Assembly (NCBI GenBank): GCA_947259505.1
Contig: CAMYLT010000002.1
Span: 1-64,000 of the forward strand
Direction of reading: 5' to 3'
Length of the DNA stretch: 64,000 nucleotides
DNA from: an uncultured Porticoccus sp.
GTDB lineage: Bacteria > Pseudomonadota > Gammaproteobacteria > Pseudomonadales > Porticoccaceae
Below are positions 1 through 64,000 of this stretch, piece by piece. Numbering within the stretch: the stretch's first letter is position 1; each line of letters opens with the position of its first letter. The position numbers were made by a program, and so were the translations under genes. The notes under the pieces were generated by a model. It worked only from the letters and a program-made list of their open reading frames with translations. It ran no database searches and had not been told where the DNA came from.

Positions 1-75
1 GCTAAGTTTGACTGCCTTGATTTTGAAATCTGTTGTGTACTGCCAGGTCTTTCTTGGCTGTGTGTATTTCGGCAT
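1..75 (-). CDS. IS3-family transposase OrfA, N-terminal fragment cut by the window edge
   Basis: Twenty-five codons are visible, beginning MPKYTQPRKTWQYTTDFKIK. The 'DFKIKAVKLS' stretch is the start of the helix-turn-helix in IS3-family OrfA proteins. A strong ribosome-binding site (AGGAGGTG, minus strand, about 82-89) sits just upstream of the ATG at 75. The gene runs off the left edge, so completeness and the presence of OrfB cannot be judged. The terminal repeat just outside supports the IS assignment. Confidence 0.75.
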   Translation of the reverse strand, partial: MPKYTQPRKTWQYTTDFKIKAVKLS

Positions 76-102
76 GTCGCCACCTCCTGAATTATCAGAA
101 GG

Positions 103-127
103 TGTCCACTAAAACGGGGGATCTACA
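103..127. repeat. Terminal inverted repeat of the IS3-family element (one end)
   Basis: Read outward from position 127 the end begins TGTAGATCCCCCGTTTTAGT and continues GGACA. It has the TG...CA termini and the 'TTTTAGTGGACA' pattern common at ends of IS3-family elements. It lies about 30 bp upstream of the transposase start. The partner repeat and any target duplication lie outside the window, so the exact boundary is inferred. Confidence 0.6.
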
Positions 128-241
128 GTGTCCTGATTGACGCGTTTGTTAGGTTTGAATTATTCACGCATACCCACCGAGCGCTCTATTTCATCTAAAT
201 GCTTAGTGAGTATCCCAACGTGCTTTTCAGCTCCAATAGCT

Positions 242-913
242 TTAGCTACTGCGATATGTGATATGTGATATAAAGCTGCGGTAGACATAATTCCATAGAT
301 CATCAGCGTGCTCTTCCATTCTGGTGGTTCCTAGCATACCTTTAGTATGGAAATGCGGCGGATTACCTCCGTACATATCCATAATATGCGGTGATGCGCC
401 ATGTACAAACCCCGAATAGCCCTTGCTAATGGTTCTTATCACCTCTTGGTAAGAACTCGGATCTAGATCAACGCCCTCGATTTTTGCCAAGTACGCATGA
501 ATTTTCTTGCGGGGGATCATTGGCCTTTTCTGTTCCGAGTCAATCATTGTTCCTGACTCATCAATTTCTTCTTCCCAGAAAGCCTCTAAGAATCGCTCGT
601 GCAATTCAGTAATGCTGTCATTGGTGACCGCATAAACAAGAAACATAATGTCTTCATTAGTTTCATCAATGGTTCTGTGAAGGATCGCTTGCTCTTGGAC
701 AAACCCATTTCTTAGCAATAGCTGAGCTGCTCGAACAGAGCTTTGTGCACGAGCCAATTTTTGAATCATGGCTTGGTAAATATTTTTTTCTTTGAACCGA
801 TATGCGGGACCAAAAGACAACTGAAAAAATTCAGGCTTAGTGGGCATGCCGCGCTCAAAGTCCTGAAATGTTCTATCCATTAAGTTGAGCATCAACTCTA
901 TAGTTGCTTCCAT
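242..913 (-). CDS. Hypothetical protein, 223 aa, beside the IS element
   Basis: This is a soluble, largely helical protein with no signal peptide or membrane segment. I do not recognise it securely. A central helical stretch (about residues 55-95, 'RAAQLLLRNGFVQEQAIL') followed by a C-terminal 'GFVHGASPHIMDMYGG' segment rich in His and aromatic residues recalls DUF5677/AbiV-like helical proteins found in accessory DNA, but this is a weak impression. The ATG at 913 is the only plausible start. It stands alone, with about 110 bp to the IS end and 256 bp to the next gene, and is more AT-rich than the selenium operon beside it, which suggests acquired DNA. Confidence 0.6.
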   Translation of the reverse strand: MEATIELMLNLMDRTFQDFERGMPTKPEFFQLSFGPAYRFKEKNIYQAMIQKLARAQSSVRAAQLLLRNGFVQEQAILHRTIDETNEDIMFLVYAVTNDSITELHERFLEAFWEEEIDESGTMIDSEQKRPMIPRKKIHAYLAKIEGVDLDPSSYQEVIRTISKGYSGFVHGASPHIMDMYGGNPPHFHTKGMLGTTRMEEHADDLWNYVYRSFISHITYRSS

Positions 914-1169
914 GGAAAAAACCTAACAGCTAATTATAAAGACTCTGGCACTATATCACTTTGGCACCCTATCTCTGGGCAGCTGCGGAATAAAATTCAT
1001 TTACTTTCTTTTAAAACAATGAGTTGGATGTATGCAGGAAGGGTGCCGTTCGGCATAAAGTGCATCTCCTTGGTGTGATCAGTTCATTCCCTTGTCTGGC
1101 TATCATATGCCAGCATCTTTAAAAATCAATCTGTTAACGAGTCCTTCCCCTGTTAATAAAAATGAATCG

Positions 1170-2783
1170 TCAGTGACAGTTGATGGAGGTATTTCGGCTC
1201 TGCTTTGCGAGCCGGGAGTCGGCATGGGCAAAGCGACGCAAGCGACGTGACAGGGTGTCGACCAGAATATTGAGCAGCGCGGTGACGGCGATTAACAGAA
1301 AGGCACGGTCGTAGCGGATTTCCTCGAACGCCGAGTCGATGTAAAAACCGAGGGTAACAACTCCCAATATGCCCATGATGGCGCTCTCTCGCAGGATTAC
1401 TTCCCAACGGTAGAACAAAAATGCCAGCATGGCGGGAAAGCGGCGCGGGGTTTCCACGTAAGCGTAGCGCTTGATGCCTTTCGGGTCATCGGGCCGGGCC
1501 AGTGGACTTTTATGTTCGGCATCGCTGGCATTGGCCACTAGAAAGGCTATCAGGCCGCCGTTGTGCAGGCCCAGTGCCAGCACCACCGGCAGGCCGGACG
1601 GCCCGCACAGCAGCAACAGCACATAGGCCATCACCATCTCCGGGGTGGAGCGCAGCACCAGCAGCAGGAAGCGCCCTGGCCAGCGCATCACCGGACCGGC
1701 CAAGGCACGGCTGGCGAAGGGATAGCAGACCAGCACCACTACCCCGCTCAATACCACGGCGATCTGGGTCAGCAACAAGGTCTGCACCAGACCCGGCCAC
1801 ACTTGTTCACTGAACATCATCTGCAACCAGTCGAGCAATTCACCCCCATCGCCCTGGCGTAGCGCCGTCGGCAAGATATCAACACTGATAAAACGCCACA
1901 ACGAGCCACCATCGCTGAAGCCGATGGTCTCGGGCAACAGCCAGATGGCCGCCAGCAGATACAGCGGCAGCAGCTGCGGGCGCAACCACCAGCGGATACT
2001 GGCAATCAGCAGCAGAAACACCCACAACAAAGCACCCGCCTCGCTGTAGTGCCCTTGCTTGAAGGCTGTTTCCAGATGGAAGCCCAGTGTCGGCAAACCG
2101 ATAAAACCGAGGATGGCGCTGGAGCGCAGGGCGCACTCAAAACGGTAGCGGCTATAGCTGATCAGCGCCGGCCAGGACTGGGGTATCAGCGTGTAGATAT
2201 AGCGTTTCAGCGCCCCCGCCGCGGGCGGTAATGTCTGAACCGGTTCCGGTTGCTGTTGCTCGAAGATCTCGGCAAAGACTTTGGCGAACATGCCGGTAAA
2301 GGGCACCAGAATGGCCAGCAGTCCGGTGGTGGCACTGAGGCCATAGAGCTGCATAAAGATCAGCCCCCAAAACAGCTCGTGCACTGAGCGCACGGCGGCG
2401 CACAGCAACCGCACCGGCAGCCAGTGAAACACCATCGCCAGCAGCAGTCCCAACGGCGCGGCCAGCGCCACCGCCAGCAGTGCAAAGGCAATGGTGTGGG
2501 CCAGCGCCTGCAACAGTGAGGGTAGATCGTCCCAGCTTGGCTGCACCAATCCCAGGCCGATGCGTGAGAGTTCCTGCCAGGGGTCAACAGAATAGACCTG
2601 TAGATCGGCGCCGAACAGCGCCAGTAACGCGGCAGCAACCATCAGCAGGCAGACGCTAGTCAATCTGCGGGCACTGGAACCAGCAGCTCCGTCACGCTGA
2701 TTCACTGGGGGCTTGTTACCAGAATACTTGTGATCGGGCCCACCGCTACCCAGACCTTGCAGCAGGTTGGCCAGGGCGCTCAT
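1170..2783 (-). CDS. Phosphonate-type ABC transporter permease, two fused permease domains (candidate selenium-compound importer)
   Basis: The 537-aa inner-membrane protein contains two PhnE-like permease units in tandem. Each ends in a coupling segment of the EAA type ('CALRSSAILGFIGLPTLGF' about two-fifths in; 'ILRESAIMGILGVVTLGFY' near the C terminus). One polypeptide therefore supplies both halves of the channel. The ATG at 2783 overlaps the stop of the ATPase gene (ATGA), so it is preferred over an upstream in-frame start at 2897 that would lie inside that gene. It is the last gene of selD-selU-PBP-ATPase-permease. The family is annotated for phosphonate/phosphite uptake; the selenium assignment is inferred from the operon. 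Confidence 0.85.
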   Translation of the reverse strand: MSALANLLQGLGSGGPDHKYSGNKPPVNQRDGAAGSSARRLTSVCLLMVAAALLALFGADLQVYSVDPWQELSRIGLGLVQPSWDDLPSLLQALAHTIAFALLAVALAAPLGLLLAMVFHWLPVRLLCAAVRSVHELFWGLIFMQLYGLSATTGLLAILVPFTGMFAKVFAEIFEQQQPEPVQTLPPAAGALKRYIYTLIPQSWPALISYSRYRFECALRSSAILGFIGLPTLGFHLETAFKQGHYSEAGALLWVFLLLIASIRWWLRPQLLPLYLLAAIWLLPETIGFSDGGSLWRFISVDILPTALRQGDGGELLDWLQMMFSEQVWPGLVQTLLLTQIAVVLSGVVVLVCYPFASRALAGPVMRWPGRFLLLVLRSTPEMVMAYVLLLLCGPSGLPVVLALGLHNGGLIAFLVANASDAEHKSPLARPDDPKGIKRYAYVETPRRFPAMLAFLFYRWEVILRESAIMGILGVVTLGFYIDSAFEEIRYDRAFLLIAVTALLNILVDTLSRRLRRFAHADSRLAKQSRNTSINCH

Positions 2784-3523
2784 GAGGTGCGGATCACCCA
2801 GCCTTCGTTGGCGGGTGCCGATTGCTCGGCAACGGGTGATGAGTCCTGCTGATAGTACGAATCCAGTTGCCCAGCGCTCAGCGCGCTTGGCGGACAATCA
2901 CAACACAGGCGACCTTCCTGCAAGACGACGATGCGATCAAAGTTGTCCAGTGCCAACTGGCGATTGTGCAGACTGATCACGGCGGTCTCATGCTGATTCA
3001 GCACGTGCGTCAGCAATGCCTGTGCTTGCAGGGGGTCCAACGAAGATACCGGCTCATCGCCCAGGTACACCGACTGCTGGCGAAACAGCGCACGGCCGAT
3101 GGCGACCCGCTGACGCTGGCCGCCGGACAGTCGATCAACCGACTGCCATAACTTGTCCTCCAGCCCCAGCACTTGGGCCAGCTCACTGATGGCACTTCGC
3201 TGAGCAGCTAGCGGACGCAACAGGTTCCATAGCGCCGCCAGAGTGCCGACGCGATCCAGTCCACCGATAAAGATGTTCTGGTAGACCGACAACAAATCCA
3301 CCAGCCCGCCACCCTGGGGCTGTAGAGCGCTGCACTGCGACTGCTGTTGGTGCAACAGGTTAAGCAAGGTGGACTTGCCCGCGCCCGAAGGGCCGAGCAG
3401 CGCGACCTTCTCACCCCGGCGAATCGTCAAGCTGATGTCGTCCAGCACCCGATGATTGCCGTAGCTCAGCGACTGGTTGGTCAGCTGAAACAACACCTCA
3501 GAACTGGCCAGCTTGTCACTCAT
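2780..3523 (-). CDS. Phosphonate-type (PhnC-like) ABC transporter ATP-binding protein
   Basis: This 247-aa cytoplasmic ATPase shows Walker A GPSGAGKST at residues 44-52, a Q-loop region 'SVYQNIF', the ABC signature LSGGQRQRVAIGRAL, and a Walker B ending 'LGDEPVSSLD'. The switch His lies in 'AVISLHNRQLA'. Its aspect matches PhnC, which drives uptake with PhnE permeases. A tail of about 40 residues after the core ('QQDSSPVAEQSA') is longer than strictly needed. It overlaps the permease start by 4 bp and follows the binding-protein gene by 58 bp containing a short tandem repeat. Confidence 0.9.
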   Translation of the reverse strand: MSDKLASSEVLFQLTNQSLSYGNHRVLDDISLTIRRGEKVALLGPSGAGKSTLLNLLHQQQSQCSALQPQGGGLVDLLSVYQNIFIGGLDRVGTLAALWNLLRPLAAQRSAISELAQVLGLEDKLWQSVDRLSGGQRQRVAIGRALFRQQSVYLGDEPVSSLDPLQAQALLTHVLNQHETAVISLHNRQLALDNFDRIVVLQEGRLCCDCPPSALSAGQLDSYYQQDSSPVAEQSAPANEGWVIRTS

Positions 3524-3562
3524 TCGGGGCGCGCATCCAGTTCATTCCGCTCTATCTTCCTG

Positions 3563-3588
3563 CTCATTCGACTCATTCGACTCATTCG
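3563..3588. repeat. Short tandem repeat (9-bp unit, nearly three copies) spanning a stop codon
   Basis: The unit CTCATTCGA is repeated at 3563, 3572 and 3581 (the last copy lacks its final base). On the coding (minus) strand it reads GAA TGA GTC, so the stop codon of the binding-protein gene is followed in frame by two more TGA codons. It probably arose by slippage. Confidence 0.8.
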
Positions 3589-4451
3589 TCCAAGAGGCCG
3601 ATGGCCTTGGCGGTCGCCTCAATAGGCGCGTAGTCGTCATTGCTGGCGGGTACGAAGCTCTGCCGAGGGAAGCTTTCCAGCAGCGCCGGATCGTTCATTT
3701 CCAACAGTGCGGCGCGCACTTTTTCCTTGAAACCGGCACCGTAGCGGGCATCCACATCACCGCGGATACTCCACTGGTAATCCGGATAAGTGGGCGTAGT
3801 CCAGATCACCTGAACTTTGCTCTGGTCGACCTTGCCCTGCTGTAATTCGCTATCCCAAACGGAATAGTTCACCGCACCGATCTGATAGGCGCCGGACTGC
3901 ACCTGGGCGATGGTGCGACTGTGATCGCCGGAGAAGCCAACGCGGGAGAATATCTTCTCGGGGGCGGCGTCAAATTGCTCGCGCAGGTAGAACTCTGGCA
4001 TCAGGCGGCCAGACGTAGAACCCTTGGAACCGAAGGTGAACGTCTTGCCCTTCAATGCATCGGTCAAGGTGTCGGCGGGCTCGACACCTGCACTGGTATT
4101 GGCGATGAAATAGGTTTTGAACGACTGATCCTCAAAGCCCTGTGCCAGGGCTTCAGAACCGGGCACCAGTCCCCGCGCCTGCACGCCGGACAAACCACCA
4201 AACCAGGCAAGCTGCACCTGATCGTTGCGAAACGCAGTGATGGCCGCCGCATAGGATTTCACCGGGATATAGCGCACCTCGACACCGAGCTGCTCGCTCA
4301 AGTAGTCGGCCACCTTGCCGAAACGCTGCTGCAGGCGGGATTCATCCTCATCCGGAATGGCGGTAAATACGAAGGTATCGGCCTGAGCCAAGCCTGACAA
4401 CAGTAATGCTGCGATTAAGGGCAGTTGCTGTAAACGACGCAGAATCGACAT
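3582..4451 (-). CDS. PhnD-type periplasmic binding protein, putative selenium-oxyanion (selenate-type) transporter subunit
   Basis: The 289-aa precursor starts with a Sec signal peptide (basic 'MSILRRLQQ', hydrophobic core, cleavage near 'GLAQA'). The mature part has the PhnD/PtxB fold signature: 'FTAIPDEDESRLQQRFGKVADYL', 'VQLAWFGGLSGVQA', 'GSKGSTSGRLMPEFYL', 'FSGDHSRTIAQVQSGAYQIGAVNY'. This subgroup is found beside selD and is named in databases as a putative selenate-transporter binding protein (TIGR04553, from memory). Here it lies 15 bp after selU in the same operon. The ligand is inferred from context; phosphite or a phosphonate cannot be excluded from sequence alone. Confidence 0.85.
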   Translation of the reverse strand: MSILRRLQQLPLIAALLLSGLAQADTFVFTAIPDEDESRLQQRFGKVADYLSEQLGVEVRYIPVKSYAAAITAFRNDQVQLAWFGGLSGVQARGLVPGSEALAQGFEDQSFKTYFIANTSAGVEPADTLTDALKGKTFTFGSKGSTSGRLMPEFYLREQFDAAPEKIFSRVGFSGDHSRTIAQVQSGAYQIGAVNYSVWDSELQQGKVDQSKVQVIWTTPTYPDYQWSIRGDVDARYGAGFKEKVRAALLEMNDPALLESFPRQSFVPASNDDYAPIEATAKAIGLLDE

Positions 4452-4466
4452 GAATGTTCCTTTTCC

Positions 4467-5612
4467 TTAGTGATGATATTCAGTGGAAGTGAGATAGCCC
4501 CTCACCGCAGCCTGATCTCCACGAAACACAATGGAATCAGTGCGCGAGCTGAGCTGGTAGTCGTACATGGGATCGTAATAATCGACCAGCAGCCGCTCTA
4601 TCCAGCCGTGGTGTTGCTCCGGGTCGCCCCTGCGGTGAGCGGCAAGGGCATCCTCCAGCATCTCACCAATTTCCCGGTAACGCACGCCGCCGAGGCGTTT
4701 GCGCACCCGGTAGAGAGACTGGGTCAAATCCTCGACAAAAGCCTCAAAGCCCTCAGCCTCGCCCAGTTGTTGCTGCCACTCATCGAGTTTGTTGAGGATA
4801 TAGTTGCGGTGGGTGTGCTCGATACGTTCTTCCAGAGGAACTTCCAACACCACAATCGAACTACGAGCCATGGCCTGCTGTAACAACGGAGGCACGGCGC
4901 ACTGACCAACCATACGCCCCTCATCTTCCAGCAGAATCGGCTGGCCGGTAGGTGCCACCCGTTGTTCCGTCTTCAGCAGGGATATTGCCAGGGCATTCTC
5001 GAAAGTGAGTTGGGTGGGCTGCCCACCGGGGCGACGGCCAAAGCTGGAACCGAGATGATTGGCCAGCCCTTCCAGATCAGTTGCCTGGGGCAGCTCCTCG
5101 ATCAGTGCCGTTTTGTTGCAGCCGGTGCGACCACCCAGTAGTAAAAAAGGTTGTGCTGCACAGATGCGCTCGAACTCGTCGATCAGGAAGCGGCGCATGG
5201 CCTTGTAGCCACCACCAATACGCGGATAGTCGCAGCCTGCTTCGGCAATCCACTGCTGGCAAATCTGGCTGCGCAACCCGCCGCGCCAGCAGTACAGATA
5301 GCCCTGCGGATGGCGACGCGCGAAGTCGACCCAGGCCGCCACTCGCTGCTCCTTCACGTCACCGCAGACCAGCTGGTGGCCCAGCTCAATGGCCGCTTGC
5401 TGGCCCCGCTGTTTATAGCAGGTACCGACTTGTGCCCGCTCCTCATTGGTCATCAGCGGCAAACTGACGCTGGAAGGAAAAGCACCCGCCTCAAATTCAA
5501 TCGGGGCGCGTGTATCGATCATCGGGATATCGTTGAGAAAGATCGACAGAAAGTCGTCCGTATCCGGGAGGGCATCGGGACGCACTGTCACGCTGGTATC
5601 GGGGTGAATCAC
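4467..5612 (-). CDS. selU: tRNA 2-selenouridine synthase (SelU / MnmH / YbbB)
   Basis: SelU replaces sulfur by selenium in the wobble 2-thiouridine of tRNAs for Lys, Glu and Gln, using selenophosphate and a geranylated intermediate. The 381-aa protein has an N-terminal rhodanese domain with the catalytic Cys108 in 'YCWRGG', then a P-loop domain (residues 160-168) and the family block '[19 protein letters not shown]'. The P-loop reads GGRTGCNKT, with Asn where a Walker A glycine or serine is usual; the DNA is unambiguous. The ATG overlaps the selD stop by 4 bp (ATGA), so the two are translationally coupled, as expected for the selenophosphate supplier and user. Confidence 0.95.
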
Positions 5613-6664
5613 AGCTGGGCCTCACCGATGACCTGCACCAGCTTTTCGCCAGTCTGTGCCTGTAATTCACCGATGCTGCTGGCGTGCAGACCCTGCTCGG
5701 CCAACAATGTCTCCAGCGCCATTGCATGATCTGGCCGAACCGCAATCAGTAGGCCACCACTGGTCTGGGGATCACAGAACAAGTGCTGCAATCGCTCCGC
5801 CATTGGTGCCAGCTTGTGGCCATAGCTGTCCAGGTTGCGCCCTGTGCCGCCTGGCACACAGCCCTGTGCCAGATAATCCAGTACTTCGGCAATCAACGGC
5901 ACTGCACTGGCCTCGACCACGGCTTGAACCGAACTGCCCTCGCAAACCTCCAGCAAGTGGCCCATCAGACCAAAACCGGTGACATCAGTAATTGCGGTCA
6001 CGCCTTCAAGTTTGGCCGCATGAGCACCAACTGTATTCAGCTGACACATGATATCGCGGGCCAAATGGGTGTGCTCGGGCTGCAGCTTTTTCTGTTTTTG
6101 TGCAGTGGTCAGAATGCCGATGCCCAATGGCTTGGTCAGATAAAGCTTGTCCCCGGCCTGTGCGAGATTGTTCTGCTTGAGCTGCTCGCGACTGGTCAGT
6201 CCGGTCACGGCGAGGCCGAAAATGGGTTCCGGCGCATCGATACTATGGCCTCCGGCCAGCGGGATACCGGCATCAGCGCAGGCGCGACGGCCACCTTCGA
6301 CCACCTGTTGAGCCACTTCAGGCGACAGGCTGTTGATCGGCCAACCGAGAATGGCGATGGCCATCAGCGGCTGGCCGCCCATGGCATAGATGTCACTGAT
6401 GGCGTTGGTGGCGGCAATGCGCCCGAAATCAAACGGGTCGTCCACAATAGGCATGAAGAAATCGGTGGTACTCAGCACCACCTGACCATTACCCAAATCA
6501 AAGGCTGCGGCATCATCTTTACTGCTATTGCCCACCAACAAGTTGGGAAAGTCTGGCAACGCAAGCTGCGACACCAGAATCTGATCCAGCACCTTGGGGG
6601 AAATCTTGCAGCCACAGCCCGCGCCGTGACTGTATTCGGTCAGGCGCACAGGGGATTCAGTCAT
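5609..6664 (-). CDS. selD: Selenide, water dikinase (selenophosphate synthase)
   Basis: SelD makes selenophosphate from selenide and ATP. The 351-aa protein has the N-terminal active-site motif GAGCGCKI with Cys17 and Lys20 (E. coli numbering is the same), the AIR-synthase-type ATP-binding fold and the conserved '[19 protein letters not shown]' Asp loop. The active-site residue is cysteine, not selenocysteine, so the enzyme itself needs no UGA decoding. It is the first gene of the five-gene selenium operon. No selA, selB, selC or selenoprotein gene is in the window, so in this segment the visible use of selenophosphate is tRNA modification by SelU. Confidence 0.96.
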
Positions 6665-7099
6665 GCCTTGGCCTCTATGGTTAATCAGGGAGTGAAATGA
6701 TACGGACTGCGCGGGATTTTGTCAGTGTGGGATTTAACTGCCAATGAAATGCTTTTGGCGGCACCTGGCAAACACGGGTTAATACCATAGCTGCTGCAAA
6801 GTCAGCCCATCGCCAACTTAAATGCTGATGCGAGAGCCGGGTAACTATCCACAATGGCGTGTATCAGCGGGATGCCAATTGCCTATGGCACGCAGCTGGC
6901 GCATCACTCAACAACTGGCAATAAGCACGACTTAAAAACGACAACAACAAGCCTCACAGCGTGCACGGGGTACATCACTGCAAGGCATGTGTTGTCGTTT
7001 CAATTTTTAATAGTCACTACTCATAGCTCAATCCTGGTATCCACACATACAAGCCGGCTTTGTGTGAGACGCCTGAATTTAAACTTCGAACTTGAACGG
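6665..7099. other. Intergenic region upstream of selD, no gene recognised
   Basis: The 435 bp hold the selD promoter (leftward) and the 3' flank of efpL. The open frames here carry no recognisable motif and have poor coding character. A palindrome AAGCCGGCTT (about 7051-7060) flanked by CACA/TGTG arms could be a weak hairpin after efpL, but no T-run follows. No riboswitch, tRNA or clear promoter was recognised. Confidence 0.5.
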
Positions 7100-7675
7100 T
7101 TATTTGCTGTCTGCCCTGGAGATAAATTTGTACTCTTCGACATTCACCTTAATTTTTTCTCCAGTGGAGATATATTCAGGTACTTGAATGGTTACACCTG
7201 TCGATAATTTTGCTGGTTTTGTTCTTGACGTTGCAGAAGCGCCCTTAATGGATGGATCGGTCTCTACTACTTCAAGCTCAACACTGGTTGGCATATCAAG
7301 CGCGACCGGCACATCGTTAACAACAATCACCTGAACACCCGTGGTCTCTTCGTTAATAAAGAGTATCTCATCGGCAATTGCGTCTTTATTCAAGTTGTAG
7401 GGCGTGTAATCTTCCTGATCCATAAACACATATTCGTCACCGTCGGTGTATGAAAACATGACAGGTCTGCGAATCAGGTCAGCCAGATTCAGCATATCCG
7501 AGTCTTTGAAGGTCTCGTCAATTTTGCTGCCTGTGACCACATCGTACATGCGCATACGGTAGAGACTGCCACCCGCCCTGCCCTGAGGCACGGAGCGTTC
7601 AATATCTCTTACGATGTAGGCTTTGCCGTTAATGTCGATTGCCGCATTCTTTTTTATTTCACTTGCTTTAGGCAT
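7100..7675 (-). CDS. yeiP: Elongation factor P-like protein EfpL (YeiP)
   Basis: This EF-P paralogue relieves ribosome stalling at proline-containing sequences. The 191-aa protein has the three beta-barrel domains of EF-P and the YeiP hallmarks '[14 protein letters not shown]' and '[19 protein letters not shown]'. The domain-I loop reads VPQGRAGG, placing Arg33 where EF-P carries the modified Lys34; that is the distinguishing mark of the unmodified EfpL branch. The start at 7675 ([10 protein letters not shown]) matches the family; an in-frame extension to 7762 has no homologous sense. It stands alone, 126 bp downstream of the ABM-like gene. Confidence 0.95.
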
Positions 7676-7801
7676 TTTTATAATCCAGAAAGTAAATTGT
7701 AAAGGGTAGGTATAAGTTTCAATATTCTGTTTTATACGTCTTGTATGGCACCTCAATCGCAAGCCTGGTCCTCAGTGAAAAGGACCGACCCCATCGGTTC
7801 A

Positions 7802-8110
7802 CTAGGGGTTAACTTGTTCTGAGTTGTGACTGTATTCTCGGTGTATCTTTACCACTTGTACGGTATAGGACTCATACCATTTTTTTCTGCCACTTGCCTG
7901 TGCATTCAAGTGCTCGCTATTTTGCTTCCAGTTTTTAATATCGTCTTCCGAGTTCCAATAGGAAATTGCGACTCGTCTGTCACCATCCATTAATGCGTAG
8001 AACTCTAAACAGCCATACTCTTCAAAAGCCAGAGCTTTCATACGCTCAATGGCTTCGAAATACTCGTCATCAAGTGCGCCGACCGTAGCCCGAAAAATTA
8101 CTGCATACAT
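7802..8110 (-). CDS. Antibiotic-biosynthesis-monooxygenase (ABM) fold small protein
   Basis: The 102-aa protein has the dimeric ferredoxin-like ABM pattern: 'MYAVIFRATVG' strand, an amphipathic helix, 'EEYGCLEFYALMDGDRRVAISYW', then 'WKQNSEHLNAQASGRKKWYESY' containing the usual His. Members include YgiN-type quinol monooxygenases and haem-degrading IsdG, but many have no known substrate. No cofactor residues decide between these. The neighbours (efpL downstream, a glycosyltransferase upstream) give no hint. Confidence 0.8.
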   Translation of the reverse strand: MYAVIFRATVGALDDEYFEAIERMKALAFEEYGCLEFYALMDGDRRVAISYWNSEDDIKNWKQNSEHLNAQASGRKKWYESYTVQVVKIHREYSHNSEQVNP

Positions 8111-8257
8111 AGCAAGTTAACCTTTTAGGCGCCAATCATATTCCAGCATGGTCAGAAATCAATGCGTTGCGCTGCCATTTTCTTGTGATAAGCGCCATAC
8201 CCGCTGATCAAGGCGGCCAGGGTCTCCTCATGTAACATGAGAGCGTTGGGGCAGCAC

Positions 8258-9607
8258 TCAGTCACTGGTTCTGTCTTTCACCGTTTGGCGGCTCTCTTCT
8301 AGACTCATCTGCCTTATTTTCACCCATTCTGCCAAACCTGCTGCGGCCACAGAGCCATATTCAATCAATCTCACCGATAGCGGAAGTTGTAAAAGAGGCA
8401 GCTTGACCAGACTGTTCTGGAAGTTGATACCGGTGAGATAGGAGAGCAGAACGGCCATTGAAGCGCTCCAGCTCCACCAACGGGGATAGATCACAGCAAA
8501 AGGCAACAGCCAGATGAGGTACCAGGCATTTACCACTGGTGAAATCAAAAAAAACAAACCGATAATCTGGTCCCCGCGCGGAATTTCCCAACAGGATTTT
8601 TGACAGTGACGGACAAATAACAGCAGATAACAAAACAGAAAAGCCACTCCCAACGACCATCTCGCCACCGGGATGGAAAATAACTGCGACACCAGCGCAT
8701 AGAGCGAGCCATTAAACTGCCACTGCTGGATAAAAATCTGCAAACCGGCCATATCCGAGCCATTTTGCAATAGAAAAGGCGTGTACAGCACAGCCAGAAC
8801 CAACACAAAGCCGGCCCAGTATCGCCAGGGCAAACGCCACAGCACAAAAGGTACCAATAACAGGGCAAACACTTTGGCCCCAACACTCAGCGCTAGCGCA
8901 ACCATTGAAAAACCAAATAATTGCTGTCGCCGACAGTAGAGTGACAACACCAGAAACAATACCCCCAACCCATCGGGATGGGCGGTAAATGCCAGCTCCT
9001 TAATCACTAAGGGCGACCAGGCATAGAGCAGCACCCACCTGGCATCGGCCAATTTGAGCAACACCCAGATCAAGGCGAGATCAGCCAATGAATACATGAG
9101 CTGTAACGGCCAGATACTTGCCGGAGAAATCAGGTGGGCAATCAGAAAACTGTATTGCAGGGTGGGACCATAAATGGTCGGCACATCCGGATAATTGATT
9201 TGCCCCAGCACACCAAACAATTTGGGGGGAATATTCTCTTCACCGAAAAAAGCCGAAGGTGCCACGACATAGGGGGAGCCACTTTCAAAAAAGCGATAGC
9301 CATCCCACAGGTAACGGAAAAAGTCATCTTCCAACAGCGGATCGCCAAAACAGCCGATCAAACGAAAAACCCCAGCCCATAGCATTAACTGCAGGAGGGT
9401 TAGCGGCTGCTGTTTGGCACGATGAAATGCCAGCAGCGACAAAACAAAGGCGCAGCCCAGCAGGCCGTAAAAGGATAACGGGGAAAGCCACTGCGGGTGT
9501 ACTGAAAACCAGGCCAATGCGGCGTAAACAACGGCGCAGGCGAATCCGATGCGATGAATATCCATCAGGACCCATCGCTCCTGAAAACTATCTCCTGATT
9601 TGGGCAT
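8258..9607 (-). CDS. GT-C fold integral-membrane glycosyltransferase (polyprenol-phosphate-mannose-dependent type)
   Basis: The 449-aa protein has about ten hydrophobic segments. The first periplasmic loop carries 'DPLLEDDFFRYLWDGYRFFESGSPY', the acidic 'DD..RYLWDG' pattern of prokaryotic GT-C mannosyl/glycosyltransferases that use a lipid-phosphate sugar donor; 'NYPDVPTIYGP' follows, also typical. The start at 9607 is kept although no clear ribosome-binding site is seen; MDIH at 9565 is an alternative. It is divergent from a cluster that includes a GT2 of the polyprenyl-phosphate type, so the pair may make and use the same lipid-linked sugar. Acceptor unknown. Confidence 0.8.
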   Translation of the reverse strand: MPKSGDSFQERWVLMDIHRIGFACAVVYAALAWFSVHPQWLSPLSFYGLLGCAFVLSLLAFHRAKQQPLTLLQLMLWAGVFRLIGCFGDPLLEDDFFRYLWDGYRFFESGSPYVVAPSAFFGEENIPPKLFGVLGQINYPDVPTIYGPTLQYSFLIAHLISPASIWPLQLMYSLADLALIWVLLKLADARWVLLYAWSPLVIKELAFTAHPDGLGVLFLVLSLYCRRQQLFGFSMVALALSVGAKVFALLLVPFVLWRLPWRYWAGFVLVLAVLYTPFLLQNGSDMAGLQIFIQQWQFNGSLYALVSQLFSIPVARWSLGVAFLFCYLLLFVRHCQKSCWEIPRGDQIIGLFFLISPVVNAWYLIWLLPFAVIYPRWWSWSASMAVLLSYLTGINFQNSLVKLPLLQLPLSVRLIEYGSVAAAGLAEWVKIRQMSLEESRQTVKDRTSD

Positions 9608-9741
9608 GTTGATCTGCTGAATGGATGTTCATCCACAGAAGTTTCCCATTCGCTCCTTTTAATTGCGAACGATTTTCCGTCATAGCACTCTATGCCTTGA
9701 CCAACAAAATAATCATTCGCTCATTGGGAGGGACGAATACC

Positions 9742-10047
9742 ATGGGGCAGATCATCACCAGGGCATTATCCCTGTCTATTTTCCTCTGCATTTTCACACC
9801 ATGGACTCATGCCTCTATCAACATTCCCCTGGATGCCGAAAATGATCCCTACCTGGTGGGGAAGTTCGCCTATCACCGCAAACTGGCCTGCGAAACCTGC
9901 CCGCTGTCCGATGCTGTTCTCGATGCGGACAAAGCCAAGGCGCTCATCCCGCGACTCGAAACTGACAAACAATTGAGTGATGTTCTCACTGAAGAGGAGC
10001 GCGAGGCCGTCACCATTTACCTGAAACGATTGTTTCGTCTCAACTGA
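9742..10047 (+). CDS. Small exported protein with a CxxC motif
   Basis: The 101-aa protein has a signal peptide (about residues 1-24, ending 'WTHA') and a mature part with 'KLACETCPLSD'. The CxxC lacks the following His of a haem site, so it may bind metal or form a disulfide. The ATG at 9742 has GGGAGGGA eight bases upstream; a longer frame from 9625 has none. It is 17 bp ahead of the GT2 gene and probably cotranscribed. Function not recognised. Confidence 0.7.
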   Translation: MGQIITRALSLSIFLCIFTPWTHASINIPLDAENDPYLVGKFAYHRKLACETCPLSDAVLDADKAKALIPRLETDKQLSDVLTEEEREAVTIYLKRLFRLN

Positions 10048-10064
10048 CGAGCAAACCCCTGAAC

Positions 10065-10823
10065 ATGGTCTCGCCAAAAATTGTCGCCATTATTCCCGCC
10101 AGGGATGAAGAGAAAGCTATTGGAACCGTTGTCACAGATCTGATGGCCCTTTGCGACAAGCGGGGCAAACAGTTGATCGACACTATTGTGGTCTGTGATA
10201 ACGGCTCCATTGACCAGACTACTGAGATTGCACGCCAGGCGGGGGCAACCGTGGTTTACCAACCGGTAGCAGGCTATGGCCTGGCCTGCCTGACTGCTAT
10301 TTCCCATCAACTGGACACGGATATACTGCTCTTCATCGACGGCGATAATGCCTTCCGGACAGATCAGGCATGGCCATTAATCGCGGCGATCATCAACGGT
10401 GCCGACCTGGCCATTGGCTCCCGAGTATTGGGGCAGATGGCACCCGGCGCCCTGACCTTTCCCCAGCAATTTGGCAATCGCCTGGCAAGTTTTCTGATTC
10501 GCCACATCTGGGATGCCAATATTACCGATCTCGGCCCATTCAGGGCTATCAGCTGGCCGGCCTACCAACGCTTGAAGATGGCAGACAAACGATTCGGCTG
10601 GACTGTCGAGATGCAGATCAAGGCGATTCAGCAAGGGATGTCCGTGATCGAGTTGCCTGTCGACACGAAGCGTCGCATAGGTCACTCCAAAATCAGCGGT
10701 ACTGTTAAAGGAACGATAGGCGCAGCAATAGGAATTCTGTCGATGATAGCCCGTCTCTGGTGGCGGGAATTCCGCAAACCCGCCCAAGTGACGGCATCAG
10801 CTGTCATCTCACCAAGGTCTTGA
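10065..10823 (+). CDS. GT2 family glycosyltransferase (polyprenyl-phosphate-sugar synthase type)
   Basis: The 252-aa protein opens with the GT-A nucleotide-binding strand 'VAIIPARDEEKAIGTVV', then 'VVCDNGSIDQTTEIARQAGA' and the metal-binding 'LFIDGDNAF'. 'GSRVLG' and 'DLGPFRAISW' are typical of the DPM1/DPG-synthase branch that transfers a sugar from a nucleotide to polyprenyl phosphate. A C-terminal hydrophobic stretch 'GAAIGILSMIARLW' may associate it with the membrane. The product could feed the GT-C enzyme encoded divergently nearby. The sugar is not determined by sequence. Confidence 0.88.
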   Translation: MVSPKIVAIIPARDEEKAIGTVVTDLMALCDKRGKQLIDTIVVCDNGSIDQTTEIARQAGATVVYQPVAGYGLACLTAISHQLDTDILLFIDGDNAFRTDQAWPLIAAIINGADLAIGSRVLGQMAPGALTFPQQFGNRLASFLIRHIWDANITDLGPFRAISWPAYQRLKMADKRFGWTVEMQIKAIQQGMSVIELPVDTKRRIGHSKISGTVKGTIGAAIGILSMIARLWWREFRKPAQVTASAVISPRS

Positions 10824-10827
10824 CGGA

Positions 10828-11661
10828 GTGATTATCATCTCTCGTTGGTATATGGCAAAAGCACTGCTATTTCTATCGCTTTCGCTCCTCGCCCTGAACT
10901 GTTGGTCGGCCCCTGCCAGTGATGCCCTAACCTACTGGGCAGATAGTGATGAGCGGAACAATGCCAACATTGACCACGGGGAATGGCAAACCGTCTTGAG
11001 CCATAACCTCGTCGACCAACACCCTTCCGGCATTAACCGCTTTGATTACAGTGGCATATCCGCTGCGGACAAACAACTTCTCACCAACTATCTAGACCAT
11101 ATGCAGCAGCTTGACCCCAGGGCGTTCAATCACTCGGAGCAAAAAGCCTACTGGATCAACCTCTACAATGCGCTCACCGTCAATCTGATTGTCACCCACT
11201 ATCCGGTGACATCTATCACCAAGCTGGGCGACAGTTTGTTCCGTTTTGGCCCCTGGGATGACAAGCTGGTCCGCATTAACGAACAGGCGCTGTCGCTAAA
11301 TGATATTGAACACCGCATTCTACGCCCGCTATTCCACGACAACCGCATTCACTACGCCGTGAACTGTGCCAGTCTGGGGTGCCCCAACCTAGCCAAACAA
11401 GCGTATACCGCTGAACACCTCGACCGACAACTGGAACAAGCGGCACAGGATTATGTCAATCACCCCCGCGGGGTTGACGTCAAAAATGATGTGCTTTGGG
11501 TATCGAGTATTTATACCTGGTACAGAGAAGATTTCGGGGGTAATGACAAGGCGCTGATACGCCATCTGGTCAAATATGCAAATGCGCCGTTGGCGGAGCG
11601 ATTAGCGCGTTTCCAGGGCAAAGTGAAAGATCATTACGACTGGGCACTGAATCAGCCCTGA
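10828..11661 (+). CDS. DUF547 domain protein, exported
   Basis: The 277-aa protein has an N-terminal signal sequence ('ALLFLSLSLLALNCWSAPA') and the DUF547 signature 'KAYWINLYNALTVNLI...HYP', 'LNDIEHRILRP...IHYAVNCASLGCPNL' and 'VSSIYTWYREDFGG'. The conserved Asn-Cys-Ala-Ser-x-x-Cys-Pro segment hints at a papain/transglutaminase-like fold, but no activity is established. The start is GTG at 10828, 4 bases after the GT2 stop; ATG at 10852 is possible but has no ribosome-binding site. Same transcription unit as the GT2 gene. Confidence 0.85.
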   Translation: MIIISRWYMAKALLFLSLSLLALNCWSAPASDALTYWADSDERNNANIDHGEWQTVLSHNLVDQHPSGINRFDYSGISAADKQLLTNYLDHMQQLDPRAFNHSEQKAYWINLYNALTVNLIVTHYPVTSITKLGDSLFRFGPWDDKLVRINEQALSLNDIEHRILRPLFHDNRIHYAVNCASLGCPNLAKQAYTAEHLDRQLEQAAQDYVNHPRGVDVKNDVLWVSSIYTWYREDFGGNDKALIRHLVKYANAPLAERLARFQGKVKDHYDWALNQP

Positions 11662-11719
11662 TGGACAGAGGGGGACACCGATGAACCCCCAATGCCAATA
11701 AACACAAGGACATCACAAG

Positions 11720-12259
11720 ATGAGAAAGGCGATTTCACTACTGGTTTTTCTGACCTGCCTTAGCCAGCTCTGTTATGGCATCAGCGAAGAAGAACGGCGC
11801 GCCAACTGGGATAAGCTGCGAGAAATCAAGAGTCAAACCTCTCTGACCTTGCATCCCAAGCTGGGGGAAATCACCCGGGGAGCCAATATGGTTGAACCCG
11901 GTGAAGAACTGGCCAAAAACTTTTCGGAAATCTACTTGCTGAGAATAGTCGACCCAGAAGATAACGAGCATTTCAAACTGCACGTCACTGCACTGCATCA
12001 AGGCGATGAGTGGTTGAACTATACCCGGGCGGCGCTGAAAAGCGGCGGACAAAAGAAGCTAACCGAACTCTCAAGGCAGGAGCTCTGTGAAGGCAACGGC
12101 AGTTGCCAGCGGGAGGAACAGCTAGAGGTAGACATCGGTTTTGAGGATATTGCCAACAACATCGGCGGACGCGGTCTCGACATTGTGCTCTTGGGTGAGA
12201 CCCGGCAGGAGATTCACATCTCCAGTCTCTACTTGCTGGCGATGATGCAAAGTATGTAA
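11720..12259 (+). CDS. Hypothetical exported protein, 179 aa
   Basis: A signal peptide (residues 1-20, 'LLVFLTCLSQLCYG') precedes a charged mature domain with a possible disulfide pair in 'LCEGNGSCQRE'. An AAGGAC ribosome-binding site precedes the ATG. It follows the DUF547 gene by 58 bp and is probably the last gene of that unit. I do not recognise the family. Confidence 0.65.
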   Translation: MRKAISLLVFLTCLSQLCYGISEEERRANWDKLREIKSQTSLTLHPKLGEITRGANMVEPGEELAKNFSEIYLLRIVDPEDNEHFKLHVTALHQGDEWLNYTRAALKSGGQKKLTELSRQELCEGNGSCQREEQLEVDIGFEDIANNIGGRGLDIVLLGETRQEIHISSLYLLAMMQSM

Positions 12260-12419
12260 CACCAGGCAAGACCTAACGACACTCCTCTACTCCTCTATCA
12301 AGGCCGTGCTCACATCACCGCTGAGAGGGGATTTGAGCAAGCCGGACCAGGGAAATAACCCATTAGACAGTTGAAACCTCCTTGTTTGAATGACAGCCAC
12401 CTAGACGAAACATCTAAGC

Positions 12420-12447
12420 AAAAACGGCCTGCATTGGCAGGCCGTTT
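12420..12447 (-). terminator. Intrinsic terminator of pntAB
   Basis: On the minus strand an 11-bp perfect stem (AAACGGCCTGC / GCAGGCCGTTT) with a four-base loop is followed by a T-run. It begins 26 bp after the pntB stop. Confidence 0.88.
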
Positions 12448-12472
12448 CCGATAGTTAAACACACAGAAAAAG

Positions 12473-13867
12473 TTAGCTGCGCAATACACCCAGCAATTTA
12501 TCGACGGTCTCTTTGGCGTCACCAAACAGCATGCGGGCATTCTCTTTAAAGAACAGCGGGTTTTCTACACCGGAATAACCCGTGGCCATACCCCGCTTGA
12601 GAATTACCACCTGACGCGCTTTCCAGACTTCCAGCACTGGCATACCCGCGATGGGGCTGCTCGGATCTTCTGCTGCCGCAGGGTTAACGGTATCGTTGGC
12701 ACCGATCACCAGTACCACATCAGTGGTGGGGAAATCCTCATTGATTTCATCCATTTCCAGCACGATGTCGTAAGGCACATGAGCTTCCGCCAGCAGCACG
12801 TTCATGTGTCCAGGCAAACGGCCCGCCACTGGATGGATGCCGAAGCGCACAGTCACACCCTTGTCTCGCAGGAACTTGGTGATATCCCCTACCGCATTCT
12901 GGGCCTGGGCTACCGCCATACCATAACCGGGCACGATGATGACTGAATCCGAAGACAACAATTCTTCAGCCAACTCATCAATAGAGGTTTCCTGGATGGT
13001 CTGGTCGCCCAGGTCAACCGAAGAGCTACTGGTAGTCTGGCCGAAGCCGCCAAGAATCACACTGATGAAGGAGCGGTTCATGGCCCGGCACATGATGTAA
13101 CTCAGAATGGCACCACTGCTACCCACCAGCGCACCGGTGACAATCAACAGGTCGTTGCCCAACATGAAGCCGATAGCCGCAGCAGCCCACCCGGAGTAAC
13201 TGTTAAGCATGGACACCACCACCGGCATGTCGGCACCGCCAATCGCCATAATCAGGTGAATACCCAATACCGATGCAATCGCCGTCATCAATATCAAAGC
13301 AACCAGTCCACCGGCGGTACTTTCGGTAGCGACAAACATGAAGCCCAGGATCAGGGTGACCAATAAGGCGGCCAGATTCATGTAATGACGGCCAGGCAAG
13401 GTAAGCGCCTTACTCGGTATCCGACCATCCAGCTTGCCACAGGCTATTAGTGAACCGGTGAAGGTCACTGCACCGATAAAGATACCCAGATACACTTCCA
13501 CCAATTTGATGGTATGTTCGGCACCGCTAGTATGAACAAGCGGTTCGATATAACCGGAGAAGCCTACCAGCACCGCGGCAAGACCGACGAAGCTGTGCAA
13601 CAGCGCCACCAACTGGGGCATCTGGGTCATTTCGACCTTATTGGCCAGCGTCAGGCCAATACCACTACCAACCAGGATCGCCAGCACTATGCTGACAATG
13701 CCACTGGTCCCGAAACTGGCAACGGTGACACCGACGGCAATCAGGATGCCCGCTACACCGTAGAAATTACCCTTGCGCGCGGTTTCCTGATTACTCAAGC
13801 CACCGAGACTGAGGATAAACAATACACTGGCCACAACATAGGCCACACTGACAATTCCATAACTCAT
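12473..13867 (-). CDS. pntB: NAD(P) transhydrogenase subunit beta
   Basis: PntB carries the NADP(H)-binding domain and part of the proton channel of the proton-translocating transhydrogenase, which makes NADPH from NADH at the expense of the proton gradient. The 464-aa protein has about nine N-terminal membrane segments, then the soluble domain III with the nucleotide loop '[15 protein letters not shown]', '[23 protein letters not shown]', '[14 protein letters not shown]' and '[16 protein letters not shown]'. Length and order match E. coli PntB (462 aa). It follows pntA by 12 bp. Confidence 0.97.
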
Positions 13868-13879
13868 GGTGTGACCCTC

Positions 13880-15457
13880 TTATCTGCGGAACATTTTGAG
13901 CATGCGATGGGTGACTCGGAAGCCCCCTGCAATATTGATGGTTGCGATCAGCACCGCCACAAAGGCCATAACGCCAACCCCTGCGCCTTCAGCCTTGGCC
14001 AGATGCAATAACGCCCCAATCACGATAATGCCACTGATGGCATTCGTGACACTCATCAGCGGTGTGTGCAGCGATGCAGTCACATTCCAGATCACCTGCC
14101 AACCGATAAAACACGCCAACACAAAAACGGTGAAGTGACTCAGAAAACTTACCGGGGCATATGCACCGATGCCCAGCAACGCCAGTACCGTGACAGCCAA
14201 CAGCGCACCCTTTCCTGCCCATTTTTTCAGTAGGGAGGGTTCGCCTTTCGCAGCCTTACCTGCGGGGAGCGGTTCTTCGGTGCTCGGTTTAGGTGCAGCA
14301 ACTGATACCTCCACCTTGGGTGGCGGCCAGGTAATTGAGCCATCCTGAACTACCGTCAAACCACGAATGACCGTGTCTTCCATATCGACCTTGGGTTGAC
14401 CATCCTTCTCTGGTGTCAGGTCAGTCAATAAGTGCGTCAGATTGCTGGCATAAAGGTCGCTTGAGACCTTGGCCATACGGCTGGGCAGATCGGTGTAACC
14501 AACGATGGAAACATCGTGGTGAATCGCCACCCTGCCCGGCTCGGTCAATTCGCAGTTGCCACCGCGCTCGGAGGCGAGGTCGACAATCACGCTGCCTGGC
14601 TTCATGGATTCGACCATTTCGGCAGTGATCAACTTCGGCGCCGGTCGACCGGGAATGAGAGCAGTGGTAATGATGATATCTACTTCTTTAGCCTGCTCGG
14701 CGAACAGCGCCATCTCCGCCTTGATGAACTCATCGCTCATCTGCTTGGCGTAACCGCCGCCACCGCTGCCATCCTCATCACCAAAGTCCAGTTCCAGGAA
14801 TTCGGCGCCCATGCTTTCTACCTGTTCCTTCACTTCCAGACGAGTGTCGAAGGCACGGACTATCGCTCCCATACTGTTAGCGGTACCGACAGCAGCCAAA
14901 CCAGCAACACCCGCACCAATAATCATCACCTTGGCCGGAGGCACCTTACCGGCAGCTGTTACCTGGCCGGTAAAGAAACGACCAAAATGGTTAGCCGCTT
15001 CAATCACCGCCCTGTAACCGGCGATATTGGCCATGGCGCTCAGGGCATCCATCTTCTGAGCCCGGCTGATACGCGGCAGGCTGTCGATAGCAAACACGGT
15101 AGCGCGCTTTGCGGCCAATTGTTCGAGCAGCTCGGGGCACTGGGCGGGCCAGATATAACAGGCCAGAGAAGCACCTTCTTTCATTAACTCCACTTCATGC
15201 CTGTCCAGATGCGAATTGACCATGGGCGCCCGGACTTTAAGGATGAAATCCGCCTGTCCCCAGAGGAAATGAGCATCGACCGCAATGGCGGCCCCGGCGT
15301 TCACATAAGCCTCGTCATCGTAATGAGCGGGTTCACCAGCACTTGACTGCACAAGCACCTCATAACCCAGCTTTATCAACTTTTGGACCGAGGCCGGAGT
15401 AGCAGCTACACGCCGCTCATCCGGATAAATTTCCTTAGGAATACCTATTGTTATCAT
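13880..15457 (-). CDS. pntA: NAD(P) transhydrogenase subunit alpha
   Basis: PntA binds NAD(H) and contributes membrane helices to the transhydrogenase. The 525-aa protein shows the alanine-dehydrogenase-like domain I ('[18 protein letters not shown]', Rossmann '[22 protein letters not shown]', '[15 protein letters not shown]'), a Pro/Lys-rich linker near residue 400, and a C-terminal membrane domain. The start at 15457 (MITIGIPKE) has GGAGAGAG upstream and aligns with the family; an extension to 15517 does not. It is of the E. coli fused alpha type. The 347 bp upstream must hold its promoter. Confidence 0.96.
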
Positions 15458-15804
15458 CAGATCTCTCTCCAAACCCGACACAAGGCCAGGTGCCATAGTC
15501 GAAACATGAAAATCCAAACCTTGAACTCACCACAACAGTGGCTGGCCACCTGGAAAAACATGCCCGTTTGTCAACTAAACCACTGAATAATTTAGAAAAC
15601 CAGCAAAAAATCAGTTTTTGGTCAGTAGGAATATCGCCACGCCTATAACCTATTCGAATGCTACGCTATAGAACGACAACTTAAATCATTCATTGATATG
15701 AGCGTAAATCATCCTTTCATAGGATAGTTTAAAGAGGAATATAAAAAAAATTGTTCAACCAAAAATAATATTAGCTTATCCATTCCAGCAATCGACTTCC
15801 TGCG
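15458..15804. other. AT-rich intergenic region upstream of pntA
   Basis: The 347 bp separate pntA from the DUF486 gene. They are clearly more AT-rich than their flanks and presumably contain the leftward pntAB promoter. I see no open frame with coding character, no RNA gene and no unambiguous promoter or terminator. Confidence 0.5.
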
Positions 15805-16173
15805 TCATACCAAACGATCCCGAAACATAAAATACACCGCGCCGACCAGACAGAGTCCAGCCCACAGGTAATCAAGTTTGAGGGGTTCCTTCAGATACAT
15901 CACGGAAAATGGCACAAAAATACTCAACGTAATCACTTCCTGCATAACTTTCAGCTGACCCACATTCAGCTCGGTGTAACCAATCCGATTGGCCGGCACC
16001 TGAAACAGGTATTCCAGCAGGGCAATGCCCCAGCTCACCAGCGCCGCAATCACCCAGGGCTTGTTATTCAGCTCCCGGAGATGGGCATACCAGGCAAAAG
16101 TCATGAAAACATTGCTGCACAGCAGCAAGCCGATAGAAGCCAGAATGGGGTTCATCTTTGCCAGCGCGCGCAC
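15805..16173 (-). CDS. DUF486 (DMT-superfamily-like) small membrane protein
   Basis: The 122-aa protein has four hydrophobic segments and the DUF486 signature: 'NVFMTFAWYAHLRE', 'VSWGIALLEYLFQVPANRIGY', 'LNVGQLKVMQEVITLSIFVPFSVMYLKEPL'. It is a half-size relative of drug/metabolite transporters and may work as a dimer; no substrate is known. M1 at 16173 or MNPI at 16155 could be the start. Its start lies 43 bp after the DUF4197 stop, so the two may be cotranscribed. Confidence 0.88.
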   Translation of the reverse strand: MRALAKMNPILASIGLLLCSNVFMTFAWYAHLRELNNKPWVIAALVSWGIALLEYLFQVPANRIGYTELNVGQLKVMQEVITLSIFVPFSVMYLKEPLKLDYLWAGLCLVGAVYFMFRDRLV

Positions 16174-16216
16174 GATACCATGGACATCCCGGATTGCCCC
16201 GGGAACCTGTTAAAAA

Positions 16217-16966
16217 TCAGTGACCGAACAGTTTCTTTAGCAAAGCTGTGGTCTGTTTGGCTGGATCCTGTCGAATAGCAGCCTCTTCCCTAGCCAGATA
16301 ATAGAAGATGCCATCCATGCCTTTTTCGATGGTGTAGTCGGTGAGGTTGGTTTTCAGGTCCGGGACGAACGGCAGTGTCTTGTACTCGCTGACAATGCCG
16401 TCGTACACCTGAACCGCACCCACCTGGCTAAGGCTATCGGCAATCACCGGACGCATGGCTTCACCCAGCGGGCCATTCATTTTCTCGCGGAAATAGCGGG
16501 TGGCCGCGTCCTCTGGGCCATTGTAGATTTTTTTCGCATCGTCGATGGTCATCGTGCTGATGGCATCGAGAAACAAAGCCTTGGCCTGCGGCGTGGCGGC
16601 TTCGGCCGCACGATTCAGCTTAGTTTCCAGGTCTGTCAGGCTGGCACCCATGCCGACGGTTTCCAGCAAGCTCTTAGCCTGTTGGATTTGCGCGGGCAGG
16701 GGAATATGTATCTGTTCATCCGCCAGAAACCCATCGGTCGTCCCTAACCGGGACACCACATTGCCGGTGCCGACCCGGAGCGCCTCTTTCAGGCCCGAGG
16801 TCAGTTCCTCTACCGACAGGTCACCCACCGCCGTCGTCGCACTCTGGGGGCTGGTACCGGTAGCACCTTCCAACAATTGCTTGCCGGTGTCCCACCAACT
16901 GGCGGCGCCAACAGAGGAGGAGACGAGAAACAGGGAGAGAATGGCTAACTTGACCTTGTTGTTCAT
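16217..16966 (-). CDS. DUF4197 exported protein
   Basis: The 249-aa precursor has a clear signal peptide (residues 1-21, 'LAILSLFLVSSSVGA') followed by 'SWWDTGKQLLEG' and an all-helical domain with the DUF4197 marks 'LSVEELTSGLKEALRVGTGNVVSRLG', 'FLDAISTMTIDDAKKIYNGPEDAATRYFR' and 'EKGMDGIFYYLAREEAAIR'. The structure of the family is a periplasmic helical bundle of unknown function. It appears to be a single gene with its own promoter. Confidence 0.9.
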   Translation of the reverse strand: MNNKVKLAILSLFLVSSSVGAASWWDTGKQLLEGATGTSPQSATTAVGDLSVEELTSGLKEALRVGTGNVVSRLGTTDGFLADEQIHIPLPAQIQQAKSLLETVGMGASLTDLETKLNRAAEAATPQAKALFLDAISTMTIDDAKKIYNGPEDAATRYFREKMNGPLGEAMRPVIADSLSQVGAVQVYDGIVSEYKTLPFVPDLKTNLTDYTIEKGMDGIFYYLAREEAAIRQDPAKQTTALLKKLFGH

Positions 16967-17083
16967 GGGCAGGGTTCCTCAGCACCAGAAGTCAGAGGCT
17001 TGAAGGGTAGCATGCCCGCCGCGGCCGGGTTAATGGATTGTGCCGATTTCTCCTGCGTTCTCAGCCATTGACCCACTTTGGCG

Positions 17084-18397
17084 CTAGCGCGGCGCGAGAC
17101 CAAGCCAGTGCCTGACGGGCGGAAGGCGTTTTAACAGCAGCATTTCTGCCAACCATAACACCAACAATGACCCCGCCAGGACGGGCAACAACAGGGCGCA
17201 CAACAGGATTACCCCGCCGACCACCCTACCCGCCCGGGTATCCGCCATAGGAACTGGCGCACCGAGACTCGCTGCCGGTCGGCGCCGTTGCCACAGCACC
17301 AGACCGGTCAAACTCATCAACACCAAACCCAGTGCTGTCAGCACGCCCAGCAACTGGTTAAACCAGCCGAACAGTTGTCCCTCGTGGGCGGCCACGCCAA
17401 TACCGATCACCCGATCCAGCAGCGGCCTTTGCGCAAAGGATTCGCTGCGCACTACCTGCCCGGACGACTGCTCCAGCCAGGCGTTGGCCCGCAGCGGGCG
17501 GTTCTGGTGTTGCGACTGGACTTTCCACACAGCGGGGTTTTCCCTGGATGGCAGCAACAATACCGGCGGCGCCAGCTGGAGGGCAACGGCCCCGTGCAAC
17601 AATGACTCACTGAGATCGACGGAGTGGTCCGTCGCCCCGGCGCTGTGGTGGTGCTCCTGGGCGCGGCTCAGGGCCCAGTCCTGCTGCACCGGGGTATCGC
17701 CCCACTGCCGCAATTCCTTGAAAGCCGTGCCCCAAACCAGTGTCCAGGGCAAACCACTCACCAGCAGGAACAGGGCAAACGCCGACAGCCAAATGCCGGT
17801 AACCGCATGTAAATCCCGCCAGAATGTCCGCTGGCCCTGGCGAAGCCTCGGGTACAGCACCCCCGCCAGTCCCCGGCTGTTGCGCGGCCACCACAGGTAT
17901 AGCCCGGTCAGTATCAGCACGATGGCCCAGCAACCCGCCAACTCCACCAATATCGACCCCGGATTGCCCGCCAGCAACTCGCCGTGGAAGGTCCGCACCT
18001 GCTGCACAAACTGGTCGTCCACATTGATGCTGTGCAACGGCTCCAGCGTATAGGGGTTGATATAAACCAGCCGTTGCACCCCCTTATTGAGCAGGGTGAT
18101 CACTACCGCATCGCTTTCCCGCTGCGGCAGCTGGTAATTGACAAAGTGGCTGCCTGGAAACGCCTTGAGTGCCGCCGCAATCTGGGCGTTGGCACTGCTG
18201 CGCTCGCCGGCTACCGCGAGCTGCTGGTAGGGCCGATCGACCAAGGCATCCAGTTGCGGCTTGAACAGGTAAATGGCGCCCGAGATGGCCAATGTCAGGA
18301 TAAAGGGGATACAGAACAGGCCTGCATAGAAGTGCCACCGCCACAGGGTGCGGTAAACGGCGGAGGCTTTTACAGCTGGGGCAAAACCGCTCGACAT
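17084..18397 (-). CDS. PepSY-associated membrane protein (PiuB-like)
   Basis: This 437-aa inner-membrane protein has four main membrane helices with paired His, 'LWRWHFYAGLFCIPFILTLAISG', 'VELAGCWAIVLILTGLYLWWPR', 'FWRDLHAVTGIWLSAFALFLLVSG' and a C-terminal pair. The pattern is that of PepSY_TM proteins, many of which are iron-regulated and may reduce ferric siderophores. The chosen start, MSSGFAPAV at 18397, avoids crowding the upstream gene; 18424 is also open. It lies 47 bp downstream of a TonB receptor, which fits a role in iron release after uptake. Confidence 0.88.
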   Translation of the reverse strand: MSSGFAPAVKASAVYRTLWRWHFYAGLFCIPFILTLAISGAIYLFKPQLDALVDRPYQQLAVAGERSSANAQIAAALKAFPGSHFVNYQLPQRESDAVVITLLNKGVQRLVYINPYTLEPLHSINVDDQFVQQVRTFHGELLAGNPGSILVELAGCWAIVLILTGLYLWWPRNSRGLAGVLYPRLRQGQRTFWRDLHAVTGIWLSAFALFLLVSGLPWTLVWGTAFKELRQWGDTPVQQDWALSRAQEHHHSAGATDHSVDLSESLLHGAVALQLAPPVLLLPSRENPAVWKVQSQHQNRPLRANAWLEQSSGQVVRSESFAQRPLLDRVIGIGVAAHEGQLFGWFNQLLGVLTALGLVLMSLTGLVLWQRRRPAASLGAPVPMADTRAGRVVGGVILLCALLLPVLAGSLLVLWLAEMLLLKRLPPVRHWLGLAPR

Positions 18398-18444
18398 ACT
18401 AGCCCTCGCCCTCTCGGATACCACGACTGCGCTGAAACATGCTG

Positions 18445-20763
18445 TTACCAGTCATAGGAGACATTGAAATACAGGGTGCGCGCCGGCCAGGGGTGCGCCA
18501 CGTAGGCGGTTTCATCGAACAGGTTGTCTGCCCCAAGACTCAGCTTCAGGTGTTTGTCCCACTGATAGCTGGTTTTCAGCCCGACAAAAATAAAGCCGTC
18601 CTGGCCGCCGTACACCCGCTCTTCATTGTCGGTGTTGTCCAGCCTGCCGTAACTGTCGGCAGCGTATTGCAGGCTGCCACCCAGATCCCAACGGGGGGTG
18701 ACATGATAGGTGGTCAGCAGGTTGCCGCGCCACTCCGGCATGCGCGGAAATTCATTGCCGACGATGGAGGGGTCGGCTTCGTTTTCACGAATCTCCGAGT
18801 CGGTCCAGGTCAGGTTGAAGCGCACATCCAGCTGCTTCACCAGCACACCGGCCGCGTTGACAATAAACTCGGCGCCGCGGGTTCTCACCTCATCCACCGG
18901 CACAAAGGTGCGGATAGAGGAGCCACCCGGCAGGGTGGTGGCCTGGGATTCAATCACATCCTCAATATCTTCCCAGAACAGGTTGACGCGCACATAGCCC
19001 TGATCGATGGCCCGCTCGATCATGAAATTGTGGTGCAAGCCGTCCTCCGGTTCGAGCGCGGGATTCGACTCGCTGACCGCATTGTAGGCCTGGTACTGAC
19101 TGAACAGTTCCTCAACGATGGGAAAACGGTAGGCCCTGGCTATGGAATAGCGAAAGGTCCACAGCTCATTCGGTTGCAGGCCGAGGGAAAACTTCGGCGA
19201 AAACTTGTTTTCCGAACGGCCCGGCACCTTGACCACATCCAGTCCGGGAGTCATGGCATCGTCGTCCGAGTAGTAACCGTCGCTGCTCTCCCAGGATTCA
19301 TAGCGACCGCCCAGGGCCATGGACCAGTACTCGTCGATATCCCAATTGAGCTGTAAGAAGGCAGCAGCAATATCGGTTTCCCCGCCACTACGGCTGACGG
19401 CGTCGGTCTTGTCACCGCTGACATAGTTATCGGAATCATAGACCGTGGTGTTCAATTCATAAGTTTCGTAGCGCAGTCCCGCCACCCACTGCATGCCATC
19501 GAGACCGACCTCGTCCAGGGTGAATTTGATATCGGCGGTCTGCCAGCCGGTGTCGTCATAATCCAATACCTGGCCAGTCGGCGTGTAGTCCAGGTGGGCG
19601 GGGTTGAGGGCGGAGCTGCGGGTCTCGTCCTCGATAATGACAAAGTGACTGAGATTGGTCTCCACTGCCAGGTTGTCCGTCAGATCACCCTTCAGGCGCA
19701 ACCCCATGGAGAGGCTGCGACGATCCTGCTCACTGACATTGAGGCGACTGCCGGGCACGGAAAACTTTTCCCCATTTTGTACCACCTCACCACCCCAGAC
19801 GGCATTGCCGTCGGCATCCCGCAGGTAACTGTTGGGGGAGTCGGTATCGGAATGACGATCCTCATAGGCCAGGTTGAGCAGAGCGAACCAGCCACCGAAG
19901 TCGTAACCGGCCTTGAATTTGTAGTTGTCGGTACTGGTATCGACAATGCCGGTATCGCCGAAATACAGGCGCTCGCTGCTGCGCTCATCCGCTCCGCCGA
20001 TGGCACCGCTTACCGCCGTGGGACTCAGGGCGGTGCTGGAACCACCGTAATAGTACGACTGAGGCTGGGAATCATTTTCCAGACGGTTGTAGGAGAAGTA
20101 AACGCTGAGATCGCCGATCTTGTCGCCGTAGGAGACAAAGCCCTTGTGTCCGTCCAGATTCTCGTCGAAGCCGTATTCGTCAAACGACTGGGTAAACGAT
20201 GACCAGTCCACATGAAATTCCCGCTGCTGGGGGATGGCTGTCTCGATCAGCACCACCCCACCCATGGCATTGCCGCTGTACTCAGCAGAAAATGGCCCGT
20301 ACAGCACGTCGACCTGGGCGATTTCACTGGCCGACACCATGGTCCAGCGGGGCGCGCCGTTCCAGCGGGACTCGAGCAGATAATGCAGCGGCACCCCGTC
20401 GGCGAACACCATGGAGCGGCTGGTCTGGAACATGTTGGAACCGCGGATCCCGAGGGTGCCGTTTGAATCGCCGATAAAGCGGCGGCGGATCACCAGGCTC
20501 GGCTCGTATTTCACCAGATCCTCGGTGGTGGCCACATTGATACTGGCCATGTCCTCCTGGGTGAGCAGACTGGTGGGATTGGTGTAACCGGCCTGGCGAC
20601 TGGTGACCGGCTTGCCCCAGACGCTCACCTCTTCAAGGTTTTCCCCCGCACCGGTTTCTTCCGGTACAGTTACAGGGCTGGTGTGCGCCTGTATACCCAT
20701 TGCAAACAGACTCAACAGGCATGCCAGAGTGGGCACCGCGGCTCCGGCAATCTTGTCTTTCAT
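18445..20763 (-). CDS. TonB-dependent receptor, probably for a ferric siderophore
   Basis: The 772-aa outer-membrane protein has a signal peptide (cleavage near 'GIQAHTS'), a TonB-box-like 'LEEVSVWGKPV', a plug domain ('YEPSLVIRRRF', 'LGIRGSNMFQTSRSMVFADGVPL', 'VDVLYGPFSAEYSGNAMGGVVLIET') and a 22-strand-type barrel closing with the terminal aromatic 'LYFNVSYDW'. It is 47 bp ahead of a PepSY membrane protein and has a possible Fur box before its start. The ligand is not readable from sequence; copper or haem are less likely alternatives. Confidence 0.92.
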   Translation of the reverse strand: MKDKIAGAAVPTLACLLSLFAMGIQAHTSPVTVPEETGAGENLEEVSVWGKPVTSRQAGYTNPTSLLTQEDMASINVATTEDLVKYEPSLVIRRRFIGDSNGTLGIRGSNMFQTSRSMVFADGVPLHYLLESRWNGAPRWTMVSASEIAQVDVLYGPFSAEYSGNAMGGVVLIETAIPQQREFHVDWSSFTQSFDEYGFDENLDGHKGFVSYGDKIGDLSVYFSYNRLENDSQPQSYYYGGSSTALSPTAVSGAIGGADERSSERLYFGDTGIVDTSTDNYKFKAGYDFGGWFALLNLAYEDRHSDTDSPNSYLRDADGNAVWGGEVVQNGEKFSVPGSRLNVSEQDRRSLSMGLRLKGDLTDNLAVETNLSHFVIIEDETRSSALNPAHLDYTPTGQVLDYDDTGWQTADIKFTLDEVGLDGMQWVAGLRYETYELNTTVYDSDNYVSGDKTDAVSRSGGETDIAAAFLQLNWDIDEYWSMALGGRYESWESSDGYYSDDDAMTPGLDVVKVPGRSENKFSPKFSLGLQPNELWTFRYSIARAYRFPIVEELFSQYQAYNAVSESNPALEPEDGLHHNFMIERAIDQGYVRVNLFWEDIEDVIESQATTLPGGSSIRTFVPVDEVRTRGAEFIVNAAGVLVKQLDVRFNLTWTDSEIRENEADPSIVGNEFPRMPEWRGNLLTTYHVTPRWDLGGSLQYAADSYGRLDNTDNEERVYGGQDGFIFVGLKTSYQWDKHLKLSLGADNLFDETAYVAHPWPARTLYFNVSYDW

Positions 20764-20777
20764 TGTTCGCCCCGAAA

Positions 20778-20792
20778 TGAAAATGATTCGAA
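20778..20792. promoter_or_regulatory. Possible Fur box upstream of the TonB receptor
   Basis: TGAAAATGATTCGAA matches the 7-1-7 Fur pattern TGATAAT-N-ATTATCA at about 10 of 14 positions and lies only 15 bp upstream of the receptor start, where binding would block initiation. The match is moderate, so this is a candidate only. Confidence 0.5.
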
Positions 20793-21028
20793 TTCAGGGG
20801 CGGCATCTTTGATGCTCAGTCTGTCATCGTCAATGCGACAAATTGTCGCAGGCCTGACCGGCAGAGAGAGGGTTGGCGGTGCTCACAGCCCTTTCGAGCC
20901 ATTTGTGGGCCAGGTGCCAGACCATCACCAGTGGCATCGGCCAGGCAAATGCTGAAAAGTGCGTTAGAAAAACAGGGAGAAAACGATCTATTCGCTATCG
21001 AGGAAAAAATTCGCAAGCTGCAAATTCT

Positions 21029-21790
21029 TTATCGAGCCAGCACATCAATGCCGTAGGGGGTCTCCAGCTTGATTCGCCACTCTCCCCTGCTGCGATAGAT
21101 CCAACCCTGGAGTTCAACCTGTCGCCCGTATAGAGCATCAAACCACAAGGGGTCAAAGTACTGCCGGTTTTCAGGGTAGGTTATGGCAATAAGGTGGTTA
21201 TCGAGCGTCACCCGCCACTGTTTGGCCCGTCCAACGGCGGTCACCATCCCCCTAACCCGCTGGAAACCACCGTTAGAAATGTCACCGGCAGAGACAGGTG
21301 CTGAGCCGTGGCTTCCCCAGACGCCCTTTTCTTGTCTACGGGCAACACGTTCTGCCACTGCCAGGCAGTCGACCATGGTCAAGTTTGGCGGAACCGCAAC
21401 GTGGTAGGCCAAGCCCTGTTCCAACAGGAATTGTTCCAGGCTTTCACCGCGCCCATTGAAGAGGTGTGCAAGGGTGCGGCCGTAGTGGTCGCTGGGTTGG
21501 CGATCAAGCAAGATTTTCAGCTCACTCGCTTTTTCAACAAACTCTTTGACTGCCCGAGTGGCCTCGATTGCAAAGGGTTGGTTAGGCGACCCATGATGGC
21601 CAATTTCCGGGGCGTTGATACCAATCAGTCTTACTTTGCGGCCATCCTGCAATTTGAGTGTATCGCCGTCATAAATGTGGGAGACAAGGACTTTTTCCGT
21701 CTTGCCAAAGGATGCGCAGAGTTCTCCCGCAACGGCCCCATGTAGCCCAACAAAAACCGCCCAAACAAAAAACGCGCTCTGGATAAGCAT
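21029..21790 (-). CDS. Staphylococcal-nuclease-like (thermonuclease) family protein, exported
   Basis: The SNase domain is plain: 'VSHIYDGDTLKLQDGRKVRLIGINAPEIG' supplies the metal Asp, the Arg and the NAPE segment, and 'SDHYGRTLAHLF' the second catalytic Arg. The C-terminal third (from about 'GFQRVRGMVTAVGRA') is an extra OB-like domain. The 253-aa form starting at 21790 (MLIQSAFF) begins with a signal sequence; starts at 21826 or inside rpmE (21946) are possible but less convincing. The preferred ATG lies inside the loop region of the rpmE terminator, an unusually tight arrangement. Confidence 0.82.
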   Translation of the reverse strand: MLIQSAFFVWAVFVGLHGAVAGELCASFGKTEKVLVSHIYDGDTLKLQDGRKVRLIGINAPEIGHHGSPNQPFAIEATRAVKEFVEKASELKILLDRQPSDHYGRTLAHLFNGRGESLEQFLLEQGLAYHVAVPPNLTMVDCLAVAERVARRQEKGVWGSHGSAPVSAGDISNGGFQRVRGMVTAVGRAKQWRVTLDNHLIAITYPENRQYFDPLWFDALYGRQVELQGWIYRSRGEWRIKLETPYGIDVLAR

Positions 21791-21802
21791 CCGGAGCGCG
21801 TT
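21767..21802 (-). terminator. Intrinsic terminator of rpmE, overlapping the nuclease start
   Basis: On the minus strand AACGCGCTCCGGAT pairs with ATCCAGAGCGCGTT (one C-A mismatch), loop GCTT, followed by a run of T. It starts about 30 bp after the rpmE stop and contains the ATG of the nuclease gene. Confidence 0.85.
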
Positions 21803-21833
21803 ATGGCCGCCTCGAAAGGCAAGCATAAACAAG

Positions 21834-22049
21834 TTATTTCTTGGCGGAACGACCAGCAAAGCGCTTGTTGAACCGATCAATACGACCACCTGTATCCACC
21901 ACCTTCTGCTTACCGGTGTAGAACGGGTGACACTGCGAGCAAACATCTACGTGGATGCTGTCAGACAGTGTGGAACCTACTTCCATAACATTGCCGCAAC
22001 TGCAGGTAGCAGTCAGCGAACCATAATTCGGGTGGATTTCTGATTTCAT
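21834..22049 (-). CDS. rpmE: 50S ribosomal protein L31 (zinc-binding form)
   Basis: The 71-aa protein matches L31: '[10 protein letters not shown]', '[14 protein letters not shown]', '[30 protein letters not shown]'. The CxC and CxxC pair makes it the C+ form that binds zinc. The ATG at 22049 is the family start. It is divergent from priA as in pseudomonads and has its own strong terminator. Confidence 0.97.
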
Positions 22050-22293
22050 GTCTCTTTGCCTCTGTCTCTTGCACACCGCAACCCAATCTCTATACAACCC
22101 GGATCTACCGACTGGGATCGCATGATACATCTGGTACACTGCGATCTTCAGCACGATTCTGGCTGACTGCTTAAGAGCATTCACCCATCCGGGATGCCTT
22201 TCAATTTGTCGGGCACCGTATGCCGCCTTAAACGGAGCGCGAATACTACCAGAAAACGGCCCCCTTTCAAGGTTTTAGCAAAAAATCATAGTG

Positions 22294-24501
22294 ATGACAG
22301 ATTCCGCCATTCTCCGCGTAGCCGTTCCCTCTCCCCTGCGGCGATTATTTGACTATTTGTGGCCAGCAGATTTGGGGCCGCTACCGGCACCCGGCTGCCG
22401 AGTCCTGGTGCCCTTTGGCCGGCGAAAAGTCGTCGGCATGGTAGTTGAAGTAACTGACCATAGTGATTTCCACCTATCAAAGCTGAAACCGGTCACCCAG
22501 TTGCTGGATAGCCAACCACTCTTGCCAGAGCCGATGTTACAACTGTGCAAATGGGCTGCCGGATATTATCAACACCCCATTGGTGATGCACTGGGTACCG
22601 CCCTGCCGGCCCTGCTGCGCAAGGGTGAAGCCGTGCCCGAACAACGCCACACCTACTGGCAATTAACTCCGCATGGCAAGGGATTGCCAGCCTCAGCACT
22701 GGCCAGAGCACCGCGCCAGCAACAAGTATTGCAACACTTACAGCGATACCGAACAGCAAGTCGAGCAGCTTTTCAGCCGTTGGGTATTACACTCACGGTA
22801 CTGAAACAACTGGAACAAAAAGGGCTGATTGAAGCCGTTTCTACACCCCTGCTTCAATCTTCTGATCCTGTGGAACTCCTCTCAGAGACACCGCTACCCC
22901 TTTACCCGCAGCAACAGCAAGCGCTGGATGCTATCGAACTACACAACTTTCACTGTTACCTGCTGGATGGGGAAACCGGCAGTGGCAAGACAGAGGTATA
23001 CCTGCAGGCTATTGAAAAAGTGGTCCGCTATGGACGCCAGGCACTGGTATTGATCCCGGAAATCAGCCTCACGCCTCAGACGCTAAGTCGCTTTCAGGCA
23101 CGCTTTAATTGTTCCGTGGTCGTACTTCATTCGGGTCTCACCGACCGGGAACGTGCCCTTGGCTGGAATGCCGCCAGGACTGGGCAGGCGGCTATTATTA
23201 TTGGCACCCGCTCAGCCATTTTCACCCCCTTACACAAGCCCGGCCTGCTGATCGTGGATGAAGAACATGACAATTCCTTTAAACAACAGGATGGTTTTCG
23301 CTACTCGGCTAGAGACCTGGCCGTGATTCGTGCCAGCAGGGAAGAGATCCCTCTGATACTCGGCTCAGCCACACCCTCTTTGGAATCACTCCACAACTGC
23401 CAACAACAACGTTATACCCGCCTTATTCTGTCCCAGCGTCCCGGCTCGGCACAGCAACCACGCTGGCAAACCGTGAATATTCGCCAGCATCGCCTTTCGG
23501 CAGGCTACTCGCGCGAACTGATCGAAGCCATGCAGCAGCAATTGAATGAGGGGAATCAGGTACTCGTTTTTCTCAATCGCCGGGGCTTTGCCCCAACCCT
23601 CAGTTGCCATCAATGTGGCTGGATTGCAAATTGTTACCGCTGCGAGGCTCGCCTAACCGTTCACCGCCATATCAACCGGCTGCTTTGCCACCATTGCGAA
23701 TACCAGCAAGCCGTTCCGAACAGCTGCCCGGACTGCCATAGCGCCCAACTCCAATGCATTGGCCAGGGTACCGAGCGCAGCGAGGAAATCCTCGAAGCAT
23801 TGTTTCCGCAGTATCCGGTCATTCGGGTGGATCGTGATACCACTCGCCGCAAACAGGCCATGCAAGCTATGGTGGATCGAGTGAACGGTGGCGAACCCTG
23901 CATATTGATTGGCACCCAGATGTTGGCCAAAGGGCATCATTTTCCGAATGTCACACTGGTAGCCATTCTCGATGCCGACGGCGGCCTGTTCAGTGCAGAT
24001 TTTCGTGCACCGGAAAAAATGGGGCAGCTGATTACACAGGTGGCAGGTCGGGCTGGCCGAGGCGACAAACCCGGCACCGTGATTTTGCAGAGTCATCACT
24101 GCGATCATCCCCTGATTGCCTCACTGGTTCAGCAGGACTACAGGTCATTTAGCGATATGTTGTTGGCGGAGCGACACTTGGCACAGCTGCCACCCTTCCG
24201 CCATATGGCTTTATTGCGCGCGGAGGCTGCCGATGGTCAGGCCGCGGCAGAATTTCTACAATATGCCCGCCAATGTGCTGAGCAATTGCTACCTGCCAGT
24301 CCTGATACAGGCTACCTTGGACCACTGCCAGCCGCGATGGAAAAACGCAACGGTCGTTTTCGTCACCAGCTGAGTATTACCTGCCGCGAACGTCCCAGAT
24401 TACAGCAGTTGATGAGCCCCCTCAGTGTGATGCTGGAACAATCGCCATTGGGTGCAAAAGTGCGCTGGTCCGTGGACATTGACCCTCAGGATATGACCTG
24501 A
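22294..24501 (+). CDS. priA: Primosomal protein N' (replication-restart helicase PriA)
   Basis: PriA recognises stalled forks and loads the primosome to restart replication. The 735-aa protein has the N-terminal DNA-binding domain ('VAVPSPLRRLFDYLWP'), Walker A 'DGETGSGKTEVYLQA', the DEEH box 'LIVDEEHDNSFKQQDGFRYSARD', helicase motifs 'ILGSATPSLES' and 'QVAGRAGRG', and a zinc module of eight cysteines ('CHQCGWIANCYRCE', 'LLCHHCEYQ', 'SCPDCHS'). ATG 22294 is immediately preceded by an in-frame GTG at 22291 that could equally be used. argS, which follows priA in pseudomonads, is absent here. Confidence 0.97.
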   Translation: MTDSAILRVAVPSPLRRLFDYLWPADLGPLPAPGCRVLVPFGRRKVVGMVVEVTDHSDFHLSKLKPVTQLLDSQPLLPEPMLQLCKWAAGYYQHPIGDALGTALPALLRKGEAVPEQRHTYWQLTPHGKGLPASALARAPRQQQVLQHLQRYRTASRAAFQPLGITLTVLKQLEQKGLIEAVSTPLLQSSDPVELLSETPLPLYPQQQQALDAIELHNFHCYLLDGETGSGKTEVYLQAIEKVVRYGRQALVLIPEISLTPQTLSRFQARFNCSVVVLHSGLTDRERALGWNAARTGQAAIIIGTRSAIFTPLHKPGLLIVDEEHDNSFKQQDGFRYSARDLAVIRASREEIPLILGSATPSLESLHNCQQQRYTRLILSQRPGSAQQPRWQTVNIRQHRLSAGYSRELIEAMQQQLNEGNQVLVFLNRRGFAPTLSCHQCGWIANCYRCEARLTVHRHINRLLCHHCEYQQAVPNSCPDCHSAQLQCIGQGTERSEEILEALFPQYPVIRVDRDTTRRKQAMQAMVDRVNGGEPCILIGTQMLAKGHHFPNVTLVAILDADGGLFSADFRAPEKMGQLITQVAGRAGRGDKPGTVILQSHHCDHPLIASLVQQDYRSFSDMLLAERHLAQLPPFRHMALLRAEAADGQAAAEFLQYARQCAEQLLPASPDTGYLGPLPAAMEKRNGRFRHQLSITCRERPRLQQLMSPLSVMLEQSPLGAKVRWSVDIDPQDMT

Positions 24502-24583
24502 TGATGCAGGTTGAACTGAAGCGCTGGCAGAGGTTTCCTGTTACCCCTACAATGGCGGCCATCAAAGGAGTAGTGTCTACCCC

Positions 24584-25159
24584 ATGACCCGGGATTACGC
24601 AAAAAAGTCTAGTCACCGCAGCCAAAACAGGCCCAATGCCCGCAAAAGCCGGCCGACCAAGCAAAGTGCACCAGGTTGGTTATGGCTGCTCGCAGGTATT
24701 CTGGTCGGCGTGTTGTTCACGGTACTGTTTCAGCTGTCCAAAACGCCGGACACCGTCACTGCTTCAGCACCTGAGGAATCCCTGGCTCAGGAAGAGTCGG
24801 GCAGTAAGCCCCGATTTGATTTCTACACCTTGCTTCGTGAAAGTGAGTTCATTGTTCCCGACAGCCCTCCGCCACAGACAGACAGCGAACAAGTGGCAAC
24901 CCCGCCACAGGTCTCCGCAAATGAGGTATTTCTGCTACAGGTGGGTTCTTTTAAGGCCAGTTCAGACGCTGATAGCCTGCGCGCCCGTTTATTACTGCTG
25001 AACCTTAGCGCCAGTATTGAAAAGGTCAGTCCGCGCAAGGGCGAAAACTGGCATCGGGTTTTAGTGGGACCGTTTACTAATCACTCTGATGTCAGCGCTG
25101 CCCGCAACCGGTTGTCCAGCAATGGCATCGATTCACTACTGCTGAAGCGCAAGCAATAA
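24584..25159 (+). CDS. SPOR-domain cell-division protein (FtsN-like)
   Basis: The 191-aa bitopic protein has a basic cytoplasmic tail, one membrane helix (about residues 31-50, 'WLWLLAGILVGVLFTVLFQL'), a Pro/Ser/Glu-rich linker and a C-terminal SPOR domain ('FLLQVGSFKASSDADSLRARLLLLN', 'WHRVLVGPFTNHSDVSAARNRL') that binds denuded peptidoglycan at the septum. Short size and synteny match the pseudomonad SPOR protein between argS and hslV. Here it directly follows priA, and hslV is 13 kb away. Confidence 0.9.
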   Translation: MTRDYAKKSSHRSQNRPNARKSRPTKQSAPGWLWLLAGILVGVLFTVLFQLSKTPDTVTASAPEESLAQEESGSKPRFDFYTLLRESEFIVPDSPPPQTDSEQVATPPQVSANEVFLLQVGSFKASSDADSLRARLLLLNLSASIEKVSPRKGENWHRVLVGPFTNHSDVSAARNRLSSNGIDSLLLKRKQ

Positions 25160-25195
25160 CAGTTAGATTCTCAACGATCTGTAAAATACTCGGGA

Positions 25196-25792
25196 CTAGC
25201 CGCGAAATTTCCGGCCCTTGTGGTGGCGTTCCAGGTTTTCAGTACGTTTCTGCTCATTTTTCCGCAACATCACATAAGTTGCACCGGTACCGCCGTGCTG
25301 GGGCTGGGCGCTGTGAAAGGCAAGCACTTCATCTAGCTGACGCAACCACTGGTTGGTACAACTTTTCAACAATGCGGGTTTATCGCGGTTTTCTCCACGT
25401 CCGTGGGTAATCAAGCCACAGCGGATATCATGTTTCAGGCAATCCCGAATAAATTGGTAAACCTGCTGCCTGGCCTGTTCCACCGTCAGGCGGTGAAGGT
25501 CAAGTCTTGAGTCGATATGGTATTTGCCCTGTCTGAGATTTTTGAACACCCCATATTGCACCCCCTCTCGCTTGAACTCGAGCACATCACGGGGCTCCAC
25601 CATGGGGATATATTCTTCAGAGGTGAGACCGTCGGCATCTTTGGCAATCTCCTGTTGGGCTGCGCGACGACGCAACTCGAGGCCGGGTGTTTGCACAATG
25701 GTTTTTTGCAGGGGAATCCGATCCGCCGACTTGCTCAGTGGGGCGACATCACCCATCTGTTCACGAAATAAATTACTATCGTCTTCGGTCAC
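25196..25792 (-). CDS. smrA: Smr-domain protein (SmrA-type nuclease)
   Basis: The 198-aa protein has a C-terminal Smr domain with the three marks LDLHRLTVEQAR, 'GLITHGRGE' and 'HGGTGATYVML', preceded by a basic, poorly structured N-terminal half ('ELRRRAAQQEIAKDADG'). Small MutS-related proteins of this type nick DNA or cleave RNA; SmrA/YdaL of E. coli is the nearest named relative. It is convergent with the SPOR gene and followed by no clear terminator. Confidence 0.9.
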   Translation of the reverse strand: MTEDDSNLFREQMGDVAPLSKSADRIPLQKTIVQTPGLELRRRAAQQEIAKDADGLTSEEYIPMVEPRDVLEFKREGVQYGVFKNLRQGKYHIDSRLDLHRLTVEQARQQVYQFIRDCLKHDIRCGLITHGRGENRDKPALLKSCTNQWLRQLDEVLAFHSAQPQHGGTGATYVMLRKNEQKRTENLERHHKGRKFRG

Positions 25793-25851
25793 GGCAGGGA
25801 ACTCTCGGTGTCAACTCTCTGTACTAGCGGAGATTATAGCCCTGTCATTAC

Positions 25852-26919
25852 TCAAGCCGCATCTGTGTGGGCCAAAGAGCGGGGCATAAAACGTTCTCTG
25901 GCCAACTGATCAGCTATGACGCTGGTAGCAGCATGCTCGAGTGTTGCGAGGCGGAAGATCTCCGGCAGGGTTTCTGCTGCCACCCGGTCTATATGGCGTA
26001 ACACCTCCTGCCGATCGGCGCCAAAGTACTGATAATAGACTTCGATCAGGCCGCCAGAATTAATCACATAGTCAGGCACATAAAGCACACCGGAAGAGGC
26101 CAGACGAAGACCATCCTCCTCCGTGGCGAGCTGGTTGTTGGCTGAGCCAGCAACAATAGGGGCACCCAGTTCACGGATGCTCTGCTCATTCAACACTGCG
26201 CCCATAGCACAAGGTGAGAACACCTCAGCGGGTTGCCGTAAAATGTCCTCTGGAGCCACGGGAATCACACCTAAATCAGCCACGGCTCGCTTCAGGTTGT
26301 CCGAAAAGATATCTGCCGCATACACTCGCACTCCGGCCTCTGACAGCAATCGGGCCAGCTCATAACCCACTTTACCCACTCCCTGGATCGTCACTCTCAT
26401 TCCGGACAGAGTATCCCAGCCCAGTTGGAAGCGTGCAGCCTGTTCTATTCCCCGAAAAACCCCATAGGCAGTGTAGGGAGATGGGTCACCGCCCATTCCA
26501 CCCTGGCGAGTGAAGCCCGTCACAAACGAGGTTTCTGTGGCCATCGTGGCAACGTCTTCTTCACCGATACCCACATCTTCCGCCGTCACGTATTCCCCTT
26601 GCAGACTATTGACCAGCCGGCCCATGGCTCGCAACAGATCAGAGGTTTTTTCTCGATGGGGATCGCCGATGATCACCGCCTTGCCGCCACCCAGATTGAG
26701 GCCGGTAATAGCCGCCTTGTACGTCATTCCCCGCGACAATCTCAGCACATCGGCAATCGCTTCATCCTCACTGGCGTAGGGCCACATCCGGCAGCCACCC
26801 AATGCACAACCAAGGTTAGTGTTGTGGATGGCAATAATGGCTTGCAGGCCCGTAGTGGCATCACGGTGAAATACCACCTTCTCGTGGTCATCGTAGTCGA
26901 GATGGGTAAAGACGCTCAT
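25852..26919 (-). CDS. Leucine/valine-type amino-acid dehydrogenase (Glu/Leu/Phe/Val family)
   Basis: The enzyme oxidatively deaminates a branched-chain or aromatic amino acid to the 2-oxoacid with NAD+. The 355-aa protein has the glycine-rich substrate loop and catalytic Lys in 'GGCRMW...RGMTYKAAITGLNLGGGKAVIIGDP' and the Rossmann motif 'VTIQGVGKVGYELARLLSEAG'. The length is that of leucine dehydrogenases (about 350-365), shorter than GDH. Its ATG overlaps the stop of the upstream oxidoreductase gene (ATGA), so the oxoacid it produces is likely passed to that enzyme. Confidence 0.9.
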   Translation of the reverse strand: MSVFTHLDYDDHEKVVFHRDATTGLQAIIAIHNTNLGCALGGCRMWPYASEDEAIADVLRLSRGMTYKAAITGLNLGGGKAVIIGDPHREKTSDLLRAMGRLVNSLQGEYVTAEDVGIGEEDVATMATETSFVTGFTRQGGMGGDPSPYTAYGVFRGIEQAARFQLGWDTLSGMRVTIQGVGKVGYELARLLSEAGVRVYAADIFSDNLKRAVADLGVIPVAPEDILRQPAEVFSPCAMGAVLNEQSIRELGAPIVAGSANNQLATEEDGLRLASSGVLYVPDYVINSGGLIEVYYQYFGADRQEVLRHIDRVAAETLPEIFRLATLEHAATSVIADQLARERFMPRSLAHTDAA

Positions 26920-29900
26920 CTTCCTTCTCCTACTTTCAGCTGGACCTCACCAGCCAACGGCACAGGTACGACAATGTTTACCGGGTCGGCACGGCAGCTA
27001 GCCAGTAGTTGCGCCTGCCGCTGCCTTACCCGATCCAGGTTGTGTTGCTTGACGTGGCCGAAACCACGGATGTGTTCGGGCAGAGAGGCCAATTCCACAG
27101 CAGCCTGGTAATTGTCTCCGCAAAGCCCGTTCAGCAGTTCGCTAATGAGTTGCTGATATTCCGTCACTAATAGACGTTCCATCTTTCGCTCAGCACTGTA
27201 ACCGAACGGATCAAAGAGGGTGTTGCGCAGAAACTTAAACTTGGCCAATACCCGGAACAAAGGCAGAATCCAACCACCAAACTGGCTTTTCAGCAGGTGT
27301 CCGGAACGCGGGTCGCGGCGCGCAAAAATCGGCGGTGCCAAATGGAAATGCAGTTTGAAATTCCCTTCAAATTCCTCATGTAGTTGGCGTTCAAACTCCC
27401 CATTGGTGTACAACCTGGCCACTTCATATTCATCCTTACAAGCCAGCAATTTGAAATAATTGAGGGCTACGGCACGGGTCAGCGCCATATCCTCCGCCAC
27501 AAAATCAGGGAAGTGCTGCTGCTCGGCAGCGCGTACGGTTTCCACCTGACTGCGGTACTGATCTGCCAGTGCACGATTCTGGTAATCCACCAGAAACTGG
27601 TAACGGTAGTCGATCAGATCATCCAGGGTCGGGGGCGGAGTTTGTGAAGCCGGTTGTTCTATACCAGCTAACGCCATGACACGGTCGGGGTCCACGGCAT
27701 AACGCCGACCCCAGGCAAAGGCATTAAGGTTCATCTCCACTGCCACGTTATTGATGGCAATAGCCTGCTCGATAGCTTGCCGTGGCAAAGGCACCAGCCC
27801 CAGCTGCCATGCATAGCCAAGCAACAACATGTTGGCGCTGATGGCATCACCCATCAGTCCAGTACCGAGGTTGGTGGCATCAATAAACCAGGTGCGATCA
27901 CTACCGGTTTCATCTCGAAGTGCCTGAGCCATATCACCATAGGGGAACGGCGCATCCGGATTGTGGGTAAATTCCGCTGTAGGCGATTCGTGGCTATTGA
28001 CCACCGCGGCAGAAAATTCGCTGTTGACCTTGGCCAGCGCTTCCTGGCCTGTGGAGACAACCAGATCGGCACCCAGCAACAAGTGGGCATCTCCGGCTGG
28101 AATACGCACTCCATGTATATCGCCCTGTTGCCTTGCAATACGCACGTGACTGGTCACCGAACCAAATTTTTGCGCCAGTCCGGTCTGGGTCAGCACCGAG
28201 GTGCCTTTGCCGTCAATATGCGCCGCCATGCCCAATACCGAACCAACGGTTAGCACACCGGTGCCGCCAATCCCTGCCACCATAATGTTGTAGGGAATAG
28301 TAATTTCCGGTAGTTGCGGTTCCGGCAATTCAGACCAGGACACGTCCCCATCCAGCTGGCGATGCTTGCGTAAGCGCCCACCATGCACCGTGACAAAACT
28401 GGGGCAGAATCCCTTCAGGCAGGAGTAGTCCTTGTTGCAAGCGGACTGGTCAATCATCCGTTTGCGACCCAGCGGGGTGTCCTTGGGAATAATCGACAGG
28501 CAGTTGGACTGGAAACCGCAGTCACCACAGCCCTCACAAACCTGTTCGTTGATAAACACTCGTTTAGGGGGGTCGTCCAATAGCCCTTTTTTGCGGCGAC
28601 GACGTTTCTCCGCGGCACACGTCTGCACGTAGATCAGCACACTGGTGCCCTCTACCTCACGCAGCTCTTTCTGAACGGCGTCGAGCCTGTCGCGGTGATC
28701 GATCGTCAAGCCATCGAAATGGGGAAAATCATTGCCGAACTGGTCTGGATCATCAGAGACCACTGCAATGCGTTTCACACCCTCTCCGCGCAACTGATAG
28801 ACAATCCGATCCACGCTGAGGATGCCATCCACCGGCTGTCCGCCAGTCATCGCCACCGCGTCGTTATAGAGAATTTTGTAGGTGATATTGACCCCGGCGG
28901 AGATGGCCGCGCGGATCGCCAAAAGTCCGGAATGGAAATAGGTACCATCGCCGAGGTTCTGGAACACGTGTTTGTTGTCAGTAAACGGTGCCTGGCCGAT
29001 CCAGTTGGCCCCTTCGCCGCCCATGTGGGTAAAGGTGAACGTGTTGCGGTCCATCCACTGCACCATGTAATGACAGCCGATACCCGCCATCGCCATGCTG
29101 CCTTCCGGTACCACGGTCGACGTGTTGTGTGGGCAACCGGAGCAATACCAGGGCTTGCGCTCAAGCAATGTCGGTTTGCTCGTTAGAGAGCGCTCCTTGG
29201 CCTGCAGAAATGCCAAGCGTTTTTCGACCCGCTCACTGGTATAAAAACGGCGGATGCGCTCGGCAATAACCTGGGCAATCAGCGCCGGGGTCAATTCACC
29301 AAGATTGGTCACCAGCAGGTTGTGATGTTCATCGTATTCGCCCACCACCCGGGGCCGCCTATCCACCGGCCAGTTGTAGAGTTGTCCTGTGATCTGGTCC
29401 TCAATGACACTGCGTTTCTCCTCAATCACCAGAATTTCTTCCAGTCCCTCCGCAAACTGGTGGGTGACCGAAGGCTCCAGAGGCCAACTCATGCCAACCT
29501 TATAGAGGCGTAAACCGATGGCCTTGGCCAACTGTTCATCAATACCCAGGTCGTCCAGAGCCTGCAAAGTATCCAGATAAGATTTTCCAGTGGTGACGAT
29601 ACCCAACCTGGCATTGGGGCTGTCCAGGGTTATGCGGTTGAGATTATTGACACGGGCAAATGCCAACGCGGCATAGATTTTGTAGCGTTGCAGGCGCTTT
29701 TCTTGTTCTAGTGGAGTGTCGGGCCAGCGACCGTGCACACCATCCGCAGGCAGTTCGAAGTCTTCCGGCAGCACGATGTGCACTCTGCCCGGGTCGATCT
29801 CGGCAGAAATCGCAGCATCACAGTTTTCGGTGATCACCTTCATTCCCACCCAACAACCACAGTAGCGGGACAACTCCCAGCCGTAGATGCCCAAATCGAG

Positions 29901-30434
29901 CACTTCCTGCACCCCAGCGGGGTTCAACACCGGGCAGGTGGCACCGATAAACATGTGATCGCTCTGGTGCGGCAGGGTGGAGGATTTGCAGGCGTGGTCG
30001 TCCCCGACTACCGCCAACACGCCACCGTATTTTGACGAGCCAAAGGCGTTGGCATGTTTCAATACATCCATGCTGCGGTCCAATCCCGGCCCCTTGCCAT
30101 ACCACATGCTGTAGACCCCGTCGTAACGGGCACCGGGGAAGAGGTTGACCTGCTGACTGCCCCATACGGCAGTCATACCCAGGTCTTCATTGACGCCGGG
30201 TTGAAAGTGAATATTGTGCTTGTCGAGGAACGGACGGGCTTTCCACAGAGCCTGATCCAACCCGCCCAGAGGAGAACCACGATAACCGGAAATAAAACAG
30301 GCGGTATTCAGACCACTCTGCTGGTCCCGCTGATGTTGCAATATGGGTAGACGTACCAGCGCTTCAATACCTGTGAGGTAGGCCCGCCCCTTGTTCAATA
30401 GATATTTATCATTGAGAGATACGTTCACAGACAC
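26916..30434 (-). CDS. Fused indolepyruvate/2-oxoacid:ferredoxin oxidoreductase
   Basis: Oxidative decarboxylation of aryl- or branched-chain 2-oxoacids to acyl-CoA with TPP and Fe-S clusters. The 1172-aa polypeptide joins the IorA-like part (N-terminal pyrimidine-binding half 'GYRGSPLGGLD', TPP domain 'WYCSGCPHNTSTV...HMGGEGANWIG' and cluster region 'CEGCGDCGFQSNC', 'CNKDYSCLKGFCPSF') to an IorB-like gamma domain ('MVAGIGGTGVLTVGSVLGMAA') and a C-terminal extension. This giant fusion is the proteobacterial aerobic form. It is the first gene of a two-gene operon with the dehydrogenase and is divergent from an Lrp-type regulator. Confidence 0.93.
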   Translation of the reverse strand: MSVNVSLNDKYLLNKGRAYLTGIEALVRLPILQHQRDQQSGLNTACFISGYRGSPLGGLDQALWKARPFLDKHNIHFQPGVNEDLGMTAVWGSQQVNLFPGARYDGVYSMWYGKGPGLDRSMDVLKHANAFGSSKYGGVLAVVGDDHACKSSTLPHQSDHMFIGATCPVLNPAGVQEVLDLGIYGWELSRYCGCWVGMKVITENCDAAISAEIDPGRVHIVLPEDFELPADGVHGRWPDTPLEQEKRLQRYKIYAALAFARVNNLNRITLDSPNARLGIVTTGKSYLDTLQALDDLGIDEQLAKAIGLRLYKVGMSWPLEPSVTHQFAEGLEEILVIEEKRSVIEDQITGQLYNWPVDRRPRVVGEYDEHHNLLVTNLGELTPALIAQVIAERIRRFYTSERVEKRLAFLQAKERSLTSKPTLLERKPWYCSGCPHNTSTVVPEGSMAMAGIGCHYMVQWMDRNTFTFTHMGGEGANWIGQAPFTDNKHVFQNLGDGTYFHSGLLAIRAAISAGVNITYKILYNDAVAMTGGQPVDGILSVDRIVYQLRGEGVKRIAVVSDDPDQFGNDFPHFDGLTIDHRDRLDAVQKELREVEGTSVLIYVQTCAAEKRRRRKKGLLDDPPKRVFINEQVCEGCGDCGFQSNCLSIIPKDTPLGRKRMIDQSACNKDYSCLKGFCPSFVTVHGGRLRKHRQLDGDVSWSELPEPQLPEITIPYNIMVAGIGGTGVLTVGSVLGMAAHIDGKGTSVLTQTGLAQKFGSVTSHVRIARQQGDIHGVRIPAGDAHLLLGADLVVSTGQEALAKVNSEFSAAVVNSHESPTAEFTHNPDAPFPYGDMAQALRDETGSDRTWFIDATNLGTGLMGDAISANMLLLGYAWQLGLVPLPRQAIEQAIAINNVAVEMNLNAFAWGRRYAVDPDRVMALAGIEQPASQTPPPTLDDLIDYRYQFLVDYQNRALADQYRSQVETVRAAEQQHFPDFVAEDMALTRAVALNYFKLLACKDEYEVARLYTNGEFERQLHEEFEGNFKLHFHLAPPIFARRDPRSGHLLKSQFGGWILPLFRVLAKFKFLRNTLFDPFGYSAERKMERLLVTEYQQLISELLNGLCGDNYQAAVELASLPEHIRGFGHVKQHNLDRVRQRQAQLLASCRADPVNIVVPVPLAGEVQLKVGEGR

Positions 30435-30570
30435 CCCCCTATCAAGGCCACTGTGTCGAAAATCCGATTTTTTATTGCCGCCCCATATCGTTAACTGGTT
30501 TCTATTAAGTCGTTACCGTTAAATCGTATTCCTTTGGCAAAAAGCATAGACCATGGTTCCGACAATTGAA

Positions 30571-30599
30571 TTGCTTTTTGTGCCCCGCATTCCTATATA
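30571..30599 (+). promoter_or_regulatory. Candidate sigma-70 promoter of the Lrp-type regulator
   Basis: TTGCTT (30571-30576) and TATATA (30594-30599) are spaced 17 bp apart, placing transcription start about 36 bp before the ATG. Downstream, TTCTC and GAGAA arms (30621-30637) form an interrupted dyad over the ribosome-binding site, a possible autoregulatory site. Confidence 0.5.
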
Positions 30600-30641
30600 T
30601 AAGAAATATTTTTCTCATTTTTCTCTATTTTGGAGAAATTT

Positions 30642-31115
30642 ATGTCCGGATTTGACGAGACAGATATTTTCATCCTGAAAATCCTCCAGCGTGACGCCAG
30701 TCTCAGCGCTCAAGAGATCGCGGCACAGGTCAATCTTTCCACTACACCCTGCTGGCGGCGCATGAATCGGATGGAACAAACGGGGATTATTCGCAGCAAA
30801 GTGGCTCTACTGGATGCCGACAAATTGGGTATGCAAATGGTGACATTTGTCAGTATTTCTCTGACACGCAATGATGAGGATTCACTGGAAGCTTTTGAGG
30901 AACAGGTGCGACAGTTTCCGGAAATTGTCGCGTGCTATACCGTCACCGGCACCATGGATTATTTTCTGAAAATTATTACCCGGGATATACAGCACTTTGA
31001 AAACTTTTTGCGACGACACCTGGCAAGATTACCGCTGATAAGGGATCTGCATTCAAATGTGGCCGTCACTCAGATCAAATACACTACCGAATTACCGCTG
31101 GATACCCAACTTTAA
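30642..31115 (+). CDS. Lrp/AsnC-family transcriptional regulator
   Basis: The 157-aa protein has an N-terminal winged HTH ('DIFILKILQRDASLSAQEIAAQVNLSTTPCWRRMNRME') and a C-terminal RAM ligand-binding domain ('VTFVSISLTRNDEDSLEAFEEQV', 'CYTVTGTMDYFLKIITRDIQHFENFL'). The ATG at 30642 has GGAGA six bases upstream. Its position, divergent from the amino-acid dehydrogenase/oxoacid oxidoreductase operon, suggests it senses an amino acid and controls that operon (inference, as for Bkd- and Mdl-type Lrp regulators). Confidence 0.93.
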   Translation: MSGFDETDIFILKILQRDASLSAQEIAAQVNLSTTPCWRRMNRMEQTGIIRSKVALLDADKLGMQMVTFVSISLTRNDEDSLEAFEEQVRQFPEIVACYTVTGTMDYFLKIITRDIQHFENFLRRHLARLPLIRDLHSNVAVTQIKYTTELPLDTQL

Positions 31116-31135
31116 AAACCTGCAAGGCGCAGGCG

Positions 31136-31633
31136 TCATTCCGAATCATCTAGTGACAGATGGGAAGTATCCACCTTGCGATCCGGCACCACCTGTTTTT
31201 CATTATCGCGGAGCAGATTAGCACCCGTCTCCGCAATGCTCATATAAGACGTATCGATTTCAGCCGGCGAAAAATCCCGACGGTATTCAGGCGTCAATAC
31301 ATCGGCACCGACCGGCGCAACCTCAACCTCTTCATCCGGCAGTTGGGGTGATACCTGATTGGCCTCGCCACGCAGCACGGAAGAATCTGACTCGGTTTCA
31401 GCAGAGCGGCGTATATCCACCACAGCCCCAGCCTTGCGCATACTGGACTGGTAGCGCTCAGCCATATCCTCATCAAGATTTCGTTTGATCACCACCGGTC
31501 GCCCGGAAAACATTCCGTCAATACGGGCGGAATCGGCACCAAACAATTCGGCGAGTCGCTGCTTGACCTCGACAATTGACTGGCCTGGGACCACATCACC
31601 CCGGAAAACCACTTCGTAACGTTGTTCGCTCAC
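31136..31633 (-). CDS. Hypothetical cytoplasmic protein with an N-terminal 'RY-V-F-G' domain
   Basis: From a GTG at 31633 the protein is 165 aa. Its first 70 residues ('EQRYEVVFRGDVVPGQS', 'VKQRLAELFGADSARIDGMFSGRPVVIKRN', 'YQSSMRKAGAVVDIR') resemble a small domain often found at the N terminus of bacterial membrane proteins, where 'GRPVVIKR' is typical, but here no membrane segment follows; the rest is acidic and low in hydrophobic residues, ending with two 'DTS(Y/H)' repeats. The 191-aa frame from 31711 is less likely because homology begins at the GTG. Function unknown. Confidence 0.7.
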   Translation of the reverse strand: MSEQRYEVVFRGDVVPGQSIVEVKQRLAELFGADSARIDGMFSGRPVVIKRNLDEDMAERYQSSMRKAGAVVDIRRSAETESDSSVLRGEANQVSPQLPDEEVEVAPVGADVLTPEYRRDFSPAEIDTSYMSIAETGANLLRDNEKQVVPDRKVDTSHLSLDDSE

Positions 31634-31772
31634 TGTGTTCCATCCCTCGATACAGATTCGGACTCTATTGTTCAGAAAACTACCCAACGGCGTGAAAGCC
31701 TGACAATTCATTTTTGTCGCTTAAAGCCAATTTAGCAAATACTCTGATACGCCTGACTCTGAGCTTGACACA

Positions 31773-32138
31773 TTAGCCTATCAATACGGAAAGCCAGATA
31801 ATGAGAAACACCAGCATGGATAATGTCACGGCTGCGGACCCCTGATCTTTAGCCCTGCCAGACAGATCGTGGTGCTCCAGGCCGATGCGATCAATCGCCG
31901 CCTCCACAGCGGAATTGAGTAACTCAACGATCAGCACCAGCAATACTGAAACCATTAACAACGCCAATTCTATTGCATTACTGGCCACTATTGGTGCCAA
32001 TGGCAGGAAAACTGCGGCGAGAAACAGCTCAATCCTGAAGGCTTCTTCGTGCTTGAAACAAGCCTTAATTCCCCTCCAGGAGTGTAGACTCGCCATCATC
32101 AGACGGCGCTTTAGCACACCCAGCACAACCTTTTTCAC
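31773..32138 (-). CDS. dgkA: Diacylglycerol kinase
   Basis: DgkA phosphorylates diacylglycerol to phosphatidic acid in the inner membrane, recycling lipid from envelope glycan synthesis. The 121-aa protein has three membrane helices and the active-site motifs 'ACFKHEEAFRIE', 'VELLNSAVEAAIDRIG' and 'LSGRAKDQGSAAV'. Met14/15 could be the start, since E. coli DgkA begins close to that point, but the ATG at 32138 overlaps the cysE stop (ATGA) and is preferred. Confidence 0.95.
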   Translation of the reverse strand: MKKVVLGVLKRRLMMASLHSWRGIKACFKHEEAFRIELFLAAVFLPLAPIVASNAIELALLMVSVLLVLIVELLNSAVEAAIDRIGLEHHDLSGRAKDQGSAAVTLSMLVFLIIWLSVLIG

Positions 32139-32947
32139 AGATCACTCCCATTAATCCGTTGATCCATTTCTCGAGAAGGTTCCTGCTCTTTTGGCCGTCC
32201 GACAATTTTTGCCGGAACACCCACCACCGTCGTGTGCGGTGGAACAGAATCAAGCACAAGACTACCGGCACCGATCTTTGCACCCTCCCCCACTTCAATA
32301 TTGCCGAGGATTTTGGCTCCGGCCGCAATCAACACGCCACAGCGAATTTTTGGATGCCGATCACCTGCCTGGGCACCGGTGCCGCCCAAGGTGACCGAGT
32401 GCAGCATGGAAACATTGTCTCCGATCACAGATGTTTCACCGATCACCAACCCGGTGGCATGGTCAATCATAATACCGCCGCCGATATCGGCAGCAGGGTG
32501 AATATCCACCCCAAATACTTCGGAGACTCTACTCTGTAAAAACAGCGCCAACGCGCGGCGCTGGTGGCGCCACAACCAGTTGGCCACCCGATACACCTGC
32601 AAAGCATGGAACCCTTTGAAATATAACAAGGGTAAACAATAACGGTCGCAGGCAGGGTCACGCTCCACATAAGCGGTCAAATCCCGGCGCATGCGTTCTC
32701 GAATAATGGCATCGTCTGCCATCGCCTCCGTCAGTACATGATGGATGCTGAGATCGGACAAAACCGTGTTGCCAAGCTGTTCGGCAAGATTGTAGGCAAG
32801 CGCTGCTTCCAGTGACTGGTGACTCAATACCGACGCATAGAAAACACTCGCCAACACCGGCTCTTGTGCCGCAAAAACTTCAACTTCACTGCGAATGGTT
32901 TCCCAAAGAGTATCTTGAGTGGCCTGATTACGTCGTGAACTACTCAT
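32135..32947 (-). CDS. cysE: Serine O-acetyltransferase
   Basis: CysE makes O-acetylserine, the acceptor for sulfide in cysteine synthesis. The 270-aa protein has the N-terminal helical domain ('LWETIRSEVEVFAAQEPVLASVFYASVLSH') and the left-handed beta-helix of hexapeptide repeats ('FGVDIHPAADIGGGIMIDHATGLVIGETSVIGDN', 'RHPKIRCGVLIAAGAKILGNIEVG') with the catalytic His in 'DHATG'. Length matches the E. coli enzyme (273 aa). It overlaps the peptidase gene upstream by 8 bp and dgkA downstream by 4 bp. Confidence 0.96.
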   Translation of the reverse strand: MSSSRRNQATQDTLWETIRSEVEVFAAQEPVLASVFYASVLSHQSLEAALAYNLAEQLGNTVLSDLSIHHVLTEAMADDAIIRERMRRDLTAYVERDPACDRYCLPLLYFKGFHALQVYRVANWLWRHQRRALALFLQSRVSEVFGVDIHPAADIGGGIMIDHATGLVIGETSVIGDNVSMLHSVTLGGTGAQAGDRHPKIRCGVLIAAGAKILGNIEVGEGAKIGAGSLVLDSVPPHTTVVGVPAKIVGRPKEQEPSREMDQRINGSDL

Positions 32948-33635
32948 GCTTCTCCCGTGGTGGAGGCAAAATAAATCTGGCTACAATCTCATCCAACTGC
33001 GCCAATACCGCACTCTTTAAACTGAGCCCGTCATTATCCAGAAGTTTGCGAACAAATGCCCCATCAAGTTGCGCTTCAAACAGTTCTGCCACAGGCCGAT
33101 AACTCAAATGCCAGGGTTCCGGAGCGACACCGCCGCGATCGCGGTCATAGGGCCGATAAAAGCCAAAGGCAGCCGCATGTTTTTCCAGCCAAAGGGAAAG
33201 CGCGTGAAAAGGCCCACCTGGCGCATATTCCTCTGGAATCAATTGCAGTTGGTAGTCGGGGGAAACTGCCGCCCGATCCCAGATATCCATATCGGTGCCC
33301 CAATGATGCCTGGAGCAACCGGGAAGAGCTGACCAGCGCAGAATAGCCATTACCTTCTCATCATCACGGAGCTGAGCCGAATCAAGGGGATGTCCATCGG
33401 TATCCAGCAGAGGGCGGAGGCCCTCTGCTTTGGCATTCCAGATTGCCAGTTGGCGATCATAGGCACGAAAACCACTGGCCACTTGTATATCCAGCCCCTC
33501 TGCCGCCGCCGCCTGTTGCAGCTGACGAAAAGGGTCAACGACCGCCATGTGCAGCAGCACGCTTCGCTCAAGCAGACACAGGTGCTTCTCACAGCGCCCA
33601 GCCATCATCTCATCGGAAATCTGCTCTTTGGTCAC
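32940..33635 (-). CDS. M15-family D-alanyl-D-alanine carboxypeptidase (VanY-like)
   Basis: The 231-aa protein carries the M15B zinc signature: 'VASGFRAYDRQLAIWNAK', 'SRHHWGTDMDIWD' (His and Asp ligands) and 'EPWHLSYRP' (general-base Glu and third ligand). VanY enzymes trim the terminal D-Ala of peptidoglycan stems. No signal peptide is evident at the chosen start, so either it acts in the cytoplasm or its secretion is non-classical. It is the first gene of the peptidase-cysE-dgkA unit, joined by overlaps. Confidence 0.88.
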   Translation of the reverse strand: MTKEQISDEMMAGRCEKHLCLLERSVLLHMAVVDPFRQLQQAAAAEGLDIQVASGFRAYDRQLAIWNAKAEGLRPLLDTDGHPLDSAQLRDDEKVMAILRWSALPGCSRHHWGTDMDIWDRAAVSPDYQLQLIPEEYAPGGPFHALSLWLEKHAAAFGFYRPYDRDRGGVAPEPWHLSYRPVAELFEAQLDGAFVRKLLDNDGLSLKSAVLAQLDEIVARFILPPPREKHE

Positions 33636-33732
33636 GCCGTTCTCGCCTTACAACACCTGAAGAAATAACACCTTAATATGACCAAAGTTATTTTGCTATG
33701 CTTCGGACGTGACCTAGAAGGAGCATCTTGTC

Positions 33733-34557
33733 ATGCAACAAGAAATCGAACAAATCCAGTCCATCTATAACACCATTGTAGAATTTTTCGTCACCTACAG
33801 TTTCCAGCTAGTAGGCGCTTTTATCGTTTTTCTCATCGGCATGTTTGTCGCCAGCAAAGTGTCGAGAATGGTGCTTGCTCTGTGTGAGAAAAAAGGCCTG
33901 GATATTACCCTGAGTCGATTTCTGGCCAGTTTTGTCAAAATTGCCATTCTGGTGGGGGTGGCGATAATCGCCCTTGGAAAAATAGGCATTAGTGTCACGC
34001 CCTTTGTCGCCGCTATTGGTGCTCTGTCTCTCGGCGCTGGTCTGGCCGTACAAGGGCTGCTGTCCAATTATGGTGCGGGTCTCAATATTATTATTACCCG
34101 CCCATTTGTGGTGGGCGACACCATCACGGTGCAAGGTGAAACCGGACTGGTGGATGAGGTACATCTGGCCTATACGGTTTTGAAAGATGAAGATGCTGTG
34201 CGTATCACCATCCCCAACCGACATATCGTTGGAGAAATTATCCACAATTCTGCGGAAAACAAACTGGCAGAAACCACTGTGGGTGTGAGCTATGACTCCG
34301 ACCCCAAAAAAGTCATTGAGGTGCTACATGCTGTGATGGTGCAACAGGGCGTTGCCGAAGCACGGGCACCTCTGATTGGTATCGACCAATTTGGCGACAG
34401 TAGCATTAATTTCGGCGTACGCTTCTGGGTTCCCACCAACCACTTTCACGAAACCCGTTTCAGAGTCAACAACGCCATCTTCGAGGCCTTGGGTCAGGCG
34501 GGAATTAGCATCCCCTTCCCCCAACGAGAAGTTCGGATGCTCAATCAGCAACATTGA
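33733..34557 (+). CDS. mscS: Small-conductance mechanosensitive channel (MscS)
   Basis: MscS releases solutes on hypo-osmotic shock. The 274-aa inner-membrane protein has three N-terminal helices, the pore helix TM3 rich in Gly/Ala ('VAAIGALSLGAGLAVQGLLSNYGAGLNIIITRPF'), the beta domain with 'VVGDTITVQGETGLVDEVHLAYTVLKDEDAVRITIPN' and a C-terminal alpha/beta domain. Size is close to E. coli MscS (286 aa). AGAAGGAG precedes the ATG. Convergent with the next gene, 9 bp away. Confidence 0.95.
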   Translation: MQQEIEQIQSIYNTIVEFFVTYSFQLVGAFIVFLIGMFVASKVSRMVLALCEKKGLDITLSRFLASFVKIAILVGVAIIALGKIGISVTPFVAAIGALSLGAGLAVQGLLSNYGAGLNIIITRPFVVGDTITVQGETGLVDEVHLAYTVLKDEDAVRITIPNRHIVGEIIHNSAENKLAETTVGVSYDSDPKKVIEVLHAVMVQQGVAEARAPLIGIDQFGDSSINFGVRFWVPTNHFHETRFRVNNAIFEALGQAGISIPFPQREVRMLNQQH

Positions 34558-34566
34558 TTTGGGCTG

Positions 34567-35340
34567 TTACTCTTGGGTTATTTTGATGTCGGATGTGTCC
34601 GGGATGGAGGAACTCTCACCCCATGTCAGATGGTGGGGATCAAACCCCGCGGCAAGAGTGGGTTTAACGACCTCAAAGTAGGGCGACAAATCAAAATCCC
34701 GCGGCACAAAAAGACTGTGATGGCGAATATGGAGGATTTCCTGATAGATTTCCTGCAGATCCCTGTCCAGGGTCTTTTCCAGCGTAATTTCTGGCAGGAT
34801 CGGGTAACGGATAGACTGGAAGGCCTGCGCAATCAATGAAGAACAGATGGCGCGAGTAGGGTCGCCACTACCCAGAGCCAGCAAGCGACGACGCCAACGA
34901 CTGGGTACCGGCGGCGTCTGCACCATATAACGCATCAAGTCGAAAATATTTTTAAGGTCATAGCGATAACCCAACCGCTCTGTAGCGTATTGGATCAGTT
35001 CGGCAATCTCATCATCATGTAAATTGACGGGGCGGCAGATGCGGGTATGCATGTGGGCAAAATGGCTGAGAGGAACCAGTCTTACCCCCTCCTGAACATC
35101 TGCCTCTACCAGCATGCCCTGTTGCCCCTGCCAGCAGCCCACATAGAGTGCGGCATGAGACCAGGTTGATTGTGTCAGATACTTGATCGCCAGACTGAAG
35201 CGGCTCACCCCCTCCACCAGCAAGACATCGCCAGGCCGAATGGCCGCCGCCAACTGATCCGGGCGGCTGGGGACAGTACTCAGGTAACGGGGTTCGGCCA
35301 GCTTGCGCGCCAGCCAACTGCCAATGCGCTCGAGTATCAT
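34567..35340 (-). CDS. YiiX-like permuted NlpC/P60 (papain-like) hydrolase
   Basis: The 257-aa protein shows the circularly permuted papain-fold pattern of YiiX/YebB-type enzymes: 'RPGDVLLVEG', the His box 'QSTWSHAALYVG' and, downstream, the Cys box 'AICSSLIAQAFQS'. Such proteins cleave amide bonds, in lipids or peptides, and often associate with membranes. No signal peptide is seen. It is the last gene of the minus-strand set CDF transporter, LEA-like lipoprotein, YiiX-like, separated by 23 bp from the lipoprotein gene. Confidence 0.8.
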   Translation of the reverse strand: MILERIGSWLARKLAEPRYLSTVPSRPDQLAAAIRPGDVLLVEGVSRFSLAIKYLTQSTWSHAALYVGCWQGQQGMLVEADVQEGVRLVPLSHFAHMHTRICRPVNLHDDEIAELIQYATERLGYRYDLKNIFDLMRYMVQTPPVPSRWRRRLLALGSGDPTRAICSSLIAQAFQSIRYPILPEITLEKTLDRDLQEIYQEILHIRHHSLFVPRDFDLSPYFEVVKPTLAAGFDPHHLTWGESSSIPDTSDIKITQE

Positions 35341-35363
35341 GACTTATTAACGGCGGTTCGCAA

Positions 35364-35822
35364 TCAGCGCTCACCCAGATCGATGGAACCCGCTTCCACC
35401 ACAGTGATGGGCAGATGCCACCAACCCAGACTAATCCGGGCCTCCAGTTCAAAATTCACCGATTGACTGCGGCTTTCCATAAACGCACCGATGATTTTCA
35501 AGCCACTGATCAGATTGGCAGAAGCGGGAACCTTGATGGTTGACTGGCCGTAGGGCGGAATGGGGTTCATGCCCCCAGCCACACCGCTAATCAGCTTTTC
35601 ACCCTGCAGTTTCAGATTGTAAGACAACCCCGAGACGTTGAGTTCGGAGCCGGTGGGGTTAAGAACCAAGAGCGTGATGACAAAGTGTTGCTCGAACCCC
35701 TGGTGAGCGCCAGGTTGGACATCGACCAGGTGCACTTCCGGCTTCTGGCCCGGTGCCAACAAAGCACAACCACTCAAGCCCACCAGCGCGATCAACAACC
35801 ACACCGCTCTCATTACTCTCAT
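35364..35822 (-). CDS. LEA type-2 (WHy-domain) lipoprotein
   Basis: The 152-aa precursor has a lipoprotein signal with lipobox LSGC (Cys19), followed by one LEA14/WHy domain ('VHLVDVQPGA', 'ITLLVLNPTGSELNVSGLSYNLKLQGEKLISGV', 'IPPYGQSTIKVP'). Proteins of this fold are periplasmic and associated with stress tolerance, without known enzymatic role. It lies 13 bp downstream of the CDF gene and 23 bp upstream of the YiiX-like gene. Confidence 0.85.
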   Translation of the reverse strand: MRVMRAVWLLIALVGLSGCALLAPGQKPEVHLVDVQPGAHQGFEQHFVITLLVLNPTGSELNVSGLSYNLKLQGEKLISGVAGGMNPIPPYGQSTIKVPASANLISGLKIIGAFMESRSQSVNFELEARISLGWWHLPITVVEAGSIDLGER

Positions 35823-35835
35823 CTAGACATCCTCA

Positions 35836-36762
35836 TCAATCATTGATATCCGGCTCAAAAAATAGCCAGGTAACCTGGGGAAACGCTTTTCTCATCATCG
35901 CTTCTACCCGGTTAATCGTTTCAATCAGAGCTATATCCGTACCCTGTGGCACCATCCGTGCTTTGACCGCCACCATAACATCATCCCCCATTTGGAGGGT
36001 AACAAGGTTATAAACAACATCCACCTGCGGCTGCTGACGTAAAAAATCCTCCATGGCCTGTTTTACCAGTGGCTCTACACCCTGCCCCACCAGTAACGCC
36101 TTTACCTCTGCCCCCACAAGAATAGCGACGACAATCAACAGCACCCCAATGGCAATGCTGCCCATCGCATCATAGACCGGGTTGCCCGTCATGATTGTCA
36201 TCATCACAGCCAGCAGTGCGAAACACAGCCCCAGCAATGCAGCCAGGTCTTCGCCGAACACCACCAGCAGTTCGCTGTGGCGCGTCTCCCGAAACCAGTG
36301 CCACAGGCTACGACCATGGCGTACCTTGTTCACTTCCCGCAGGCAACCAGCAAGAGACAAGCCTTCTGCCAGCACCGCAAACGCCAGCACGGCAATCGCT
36401 ATCCAGGGCGCATTGAGCGGTTGCGGATCGTGCAATTTATGCCATCCCTCGTAGACCGAAAATACCCCGCCTACCGAAAATAACAACAGCGCCACAATGA
36501 ATGACCAGAAATAAATTTCCTTGCCATAACCGAGCGGGTAGTCCGTGGTTGGTGGGCGCTTGGCACGACGCAACCCTAGCAAAAGCAGCAGTTGATTACC
36601 GGTATCGGCAAGGGAGTGGATAGCTTCTGCCAGCATGGCACCGGAAAGGGTATAAGCTGCGGCGGCTCCCTTGGCCAAGGCAATGGTCCCATTCGCCATA
36701 AGAGCATAGAGAATACTTTTGGTAGAATCGGCATCGCCGGACAAAAGACACCCCCGTGCCAT
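35836..36762 (-). CDS. Cation diffusion facilitator transporter
   Basis: The protein (about 309 aa from ATG 36762) exports divalent metal ions by proton antiport. It has six membrane helices with the metal-site residues in TM2 ('EAIHSLADTGNQLLLLLG') and TM5 ('VFGEDLAALLGLCFALLAV'), and a C-terminal cytoplasmic metal-binding domain ('VDVVYNLVTLQMGDDVMVAVKARM'). The His/Asp pairing is that of the SLC30A9-like/Zn-Fe branch with 'HSLAD'. Starts at 36786 or at a TTG at 36744, which has GGGGGTG before it, are alternatives. It is divergent from htpX, whose start is 69 bp away. Confidence 0.88.
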   Translation of the reverse strand: MARGCLLSGDADSTKSILYALMANGTIALAKGAAAAYTLSGAMLAEAIHSLADTGNQLLLLLGLRRAKRPPTTDYPLGYGKEIYFWSFIVALLLFSVGGVFSVYEGWHKLHDPQPLNAPWIAIAVLAFAVLAEGLSLAGCLREVNKVRHGRSLWHWFRETRHSELLVVFGEDLAALLGLCFALLAVMMTIMTGNPVYDAMGSIAIGVLLIVVAILVGAEVKALLVGQGVEPLVKQAMEDFLRQQPQVDVVYNLVTLQMGDDVMVAVKARMVPQGTDIALIETINRVEAMMRKAFPQVTWLFFEPDIND

Positions 36763-36830
36763 TGAATTTTTTTCAAGAACCCGCATCTTATAGGGTGCTA
36801 ATCAACGACACCATAGCGAGGAGAGTTCGC

Positions 36831-37724
36831 GTGTTACGAATCGGTTTATTCCTGGCCACCAACATTGCCATACTGGTGCTCTTCAGCATCGTTTTTCGCG
36901 TGCTGGGGCTGGAGCACTACCTTGCCACCCAAGGCATCAACACAAATCTAAGCGGTCTGCTGATCATGTGTGGCTTTTTCGGTTTTGCGGGCTCTTTCTT
37001 CTCGCTGCTGATTTCCAAGTGGATGGCGAAGAAAAGTAGCGGCACCCAACTCATCACACAGCCTCGCACCCCCGAAGAACGCTGGTTAGTGGAAACGGTT
37101 AGCGACCTGGCCAAAAAAGCCGGGATCGGCATGCCGGAGGTTGGTATTTTCCCGGCCCAACAGTCCAACGCCTTTGCCACTGGCTGGAACAAAAACAACG
37201 CCCTCGTAGCGGTGAGTGCCGGATTGCTGCACCGCTTCGACCGGGAAGAAGCCCGTGCCGTACTGGCGCACGAAATTGGTCACGTCGCCAACGGCGACAT
37301 GATCACCCTGTCTTTAGTGCAAGGGGTGCTGAACACCTTCGTGATGTTTTTTGCCCGCATTCTCGGCTCTATCGTCGACAAGGCTGTGTTTAAGAATGAG
37401 CGCGGCAACGGTATCGGTTACTTCATGATCGTCATGCTGCTGCAAGTCGTTCTGGGTATTTTTGCCTCAATGATCGTGATGTGGTTTTCCCGTTGGCGCG
37501 AGTTCCGCGCTGATGCAGCGGGTGCACACCTGGCCAGCCGCGGTGCCATGATTTCCGCCCTGCAGCGCTTGCAGGAAGAAACTCAGGCCCACGTACCCAA
37601 TCAGATGCCAGATACCCTGACCGCCTTCGGCATTTCCAGCGGCTGGAAGCAACACGCTACCCGACTGTTTATGTCACACCCGCCTCTCGAAGAGCGTATT
37701 GAAGCATTGCGCCGGGGCGTTTGA
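36831..37724 (+). CDS. htpX: Membrane protease HtpX
   Basis: HtpX is a zinc metalloprotease of the inner membrane that degrades misfolded membrane proteins. The 297-aa protein has two N-terminal and two central membrane helices, the HEIGH motif ('VLAHEIGHVANGDM') and the third-ligand region 'REFRADAAGAHLA'. The start is GTG at 36831 with AGGAGAG before it and the family N terminus 'LRIGLFLATNIAI'. It heads the plus-strand set htpX, Rieske, hslV, hslU, all but the Rieske protein being proteostasis genes. Confidence 0.96.
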   Translation: MLRIGLFLATNIAILVLFSIVFRVLGLEHYLATQGINTNLSGLLIMCGFFGFAGSFFSLLISKWMAKKSSGTQLITQPRTPEERWLVETVSDLAKKAGIGMPEVGIFPAQQSNAFATGWNKNNALVAVSAGLLHRFDREEARAVLAHEIGHVANGDMITLSLVQGVLNTFVMFFARILGSIVDKAVFKNERGNGIGYFMIVMLLQVVLGIFASMIVMWFSRWREFRADAAGAHLASRGAMISALQRLQEETQAHVPNQMPDTLTAFGISSGWKQHATRLFMSHPPLEERIEALRRGV

Positions 37725-38053
37725 TGCCAGCCGCCCCTCTGTGCCGCCTGGAGGATATTCCCGATCCCGGCGGCCTCGACCTGACCATCGACGGCGAAGC
37801 CTGCTTCGCCGTGCGTCAGGGCGGAACTGTGTACCTGTATCGCAACCGCTGCCCCCATATCGGGCTGCCCCTAAACATAATACCGGGTCGTTTTCTGGAC
37901 TACGACCGTCAACATATCCAATGCAGCAGCCATGGTGCACTGTTTGAGATTGGCAGTGGCCATTGCATCGCTGGTCCCTGCCGGGGGCAACAGCTGGAAA
38001 TCCTGCCCTGCCAGCTAATTAAAGGCGGTGTCTTTTTGCACGCTGCCGATTGA
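37724..38053 (+). CDS. Rieske [2Fe-2S] small protein
   Basis: The 109-aa soluble protein carries the full Rieske set: '[10 protein letters not shown]' (Cys-x-His) and '[22 protein letters not shown]' (Cys-x-x-His). It resembles stand-alone Rieske ferredoxins of the NirD/biphenyl-dioxygenase type but lacks any partner oxygenase nearby. The ATG at 37724 overlaps the htpX stop (TGATG), so it is translated with htpX. Its electron partner is unknown. Confidence 0.88.
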
Positions 38054-38153
38054 AGACAACCTGAAAACTATCGCACTGACTGTTGAATTTCCGACTGCCG
38101 ACCCCATTTACACAGGCAGGTACTCGCAAAGAACACATCCACAGGAGACTCCC

Positions 38154-38693
38154 TTGGAACAATATCGTGGTACAACCATTCTCTCCGTGCGTCGCAACGG
38201 CAAAGTGGTCATCGGCGGCGACGGCCAGGTGACCATGGGCAATACCGTCATGAAAGGTAATGCCCGTAAAGTTCGTCGTCTTTATAACGATCAGGTGATC
38301 GCCGGTTTCGCCGGTGGCACCGCCGACGCATTTACCCTGTTTGAACGTTTCGAAGCAAAGCTGGAGCAGCACCGAGGCAACCTGACACGAGCCGCCGTAG
38401 AACTGGCCAAAGACTGGCGCTCCGACCGCATGCTGAGAAAGCTTGAAGCTCTGCTGGCCGTTGCCGATAAAGAAGCATCCCTGATTATTACTGGCAACGG
38501 TGACGTCATCCAGCCAGAAAACGATCTGATTGCCATTGGTTCCGGTGGCCCATTTGCCCAATCCGCCGCGCGCGCGCTGCTTGAAAATACCGATTTGGGT
38601 GCACATGAAATTGTGGAGAAAGGACTGGCCATTGCCGGTGATATCTGTATCTACACCAACCACAATCGCACCATTGAAGAGCTGGATTACTGA
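38154..38693 (+). CDS. hslV: ATP-dependent protease proteolytic subunit HslV
   Basis: HslV is the peptidase ring of HslVU. The 179-aa protein starts at a TTG (38154) with GGAG seven bases upstream, giving '[19 protein letters not shown]'. The catalytic Thr of 'TTILSVRR' is therefore preceded by a six-residue propeptide, as in betaproteobacterial HslV, and must be exposed by processing, unlike E. coli where it follows Met. '[17 protein letters not shown]' and '[19 protein letters not shown]' complete the family pattern. hslU follows after about 110 bp. Confidence 0.95.
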
Positions 38694-38803
38694 TCCGATC
38701 AGTAAGGGCCAACGGCAACAACTCCAGCCTATGAATGACTATCCCGGCAATTTGGAATGCAGTATTGCGAACTCCAGAGACCGGCATCAAAGAGACAAAT
38801 AGC

Positions 38804-40129
38804 ATGTCCAATATGACTCCCCGTGAAATCGTCCACGAACTCGACCGCCACATTATTGGCCAGGACGCCGCCAAGCGTGCCGTGGCTATTGCCCTGCGCA
38901 ACCGCTGGCGCCGCATGCAGCTCCAGCCCGAGCTACGCAACGAAGTGACTCCCAAAAATATCCTGATGATCGGTCCCACCGGCGTCGGCAAAACCGAGAT
39001 TGCACGCCGCTTGGCACGCCTATCTAACGCCCCGTTTGTGAAGGTGGAAGCCACCAAGTTCACCGAAGTGGGTTATGTGGGCAAAGATGTGGAATCCATT
39101 ATTCGCGATCTGGTGGAGACTTCTGTCAAGCAACTGCGTGAGCGCGAAATGTACAAAGTTCAGCAGCGCGCCATGGACGCCGCTGAAGATAAGGTTCTTG
39201 ATGCCCTGCTGCCGCCAGCTCGTGATGGTGAACCAGCAGAAGCTGAATCCAACACCCGGCAGGTATTCCGCAAAAAATTGCGTCAAGGTGAGCTGGATGA
39301 CAAGGAAATCGAGATCGACGTCAGCACCTCGCCCATGGGCGTTGAAATCATGGCACCACCCGGCATGGAGGAAATGACCAATCAGTTACAAAGCATGTTC
39401 TCCAATCTGGGAAAAGCCAAAACCAGCCGCAAAAAAATGACCGTCGCTCAGGCCATGAAGCAGCTTACCGAAGAACAAGCCGCAAGCCTGATCAATGAAG
39501 AAGAGATAAAAGTCCGTGCCGTGGAAGTGGCGGAACAGAACGGCATTGTCTTTATCGACGAAATCGACAAAGTAGCCAAGCGCGGTGAAACCTCAGGTGC
39601 AGATGTCTCCCGTGAGGGTGTACAGCGCGATCTGCTGCCGCTGATCGAAGGCAGTACTGTCACCACCAAGTACGGCATGATCAAAACTGACCACATTCTC
39701 TTTATCGCCTCTGGAGCCTTCCATTTTTCTAAGCCCTCCGACCTGATCCCGGAGCTGCAGGGCCGCTTGCCGATTCGCGTGGAATTAAGTTCTCTGAGCA
39801 GCGAGGACTTCGAGCGTATCCTTACCGAACCGAACGCCTCACTCACCGAACAGTACCGGGAACTGCTGGCCACCGAGCAACTCACCGTCAACTTCCTGCC
39901 TGATGGGGTAAAACGGATTGCCGAAACCGCCTTCGAGGTGAACGAGCGCACCGAAAATATCGGCGCCCGTCGTCTGCACACCATCATGGAGCGACTGCTG
40001 GAAGAAATTTCCTTTGAAGCTGCCGATCTGGGCGCCAAGGGTGAAGTGGTCAATATCGACGCCGCGTTTGTCGACCGGCACCTCAGTGAAATCTCCCACA
40101 ACGAGGATCTGTCCCGGTTTATTCTCTGA
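38804..40129 (+). CDS. hslU: ATP-dependent protease ATPase subunit HslU
   Basis: HslU unfolds substrates and feeds them to HslV. The 441-aa AAA+ protein has '[24 protein letters not shown]', Walker A '[15 protein letters not shown]', the GYVG pore loop ('[19 protein letters not shown]'), the I-domain insertion (about residues 130-240), Walker B '[15 protein letters not shown]' and the conserved C terminus '[10 protein letters not shown]' that docks into HslV. The ATG at 38804 is preferred; an in-frame start at 38813 is possible. Confidence 0.97.
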
Positions 40130-40154
40130 CCGGCGACCGCTTACTTTCACCGAA

Positions 40155-40179
40155 CCCGGGCACAGTGCCCGGGCTCTTT
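40155..40179 (+). terminator. Possible terminator after hslU
   Basis: CCCGGGCA (40155-40162) pairs with TGCCCGGG (40166-40173) around a three-base loop, followed by CTCTTTA. The stem is strong but the T-run is short, so it may only attenuate transcription into the DUF971 gene. Confidence 0.5.
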
Positions 40180-40218
40180 AGCGGTTACACTGTGCTGCAT
40201 GGCCCCCGAGACCTCCCC

Positions 40219-40611
40219 ATGATGCCAAGCAAGATCAAACTGCACCGCGAAGACGGCAGCCTGACCCTGGAATATGCCAACGGTGAACATTTTACCTACA
40301 GCGGTGAGTACCTGCGGGTTCATTCACCCAGCGCCGAGGTACGCGGCCACGGCAAGGGTCAGGAAGTACTGCAATTCGGCAAGAAAGACGTCCGCATCAC
40401 TGCAGCCAGCACCGCGGGCAACTACGCCCTGAAAATAACCTTCAGTGATGGGCACGATAGCGGCATCTACAGCTGGGACTACCTGCGTGAACTGGCAGAC
40501 AACTTCGAGAGCTACTGGCAACGCTACCTTGATGCTCTGGCCAAGGCAGGGAAATTTCGGGACGCAGGTGTTCAGGTCGTGCAATTACTTGACCCAAAAC
40601 GTCCCGACTAG
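40219..40611 (+). CDS. DUF971 protein (gamma-butyrobetaine-hydroxylase-like N-terminal domain)
   Basis: The 130-aa protein matches stand-alone DUF971: 'KLHREDGSLTLEYANGEHFTYSGEYLRVHSPSAEVRGHG', 'VRITAASTAGNYALKITFSDGHDSGIYSWDYLRELADN'. This zinc/iron-sulfur-related domain forms the N-terminal part of gamma-butyrobetaine hydroxylases. The stand-alone form is linked in the literature to iron-sulfur handling, though its role is not firm. It follows hslU as it does in pseudomonads. Start ATG 40219 or 40222. Confidence 0.9.
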   Translation: MMPSKIKLHREDGSLTLEYANGEHFTYSGEYLRVHSPSAEVRGHGKGQEVLQFGKKDVRITAASTAGNYALKITFSDGHDSGIYSWDYLRELADNFESYWQRYLDALAKAGKFRDAGVQVVQLLDPKRPD

Positions 40612-40761
40612 GGAAGGCCACGGTTCACTGAGTTATTAAAACTACGACTTCGGCTAGGCAATAATCTCTCACCCTTTACCAACCATTTAGCTACGCTTGT
40701 GGCTGTCTTTTCATAGTTGGCATGCCCCGCCCCCTAACAGTTGGGTCATGCAAAGCCACCG

Positions 40762-42027
40762 CTAAAAACTGGAGGCTGCCGCCAGTTCCTCCCGGAAATC
40801 CGGGTGGGCGATGGCGATCAAGCGCTCCGCCCGCTCACGCAGGCTGGCCCCATACAGATGGGCAGTACCAAATTCGGTGACCACGTAATCCACCTGTGCC
40901 CTGGAGGTCACCACCCCGGCGCCGTTTGCCAAGTGGCTGACGATGCGCGACTGCTTGCCCGACAACGCCGTGGCGGGCAACGCAATGATCGAACGTCCAC
41001 CCTCCGACAGTTGCGAGCCGGTGACAAAGTCCACCTGGCCACCAAAACCGGAGTACACCTTGCCGCCGATGGAGTCGGCGCACACCTGGCCGCTCAGATC
41101 CACCTGGATCGCACTGTTGATGGACATCATGCGCGGGTTCTTGCGGATCACTGCCGGGTTGTTGACGTATTCAATATCGAGAAAAATCACTTCGGTGTTG
41201 TCGTCCACAAAGTCGTACAGCGCCTTGGAGCCGAGCACAAAACCGGTGACAATTTTGCCCGGATGAATCACCTTGTTGCTGTTGTCGATCACCCCGGATT
41301 CGACCAGCGGCAACACACCATTGGAGAACATTTCGGTATGGATACCCAACCTGCGGTGATCGGAAAGGTGGGAGAGCACTGCATCCGGAATGGCTCCAAT
41401 GCCCATTTGCAGGCAGTCCCCGTCGCGGATCAGTTCCGCCACATGGCGACCGATCCGCAGGTGCACATCGCCGAGAACTGCTGACTCAAAACCGGGAATG
41501 GCGCTGTCGATTTCCACGGCAAAATCAATGGTGGAAAATGGGATGGCCGCATCGCCGTGGGTACGCGGCATCTGCGGATTGACCTGGGCGATAATGGTTT
41601 TTGCCACATCGCAGGCAGCCAGGGTTGCCTCCACCGACACCCCCAGGGAGCAGTTACCGTGCCGGTCCGGCGGCGACACCTGAATCAGTGCAACATCCAC
41701 CGGCTGTTTGCCACTGCGCAGCATTTTGGGGATCTCGGACAGAAACATCGGCACATAGTCCGCCTTGCCCTGATTGACCAGATCGCGGGTGCTGTGACTG
41801 ACGAAATAGCAGCGATTGCGCAAGCGCCCTTCCAGTTGAGGCTGGCACACTGCCTCGGCATGCTCCAGATGCAGTTGTAACAACTGGACATCTCTCAATC
41901 CCATCGCCCGGTCTGCCAGGGCCTCGAGCATTTTGTAGGGGGTGGCGGCCATGGAGTGGCACCAGATACGATCCGATGACTTGATTGACGAAAGTGCCGC
42001 GTCAGCCGTAGCGCAAATCTCAGCCAT
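40762..42027 (-). CDS. Acetyl-CoA hydrolase / CoA-transferase family protein
   Basis: The 421-aa protein is a family I CoA-transferase of the acetate/4-hydroxybutyrate type. Marks are 'DVALIQVSPPDRHGNCSLGVSVEATLAAC', 'LQMGIGAIPDAVLSHLSDHRRLGIHTEMFSNGV', the likely catalytic Glu in 'VIFLDIEYVNNPAVIRKN', and 'SAIQVDLSGQVCADSIGGKVYSGFGGQVDF'. It moves CoA between carboxylic acids or hydrolyses acyl-CoA. The neighbours (DUF971, CBS) do not define the substrate. Confidence 0.88.
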   Translation of the reverse strand: MAEICATADAALSSIKSSDRIWCHSMAATPYKMLEALADRAMGLRDVQLLQLHLEHAEAVCQPQLEGRLRNRCYFVSHSTRDLVNQGKADYVPMFLSEIPKMLRSGKQPVDVALIQVSPPDRHGNCSLGVSVEATLAACDVAKTIIAQVNPQMPRTHGDAAIPFSTIDFAVEIDSAIPGFESAVLGDVHLRIGRHVAELIRDGDCLQMGIGAIPDAVLSHLSDHRRLGIHTEMFSNGVLPLVESGVIDNSNKVIHPGKIVTGFVLGSKALYDFVDDNTEVIFLDIEYVNNPAVIRKNPRMMSINSAIQVDLSGQVCADSIGGKVYSGFGGQVDFVTGSQLSEGGRSIIALPATALSGKQSRIVSHLANGAGVVTSRAQVDYVVTEFGTAHLYGASLRERAERLIAIAHPDFREELAAASSF

Positions 42028-42171
42028 GAAAACTCTCCTCCGGGGAAATAGGGTTTGTCCTTAACAGGGCGCTATGCTAACCGACACAGATGGCATTTGG
42101 ATGAAGTTTGTCTGACGGCGAACAAAATAATGCTTCCGCCACGGCAGACACGGTAACAACAGGCGGCTGAC

Positions 42172-42588
42172 CTAGCTGCGTGCGCTCATCTCGGCTAGCT
42201 TAGTGTCGAGCATTTTCAGTATCTGGCGGCGGCTGATCACGCCGATCACCCGCTTCTGTTTGTCCACTACAGGATAACTCTTGGGTTTTGCCAGCAGCAT
42301 CTGCTGGGCCAGCCGCAACGGGTCCTCATCGGCACCGACACTGAGCACATCAGTGCGCATGATATCCCGAACTGATGCCACACGCTGGTTGTGGTACACC
42401 ACCTGGATGGCCACTTGCAGACACTCCTGTTCAGAAATCCAGCCCAGCAGCGTGCCGTCACTGTCGATGACGGGACCACCCAACATCTCTTTTTTAATCA
42501 ATTTTCCGGATGCCTCGACCACCGGCATGTCCGGGTGAATGACCGCAAAGTCTTTGTTCATGCATTCAGATATGGAATCAGAAATCAT
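42172..42588 (-). CDS. CBS-domain protein
   Basis: From ATG 42588, preceded by GGGAG, the 138-aa protein is a tandem CBS pair ('MNKDFAVIHPDMPVVEASGKLIKKEMLGGPVIDSDGTLLGWISEQE', 'IMRTDVLSVGADEDPLRLAQQMLLAKPKSYPVVDKQKRVIGVISRRQ'), a Bateman module that binds adenine nucleotides. There is no attached enzyme domain. It is divergent from the P-type ATPase across 311 bp, but a functional link is not shown by the sequence. Confidence 0.9.
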   Translation of the reverse strand: MISDSISECMNKDFAVIHPDMPVVEASGKLIKKEMLGGPVIDSDGTLLGWISEQECLQVAIQVVYHNQRVASVRDIMRTDVLSVGADEDPLRLAQQMLLAKPKSYPVVDKQKRVIGVISRRQILKMLDTKLAEMSARS

Positions 42589-42899
42589 CGTATTGCTCCC
42601 GCAGCCAGGTGCGAGCACATACCGTCAGAAACCCGATTCGGTCTTCTGATCACAGGCTCACGTCCATAATCTGGACGCAATTTCCGCGCCATTCATGGAA
42701 GTCTCGGCCCATGCCGTCTAATTCTCTGCCCCCAAGTAAATTGCCATCCAAATGTGCTCCAAAAAAGTTCGCCATGGTCACTTTCTGAGCAAAATTCTAG
42801 TCACTACACGCTTCTGGCCAGCGACTGCGGGCACCGTTATGATGAGTCAAAACACCTATTAGCAAGTCGCCTGTAGTAAACCGGAATAGGCAGCGCACA
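42589..42899. other. Divergent promoter region between the CBS gene and the P-type ATPase
   Basis: These 311 bp hold promoters for both flanking genes. A short hairpin GTCCA-TAATC-TGGAC lies at about 42662-42676. No open frame with coding character, no riboswitch and no unambiguous promoter box was recognised. Confidence 0.45.
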
Positions 42900-45596
42900 A
42901 TGGCTCTGAATCCTTGGCACAGCCAGCCACCAGAAACCGTTCTCCGTGAGCTGGGGACCACCTCAGCCGGATTGTCCGATGATGAAGTCAGCCAGCGCAG
43001 GGCTACCTACGGCCCCAACTGCCTGCCCGAGCCTGCCGGGCGCAGTTTACTGCTTCGCCTGTTACTTCAGTTCCACAACCTCCTGATTTATGTATTGCTT
43101 GGCTCGGCACTCGTCACCGCCACCCTTGGGCACCTGGTGGATACCCTGGTGATTCTCGCAGTAGTCATGGTCAACGCCGTGATCGGGGTGATACAGGAGG
43201 GCAAGGCGGAAAAGGCAATGGCCGCCATTCATCGTATGCTGGCACCCACCGCCTCGGTACTGCGCCACGGTGAGCGATTCAGTGTCCGCGGTGAGGAGTT
43301 GGTGCCGGGTGACATTGTGCTGCTGGATGCGGGAGACAGGGTGCCCGCCGACCTGAGACTACTGAAGAGCCACAGCCTGCAACTTCAGGAAGCCATCCTC
43401 ACTGGCGAATCGTTACCGGTGGAGAAGTGCGTTGAAGCGGTTGCGGCGGACGCAGCGTTGGGCGATCGTTACTGCATGGCCTACAGCGGCACGCTGGTAA
43501 CCGCTGGACAAGGACAGGGCGTGGTGGTGACGACAGGGATCAATACCGAAATTGGCCGCATCAGTGGCCTGATAACAACGGTTGAGACACTCACCACCCC
43601 GCTGGTGATACAGATGGGTATTTTCTCCAAATGGCTCACCCTGTTCATTCTGACTATCGCCGGACTGTTGCTGGCATTTGGCTACTATGTCCAGCACCAG
43701 GAGTTCACAACCCTGTTCATGGCCGTGGTCGGGCTGTCCGTTGCCGCCATCCCTGAAGGTCTACCCGCGGTACTGACCATTACCCTGGCAATCGGCGTAC
43801 AGGCCATGGCAAGGCGCAATGCCATTGTCCGAAGACTGCCAACCATCGAAACCCTGGGTTCGGTCTCGGTGATTTGTACCGACAAGACCGGGACCCTGAC
43901 CCGCAATGAAATGAGTGTGACGGCTGTTGCTTTCGAAGACACCATTCTGTCGGTGGACGGCCAGGGCTATAACGGCACCGGCGAGATTCGCTTGGGAAAT
44001 AAAGTCGTGGACACTCTGGGCTACCCTGAACTCCTGGAACTGGGTCGTGCCGCTGCACTTTGCAACGATGGGACCCTGCAGGAGCAGGGGGAGGAATGCA
44101 CCGTATTGGGTGATCCCATGGAGGGCGCATTACTGGCTTTCGCCTCCAAGGCGGGTATCAATCGCCAGTTTGAAAATAACCACTGGCAGCGCATCGACGT
44201 CATCCCGTTCGATGCGCGCAATCGCTTTATGGCCACCCTCCACCATACACCGGAGGGTGATGCATCCATCTTTATCAAAGGTGCACCGGAGCAATTGCTC
44301 GATATGTGCAGTAAACAATGTTCCCGCGATGGCAGCCAAACACCATTAAACGCAACGGCCTGGCACGAGCGGGCTCAAAAACTGGCACAACAGGGATTGC
44401 GGGTACTGGCACTGGCCATTAAACCGGTCGCCTCAGAGCACGCCAGGCTGACCCACTCTGATGTGGCAAGCGGCCTCACCCTACTCGGTATGGTAGGAAT
44501 GATGGACCCGCCCCGACCGGAAGCCCTTAGCGCTATTCAGGAATGTCGCCATGCCGGTATCCGCGTCAAGATGATTACCGGCGACCACGCCGGCACCGCT
44601 ATTGCCATTGGCCACCAGATCGGACTGTCCAATCCACATAATGTGCTGACGGGTTCGGACCTCGATGGTATGGATGATACCCATCTGGGAGAAGCGGTCC
44701 TCGAAACAGACATTTTTGCCCGCACCAGTCCTGAGCACAAACTGCGCCTGGTGATGGCGCTGCAATCCCACGGTATGACGGTGGCCATGACAGGGGATGG
44801 CGTGAACGATGCCCCGGCACTGAAACGGGCAGATGCCGGTATCGCCATGGGTAAAAAAGGCAGTGAGGCAGCCAAGGAGGCGGCCGACCTGGTGCTGGCC
44901 GACGATAATTTCGCCTCCATCGTTGCCGCAGTACGCGAGGGCCGCACGGTTTACGACAATATCAAAAAGGTGATCAGCTGGACCCTGCCCACCAGCTCGG
45001 GCGAGGCGATGACCATCGTGGTGGCACTGCTGCTGGGGCTGGCATTGCCGGTGACTCCGGTACAGATTCTCTGGGTCAATCTGGTCACCACCATAACCCT
45101 TGGTATCGCCCTGGCTTTCGAACCCACCGAATCAAGCACCATGAATCGCCCTCCCCGTCCCCGCAGTGAACCGCTGTTGACCGGAACCTGGGCCTGGCAG
45201 GTTATCCTGATTTCGGGGCTGTTCATCTGCGGGGTGTTTGGCATCTTCTCCTATGCTATTGATCGCGGTTATTCCATAGAGATGGCACGAACGCTGGCCA
45301 TGAATACCCTGGTGGTACTGGAAATTTTCAACCTGTTTTTTATTCGCAACATCTACGGCACGTCGCTGACCTGGAAGGCCGTGCGCGGCACACCGGTGGT
45401 ATGGCTGGCCGTTATTTCCCTGAGCCTCGCACAACTTGCCATCACCTATCTGCCAGCGCTGCAAAAAGTTTTTGAAACCGAGGCCGTGTCACTGCGGGAC
45501 GGCATGATCGTCATTGCTATAGGTGTCGCCCTGTTTGTCATCACGGAAACAGAAAAACAACTACGTATTAGTCTTTCAAAAATAGCTGGCGGCTAA
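42900..45596 (+). CDS. P-type cation-transporting ATPase (type II, Ca2+/Na+-type)
   Basis: The 898-aa inner-membrane pump has the N-terminal cation-ATPase domain, TGES at residues 168-171 in the actuator, PEGLP at 285-289 in TM4, the phosphorylation site DKTGTLT at Asp328, the nucleotide-domain '[10 protein letters not shown]', and TGDGVND at 631-637, then six C-terminal helices. The order and length fit bacterial type IIA pumps, for which Ca2+, Na+ or Mg2+ have been reported. The exact ion is not readable. It stands alone. Confidence 0.93.
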
Positions 45597-45765
45597 CGAA
45601 AACAGCAGCGATCAATCACACGTCAACGGGTAACACACTCACCCGACGAGGGAATTGGGGGCAAAGCGGGGATATTTGAGCCGAAGGGCAGCATGTTTAG
45701 CGGATTAGGCAAACTTTCTATAACGATATCGGCGGGATAAGTTGTTATTCAAAAATTGAAGAAAT

Positions 45766-46581
45766 ATGATCGTCCTGTCATCACGCAGGGAAAATAACAC
45801 CAACAACCCACCTATGCCGACATTCCAGAATAAATTTAGTTTACCCAGCAAGGCCCAGGTCACCGTCCGTATTGTTGGCGTGGTACTGGGTGCAGAGTTT
45901 CTCATTATGGCTCTGCTTGATCACCTGACCATGGAACTGACCGTCTTTCAGGCGTCAGCCTTCGATGCCTTTTCACTGGTGGTCCTGTCCACTCCCATTA
46001 TTTATTTTTGGGTCATCAAGCCTTTCGTGACGGCCCATCAGGATGCCCTTCACCAAATTGAGCACATGTCCTGCCTGGACCCATTGACCCAACTTGCCAA
46101 CCGACGACTGATCGCCAAACATCTGGAGAAAATTCACGCCAGTGGCCTTCGCTACAACATATACGGGGCGGTAATGGTGATGGATCTGGACGGTTTCAAA
46201 CCGATCAACGACATCCATGGCCACGAGGCCGGTGATGCTTTATTGGTAGAAGTTGCCAGACGGCTGGAATCCATTATCCGCAAAGAAGATATCGTTGGAC
46301 GGCTGGGAGGCGATGAATTTATTGTGATCCTCGGCAACCTTGGCCGACAACCCGATGAAGCACAGGCGAGATCGCAACTTGTCGCCGAGCGACTGCTCAA
46401 TATCACTGACAAGCCATACCTATTTGAAGGCAAGACGCTGAAGGTCAGCGCCAGTGTGGGCGTCTGCTTTCTGGATTTAAAATCGAGCACATCCATCGAC
46501 ACCCTCATCAGTTCCGCCGATGCCGCCATGTACCAGGCCAAGAAAAGTGGCAAAGGCTGCGCGGTATTCTTTCAGAACTAA
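45766..46581 (+). CDS. Diguanylate cyclase (GGDEF), membrane-bound
   Basis: The 271-aa protein has two N-terminal membrane helices (about residues 30-55 and 62-85) joined by a short loop, a brief linker helix, and a complete GGDEF domain: 'DPLTQLANRR', 'VMVMDLDGFKPINDIHGHEAGDALLVEVA', active site 'RLGGDEF'. No I-site RxxD is placed just before it, so product inhibition is uncertain. It makes cyclic di-GMP. ATG 45814 is an alternative start. No obvious sensory domain other than the membrane part. Confidence 0.92.
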   Translation: MIVLSSRRENNTNNPPMPTFQNKFSLPSKAQVTVRIVGVVLGAEFLIMALLDHLTMELTVFQASAFDAFSLVVLSTPIIYFWVIKPFVTAHQDALHQIEHMSCLDPLTQLANRRLIAKHLEKIHASGLRYNIYGAVMVMDLDGFKPINDIHGHEAGDALLVEVARRLESIIRKEDIVGRLGGDEFIVILGNLGRQPDEAQARSQLVAERLLNITDKPYLFEGKTLKVSASVGVCFLDLKSSTSIDTLISSADAAMYQAKKSGKGCAVFFQN

Positions 46582-46703
46582 CCGCACCCAAAGGCATTTC
46601 TTACTATTTCAGGACACAGAGAGCTGTCATATATCTGCAATGGGATGATCAAAAAGCTGTCATAAAACGGTTATACGCTGGTGGTTAAAGGAGCAAACCA
46701 ACC

Positions 46704-48413
46704 ATGCTAAACGTCGAACATTTTATCCAGGACCGCTACCCCGGTTTTTACCTGCGCCATCCCCGACTGATTCGCCCTATTATCCGCCTACTGCGCATGC
46801 TGTTCCGCGAACAGAGCTTTCAGCAGTTTGAGCAGGACTACCCGTTTCTTTCCGGTTTTGATTTCGTCGAACAGGTGCTGGATTATTTCGACTTTCGCTA
46901 CACCGTGCGTGATCACGAGCGTCACCGCATTCCCGCCCACGGGCGGGTGGTGATTATTGCCAATCACCCCATCGGCTCACTGGATGGTTTGGCGCTGCTG
47001 AAGCTGGTTCGGGAGACTCGTCCGGATGTCAAAGTGGTGGCCAACGAGCTGTTATTCACCATCAAACCCCTGCACAACCTGCTGCTGCCGGTGGACAACA
47101 TGGGCGGCAATACTACGCGCCAGAACCTGACCGCCATCCGCGAACACCTGGACAATGAAGGCGCCGTGATCATTTTCCCGGCGGGTGAAGTGTCCCGCTT
47201 CGGCCCCCAAGGTATCCGTGATGGCGAATGGCGCAGCGGTTTCCTGCGCATGGCCATCAACAGCAAGGCCCCGGTACTGCCGATCTTTGTGGATGGTCGC
47301 AACTCTGCACTGTTCTACAGTGTGTCACTGCTGGCCAAACCCCTTTCCACCCTGCTACTGGTGCGAGAGATGTTCAAACAGGCCCGCAACTGTGTGGATG
47401 TGCGCATTGGCGAACCCGTCAGCTACGACAGCTATCAGCGTATCAATGTGCCACTGAAAGAAAAGACCAAGCTGTTCAAGCGCCATCTGTATCGCATTGG
47501 CCAGAACAAAAAGGGTATTTTCAATACTGTCAGCGCCATTGCTCACCCCGAAAACCGGGCTCAACTGCGGGAAGCTGTTCGCCAGTGTGAATTATTGGGC
47601 AGTACTGGCGATGGCAAAAAGATATATCTCTATCGCTATCAGCCCGACTCACTGATCATGCGAGAAGTAGGCCGTCTGAGGGAGATTGCCTTTCGAGCCG
47701 TGGGCGAAGGTACCGGCAGCCGACGTGACATTGATGGCTACGATCATCACTATTTCCACCTGCTGCTATGGGATGAAGAGGAGCTGGAAATCGCCGGGGC
47801 TTACCGCTTCTGTGACGCCACAGTTTGCCTGGACAACATGGGACAGGGCCACCTCTACTCAGCAGAACTGTTTAACTACGGTCCCGCCATGAAATCCTAT
47901 CTGGAGCGGGGCCTGGAACTGGGGCGCAGTTTCGTGCAACCCAAATACTGGGGACGCCGCAGCCTCGATTACCTGTGGTATGGCATTGGTGCTTTTCTGC
48001 GTAAAAATCCCCACTACCGCTACCTGTTTGGTCCAGTGACGCTGAGCAACAGTTATCCGGAATGGGCCATGGAAATGCTGGTGTATTTCTACAACCGCCA
48101 CTACCCCACCCTACAGAATCTGGCAGAACCCATGTTGCCGTATCGCATCAACCAGGATCGCTTGGCCGAACTGGCGCAAAAATTCCCCGGTGTTGACCAG
48201 CGTGAGGAATTCACCCAATTGAAGAGCGAACTGGCCCATATGAACCTCGGTGTACCCACCCTGTTCAAGCAGTACACCGAAGTGTGTGAACTGGGCGGCG
48301 TACAGTTTGCAGGCTTCAATATCGACCCGGCTTTTGCCAACTGTGTGGACGGCCTGATTATCGTTGACCTGGCACGACTGAAATCTTCCAAACGGGAACG
48401 TTACATCGGCTGA
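46704..48413 (+). CDS. Two-domain acyltransferase resembling ornithine-lipid synthase OlsF
   Basis: The 569-aa protein fuses a PlsC-like O-acyltransferase (about residues 80-240, with HPIGSLD as the HX4D catalytic motif and 'IIFPAGEVSRFGPQGIRDGEWRSGF') to a GNAT-type, haemolysin-like N-acyltransferase (about 310-480, 'MREVGRLREIAFRAVGEGTGSRRDIDGYD', 'LEIAGAYRFC', 'ALF' replaced by 'AELFNYGP'). OlsF enzymes, known from Serratia and Bacteroidetes, make ornithine lipids with both activities in one chain. The amino acid used (ornithine, glycine, other) cannot be told. It precedes ubiE by 120 bp with no sign of cotranscription. Confidence 0.8.
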   Translation: MLNVEHFIQDRYPGFYLRHPRLIRPIIRLLRMLFREQSFQQFEQDYPFLSGFDFVEQVLDYFDFRYTVRDHERHRIPAHGRVVIIANHPIGSLDGLALLKLVRETRPDVKVVANELLFTIKPLHNLLLPVDNMGGNTTRQNLTAIREHLDNEGAVIIFPAGEVSRFGPQGIRDGEWRSGFLRMAINSKAPVLPIFVDGRNSALFYSVSLLAKPLSTLLLVREMFKQARNCVDVRIGEPVSYDSYQRINVPLKEKTKLFKRHLYRIGQNKKGIFNTVSAIAHPENRAQLREAVRQCELLGSTGDGKKIYLYRYQPDSLIMREVGRLREIAFRAVGEGTGSRRDIDGYDHHYFHLLLWDEEELEIAGAYRFCDATVCLDNMGQGHLYSAELFNYGPAMKSYLERGLELGRSFVQPKYWGRRSLDYLWYGIGAFLRKNPHYRYLFGPVTLSNSYPEWAMEMLVYFYNRHYPTLQNLAEPMLPYRINQDRLAELAQKFPGVDQREEFTQLKSELAHMNLGVPTLFKQYTEVCELGGVQFAGFNIDPAFANCVDGLIIVDLARLKSSKRERYIG

Positions 48414-48533
48414 CGTGAATAGATGCCAGGGTTTTGACCCGCATCAGTAAAATGCCTTGATGGCTACCCGCCCGAGGGACACCTCGCTGGTGTCAGTGTA
48501 CAATGTCGGCCTTTATCAACCCGGCGTTGGGCA

Positions 48534-49283
48534 ATGACTGACAACAAGACTACCCATTTCGGTTTCAAGACCGTTCCTGTCCAGGAAAAGGCTGCCCGTG
48601 TGGCGGATGTGTTTCACTCCGTGGCCGGCAAATATGACCTGATGAATGACCTGATGTCCGGGGGCGTACACCGGTTATGGAAACGCTACACCATTGAGCT
48701 GTCAGGTGTTCGCATCGGTCAGAGAGTGCTGGACATTGCCGGTGGCACTGGTGACCTGACCGCCAAGTTTTCCCGTCTGGTCGGCCCCACCGGAGAGGTG
48801 GTCTTGGCCGACATCAACGACTCCATGCTGAAAGTGGGCCGGGACAAACTGATGGATCGTGGCGCGGCAAGTAATATCCGCTACGCCCAGGCAGATGCCC
48901 AGTACCTGCCCTTCCCCGACAACACTTTTGACTGCATCACCATCGCCTTCGGTCTGCGCAACGTCACCGACAAGGATCTGGCGTTGCGCTCCATGCTGCG
49001 GGTACTGAAACCCGGTGGTCGGCTGCTGGTACTGGAGTTTTCCAAACCCACCAACGGGTTACTGGAAAAAGCCTATGATTTCTACTCCTTCAGCCTATTG
49101 CCTCGCATGGGCAAACTGGTCGCCAACGATGCGGAAAGCTACCAGTACCTGGCCGAGTCCATTCGCATGCACCCGGATCAGGAAACCCTGAAAGGGATGA
49201 TGAATGAGGCAGGCTTTGTAAATACTGAATACCACAACATGACCGGCGGTATTGTCGCGCTGCACCGGGGCTTTAAACCCTGA
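48534..49283 (+). CDS. ubiE: Ubiquinone/menaquinone biosynthesis C-methyltransferase UbiE
   Basis: UbiE methylates the ring of demethylmenaquinone and of the ubiquinone intermediate DDMQ. The 249-aa protein has '[36 protein letters not shown]', the SAM loop '[15 protein letters not shown]' and '[16 protein letters not shown]'. Length equals the E. coli enzyme (251 aa) within two residues. Its stop overlaps the ubiJ start. Confidence 0.97.
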
Positions 49284-49945
49284 TGTTTGAGTTTCTGAAA
49301 AACAACCCACTGCTGGCCTTGCACAGTTCCGCACTGATGGCCGTTGAATCCGCTATCAACAGCGCGCTGGAGTACGATCCAGCCACTCGCAACGCCATTG
49401 GCGAACTGGCGGGCAAAGTGCTGGCCGTTGAATGCTCCCTGCCGCCTCTGACCTTCTACGTCATACACAGTGAACAGGGTATCAACCTGATGTCCCGCTA
49501 CGAGGGCTCGCCAGATACCACCCTACACGGCACAGCACTATCACTGGCAGCCTTGGCCGTGGATGGTGAAGACCGCGTATCCTTTTATGGCACCGGTGTG
49601 GAAGTGCGCGGCGATCACGACCTGTTACGACAAATTCGCAAAATCCTTAAACGTCTGGATATAGACTGGGAAGCAGCGCTGGCAAAACTGATCGGCGATG
49701 TGCCGGCTCATCTGGTGGGAGAATCCCTGCGCGGAGCCACAAAATGGCAAAAGCAGGCTGCCGAACGCGCTGGCGGTGCCGCCGCTGCCTTCAGCCAGGA
49801 GGAAGCGGGCTTAACACCCAGCACTGTTGAAGTAGAAGGTTTCAACCGCGAAGTGAAACTGCTCAGTGAGGATGTCGATCGCTTGGCAACACGTTTCAAC
49901 AAACTGAATATCCGTCTCGACCAGCAGAGCGGTGAGCAACACTAA
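49283..49945 (+). CDS. ubiJ: Ubiquinone biosynthesis accessory factor UbiJ
   Basis: The 220-aa protein has an SCP2-type lipid-binding domain at the N terminus ('[23 protein letters not shown]', '[28 protein letters not shown]') and a C-terminal coiled region ('[26 protein letters not shown]'). UbiJ binds ubiquinone intermediates in the soluble Ubi complex. It starts within the last bases of ubiE (TGATG) and ends 2 bp before ubiB. Confidence 0.93.
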
Positions 49946-49947
49946 TC

Positions 49948-51558
49948 ATGTCACGACTCCACCGCCTCGCCACCATCCTGCGCACGGTTACCCGTTACCG
50001 GCTCGACACTTTTTTTGATGTGGACAAACTGCCGCGCAGTGCGCGCCTGCTGTTGGCGGGCAATCGCCTGCTGCCAGCCCCCAAGTTGCCCCGAGGTGAA
50101 CGCCTGCGGCGCGCTCTGGAAGATCTGGGTCCCATCTTTATCAAGTTTGGTCAACTGCTCTCGACCCGTCCGGACCTGATTCCCGCCGATATCTGCCGGG
50201 AACTGGACAAGCTTCAGGACGATGTTCCCCCCTTCGATAAAGCCCATTTCGTTGCCATTGTCGAGGAAGCGCTGGGTGACAGCATCGACAACCTGTTCTT
50301 ACAGTTTGATCGGGAACCACTGGCATCGGCATCTGTAGCCCAGGTGCATGCCGCCGTACTGCCAAATGGCAGGGAAGTAGTGGTAAAAGCCATCCGCCCC
50401 GGCATAGAAAAAATCATCGAGCAGGATATTAAACTGCTGTTTACCATCGCCCGCTGGCTGGAAGCCAACACCATTGATGGCCGCCGCATGCGCCTCACCG
50501 AAGTGGTTGGCGATTACCGCAATACCATTTTTGATGAACTGAATCTGCAGCGGGAAGGCGCCAACGCTTCGCTGCTGCGGCGCAATTTTGACGGATCGCC
50601 GCTGCTCTATGTTCCGGAAGTGTTCTGGTCCCACACCAATGAAAAAGTACTGGTGATGGAGCGCATCTACGCCGTACCGGTCACCGACGTCGCCACCCTG
50701 CAACAGCACAACACCAACTTCAAGGTGTTGGCGGAACGGGGTGTGGAAATCTTCTTCACCCAGGTGTTCGAGCACAATTTTTTCCATGCTGATATGCACC
50801 CGGGCAACATCTTTGTCGACCCGAGCAACCCTCAGCAGCCTAAGTATCTAGCGGTAGACTGCGCCATCATGGGCACTCTGACCGAAGCCGACCAGTACTA
50901 TCTGGCCCGCAACCTGTTGGCGATTTTCCGTCGTGACTACCAGCAGGTGGCGGAGTTACATGTGCTCTCAGGCTGGGTGCCAGAAGGCACTAATATCGGC
51001 GAATTTACCGCCGCCATCCGCACCGTCTGCGAACCCATATTCGAGCGACCACTGAGAGAAATTTCCTTTGGCCAACTGCTGGTAAGCCTGTTTCGCACCG
51101 CCCGCCGCTTCGATATGGAAGTACAGCCATCGCTGGTACTGCTACAGAAAACACTGCTCAATATCGAGGGGCTCGGTCGCCAGCTCTACCCTGATCTGGA
51201 TCTGTGGGCCACCGCTCACCCTTTCCTGGAGCGCTGGCTGAAAGAACGTTTCCAGCCGAATGCGCTGGTGGAACAGTTAAAACGCCACGGCCCGGAATGG
51301 CTGGAACAGTTTCCCCAGGTGCCGCAGCTAATTTTCCACACACTGGAACGACTGCAAACCAAAGACTCATCTTCCGTCAGACCTGTAGCCGTTACGACAA
51401 CCAATGGCAAGGGGCGCGGACGTATCTGGGCTGGTGCGGCACTGATGGGAATAGGCCTCGGCAGTGCTTACCCCGAATGGTTGGGGCAACTGCAACAGAT
51501 ACCCACCGGCAGTATGATACTGGCGGGTGCCGGGCTGTTGCTGTTACTGATCAAATAA
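49948..51558 (+). CDS. ubiB: Ubiquinone biosynthesis atypical kinase/ATPase UbiB
   Basis: The 536-aa protein has the KxGQ motif of the UbiB/ADCK family ('[16 protein letters not shown]'), the Ala-rich nucleotide loop '[11 protein letters not shown]', the catalytic region '[12 protein letters not shown]' and, in place of DFG, '[10 protein letters not shown]'. A C-terminal pair of membrane helices anchors it. It supports ubiquinone synthesis, probably by extracting lipid intermediates. Cotranscribed with ubiE and ubiJ. Confidence 0.96.
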
Positions 51559-51618
51559 TGGCCGTTGCCTGAACCACCCTGAAAAATCCATATTGCCGAT
51601 CAACTTACAGCTGTCATA

Positions 51619-52011
51619 ATGGCCCCCATGACTGATTTTCTCGACGACATCACCTGGAATGAAGACGGCCTGTTGCCCGCTGTGGCACAGGACGCGAACA
51701 CTGGCCGTATCCTGATGGTGGCATGGATGGACCGTGAAGCCTTGGCAATGACTGCACAAGAGCAGCGCGCCGTGTACTGGTCTCGCTCCCGCCGCAAGTT
51801 GTGGCGCAAGGGTGAGGAATCCGGCCATGTGCAGACAGTGAAAGAAATCCGCCTCGACTGCGACGGCGATGTGATCGTGTTGCAAGTGGAGCAACTGGGA
51901 GGCATTGCCTGTCACACCGGCCGCGAATCCTGTTTTTACCGGGTTCTCAAAGACGGTCAATGGCACACAGTCGACTCGGTCCTCAAAGATCCCGGAGAAA
52001 TCTATTCATGA
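51619..52011 (+). CDS. hisI: Phosphoribosyl-AMP cyclohydrolase
   Basis: HisI catalyses the third step of histidine synthesis. The 130-aa protein has '[25 protein letters not shown]', '[20 protein letters not shown]' and the metal-binding '[13 protein letters not shown]...[12 protein letters not shown]' cysteines. It is the separate HisI, not the HisIE fusion, with hisE directly overlapping (ATGA). Start 51619 or 51628. Confidence 0.96.
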
Positions 52012-52334
52012 GCGACGTACTGGCAAAACTGACTCAGGTGCTCGAGGCGCGCAAACAATCCCAACCGGAGGAATCCTATGTGGCGAGTCTGCACCACAAG
52101 GGACTCAACAAAATCCTCGAAAAAGTGGGTGAGGAAGCTGTGGAAACCATACTCGCCGCCAGGGACGCAGAACTGAGTGGCGATAACAGCAAACTGATCG
52201 GTGAAACCGCCGACTTATGGTTTCATTCACTGGTGATGCTGTCTCATCTAGGGGAGAATGCCCAGTCTGTCATGGATGAACTGGAACGTCGTTTTGATCT
52301 GTCTGGCCTGGAAGAAAAGTCCAGGCGTGGTTAA
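52008..52334 (+). CDS. hisE: Phosphoribosyl-ATP pyrophosphohydrolase
   Basis: HisE carries out the second step of histidine synthesis. The 108-aa protein is an all-alpha MazG-like fold with '[30 protein letters not shown]' and '[16 protein letters not shown]'. The ATG at 52008 overlaps the hisI stop (ATGA); the frame is open further upstream but homology starts here. Confidence 0.95.
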
Positions 52335-52363
52335 ACCTAACTATTGAAAAGGAGAGAAAGCTT

Positions 52364-52597
52364 ATGGGCTTTGGCTGGCAGGAATTGTTAATTATCTTGG
52401 TAATCGTTGCACTGATTTTTGGCACCAAAAAGCTGAAAAATATTGGTTCTGATTTGGGTGGCGCAGTCAAGGGTTTCAAAGACTCCATGTCTAGTGAATC
52501 CTCTGTAGAAAAAAATACTCTCGAAGAACAAAAGAATAAGGCCGAACCAAAAATAGACGAGAAATCTACAGTTAAATCAGAAAATGTAGAGAAGTAA
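52364..52597 (+). CDS. tatA: Sec-independent protein translocase subunit TatA
   Basis: The 77-aa protein has one N-terminal membrane helix ('[12 protein letters not shown]') followed by the amphipathic '[23 protein letters not shown]' helix with the conserved FG, and a polar tail. An AGGAGA ribosome-binding site precedes the ATG. It forms the pore-building oligomer of the Tat system for folded proteins. Confidence 0.95.
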
Positions 52598-52659
52598 AAC
52601 CTGTAGCTGTGATGGTAATAGCTACTATGAGCTTCAGTTTGAAAACCAGATATTAAAAT

Positions 52660-52959
52660 ATGTTTGATATTGGCTTTGCAGAATTGCTTGTTATCGCCGT
52701 CATTACACTGGTCGTAATGGGGCCAGAACGTTTGCCTCAAACTCTGCGCACTCTAGCACTTTGGCTGGGTCGAATTCGTCAGCAATATCGAAAGATCCGG
52801 CAAGAATTTGAAGACGAAATTGGCATAGATGATGTTCGGAAGCAGCTATACAACGAAAACGTCTTGCGAGATCTCGCAGACACGAAAAAAGAAATCGAGA
52901 AAAGCCTTAACACTCCAGATGCCGCCAACAAAGAACCACCGGATTCTCGCAACGAATGA
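52660..52959 (+). CDS. tatB: Sec-independent protein translocase subunit TatB
   Basis: The 99-aa protein starts 'MFDIGFAELLVIAVITLVVMGPERLP', the TatB signature with Glu8 and Pro after the helix, then the amphipathic helix and a coiled tail. It is short for TatB (E. coli 171 aa). It works with TatC as substrate receptor. Its stop overlaps the tatC start. Confidence 0.94.
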   Translation: MFDIGFAELLVIAVITLVVMGPERLPQTLRTLALWLGRIRQQYRKIRQEFEDEIGIDDVRKQLYNENVLRDLADTKKEIEKSLNTPDAANKEPPDSRNE

Positions 52960-53708
52960 ACCAGACCTCCCAGGAAAAACAATCTCTTACCGAACACATC
53001 ATCGAACTGCGCAACCGGTTGCTGCGTTGTCTGGTGGCGGTTTTAGTTATTTTTGCGGGATTATTTTCTTTCAGCAACCAACTCTACCTGTATATATCCG
53101 AACCCCTCAGAGCTCATCTGCCTGAGTCATCCACCATGATCGCCACGGATGTGGCATCGCCCTTTCTGACCCCCTTTAAGCTGACCATGGTGTTATCCCT
53201 GTTCATTGCCATGCCCTTTATTCTCTACCAGATTTGGGCATTCGTGGCGCCGGGCTTGTACCAGAGGGAAAAGAAGATCGTGCTGCCACTCTTTTTTTCC
53301 AGCGTGGCGCTGTTTTACGGCGGCATGGCCTTCGCCTACTACGTGGTGTTTCCGCTGGTATTCATGTTTTTCACCAGTGTTGGTCCGGAAGGCGTGGCGG
53401 TGATGACGGATATCCGCAGCTACCTGGACTTTGTACTGAAGCTGTTCTTTGCCTTCGGTATCAGTTTCGAGATTCCCATCGGGGTGGTGATCCTGTCCTG
53501 GATGGGCGTGGTAGAACCTGACAAATTGGCACAAAAACGGCCCTATGTTTTCGTTCTCTGCTTCGTACTGGGCATGTTACTGACACCTCCGGACATACTC
53601 TCACAGATTTTGCTGGCGCTGCCGATGTGGTTACTGTTTGAAGTCGGTATCTTCTTTGGCAAGCTGATACGACCTAGCTCTACCGAGACCAACTCACCCC
53701 AGTCTTAA
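52956..53708 (+). CDS. tatC: Sec-independent protein translocase subunit TatC
   Basis: The 250-aa protein has six membrane helices, the N-terminal 'HIIELRNRLLRCLVAVLVIF', 'EPLRAHLP', 'MPFILYQIWAFVAPGLYQREKK' and 'SFEIPIGVVILSWMGV'. It reads the twin-arginine signal. Overlaps tatB by 4 bp (ATGA). A dyad GGTGCA/TGCACC (53722-53739) follows without a T-run. Confidence 0.97.
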   Translation: MNQTSQEKQSLTEHIIELRNRLLRCLVAVLVIFAGLFSFSNQLYLYISEPLRAHLPESSTMIATDVASPFLTPFKLTMVLSLFIAMPFILYQIWAFVAPGLYQREKKIVLPLFFSSVALFYGGMAFAYYVVFPLVFMFFTSVGPEGVAVMTDIRSYLDFVLKLFFAFGISFEIPIGVVILSWMGVVEPDKLAQKRPYVFVLCFVLGMLLTPPDILSQILLALPMWLLFEVGIFFGKLIRPSSTETNSPQS

Positions 53709-53854
53709 GCACGGGGATACGGGTGCACGCTTTTGCACCAATAGTGGTACTTCATTTGCAAATATAGTGCAGACAGACAGCCCCTCTCACCCAACACCCT
53801 TTCCATAAAACCAATATTTCTATTCAGTTCAATGCATTACAAGCTTGTTTTTGC

Positions 53855-53871
53855 TTGGCATTCATTATGCA
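53855..53871 (+). promoter_or_regulatory. Sigma-54 promoter of the multihaem operon
   Basis: TTGGCATTCATTATGCA matches the -24/-12 pattern (consensus YTGGCACGNNNNTTGCW): the GG and GC doublets are exactly 10 bp apart. Transcription would start near 53882, giving a leader of about 130 nt before the first gene. Upstream at 53722-53765 lie several GCAC/GTGC half-sites at a distance usual for NtrC-type enhancers, but their spacing does not fit the consensus. Confidence 0.75.
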
Positions 53872-53950
53872 TAGTCCCTTCTAACAAGTGCTTCCAGACG
53901 CCGGCAGGGTAATTCAGGCAGCACGGACAATTTCTCTACAGGTAATGGAG

Positions 53951-53994
53951 CCTGTTGGCTTGCTGATAAAAGCGGCAGGCCAACAGGTTTTTTT
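53951..53994 (+). terminator. Leader terminator (attenuator) upstream of the oxidoreductase
   Basis: CCTGTTGGCTTGC (53951-53963) pairs with GCAGGCCAACAGG (53975-53987), with one G-T wobble, and seven T follow. It sits between the sigma-54 promoter and the gene start at 54014, which is the arrangement of nitrate/nitrite-responsive antitermination leaders such as Klebsiella nasF and Azotobacter nasAB. An upstream hairpin (about 53934-53950, CTCTA/TGGAG) ends right where the terminator begins. Confidence 0.8.
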
Positions 53995-54013
53995 GTTTAG
54001 TGAACCCGGGTCA

Positions 54014-55312
54014 ATGACAGCTTTGAATCGCGATCTTGTCGCTCACAACAATGCAGTTGAAACCGTCCAGGCCGTTATGCCTAAGTCGGTTCACTCCCGT
54101 ATTATTGTGATTGGAGCAGGACCAGTGGGCATTCGCTTTGCGGACGAGCTGTTATCCCGTCGCCCAGAGGAGCATGTCCATCTGTTTGGCGATGAGACCT
54201 GTCTGCCCTACAACCGCATTCAACTCTCCGCCCTGCTGGCGGGTGAAATCGATCGCGATGCCATCGACCTGCCCCTGCCCGACAACGCACAGCACCAGAA
54301 CTTCCGCTTTACCTCCTCAGCCATCACCGCAATCGATCGCGACAGCAACACGGTGACCGATGCCACCGGCAATCAATACCGCTACGACAAGCTGATTTTC
54401 GCCACCGGGGCACGAGCGCATATTCCCAATATTCCTGGCATTGAACGCCAGGGAGTGTTCAGCTTCCGCAGCCTGCGCGATACCGAAAGTCTCTATGCCC
54501 GCATCCTTCGCTCACGTCATATTGTCGTGGTGGGTGGCGGACTACTGGGACTGGAAGCGGCCAAGGGTTTGTTGAAATTCCACACCAGGGTTACGGTGAT
54601 ACAACAGGGTCCTCACCTGATGAATCGCCAGCTGGATGAGGACGCCGCCAGTTTGCTGGAGCAGGAAGTCAAACGTCTTGGCATCGACATCATTACCCAT
54701 GCCGGTGTGCGGGCAATCGACGGCTATGAACACGTCACCTCGGTCACCACCCGCAACGGGGATATTATTTCCTGTGACACGGTACTGTTCTGTGCGGGAA
54801 TCACGCCCAATATCGACCTGGCTCGCAAGGCACGCCTGACGGTCGGCACAGGTATCGTGGTCAATGACTATTTACAAACCTCTGACCCGGACATTTATGC
54901 CATCGGTGAATGCTGTGAACACCAAGGCACCACCTATGGGTTGGTAAATCCCGGCTTCGAACAGGCTTCAGTGGCCGCATCCGTGTTGGCAGATTCAGAT
55001 CAACAGCCGCTACCCCGTTATCAGGGATCAGCCGCCGTCAGCAATCTCAAGGTGGTCGGGACAAGGGTATGCAGCCTCGGCGAAATCAACGAGCTTGCGG
55101 CCAGGCCCTTCCAGAAAGAAACCCGTTATCAGTCGCCTGATACTGGCGAATACCGCAAGCTGGTGACACTAAAAGGGAAAATTGTCGGTGCAGTCGGCAT
55201 CGGGGACTGGCCTGAGTCGCGACGCATTCAGGAATGCCTATCAGAACAACCGCAAACTCAACCGTTGGCAGCTCTATCAATTCCGCCGCAACGGAAAACT
55301 GTGGGGAGATAA
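54014..55312 (+). CDS. NirB-like FAD/NAD(P)H oxidoreductase, 5' part of a frameshifted gene
   Basis: From ATG 54014 the frame encodes two Rossmann units: 'IIVIGAGPVGIRFADELL' (FAD) and 'IVVVGGGLLGLEAAKGLL' (NAD(P)H), and closes the FAD fold with 'DIYAIGECCEHQGTTYGLV'. This is the N-terminal half of assimilatory nitrite reductase NirB and rubredoxin-reductase-like enzymes; no sirohaem domain follows. The frame is coherent up to 'GDWPESRRIQE' (55234); its last 26 residues are out-of-frame nonsense. Omitting one T at 55235 joins it to the BFD/membrane part (next entry). Starts upstream of 54014 would lie in the terminator. Confidence 0.85.
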   Translation: MTALNRDLVAHNNAVETVQAVMPKSVHSRIIVIGAGPVGIRFADELLSRRPEEHVHLFGDETCLPYNRIQLSALLAGEIDRDAIDLPLPDNAQHQNFRFTSSAITAIDRDSNTVTDATGNQYRYDKLIFATGARAHIPNIPGIERQGVFSFRSLRDTESLYARILRSRHIVVVGGGLLGLEAAKGLLKFHTRVTVIQQGPHLMNRQLDEDAASLLEQEVKRLGIDIITHAGVRAIDGYEHVTSVTTRNGDIISCDTVLFCAGITPNIDLARKARLTVGTGIVVNDYLQTSDPDIYAIGECCEHQGTTYGLVNPGFEQASVAASVLADSDQQPLPRYQGSAAVSNLKVVGTRVCSLGEINELAARPFQKETRYQSPDTGEYRKLVTLKGKIVGAVGIGDWPESRRIQECLSEQPQTQPLAALSIPPQRKTVGR

Positions 55313-56045
55313 AGGCAATGCCGTCAGCCAATGGCCCGCCAGCACCATCATCTGCCAGTGCAACAACATCAGTTTCGGAGAGTTGAATAGCGCCATACAG
55401 AACAATGGCTGCAATACCGTTACGGCGCTACAGTCATGCACCAAAGCCGGCACCGTCTGCGGCTCCTGTAAACCGCTGTTACAGCAAATTGTCGGCGATA
55501 ACAGCATCCCGGAAAAAGAATCCAACGCCACGACACTGACTGCCGCAGGACTGCTGGCACTGGGACTGGTCGCCCTGATCGGTTTCTGGCCCGAGGCCCA
55601 AGTCGCAACAAGTGTGCAACAGGTTAATTGGTTCGAGGGCATCTGGAACGACAAGTTCTGGAAGCAGGTCACTGGCTTTTCCCTCTTAGGCCTCACCGCC
55701 ATTGGTCTACTGATGTCCCTGCGCAAAAGGTTGTCCTGGGCCTGGATGGGCAAGTTTTCCGCTTGGCGCCTCGTTCACATTCTGCTCGGCATAGCCTGCT
55801 GCCTCACCTTGGTACTCCACAGTGGCTTTCATCTGGGCGCCAATCTCAACCAATTGCTGATGATCAATTTTTTGGCGGTAGTGCTGCTGGGTGCTGTCAC
55901 CAGCAATGCCATCGGCACTGGGCACAAGCTCTCTGGCAGTACAGCATCCGGATCTCGAAAATATATGCAATGGCTGCACATTATTGTGTCCTGGCCACTG
56001 CCGATACTACTCACGTTTCACATTCTCTCGGTGTACTACTTCTGA
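55182..56045 (+). CDS. BFD [2Fe-2S] plus membrane cytochrome-b domain, 3' part of the frameshifted oxidoreductase gene
   Basis: The coherent sequence begins at 55236 ('AYQNNRKLNRWQLYQFRRNGKLWG'). It continues with a BFD-type [2Fe-2S] domain ('IICQCNNIS', then 'GTVCGSCKPLL', i.e. CxC and CxxC), and three to four membrane helices carrying paired His ('WRLVHILLG', 'VLHSGFH', 'WLHIIVSW', 'LLTFHILSVYYF') as in bis-His b-type haem proteins. No ATG lies between 55182 and the BFD domain, so it is not an independent gene. The whole would be one protein: NAD(P)H to FAD to [2Fe-2S] to haem b in the membrane. It ends 16 bp before the multihaem gene. Confidence 0.8.
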   Translation: MSVQSASGTGLSRDAFRNAYQNNRKLNRWQLYQFRRNGKLWGDKGNAVSQWPASTIICQCNNISFGELNSAIQNNGCNTVTALQSCTKAGTVCGSCKPLLQQIVGDNSIPEKESNATTLTAAGLLALGLVALIGFWPEAQVATSVQQVNWFEGIWNDKFWKQVTGFSLLGLTAIGLLMSLRKRLSWAWMGKFSAWRLVHILLGIACCLTLVLHSGFHLGANLNQLLMINFLAVVLLGAVTSNAIGTGHKLSGSTASGSRKYMQWLHIIVSWPLPILLTFHILSVYYF

Positions 56046-56061
56046 TGGCGGCGGCAGAGCA

Positions 56062-57375
56062 ATGAAAAAGTGGCTGTGGTTCGGCTGGATCGTCGTGTCA
56101 CTGGGACTTGCCGGCTACTACGGCTATAGCTTTTTTCAGTCAGAGAACAAACAGAATCTGCTGATCGGTGATGCCAGTTATGGCCATTATCAGATCGAGC
56201 TGGCCTGTAGCGCCTGCCACACCGAAGCCTTCGGCGGCCAGGAGTCCATCCAGAAAGCCTGCGTGGGTTGCCACGCCGAAGAACTGGAAGCCGCACACGA
56301 CTCGCACCCGAAAAAGAAATTTACCGATCCGCGCAATGCCGATCTGCTGGCGGTTCTGGATGCCCGCTACTGTGTTAGCTGTCACACGGAACACCAGCAG
56401 GAACAGACCCACCCCATGGGCCTCACCCTGCCAAAGGATTACTGCTTCCACTGTCACCAGGACATTGGCGAAGATCGGGAAAGTCACAAAAATCTCGCCT
56501 TCGATAGCTGTGCCAGTGCCGGCTGTCATAACTACCATGACAACCGCGCCCTGTATGAAGATTTTTTGCTGGAAAACCACCAGGGCGCCTGGGTAAATGC
56601 GTTAGCCCGCATTACCTCTCCCAACGCGGCAGCCAAACTTGCCCCGGAACGCATTCCCGCGGCGCAACCTGACTTCCCACAGCAAGTAGCCCAGCATCCG
56701 GATATCCACTCAGAATGGTCTGCCAGCAGCCACGCCGAGGCCGGTGTCAGCTGCGGCGGCTGCCACAGCGATGCGACCACCCAGGCATGGGTTGAAAAAC
56801 CCGGTATTGAGCAGTGTCAGACATGTCATTTAAATGAGGCCAATAGTTATAAAGCGGGGAAGCACGGCATGCGTCTGGCTCAATCCCTGTCCGCTATCAG
56901 CCCGGTCGAATCCCACCTGCCCTTCAAAGAACAGGCCTTATCTCAACATCAAGGCTGTAACAGCTGTCATGGCGCCCACAAAACTGACACTCAATTCGCG
57001 GCGGCACAGGCCTGCCTCGGATGCCATAACGACCAACATTCCCTGGCATTTGAAACATCTCCCCACGGCAAGCTACTGAGCCAAGCAATTGCCGGAGTCT
57101 TCCCTGTAGAACAAGCGGTGACCTGCGCCACCTGCCATATGCCAAGGGAAGAAAAAACGCTGATGGGTCACAAAGTCATACAGGTAAACCACAACCAGAA
57201 TGACAACCTGCGCCCCAACGAGAAAATGATTCGCCCAGTCTGTATGCAATGCCACAACCTGAGCTTCGCCATCGATGCACTGGCCGACCCGGCCCTCATC
57301 GACAACAACTTCAACGGCAAGCCGTCACAGCACATCCCTTCCATCGACTGGGCACGTCGCCGGGAGGCCAAGTGA
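56062..57375 (+). CDS. Membrane-anchored undecahaem c-type cytochrome
   Basis: The 437-aa protein has one N-terminal anchor helix ('WLWFGWIVVSLGLAGYYGYSFF') and a periplasmic part with ten CXXCH sites (CSACH, CVGCH, CVSCH, CFHCH, CGGCH, CQTCH, CNSCH, CLGCH, CATCH, CMQCH) and one CX4CH (CASAGCH), as found in cytochromes c3. The first five sites form one cluster and the last six another, joined by a stretch without haems (about residues 160-225). 'VTCATCHMPREEK' in the second cluster recalls octahaem hydroxylamine-oxidoreductase-like proteins. I do not recognise the exact family. Probable electron acceptor of the preceding membrane protein. Confidence 0.88.
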   Translation: MKKWLWFGWIVVSLGLAGYYGYSFFQSENKQNLLIGDASYGHYQIELACSACHTEAFGGQESIQKACVGCHAEELEAAHDSHPKKKFTDPRNADLLAVLDARYCVSCHTEHQQEQTHPMGLTLPKDYCFHCHQDIGEDRESHKNLAFDSCASAGCHNYHDNRALYEDFLLENHQGAWVNALARITSPNAAAKLAPERIPAAQPDFPQQVAQHPDIHSEWSASSHAEAGVSCGGCHSDATTQAWVEKPGIEQCQTCHLNEANSYKAGKHGMRLAQSLSAISPVESHLPFKEQALSQHQGCNSCHGAHKTDTQFAAAQACLGCHNDQHSLAFETSPHGKLLSQAIAGVFPVEQAVTCATCHMPREEKTLMGHKVIQVNHNQNDNLRPNEKMIRPVCMQCHNLSFAIDALADPALIDNNFNGKPSQHIPSIDWARRREAK

Positions 57376-57436
57376 TGCAGCAGAAACAGTTTCCTACCAC
57401 CCCCTTAATCTCTCATCCAACCCTGAGGACTACACC

Positions 57437-58012
57437 ATGAAGAAAGCAGCATTGATCGCGACCCTGATCACCACTGTGATCACCCTGACTGCCTGTAAGG
57501 AAGAAACAGAAGCCAAGGCTGGCATTGACCCGAAAGTCTACACAGACTCTCTATTTGCGGTCATGAAGGCGGATCGTTCCAACTACACCAAGCTGATTAT
57601 TCAACGCCTGGGACCCAATGGCGCAGGTGCCATCAAACCCGATGAGCACTGGGAAGATATTGAAAACGGTGCCCTGCTACCAGCACAGATGTTCCGTGCC
57701 GGAGCTGAAGCGGTGGCTACCATGACAGATGATTTCACCTATTCACTGCAATCTCTGTGGCCGATCAACAAACAGAATGCACCGAAAACCCCGGCTGAAG
57801 AAGCGGGTTTGAAGTACATTGCCGAGAATCCTGGCGAGAATTATTACGGTGAAGAAACACTTGGTGACGTCACCTATTACACCGCGGTTTATCCTGATGT
57901 GGCCGTGTCCCCAGCCTGTACCGGCTGTCACAACGACCACAAGGATTCACCGAAAACTGACTTCAAAATCGGTGAAGTCATGGGTGGTGTGGTCATTCGC
58001 GTACCCCTGTAA
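57437..58012 (+). CDS. DUF3365 (Tll0287-like) haem lipoprotein
   Basis: The 191-aa precursor has a lipobox LTAC (Cys20), a DUF3365 domain ('WEDIENGALLPAQMFRAGAEAV', 'YSLQSLWPINKQNAPKTPAEEAGLKYI', 'YYTAVYPDVAVSPACTGCHNDH') with one haem-c site CTGCH. Tll0287-type domains are PAS-like haem proteins thought to sense redox state. It follows the multihaem gene by 61 bp in the same unit. The start ATG 57437 is the only one with a lipoprotein signal. Confidence 0.85.
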   Translation: MKKAALIATLITTVITLTACKEETEAKAGIDPKVYTDSLFAVMKADRSNYTKLIIQRLGPNGAGAIKPDEHWEDIENGALLPAQMFRAGAEAVATMTDDFTYSLQSLWPINKQNAPKTPAEEAGLKYIAENPGENYYGEETLGDVTYYTAVYPDVAVSPACTGCHNDHKDSPKTDFKIGEVMGGVVIRVPL

Positions 58013-58054
58013 ATCACCGGTAAGAAATATGCGTTCCAAACCTTGGGTGACCCC

Positions 58055-58417
58055 ATGTTGAAATCCATTCTGCTTGTGGCAACGGCCTGTCTGGGGTTGT
58101 TGGCCTGCTCAGAGAAGTCGGTAAATGCACCAATAAGTGCAGCACCATCGGCGATAACGACGCAGCCTGTCCACCCCGGCGCCGCACTGGCAAAAAAGAA
58201 CTGCTTTGCCTGCCACAAACCAGGACTCAACGGGGCCCCCATTATTGGCAATATCAAAATGTGGGGACCAAGGCTTGCCCAAGGTGAGGAAACGCTGGTG
58301 CAACATGCCATCAACGGGTTCGGGTTAATGCCCCCCAAAGGTGGCTCAACACTCAGTGATGAGCAAATGGCCCAGGCAGTGAATTACATGCTGACTCAGC
58401 TGCCTGCTACCCAATAG
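58055..58417 (+). CDS. Class I cytochrome c lipoprotein
   Basis: The 120-aa precursor has a lipoprotein signal (lipobox LLAC, Cys17) and a small cytochrome c domain: 'HPGAALAKKNCFACHKPGLNGAP' (haem site CFACH), 'WGPRLAQGEETLVQHAINGFG' and the axial Met in 'GLMPPKGG'. It resembles cytochrome c5-type electron carriers tethered to the outer or inner membrane. ATG 58055 is preferred over the TTG at 58043. It ends the operon and is convergent with the next gene. Confidence 0.88.
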   Translation: MLKSILLVATACLGLLACSEKSVNAPISAAPSAITTQPVHPGAALAKKNCFACHKPGLNGAPIIGNIKMWGPRLAQGEETLVQHAINGFGLMPPKGGSTLSDEQMAQAVNYMLTQLPATQ

Positions 58418-58427
58418 TCAAGAAGGA

Positions 58428-59195
58428 TCAACGTAATTGGGCATCCTGTACTGCCTGCCACAGGCCATCCACGGCCTGTTGCAAGTAGTGCAGTTTTTCC
58501 GCGTCGGGATGTGAATAGTCAGCTCCATACAACCGGATGAAATCCATCGCCGGATGCCCCCAACCACCATATTCCCAATCCAACACTACCAGGCCACGCT
58601 CGGTTTCAACGATATTTTCCGCCACCAAATCATGATGGCAGACCACCGGTTGCCAATCAGCGGCATCCACAGCACAGGCCCAATCCAGAATTTGCTGTGA
58701 CTCTACAGGGGTATTTGGCAACTGTGACAAATAGCCTCTGCAGTGGTTCTGGTAGCTGAATCGTTTTACCGCAGGTACCGCAGGGAGCTGCTGCCAGCGG
58801 CGGACACGTTGTGCCAGCCGTTCCCGGTAGCTGTCCTGTTGCAGGGCATCAGCAGGCCAGCGGCGTCCCTCAACAAAAGCACTCACCAGTACATCTGCCG
58901 TGGTATACCAAACGGAAGGAATAAAACCCGTACCCTGAAGTTGCCGCAACAAGGCCAATTCCCGTTGACGGTCGATACCGAGCGCAGCACTGTTCGCCGC
59001 ATTGACCCGCACCACCGCCAGGTGTGCCCCGCTTTCCACCAGGAAGGAGTGATTGGTTTTTCCTCCCTCCAGAGGGCGAACCACTCTTGGCTCACATGGC
59101 AGCTCGACGTGCCAATGCTGCCAGTCAGACAAGGTCTGCTGTAACGTAGACTCGATGCTGTGCAAGGTACAGTTTTCTCCATGTGACGAATCCAA
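58428..59195 (-). CDS. Thiamine kinase-like phosphotransferase (APH/choline-kinase fold)
   Basis: The 255-aa cytoplasmic kinase has the APH pattern: 'RPLEGGKTNHSFLVES' nucleotide loop, the Brenner motif 'VVCHHDLVAENIV' (catalytic Asp) and the metal 'VLDWEYGGWGHPAMDF'. Relatives include choline kinase and E. coli thiamine kinase YcfN. Position at the end of a TPP-riboswitch operon argues for thiamine. No ATG is available near the N terminus: TTG 59195 or TTG 59165 must serve, overlapping the end of the permease gene by up to 71 bp. Confidence 0.82.
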   Translation of the reverse strand: MDSSHGENCTLHSIESTLQQTLSDWQHWHVELPCEPRVVRPLEGGKTNHSFLVESGAHLAVVRVNAANSAALGIDRQRELALLRQLQGTGFIPSVWYTTADVLVSAFVEGRRWPADALQQDSYRERLAQRVRRWQQLPAVPAVKRFSYQNHCRGYLSQLPNTPVESQQILDWACAVDAADWQPVVCHHDLVAENIVETERGLVVLDWEYGGWGHPAMDFIRLYGADYSHPDAEKLHYLQQAVDGLWQAVQDAQLR

Positions 59196-59724
59196 TCACC
59201 ACCAACACCACATAGATGGCAAACAGTCCGGCGGTAAAATACAGCTCTCGATCCAGGTAGATATAGATGGATACACCATCTATCAGAATCCAGTACAGCC
59301 AGTTCTCCAGTACTTTACGCGCGACCATATAGGTGGTCAGCACGCTGCCCCAAGTAGTAAAGGAATCCAGATAGGGCAGCTGCGCATCCGTATTTTTCTC
59401 CAGCAGGTAACCGGAAATCAGCGATACCAGCAGCACCCCCAGAAAGGCATAGAGATGACAATCAAACGACCAGCTCCTGATCGATAATCCATGGTGCTCC
59501 CTACCGCCCCGCCGCCACTGGTACCAGCCGTAGACGGCCATCACCAAGTAATAGACATTGAGCAGCGATTCCATATACAACTTCACGCCGCCAAAAATCC
59601 AGATGTAGATGGCGGTGCCAAAAAAGGCGCAGTACCAACACAGGCTGTTTTCCCTCATGGCCAGCAGCAGGTAAGCCAGCGATAACGCTACCGCCAGCAT
59701 TTCCAGATTGAGCCAGGTCGGCAT
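59125..59724 (-). CDS. pnuT: PnuC-family permease, thiamine-type (PnuT)
   Basis: The 199-aa inner-membrane protein has seven to eight helices and PnuC-family landmarks: 'ENSLCWYCAFFGTAIYIWIFGGVKLYMESLLNVYYLVMAVYGWYQW', 'DSFTTWGSVLTTYMVARKVLENWLYWILIDGVSIYIY'. PnuC carries nicotinamide riboside; the PnuT branch carries thiamine. The TPP riboswitch ahead of the operon makes thiamine far more likely. No ligand-trapping kinase is fused, but one follows in the operon. Confidence 0.88.
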   Translation of the reverse strand: MPTWLNLEMLAVALSLAYLLLAMRENSLCWYCAFFGTAIYIWIFGGVKLYMESLLNVYYLVMAVYGWYQWRRGGREHHGLSIRSWSFDCHLYAFLGVLLVSLISGYLLEKNTDAQLPYLDSFTTWGSVLTTYMVARKVLENWLYWILIDGVSIYIYLDRELYFTAGLFAIYVVLVVIGFVTWRKLYLAQHRVYVTADLV

Positions 59725-59725
59725 C

Positions 59726-59974
59726 TCAGAGCGCCTCGTAGCCGGGGATCACCTTCAGCACATACACCGCCATGCCAAACTCTTCACGGCAGGCGGCGAT
59801 GGTTTCCTGCACCGCCTGCATGGCCCAATCATATTCTCCCTGTACCACGGTGCTGGTGGGAAAGGTTTTAATGGTCAAATCCTGATAGCGATTAATCTTT
59901 TCGATAAACCCGTCGATAGGCGGAATAAAGTCTTCCCGATTCGGGTACATGCTGATATCAATGGTCACAATCAT
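59726..59974 (-). CDS. Small thiamine-binding-domain protein (MTH1187/YkoF-like)
   Basis: From ATG 59974 the 82-aa protein 'MIVTIDISMYPN...FIPPIDGFIEKIN' to 'GEYDWAMQAVQETI' and 'YVLKVIPGYEAL' shows the ferredoxin-like MTH1187/YkoF fold, members of which bind hydroxymethylpyrimidine or thiamine. No signal peptide, so cytoplasmic. The longer frame to 60091 overlaps the receptor gene and lacks a homologue-like start. It is 1 bp ahead of pnuT and 13 bp after the receptor gene. Confidence 0.75.
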   Translation of the reverse strand: MIVTIDISMYPNREDFIPPIDGFIEKINRYQDLTIKTFPTSTVVQGEYDWAMQAVQETIAACREEFGMAVYVLKVIPGYEAL

Positions 59975-59987
59975 CTCGGACTCCCCC

Positions 59988-62126
59988 CTAAAAACGGTAT
60001 GTTGCGGTAGCGCCGACGATACGCGGCTCTCCGTACTGATAGTAGGGTTCAGTTGCATAGAATTTGCGCGGGTCGTTACCAAAGCTGCCAAAGCCGCGCA
60101 CGATCACGTCCCGATCCGCCAGGTTGCGCCCCCAGAGGGAGAGCGACCATTGCTCCACATCATAGTCGAGACGGGCGTTGACCAGTTCATAGCGATTCGA
60201 CTTGGCATTGTGTCGCGGCGACAAATAGAAGGACTCCTTGCCTTCCACCTCTAGTCCGGCAGTTAAACGATTCGTCAATGCCACATCCATACCCACCGCA
60301 AACTGATAGGAAGGCGCATGGGCCTGCTCGTGGCCACTGAGATCAACTGCCACGGCATTAGCGGGATCGGCATCTACGTGAGAGAAACTTTCAAAGTTCT
60401 TAAAGGTAGCCCGCAATAAACCCAGGCTGCCGTAGAGCCTGACCAGCTCAGATGCCTGCCAGTTGACTTCCAGTTCTGCACCATAGTTCTCACCCTTGGC
60501 CGCATTATCAAAAAAGTCTGTAAAGCTGCAGGGGCAGGAGGAGCCAGAAATCGGCTCCACCAGCGACTGTTTGACCTGCATTTCCCGGCGATCCTGGAAG
60601 AACACGGACAACTGCATGGCCAACCGGTGATCGAACCAATCCCCCTTGATGCCCGTTTCATAATTCCACAAATACTCGGTATCGAAATCCCTGGCACTAG
60701 CGTCCAGAGACGGATTGCTGTTCACGCCACCGGCCTTGTACCCACGTGACACCAGAGCATAAAGCAGCGTCTGTGAAGTCAGGTTGTATTCCAGCCCCAA
60801 CCGACCACCCCAGAGGCGCTCACTGTTGTCGTTATTGACCAGGTCACTGTCATCGTAATCCGCGTTGCGGAATTCCAGCCGCAGGCCACTGGTCAGTTTC
60901 AGGCGGTCGGTCAGCCAGCTGTCCAGTTGGCCATAAATAGCCCGGTTGCGGGTATCGTAATCGCTGGTGAAATCTCCGCTGGCATAAGTGTATTCCCGCA
61001 GCAGAGACTCATCCTGGAAACGGTAGTACACACCCAGCACCCAATCGGTGGAGCCGTTGAACAACCGTCCCGCTTCGCTGGATACCAGCCGCAGGTCTAC
61101 CGTGCCGTTTTCACGGTCGCGACGGTAGCGGTCGAAAGAAGCGTATTCCCAGCCGTCACAGGGCTGGCCACTACAAATACCAACATAGCTCCAATCCTCG
61201 TCATAGCTGTACTCGAGGTTGCTCTCCGCATAGCTCACCAGCCCCACCACATCAAAGCGCTCAAAACCCTGCCAAATAGTTTCCACTGCAAAAGCGGTGG
61301 ATTCCTGGCGGTCGTGACCCGGTTGGTTGGAAAGGGTATGGCGGGTATTGTCCAGGGAGAAATCATCGTAGCCATTGTCCGCATCCACATAGAACCCGGT
61401 GAAATTGACCTGCAGATCATCGCTGGCACGCCATTGCAGTTTGCCGCGGGCGGTCAATTCATCAAGATTACTGGTGTCGTGACGATTCAGATAATCATTG
61501 TCGATATAGCCATCGCTGCGGTGCCCCTGAACCGCCAGTCGATAACCCAGCGTATCGGAGATCGGCCCGCTCAACACCGCACTGGTGGTACGGGTTTCGT
61601 ATTCGGCAATAGAGGTCTCCACACGACCTTCAAAAGTATCGGTGGGATCATTGGACTTCATGTCGATTAATCCGGCCAGTGCGTTGGCACCGTAGAGGGT
61701 ACCCTGTGGGCCGCGCAGAATTTCAATCTGCCGCATATCCAGCGTGGTCGCAGCGCCGCCAATACCACTGAAATCAATGCCGTCGATCAGCAAACCCACG
61801 GAGGGATTGAGGGGCTCGATAAACTGGCTGCGCTCGCCGATACCACGAATCTGGATAAATTTTCCCCGGGAAGCACCGGAAGAAAAATTGACGTTGGGTG
61901 CCAGATTGAGCACCTGTTCAAGGTGAGTGGCCCCACGCTGCTCTAGAGTATCGCCGTCAATGACAGTGATACTGCTACCGGTGTTGAGTACTGAGATATT
62001 TCGGAATTGGGCCGTGACGATAACTTCTTCAAAACCCTGCGGGGAAGACGCGGGTTCTGCGCCCAAGGCACCGCCGGTAAAAAACAGCATCGCGGCCAGC
62101 AGGCCGGACTTGTTACTAAAATTCAT
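59988..62126 (-). CDS. TonB-dependent receptor for thiamine (riboswitch-controlled)
   Basis: The 712-aa outer-membrane protein has a signal peptide (cleavage near 'GGALGAEPA'), TonB-box-like 'EEVIVTAQF', plug ('SGASRGKFIQIRGIGERSQFIEPLNPSVGLLIDGIDFSG', 'EILRGPQGTLYGANALAGLI') and a barrel ending in 'RIVGATATYRF'. The ATG at 62126 has GAGG at good distance. Earlier in-frame starts (62141, 62147) are possible. It directly follows a TPP riboswitch and is the first gene of receptor, binding protein, PnuT, kinase; all four fit uptake of thiamine from outside. Confidence 0.9.
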   Translation of the reverse strand: MNFSNKSGLLAAMLFFTGGALGAEPASSPQGFEEVIVTAQFRNISVLNTGSSITVIDGDTLEQRGATHLEQVLNLAPNVNFSSGASRGKFIQIRGIGERSQFIEPLNPSVGLLIDGIDFSGIGGAATTLDMRQIEILRGPQGTLYGANALAGLIDMKSNDPTDTFEGRVETSIAEYETRTTSAVLSGPISDTLGYRLAVQGHRSDGYIDNDYLNRHDTSNLDELTARGKLQWRASDDLQVNFTGFYVDADNGYDDFSLDNTRHTLSNQPGHDRQESTAFAVETIWQGFERFDVVGLVSYAESNLEYSYDEDWSYVGICSGQPCDGWEYASFDRYRRDRENGTVDLRLVSSEAGRLFNGSTDWVLGVYYRFQDESLLREYTYASGDFTSDYDTRNRAIYGQLDSWLTDRLKLTSGLRLEFRNADYDDSDLVNNDNSERLWGGRLGLEYNLTSQTLLYALVSRGYKAGGVNSNPSLDASARDFDTEYLWNYETGIKGDWFDHRLAMQLSVFFQDRREMQVKQSLVEPISGSSCPCSFTDFFDNAAKGENYGAELEVNWQASELVRLYGSLGLLRATFKNFESFSHVDADPANAVAVDLSGHEQAHAPSYQFAVGMDVALTNRLTAGLEVEGKESFYLSPRHNAKSNRYELVNARLDYDVEQWSLSLWGRNLADRDVIVRGFGSFGNDPRKFYATEPYYQYGEPRIVGATATYRF

Positions 62127-62193
62127 GATGTTGAGCCTCATTAACAACGTTAAGGAGACCCGGATATGGGAGGAGTGAACGCTAGATTTTTCG

Positions 62194-62275
62194 TCCTATC
62201 CCTACGCCGGTACTATCCGGATCAGGTTCAAAGGGTCCATCAGAAGATGTCTCAGGCTTGCGCCGCCCCTTAGGA
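62194..62275 (-). ncRNA. TPP riboswitch (THI element)
   Basis: The minus strand carries the conserved parts in order: P1 arm TCCTA with AAGGGG, 'GCCTGAGAC', then 'ACCCTTTGAACCTGATC', 'CGGATA' and 'GCGTAGGGA' with the closing TAGGA. The pyrimidine- and pyrophosphate-sensor bases 'CUGAGA' and 'ACCUGAUC' are intact. The 3' end lies about 68 bp before the receptor ATG; regulation is probably by masking the GAGG start region, since no terminator with a T-run is evident there. Confidence 0.95.
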
Positions 62276-62343
62276 AAACTCACCGGCTATTGCAGGTGAG
62301 GCTGCGATTCTACGCGAATCAATGATCAACTCAATGGCTGTGA

Positions 62344-63735
62344 TTAAATAATTTTTGAGTAACGAATTTCCGACCTGGATTTGTTGATATAGGCATCAAA
62401 GGTCATGCAAATACGGCGTATTAACAGCCGCCCCCCCAGGGTAACCCGCATTGACCGCTCACCCAATTCCACCAGGCCGTCGGCAGCCATCGGCTGTAAC
62501 TGAGCCAGTTCCTCGGCAAAATAATCGGCGAAATTGATGCCAAACTGTTGTTCGATTTCAGCAAACTGCAACTCGAAGTGGCAGATCAGTTGCTTGATCA
62601 CCTCCTGACGCAGCAAGTCGTCAGCGCTCAACTCAAAACCCCTGGCCACTGGCAGCTGACCGTTATCAATGGCAGTTTGGTAATCTTCGATCTGCTTGTG
62701 GTTCTGGGCAAATACATTGTCGATGGCGCTGATGGCGGACACGCCAAACGCCACCAGGTCGCAGCCGCCGTGGGTGGAGTAGCCCTGGAAATTGCGCTGC
62801 AACACGCCATTGCGCTGGGCCACTGCCAGCTCGTCGTCGGGACGGGCAAAGTGGTCCATGCCGATGTAGACATAACCGGCATTCAGTAGCACTTGCGTCA
62901 TACGCTCCATCATCAACAGCTTTTCGGCGGCACTCGGCAAGGCGCTTTCGTCAATCTGCTTTTGCACTTTGAACAAATGTGGCAGGTGGGCGTAATTGAA
63001 CACTGACAAACGATCCGGCCCCAATTCGATGATACTGTCGAGGGTGCGTTCAAACGTGGCCCAGCTCTGGTGGGGCAAACCGTAAATCAAATCCATACTG
63101 ATGGAGTGAAAGCCCTCGGCATGGCCCGCATTCACCAGCGCCCGCACTTCCTCCACCGAATTAAAACGGTTGACCGCCTGCTGCACGGTGGGATCAAAGT
63201 CCTGAATACCCATACTGAGACGGTTGAAACCCAGTTCACGCAGGCAGGCAATGGTGCTGACGGCCATATCGCCAGGGTGAATTTCAATGGAGTACTCCCC
63301 ACTGTCATCATCCAGCAGATTGAAATGCTCGCGGGTAGCGGCCATCAGCAAGCGCTTTTCCTCATCACTGATGTAGGTAGGTGTGCCACCGCCCCAGTGC
63401 AACTGGTGCACCGGTCTCGACCGATCAAACAACTCCCCCTGGCGTGCCACTTCCGTCATCAATCGCTCCAGATAGGGCATGGCGCGCTTGCGGTTCGCTG
63501 TAATGATCTTGTTGCAGGCACAGTAGTAACAAACCGTGCTGCAAAACGGGATATGAAAATACAGGGAAAGTGGGCGACCGGAAGCGTTACTTCGCTCAAT
63601 CGCCTGACACAGCTCTATTTCACCAAACTGTTCGTGAAACTGCGGCGCAGTGGGATAGGAAGTGTAACGGGGACCAGACAGATCATAACGATCAATCAAC
63701 TGTCGGTCCCAAACAACGGAGCTGGCGGTAGTCAC
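62344..63735 (-). CDS. hemN: Oxygen-independent coproporphyrinogen III oxidase
   Basis: The radical-SAM enzyme converts coproporphyrinogen III to protoporphyrinogen IX without oxygen. The 463-aa protein has 'RYDLSGPRYTSYPTAPQF', the cluster motif 'FHIPFCSTVCYYCACNK' (CxxxCxxC), 'HWGGGTPTYI' and the C-terminal 'LGGRLLIRRICMTFDAY'. The only plausible start is GTG at 63735. An Fnr/Anr-like box lies about 70 bp upstream, as expected for an anaerobically induced gene. Confidence 0.97.
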   Translation of the reverse strand: MTTASSVVWDRQLIDRYDLSGPRYTSYPTAPQFHEQFGEIELCQAIERSNASGRPLSLYFHIPFCSTVCYYCACNKIITANRKRAMPYLERLMTEVARQGELFDRSRPVHQLHWGGGTPTYISDEEKRLLMAATREHFNLLDDDSGEYSIEIHPGDMAVSTIACLRELGFNRLSMGIQDFDPTVQQAVNRFNSVEEVRALVNAGHAEGFHSISMDLIYGLPHQSWATFERTLDSIIELGPDRLSVFNYAHLPHLFKVQKQIDESALPSAAEKLLMMERMTQVLLNAGYVYIGMDHFARPDDELAVAQRNGVLQRNFQGYSTHGGCDLVAFGVSAISAIDNVFAQNHKQIEDYQTAIDNGQLPVARGFELSADDLLRQEVIKQLICHFELQFAEIEQQFGINFADYFAEELAQLQPMAADGLVELGERSMRVTLGGRLLIRRICMTFDAYINKSRSEIRYSKII

Positions 63736-63798
63736 TGCGGCAATATCCTGAACTGTCTGATACGGAGGAGCATTTTAACCTTAGCAGACGAACCGTGG

Positions 63799-63812
63799 TT
63801 GATACCTGTCAA
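63799..63812 (-). promoter_or_regulatory. Fnr/Anr-like box upstream of hemN
   Basis: TTGATACCTGTCAA differs from the consensus TTGATNNNNATCAA at one position. Its centre is about 70 bp ahead of the hemN start, suitable for activation under low oxygen. Confidence 0.65.
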
Positions 63813-63892
63813 CTGATTGTTGTACATCCACCCCTCTGACACAAACGGACAACTGACAATTCGCACAAAACCCGGTTACGCCATAAAAATGG

Positions 63893-64000
63893 CTAGTTCC
63901 AATGATTGAGAGACCAAAGTTCCACCCGGTGGTAGACCAAGGTGTAACTGGCAAAGCCCCCTACCGCCCAGTATAATCCCGCCACTCCGGAAAGCTGCCG
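63893..64000 (-). CDS. Partial gene, C terminus of a probable membrane protein
   Basis: The last 35 codons of a minus-strand frame, ending 'LVYHRVELWSLNHWN' with a TAG stop at 63895, are open to the window edge. A hydrophobic stretch 'LSGVAGLYWAVGGFASYT' suggests a terminal membrane helix. Too short to identify. Confidence 0.45.
   Translation of the reverse strand, partial: RQLSGVAGLYWAVGGFASYTLVYHRVELWSLNHWN

Follow-up and report, generated by a model that had tools for sequence, protein, structure and literature searches.

The locus at 53855-58417 of the window (the whole stretch of 64,000 nucleotides analysed here) raises the question of where electrons taken from cytoplasmic NAD(P)H would go once handed to a series of periplasmic haems, and what purpose they would serve. 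The earlier note had described one unit in which FAD/NAD(P)H, BFD and membrane haem domains are combined with an 11-haem cytochrome, a DUF3365 protein and a cytochrome c. We found every one of these parts, and the operon is real and conserved among relatives. Its features are as follows:

53856..53871, forward strand, sigma-54-type promoter-like site, GG-N10-GC (sequence pattern)
53938..53955, forward strand, P2-type hairpin for ANTAR (NasT) recognition, A1 and G4 in the hexaloop (sequence, leader comparison)
53950..53994 (about), forward strand, intrinsic terminator of the attenuator, a hairpin with a T run (RNA fold)
54014..55236, forward strand, NirB-like FAD/NAD(P)H oxidoreductase part (PF07992, 210.9 bits; Rubredoxin_C; TIGR02374)
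55347..55493, forward strand, BFD-like [2Fe-2S] domain, CXC...CXXC (PF04324, 43.8 bits)
55515..56045, forward strand, membrane domain with two predicted b haems (four conserved His, predicted helices)
56062..57375, forward strand, 11-haem membrane-anchored cytochrome c (haem motifs, HAO profile match)
57437..58012, forward strand, DUF3365/Tll0287-like (haem-Cache) lipoprotein (PF11845, 67.2 bits; cut-off 24.1)
58055..58417, forward strand, single-haem cytochrome c lipoprotein, accessory (PF13442, 59.6 bits)

Conservation of the operon and its first gene

A search for the same domains in other genomes, which the earlier note had proposed, showed that the gene set and its order are kept across 80 named loci, chiefly from Gammaproteobacteria, with some from Alphaproteobacteria, Poribacteria MAGs and one verrucomicrobial isolate. 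Isolates of Neptuniibacter, Spongiibacter and Pseudomaricurvus are among them. Within these 80, the FAD-BFD-cytochrome b gene immediately precedes the 11-haem gene in 73/76 loci (by best match, the exceptions are L090, L109 and L111), and a DUF3365 gene lies downstream of it in 75/76. Searched against plasmids, the 11-haem protein gave no match. The literature searched yielded no described system of this composition, in keeping with what the earlier note had stated, and the set of genes is widespread and apparently undescribed. Gene set, order, conservation and a leader of sigma-54-like and ANTAR type are what can be read directly from the DNA.

The ORF of the first gene is listed from 53888, within the leader; the first in-frame ATG past the terminator, at 54014, is the likely start. 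The encoded protein resembles NirB in its FAD/NADH and BFD [2Fe-2S] domains (TIGR02374 positions 1-385 of 794 and 406-472, respectively). Unlike NirB, it has a membrane b-haem domain in place of the sirohaem nitrite/sulfite reductase half, for which there was no TIGR02374 match past position 472, and its score (312 bits for positions 1-385) is under the family cut-off of 578. The four BFD cysteines are present in 72/72 cluster members with a length of 600 aa or more. Four His of the membrane domain (codons at 55776, 55818, 55977 and 56019) are kept in 70/72 homologues, in two helices and with a spacing of 14; the two exceptions are the matches from L109 and L111, two of the loci in which the best match is not the gene just before the 11-haem gene. 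Membrane helices are predicted in the L041 homologue (pLDDT 83), and the best domain match of this part is a weak one to DUF4405, below cut-off.

In NADPH oxidase and ferric reductase-type carriers, two b haems are bound between two helices through His pairs with a spacing of 14 residues, and an FAD/NAD(P)H domain in the cytoplasm supplies the electrons. The protein described here is like them in its two predicted b haems, the spacing of its His pairs and its cytoplasmic FAD/NAD(P)H domain. It differs in that the FAD domain is N-terminal and NirB-like, a [2Fe-2S] cluster lies in between, and the match of the membrane domain to the ferric reductase-like PF01794 is not significant (E 1.1).

The frameshift that the earlier note had reported in this gene is borne out by comparison with relatives: nine family loci (L019-L027) have a single intact ORF of 662-692 aa, whereas the frame changes in the window copy at about 55230-55236, a position placed by homology. 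The operon may therefore be inactive in this strain, unless the change is a sequence error.

Leader and link to nitrate assimilation

The sigma-54 and attenuator control claimed by the earlier note is well supported by comparison of leaders. Among 67 of them (the anchorable regions from the 80 loci and the window, with the window itself counted and all close relatives kept in), and with both patterns fixed after a first look at the data, the strict GG-N10-GC pattern occurs upstream of 38 operons (shuffles: mean 1.1, maximum 3) and the A1/G4 hairpin in 27 leaders (shuffles: mean 5.5, maximum 12), while nine other loop identities, used as controls, were found in 3-9 of the 67. Fisher p-values for these counts treat related leaders as independent. 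The sigma-54-like site is also kept in six aligned leaders of the genus. The predicted fold of 53873-54005 has an energy of -50.7 kcal/mol (z -4.16), and 0/200 shuffles were equally good. By the rule described for NasT, an ANTAR protein, two hexaloop hairpins carry A1 and G4 and the second (P2) overlaps the terminator (per the available text of PMC3369931). Half of this arrangement is seen in the window: the 3' arm of the A1/G4 hairpin is part of the 5' arm of the terminator, as for P2, and a stem-loop is predicted upstream, but it lacks the A1/G4 hexaloop of a canonical P1. At the operon, the only Rfam match was to a microRNA family (28.1 bits against a threshold of 68), which we took as chance considering the long hairpin. 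NasT binding and nitrate-dependent antitermination are predicted at this leader.

The genome itself encodes a single ANTAR protein, with receiver and ANTAR domains, whose gene adjoins nrt-type transporter genes and a NasA-like gene. We call the latter NasA-like by its context and its BFD domain, as the protein is below cut-off both for formate dehydrogenase (its best NCBIfam match) and for NasC. The upstream regions of nas and nirB in the same genome each have one A1/G4 hairpin (counted with no shuffle control).

Across 50 genomes carrying the operon, hand-picked from the 80 loci with long contigs and named isolates favoured, 48 had a NasA-like protein (E <= 1e-104) and 44 had a full NirB over cut-off. 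The corresponding figures for genomes of the class overall are 158/369 and 166/369; these rates may be too low beside those of the carriers, as at most two candidates were scored per class genome and up to 16-18 per carrier. Comparison within the 369 class genomes is even-handed. Here, 45 genomes matched the 11-haem gene at E <= 0.001, of which 18 weak ones were dropped and 27 retained (E < 1e-60). Four of these 27 had no NasA-like match at E <= 1e-104 (G121, G249, G291, G396) and five had no NirB match at E <= 1e-160 (G121, G163, G239, G291, G396). The earlier note had hinted at nitrogen assimilation, and the NasT-type leader, the ANTAR gene beside nitrate-assimilation genes and the frequency of NasA-like proteins in the carriers (48/50) strengthen that link. 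The operon is probably expressed together with nitrate use.

A periplasmic assimilatory nitrite reductase in place of NirB was considered and rejected: since NirB is over cut-off in 44/50 carriers, there is no missing step that would need a second nitrite reductase.

The 11-haem cytochrome

The ORF of the 11-haem protein is listed from 55891, and its alignment with relatives begins at 56062. Ten CXXCH motifs and one CX4CH motif are found in 66/66 aligned sequences, a pattern that the window protein shares, and are laid out as an N-terminal five-haem part followed by six haems of an HAO-type fold. Eleven His outside the motifs are conserved in at least 97% of the 66 sequences, matching the eleven haems in number. 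This suggests enough ligands for all eleven to be six-coordinate, with bis-His ligation, which is read from conservation because the predicted structure is confident only in its C-terminal part (mean pLDDT 73; below 50 at residues 40-128). The best Foldseek matches of that structure were to HAO (E 2.9e-5; seven significant matches, with low TM-scores of 0.24-0.33), and the profile matched HAO 4n4j over six motifs (E 4e-11).

The active-site haem of HAO is number four (PMC8840924, as far as its available text goes), so the register of the alignment bears on whether the 11-haem protein could be an enzyme. In the best local alignments, its six C-terminal haems come in the same order as in HAO, and motif 4 of the eight is skipped. 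For a broader comparison we took the loci of ten HAO matches and obtained from seven an ORF carrying six or more motifs; three HAOs of this set (two of them nearly identical) passed the profile filters, and these showed the same register for motifs 2-7, HAO haem 1 being outside the profile used. With hhalign, the 11-haem alignment against the seven HAOs gave the skipped-haem register as first match and a second register almost equal in score (3.4e-10 versus 3.1e-10). The protein is like the HAO/octahaem and NrfA superfamily in the order of its last six haems in the best local alignments, and unlike HAO in having, in the same best local alignments, no counterpart of catalytic haem 4, in the five haems that precede, and in its membrane anchor. 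It probably lacks the HAO catalytic haem, and its most likely role would be to conduct electrons along an HAO-type scaffold from which that haem has been lost.

The earlier note had instead seen a periplasmic enzyme in the large cytochrome, with nitrite, hydroxylamine or tetrathionate as possible substrates for reduction. A version of this idea, in which it would be an NADH-fed reductase of nitrite, hydroxylamine or NO with an unusual active haem such as 7 or 9, draws on the HAO/NrfA-type fold as well as on the NasT-type leader and the nitrate-assimilation context. Some alignments also favour it. When a global alignment is forced, haem 7 pairs with the HAO catalytic haem, which is then not skipped. 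NrfA is the top PDB match, with two segments aligned in reverse order, and the weaker of these (i-E 0.02-0.11) pairs its CXXCK haem with haem 9. Against this, the catalytic haem is skipped in the best local alignments, the near-invariant non-motif His equal the haems in number, eleven to eleven, and most carriers (44/50) have NirB; these observations make the proposal less likely, and we consider such an enzyme unlikely.

DUF3365 protein and globins

If the large cytochrome conducts, the electrons would need another destination, and the most constant candidate is the DUF3365 protein. Its haem motif (57917-57931 in the window) is present as CXXCH in 71/72 DUF3365 ORFs, the remaining one being a 92-aa fragment at a contig end, and in 71/71 no further Cys occurs within 125 residues before or 40 after the motif. 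PDB searches with the protein and with its alignment gave no matches. The cytochrome c, with its haem motif at 58202-58216, belongs to 44/68 loci. The lipoprotein cysteines of both were read by eye. In the available text of a preprint (PMC12889525), DUF3365 domains bind c haem, and one signalling member binds NO tightly; the stand-alone protein of P. putida, with Cys/His ligation, showed weak NO binding, as did its Cys mutant, so that tight binding is described for the signalling type only. The operon proteins have no such Cys, yet are likewise stand-alone.

Nitric oxide is pointed to by the globin gene that follows the operon in 52/68 loci (none was in range in 16/68). By Pfam and NCBIfam assignment of globin and reductase types, a truncated Hb and a single-domain globin never co-occur in one locus, and in one group of relatives the globin comes with its own ferredoxin-type reductase. 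The window locus has no globin after the operon, and a search of its own genome with one globin of the genus as query gave no match. The DUF3365 haem would most likely be the working end, binding and detoxifying NO.

In some loci, the nrt genes and the operon have a beta-barrel outer-membrane gene (PF13372) next to them.

Two other roles for the DUF3365 protein were weighed. First, the operon could be a general redox outlet that, during nitrate assimilation, hands NADH electrons to a pool of cytochrome c in the periplasm, or through the lipoproteins to an acceptor at or beyond the outer membrane, with no nitrogen-oxide chemistry at DUF3365. The window's two downstream haem lipoproteins and the frequency of the cytochrome c fit such an outlet, as do the beta-barrel gene and the redox role assigned to a stand-alone DUF3365 protein in the available part of PMC12889525. 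It would leave the globins and the NasT/sigma-54 leader unexplained, however, and it is the cytochrome c that is optional and DUF3365 that is nearly constant. We regard it as a somewhat unlikely but serious contender. Second, as part of a periplasmic sensor relay, the DUF3365 protein could report the electron or NO state during nitrate assimilation and remove nothing, considering its Cache-type sensor fold, the NO binding of the related signalling protein (PMC12889525) and the GGDEF-type genes, named by eye, in 24/81 clustered sources (the 80 loci and the window). This appears improbable: Pfam finds no signalling domain on the window protein, no signalling gene is a constant neighbour of the operon, and a supply line of eleven haems would be oversized for a sensor.

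Proposed mechanism

The reading we prefer, at a probability of roughly 0.4, is an NADH-driven transmembrane haem wire that feeds the DUF3365 haem protein, as a nitrosative defence tied to nitrate assimilation. FAD would be reduced by NAD(P)H in the cytoplasm, and electrons would pass through the BFD [2Fe-2S] cluster and the two b haems of the same protein to the anchored periplasmic chain of eleven c haems, ending on the DUF3365 haem protein, with the cytochrome c optional. The reduced DUF3365 haem would then bind and detoxify nitric oxide or related reactive nitrogen species arising from nitrate/nitrite reduction, and a globin would form the cytoplasmic arm of the same defence in most relatives. 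Transcription would depend on sigma-54, under nitrogen limitation, and on antitermination by NasT when nitrate or nitrite is available. The direction of electron flow, the place of DUF3365 as terminal component and nitric oxide as substrate are what we infer here. Of the electron route in the earlier note, the path that starts at NAD(P)H in the cytoplasm, crosses the membrane and reaches periplasmic haems remains plausible; the large cytochrome as its end enzyme does not hold up well, for the reasons of haem register, His conservation and NirB given above.

In its fullest form this would be a new transmembrane machine for nitrosative defence, running from an NADH dehydrogenase with b haems through an eleven-haem conductor derived from an HAO-type enzyme, now without its catalytic haem, to a haem-Cache NO reductase or scavenger, with a globin in the cytoplasm and everything under NasT as the protective arm of nitrate assimilation; with all of these elements together, we hold it as doubtful. 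Bacterial nitrate assimilation is usually pictured as cytoplasmic. If the proposal is true, many nitrate users would maintain a dedicated line for electrons into the periplasm, paid for with NADH and probably on the same switch, and a stand-alone DUF3365 haem protein would gain a role. An HAO-type scaffold may here have been turned to conduction, and the operon could account for the way in which these bacteria cope with reactive nitrogen during nitrate use.

Relation to known systems

In the 11-haem cytochrome, the operon has a counterpart in the undecahaem electron transfer (Uet) complex of Tenderiales, a likeness of haem number; in the available text of PMC10734462 and PMC5371394, that complex differs from the operon in serving extracellular electron transfer, together with a porin and with tri- and tetrahaem cytochromes. 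The narK-bjgb-flp-nasC unit of Bradyrhizobium, which is NasS-NasT-controlled and detoxifies NO by a single-domain haemoglobin (Bjgb) and a flavoprotein (Flp), is, as far as it is described in PMC4724949, without a transmembrane cytochrome b, a multihaem protein or DUF3365, and its electron route is cytoplasmic. It nevertheless parallels the defence proposed here, as it joins nitrate assimilation under NasT to a globin, as found in 52/68 relatives of the operon.

Organization of the operon in the window

The unit comprises a leader and four genes:

53856-53871, sigma-54-like site at the start of the unit
53938-53955, A1/G4 hexaloop hairpin (the recognition hairpin of ANTAR proteins such as NasT) in the leader, one arm of which is common with the terminator
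about 53950-53994, strong terminator in the leader
54014-56045, FAD-BFD-cytochrome b gene, split over two frames
56062-57375, 11-haem protein gene
57437-58012, DUF3365 haem lipoprotein gene
58055-58417, cytochrome c lipoprotein gene

The upstream neighbour is tatC (PF00902). The frame change in the first gene (about 55230-55236) is absent from aligned relatives, and the genus has intact copies. As the first protein is a single intact ORF of 662-692 aa in the nine family loci that contain the whole gene (L019-L027), the window copy must be either broken or mis-sequenced, without need for a programmed event.

A conserved three-gene core with variable globins

Of 487 pattern matches in GTDB contigs, 386 code for a relative of the 11-haem protein (E <= 1e-3), though other multihaem proteins may be among them. 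The best 80 of these 386 were compared; their loci come mostly from Gammaproteobacteria, but also from Alphaproteobacteria, Poribacteria MAGs and one Verrucomicrobiota isolate (Cerasicoccus). The 11-haem protein occurs in 27 of 369 drawn class genomes (E below 1e-60) and in 12/112 family genomes, including the source genome of the window.

The earlier note had proposed a single unit passing electrons from NAD(P)H to the periplasm, and co-occurrence in other genomes bears out its gene set. Counting only loci with enough contig on the side concerned, the FAD-BFD-cytochrome b gene (assigned by best hit) lies upstream of the 11-haem gene in 73/76 loci and DUF3365 lies downstream in 75/76, with the remaining locus carrying it upstream; DUF3365 is the sole nearly invariant downstream partner. 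Cytochrome c was found in 44/68 loci, and a ferredoxin-type reductase (Fer2, FAD and NAD domains in one example, by Pfam/NCBIfam naming) in 24/68. A globin is present in 52/68, either a truncated haemoglobin (26/68; PF01152 in one example) or a single-domain globin (26/68; in one example PF00042, akin to the globin domain of flavohaemoglobins), and the two types never occur together (0/68). In relatives, globins lie directly 3' of the operon (L019, 7877-8296; L023, 13874-14179; L028, 1220-1633). No globin lies in the window locus, nor did a genus globin used as query match anything in the window's genome; the organism thus differs from its relatives in two points, the missing globin and the changed first reading frame. 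Nitrate transporter-type or NasT genes are present in 12 of 45 long loci, in some of which a beta-barrel outer-membrane gene (PF13372) adjoins the operon.

The first protein shares its FAD and BFD parts with NirB. The BFD cysteines are kept in 72/72 homologues, and the membrane part has four histidines on two helices, with a spacing of 14 residues, in 70/72. A model of the L041 homologue was good (pLDDT 83), and Foldseek grouped its FAD part with ferredoxin reductases. From the basic loops, our reading of the alignment puts the FAD domain on the cytoplasmic side. The 11-haem match starts within 30 bases of the stop of the FAD-BFD-cytochrome b gene in 18 of the 22 loci listed.

The 11-haem protein is probably a conductor

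The alignment covers 66 sequences, those of 65 loci and of the window, and every one has exactly ten CXXCH motifs and one CX4CH; eleven non-motif histidines are conserved in at least 97% of them and a twelfth in 88%. The structure model is reliable in the C-terminal part only, and the top structural matches are hydroxylamine oxidoreductases (HAOs), whose homologues have eight motifs. In a profile alignment of this part with HAO 4n4j, six haem motifs are in register and one HAO motif is skipped. With the three HAOs that aligned, motifs 2, 3, 5, 6 and 7 find a counterpart, but motif 4, the active-site haem of HAO (PMC8840924), is skipped; for motif 8 the only alignment is a separate segment that is inconsistent. 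The first hhalign match agrees and also skips motif 4. Three results speak against this register. A second hhalign register scores nearly as well, and when the alignment is forced to be global, haem 7 falls opposite HAO haem 4. By E-value the top PDB match is the nitrite reductase NrfA, in two aligned segments of reverse order, one of which weakly pairs its CXXCK haem with haem 9. The 47 residues between haems 7 and 8 are closer to the spacing of HAO motifs 3 to 5 (67 in the HAO locus L144) than to that of motifs 4 to 5 (10). We conclude that the HAO catalytic haem is probably missing and that the 11-haem protein is probably a conductor.

Regulation and association with nitrate assimilation

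A sigma-54-like pattern is found upstream of 38/67 operons (shuffles: mean 1.1, maximum 3), and the A1/G4 hairpin in 27/67 upstream regions (shuffles: mean 5.5, maximum 12; nine other loop identities, 3-9/67). According to PMC3369931, ANTAR targets require A at loop position 1, G at position 4 and two hairpins; in the window leader only the second of two hairpins is canonical. The window's genome encodes one ANTAR protein, which combines a receiver domain with an ANTAR domain; next to its gene are those of two NMT1_2-type binding proteins, transporter genes, an FAD reductase gene and the gene of a BFD-containing NasA-like molybdoenzyme. The names NasT, NasS and NasA for proteins of this genome are ones we presume from known systems. 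Single, uncontrolled matches place an A1/G4 hexaloop hairpin leading directly into a terminator upstream of nas, and another 3' of a sigma-54-like site, with no clear terminator, upstream of nirB. Within the family, an ANTAR protein occurs in 11/12 carriers of the 11-haem gene vs 34/112 genomes overall (Fisher p 5e-6, uncorrected for kinship).

NirB exceeded the cut-off in 44/50 carrier genomes and a NasA-like protein (E <= 1e-104) was found in 48/50, vs 166/369 and 158/369 class genomes, for which scoring went less deep. Among those 369 genomes, NirB (E <= 1e-160) is present in 22/27 carriers (Fisher p 9e-5) and a NasA-like protein in 23/27 (Fisher p 7e-6). Since carriers mostly have both, the operon goes along with the ordinary nitrate pathway and does not replace it. 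By these counts the link to nitrate assimilation is strong but not absolute, as 4-5 of the 27 class carriers lack NirB or a NasA-like protein. One exception is G291, a class genome of 1.7 Mb with 11-haem matches on two contigs and no NirB or NasA-like matches. Separately, another NasA-like protein of the window's genome (about 730 aa, 35% identity) is encoded beside a full-length NirB on contig C3 (76273-81345) and not in the nas-type cluster, which is on contig C8.

Nitric oxide as the likeliest candidate target

According to PMC12889525, the c haem of the DUF3365 family is covalently attached; tight NO binding is seen in a signalling member but not in a stand-alone member that has a cysteine ligand. 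In the operon proteins the only cysteines near the haem domain are those of the motif (71/71), and the cysteine ligand of the stand-alone member is therefore impossible in them. In the Bradyrhizobium narK-bjgb-flp-nasC unit, nitrate assimilation generates NO, against which Bjgb and Flp protect (PMC4724949). By analogy with that unit, the globins and the NasT-type leader suggest nitric oxide as the likeliest target of the DUF3365 protein, the putative working end of the electron path.

We found no description of the operon in literature searched by title and start of abstract, mostly outside subscription journals; an Idiomarina paper (PMC9230427) does no more than list a DUF3365 protein among its table entries. 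Known 11-haem undecahaem electron transfer (Uet) systems differ in their partners, as far as the accessible descriptions go.

On the opposite strand, 3' of the operon, lies a thiamine-type cluster (58428-62147, minus strand) of a TonB-dependent receptor, a thiamine-binding-like protein (below the Pfam cut-off), a PnuC-family transporter and a thiamine-kinase-like gene (below the NCBIfam cut-off). A TPP riboswitch (62182-62280, minus strand; 76 bits) lies immediately 5' of the cluster, which probably serves thiamine uptake and salvage.
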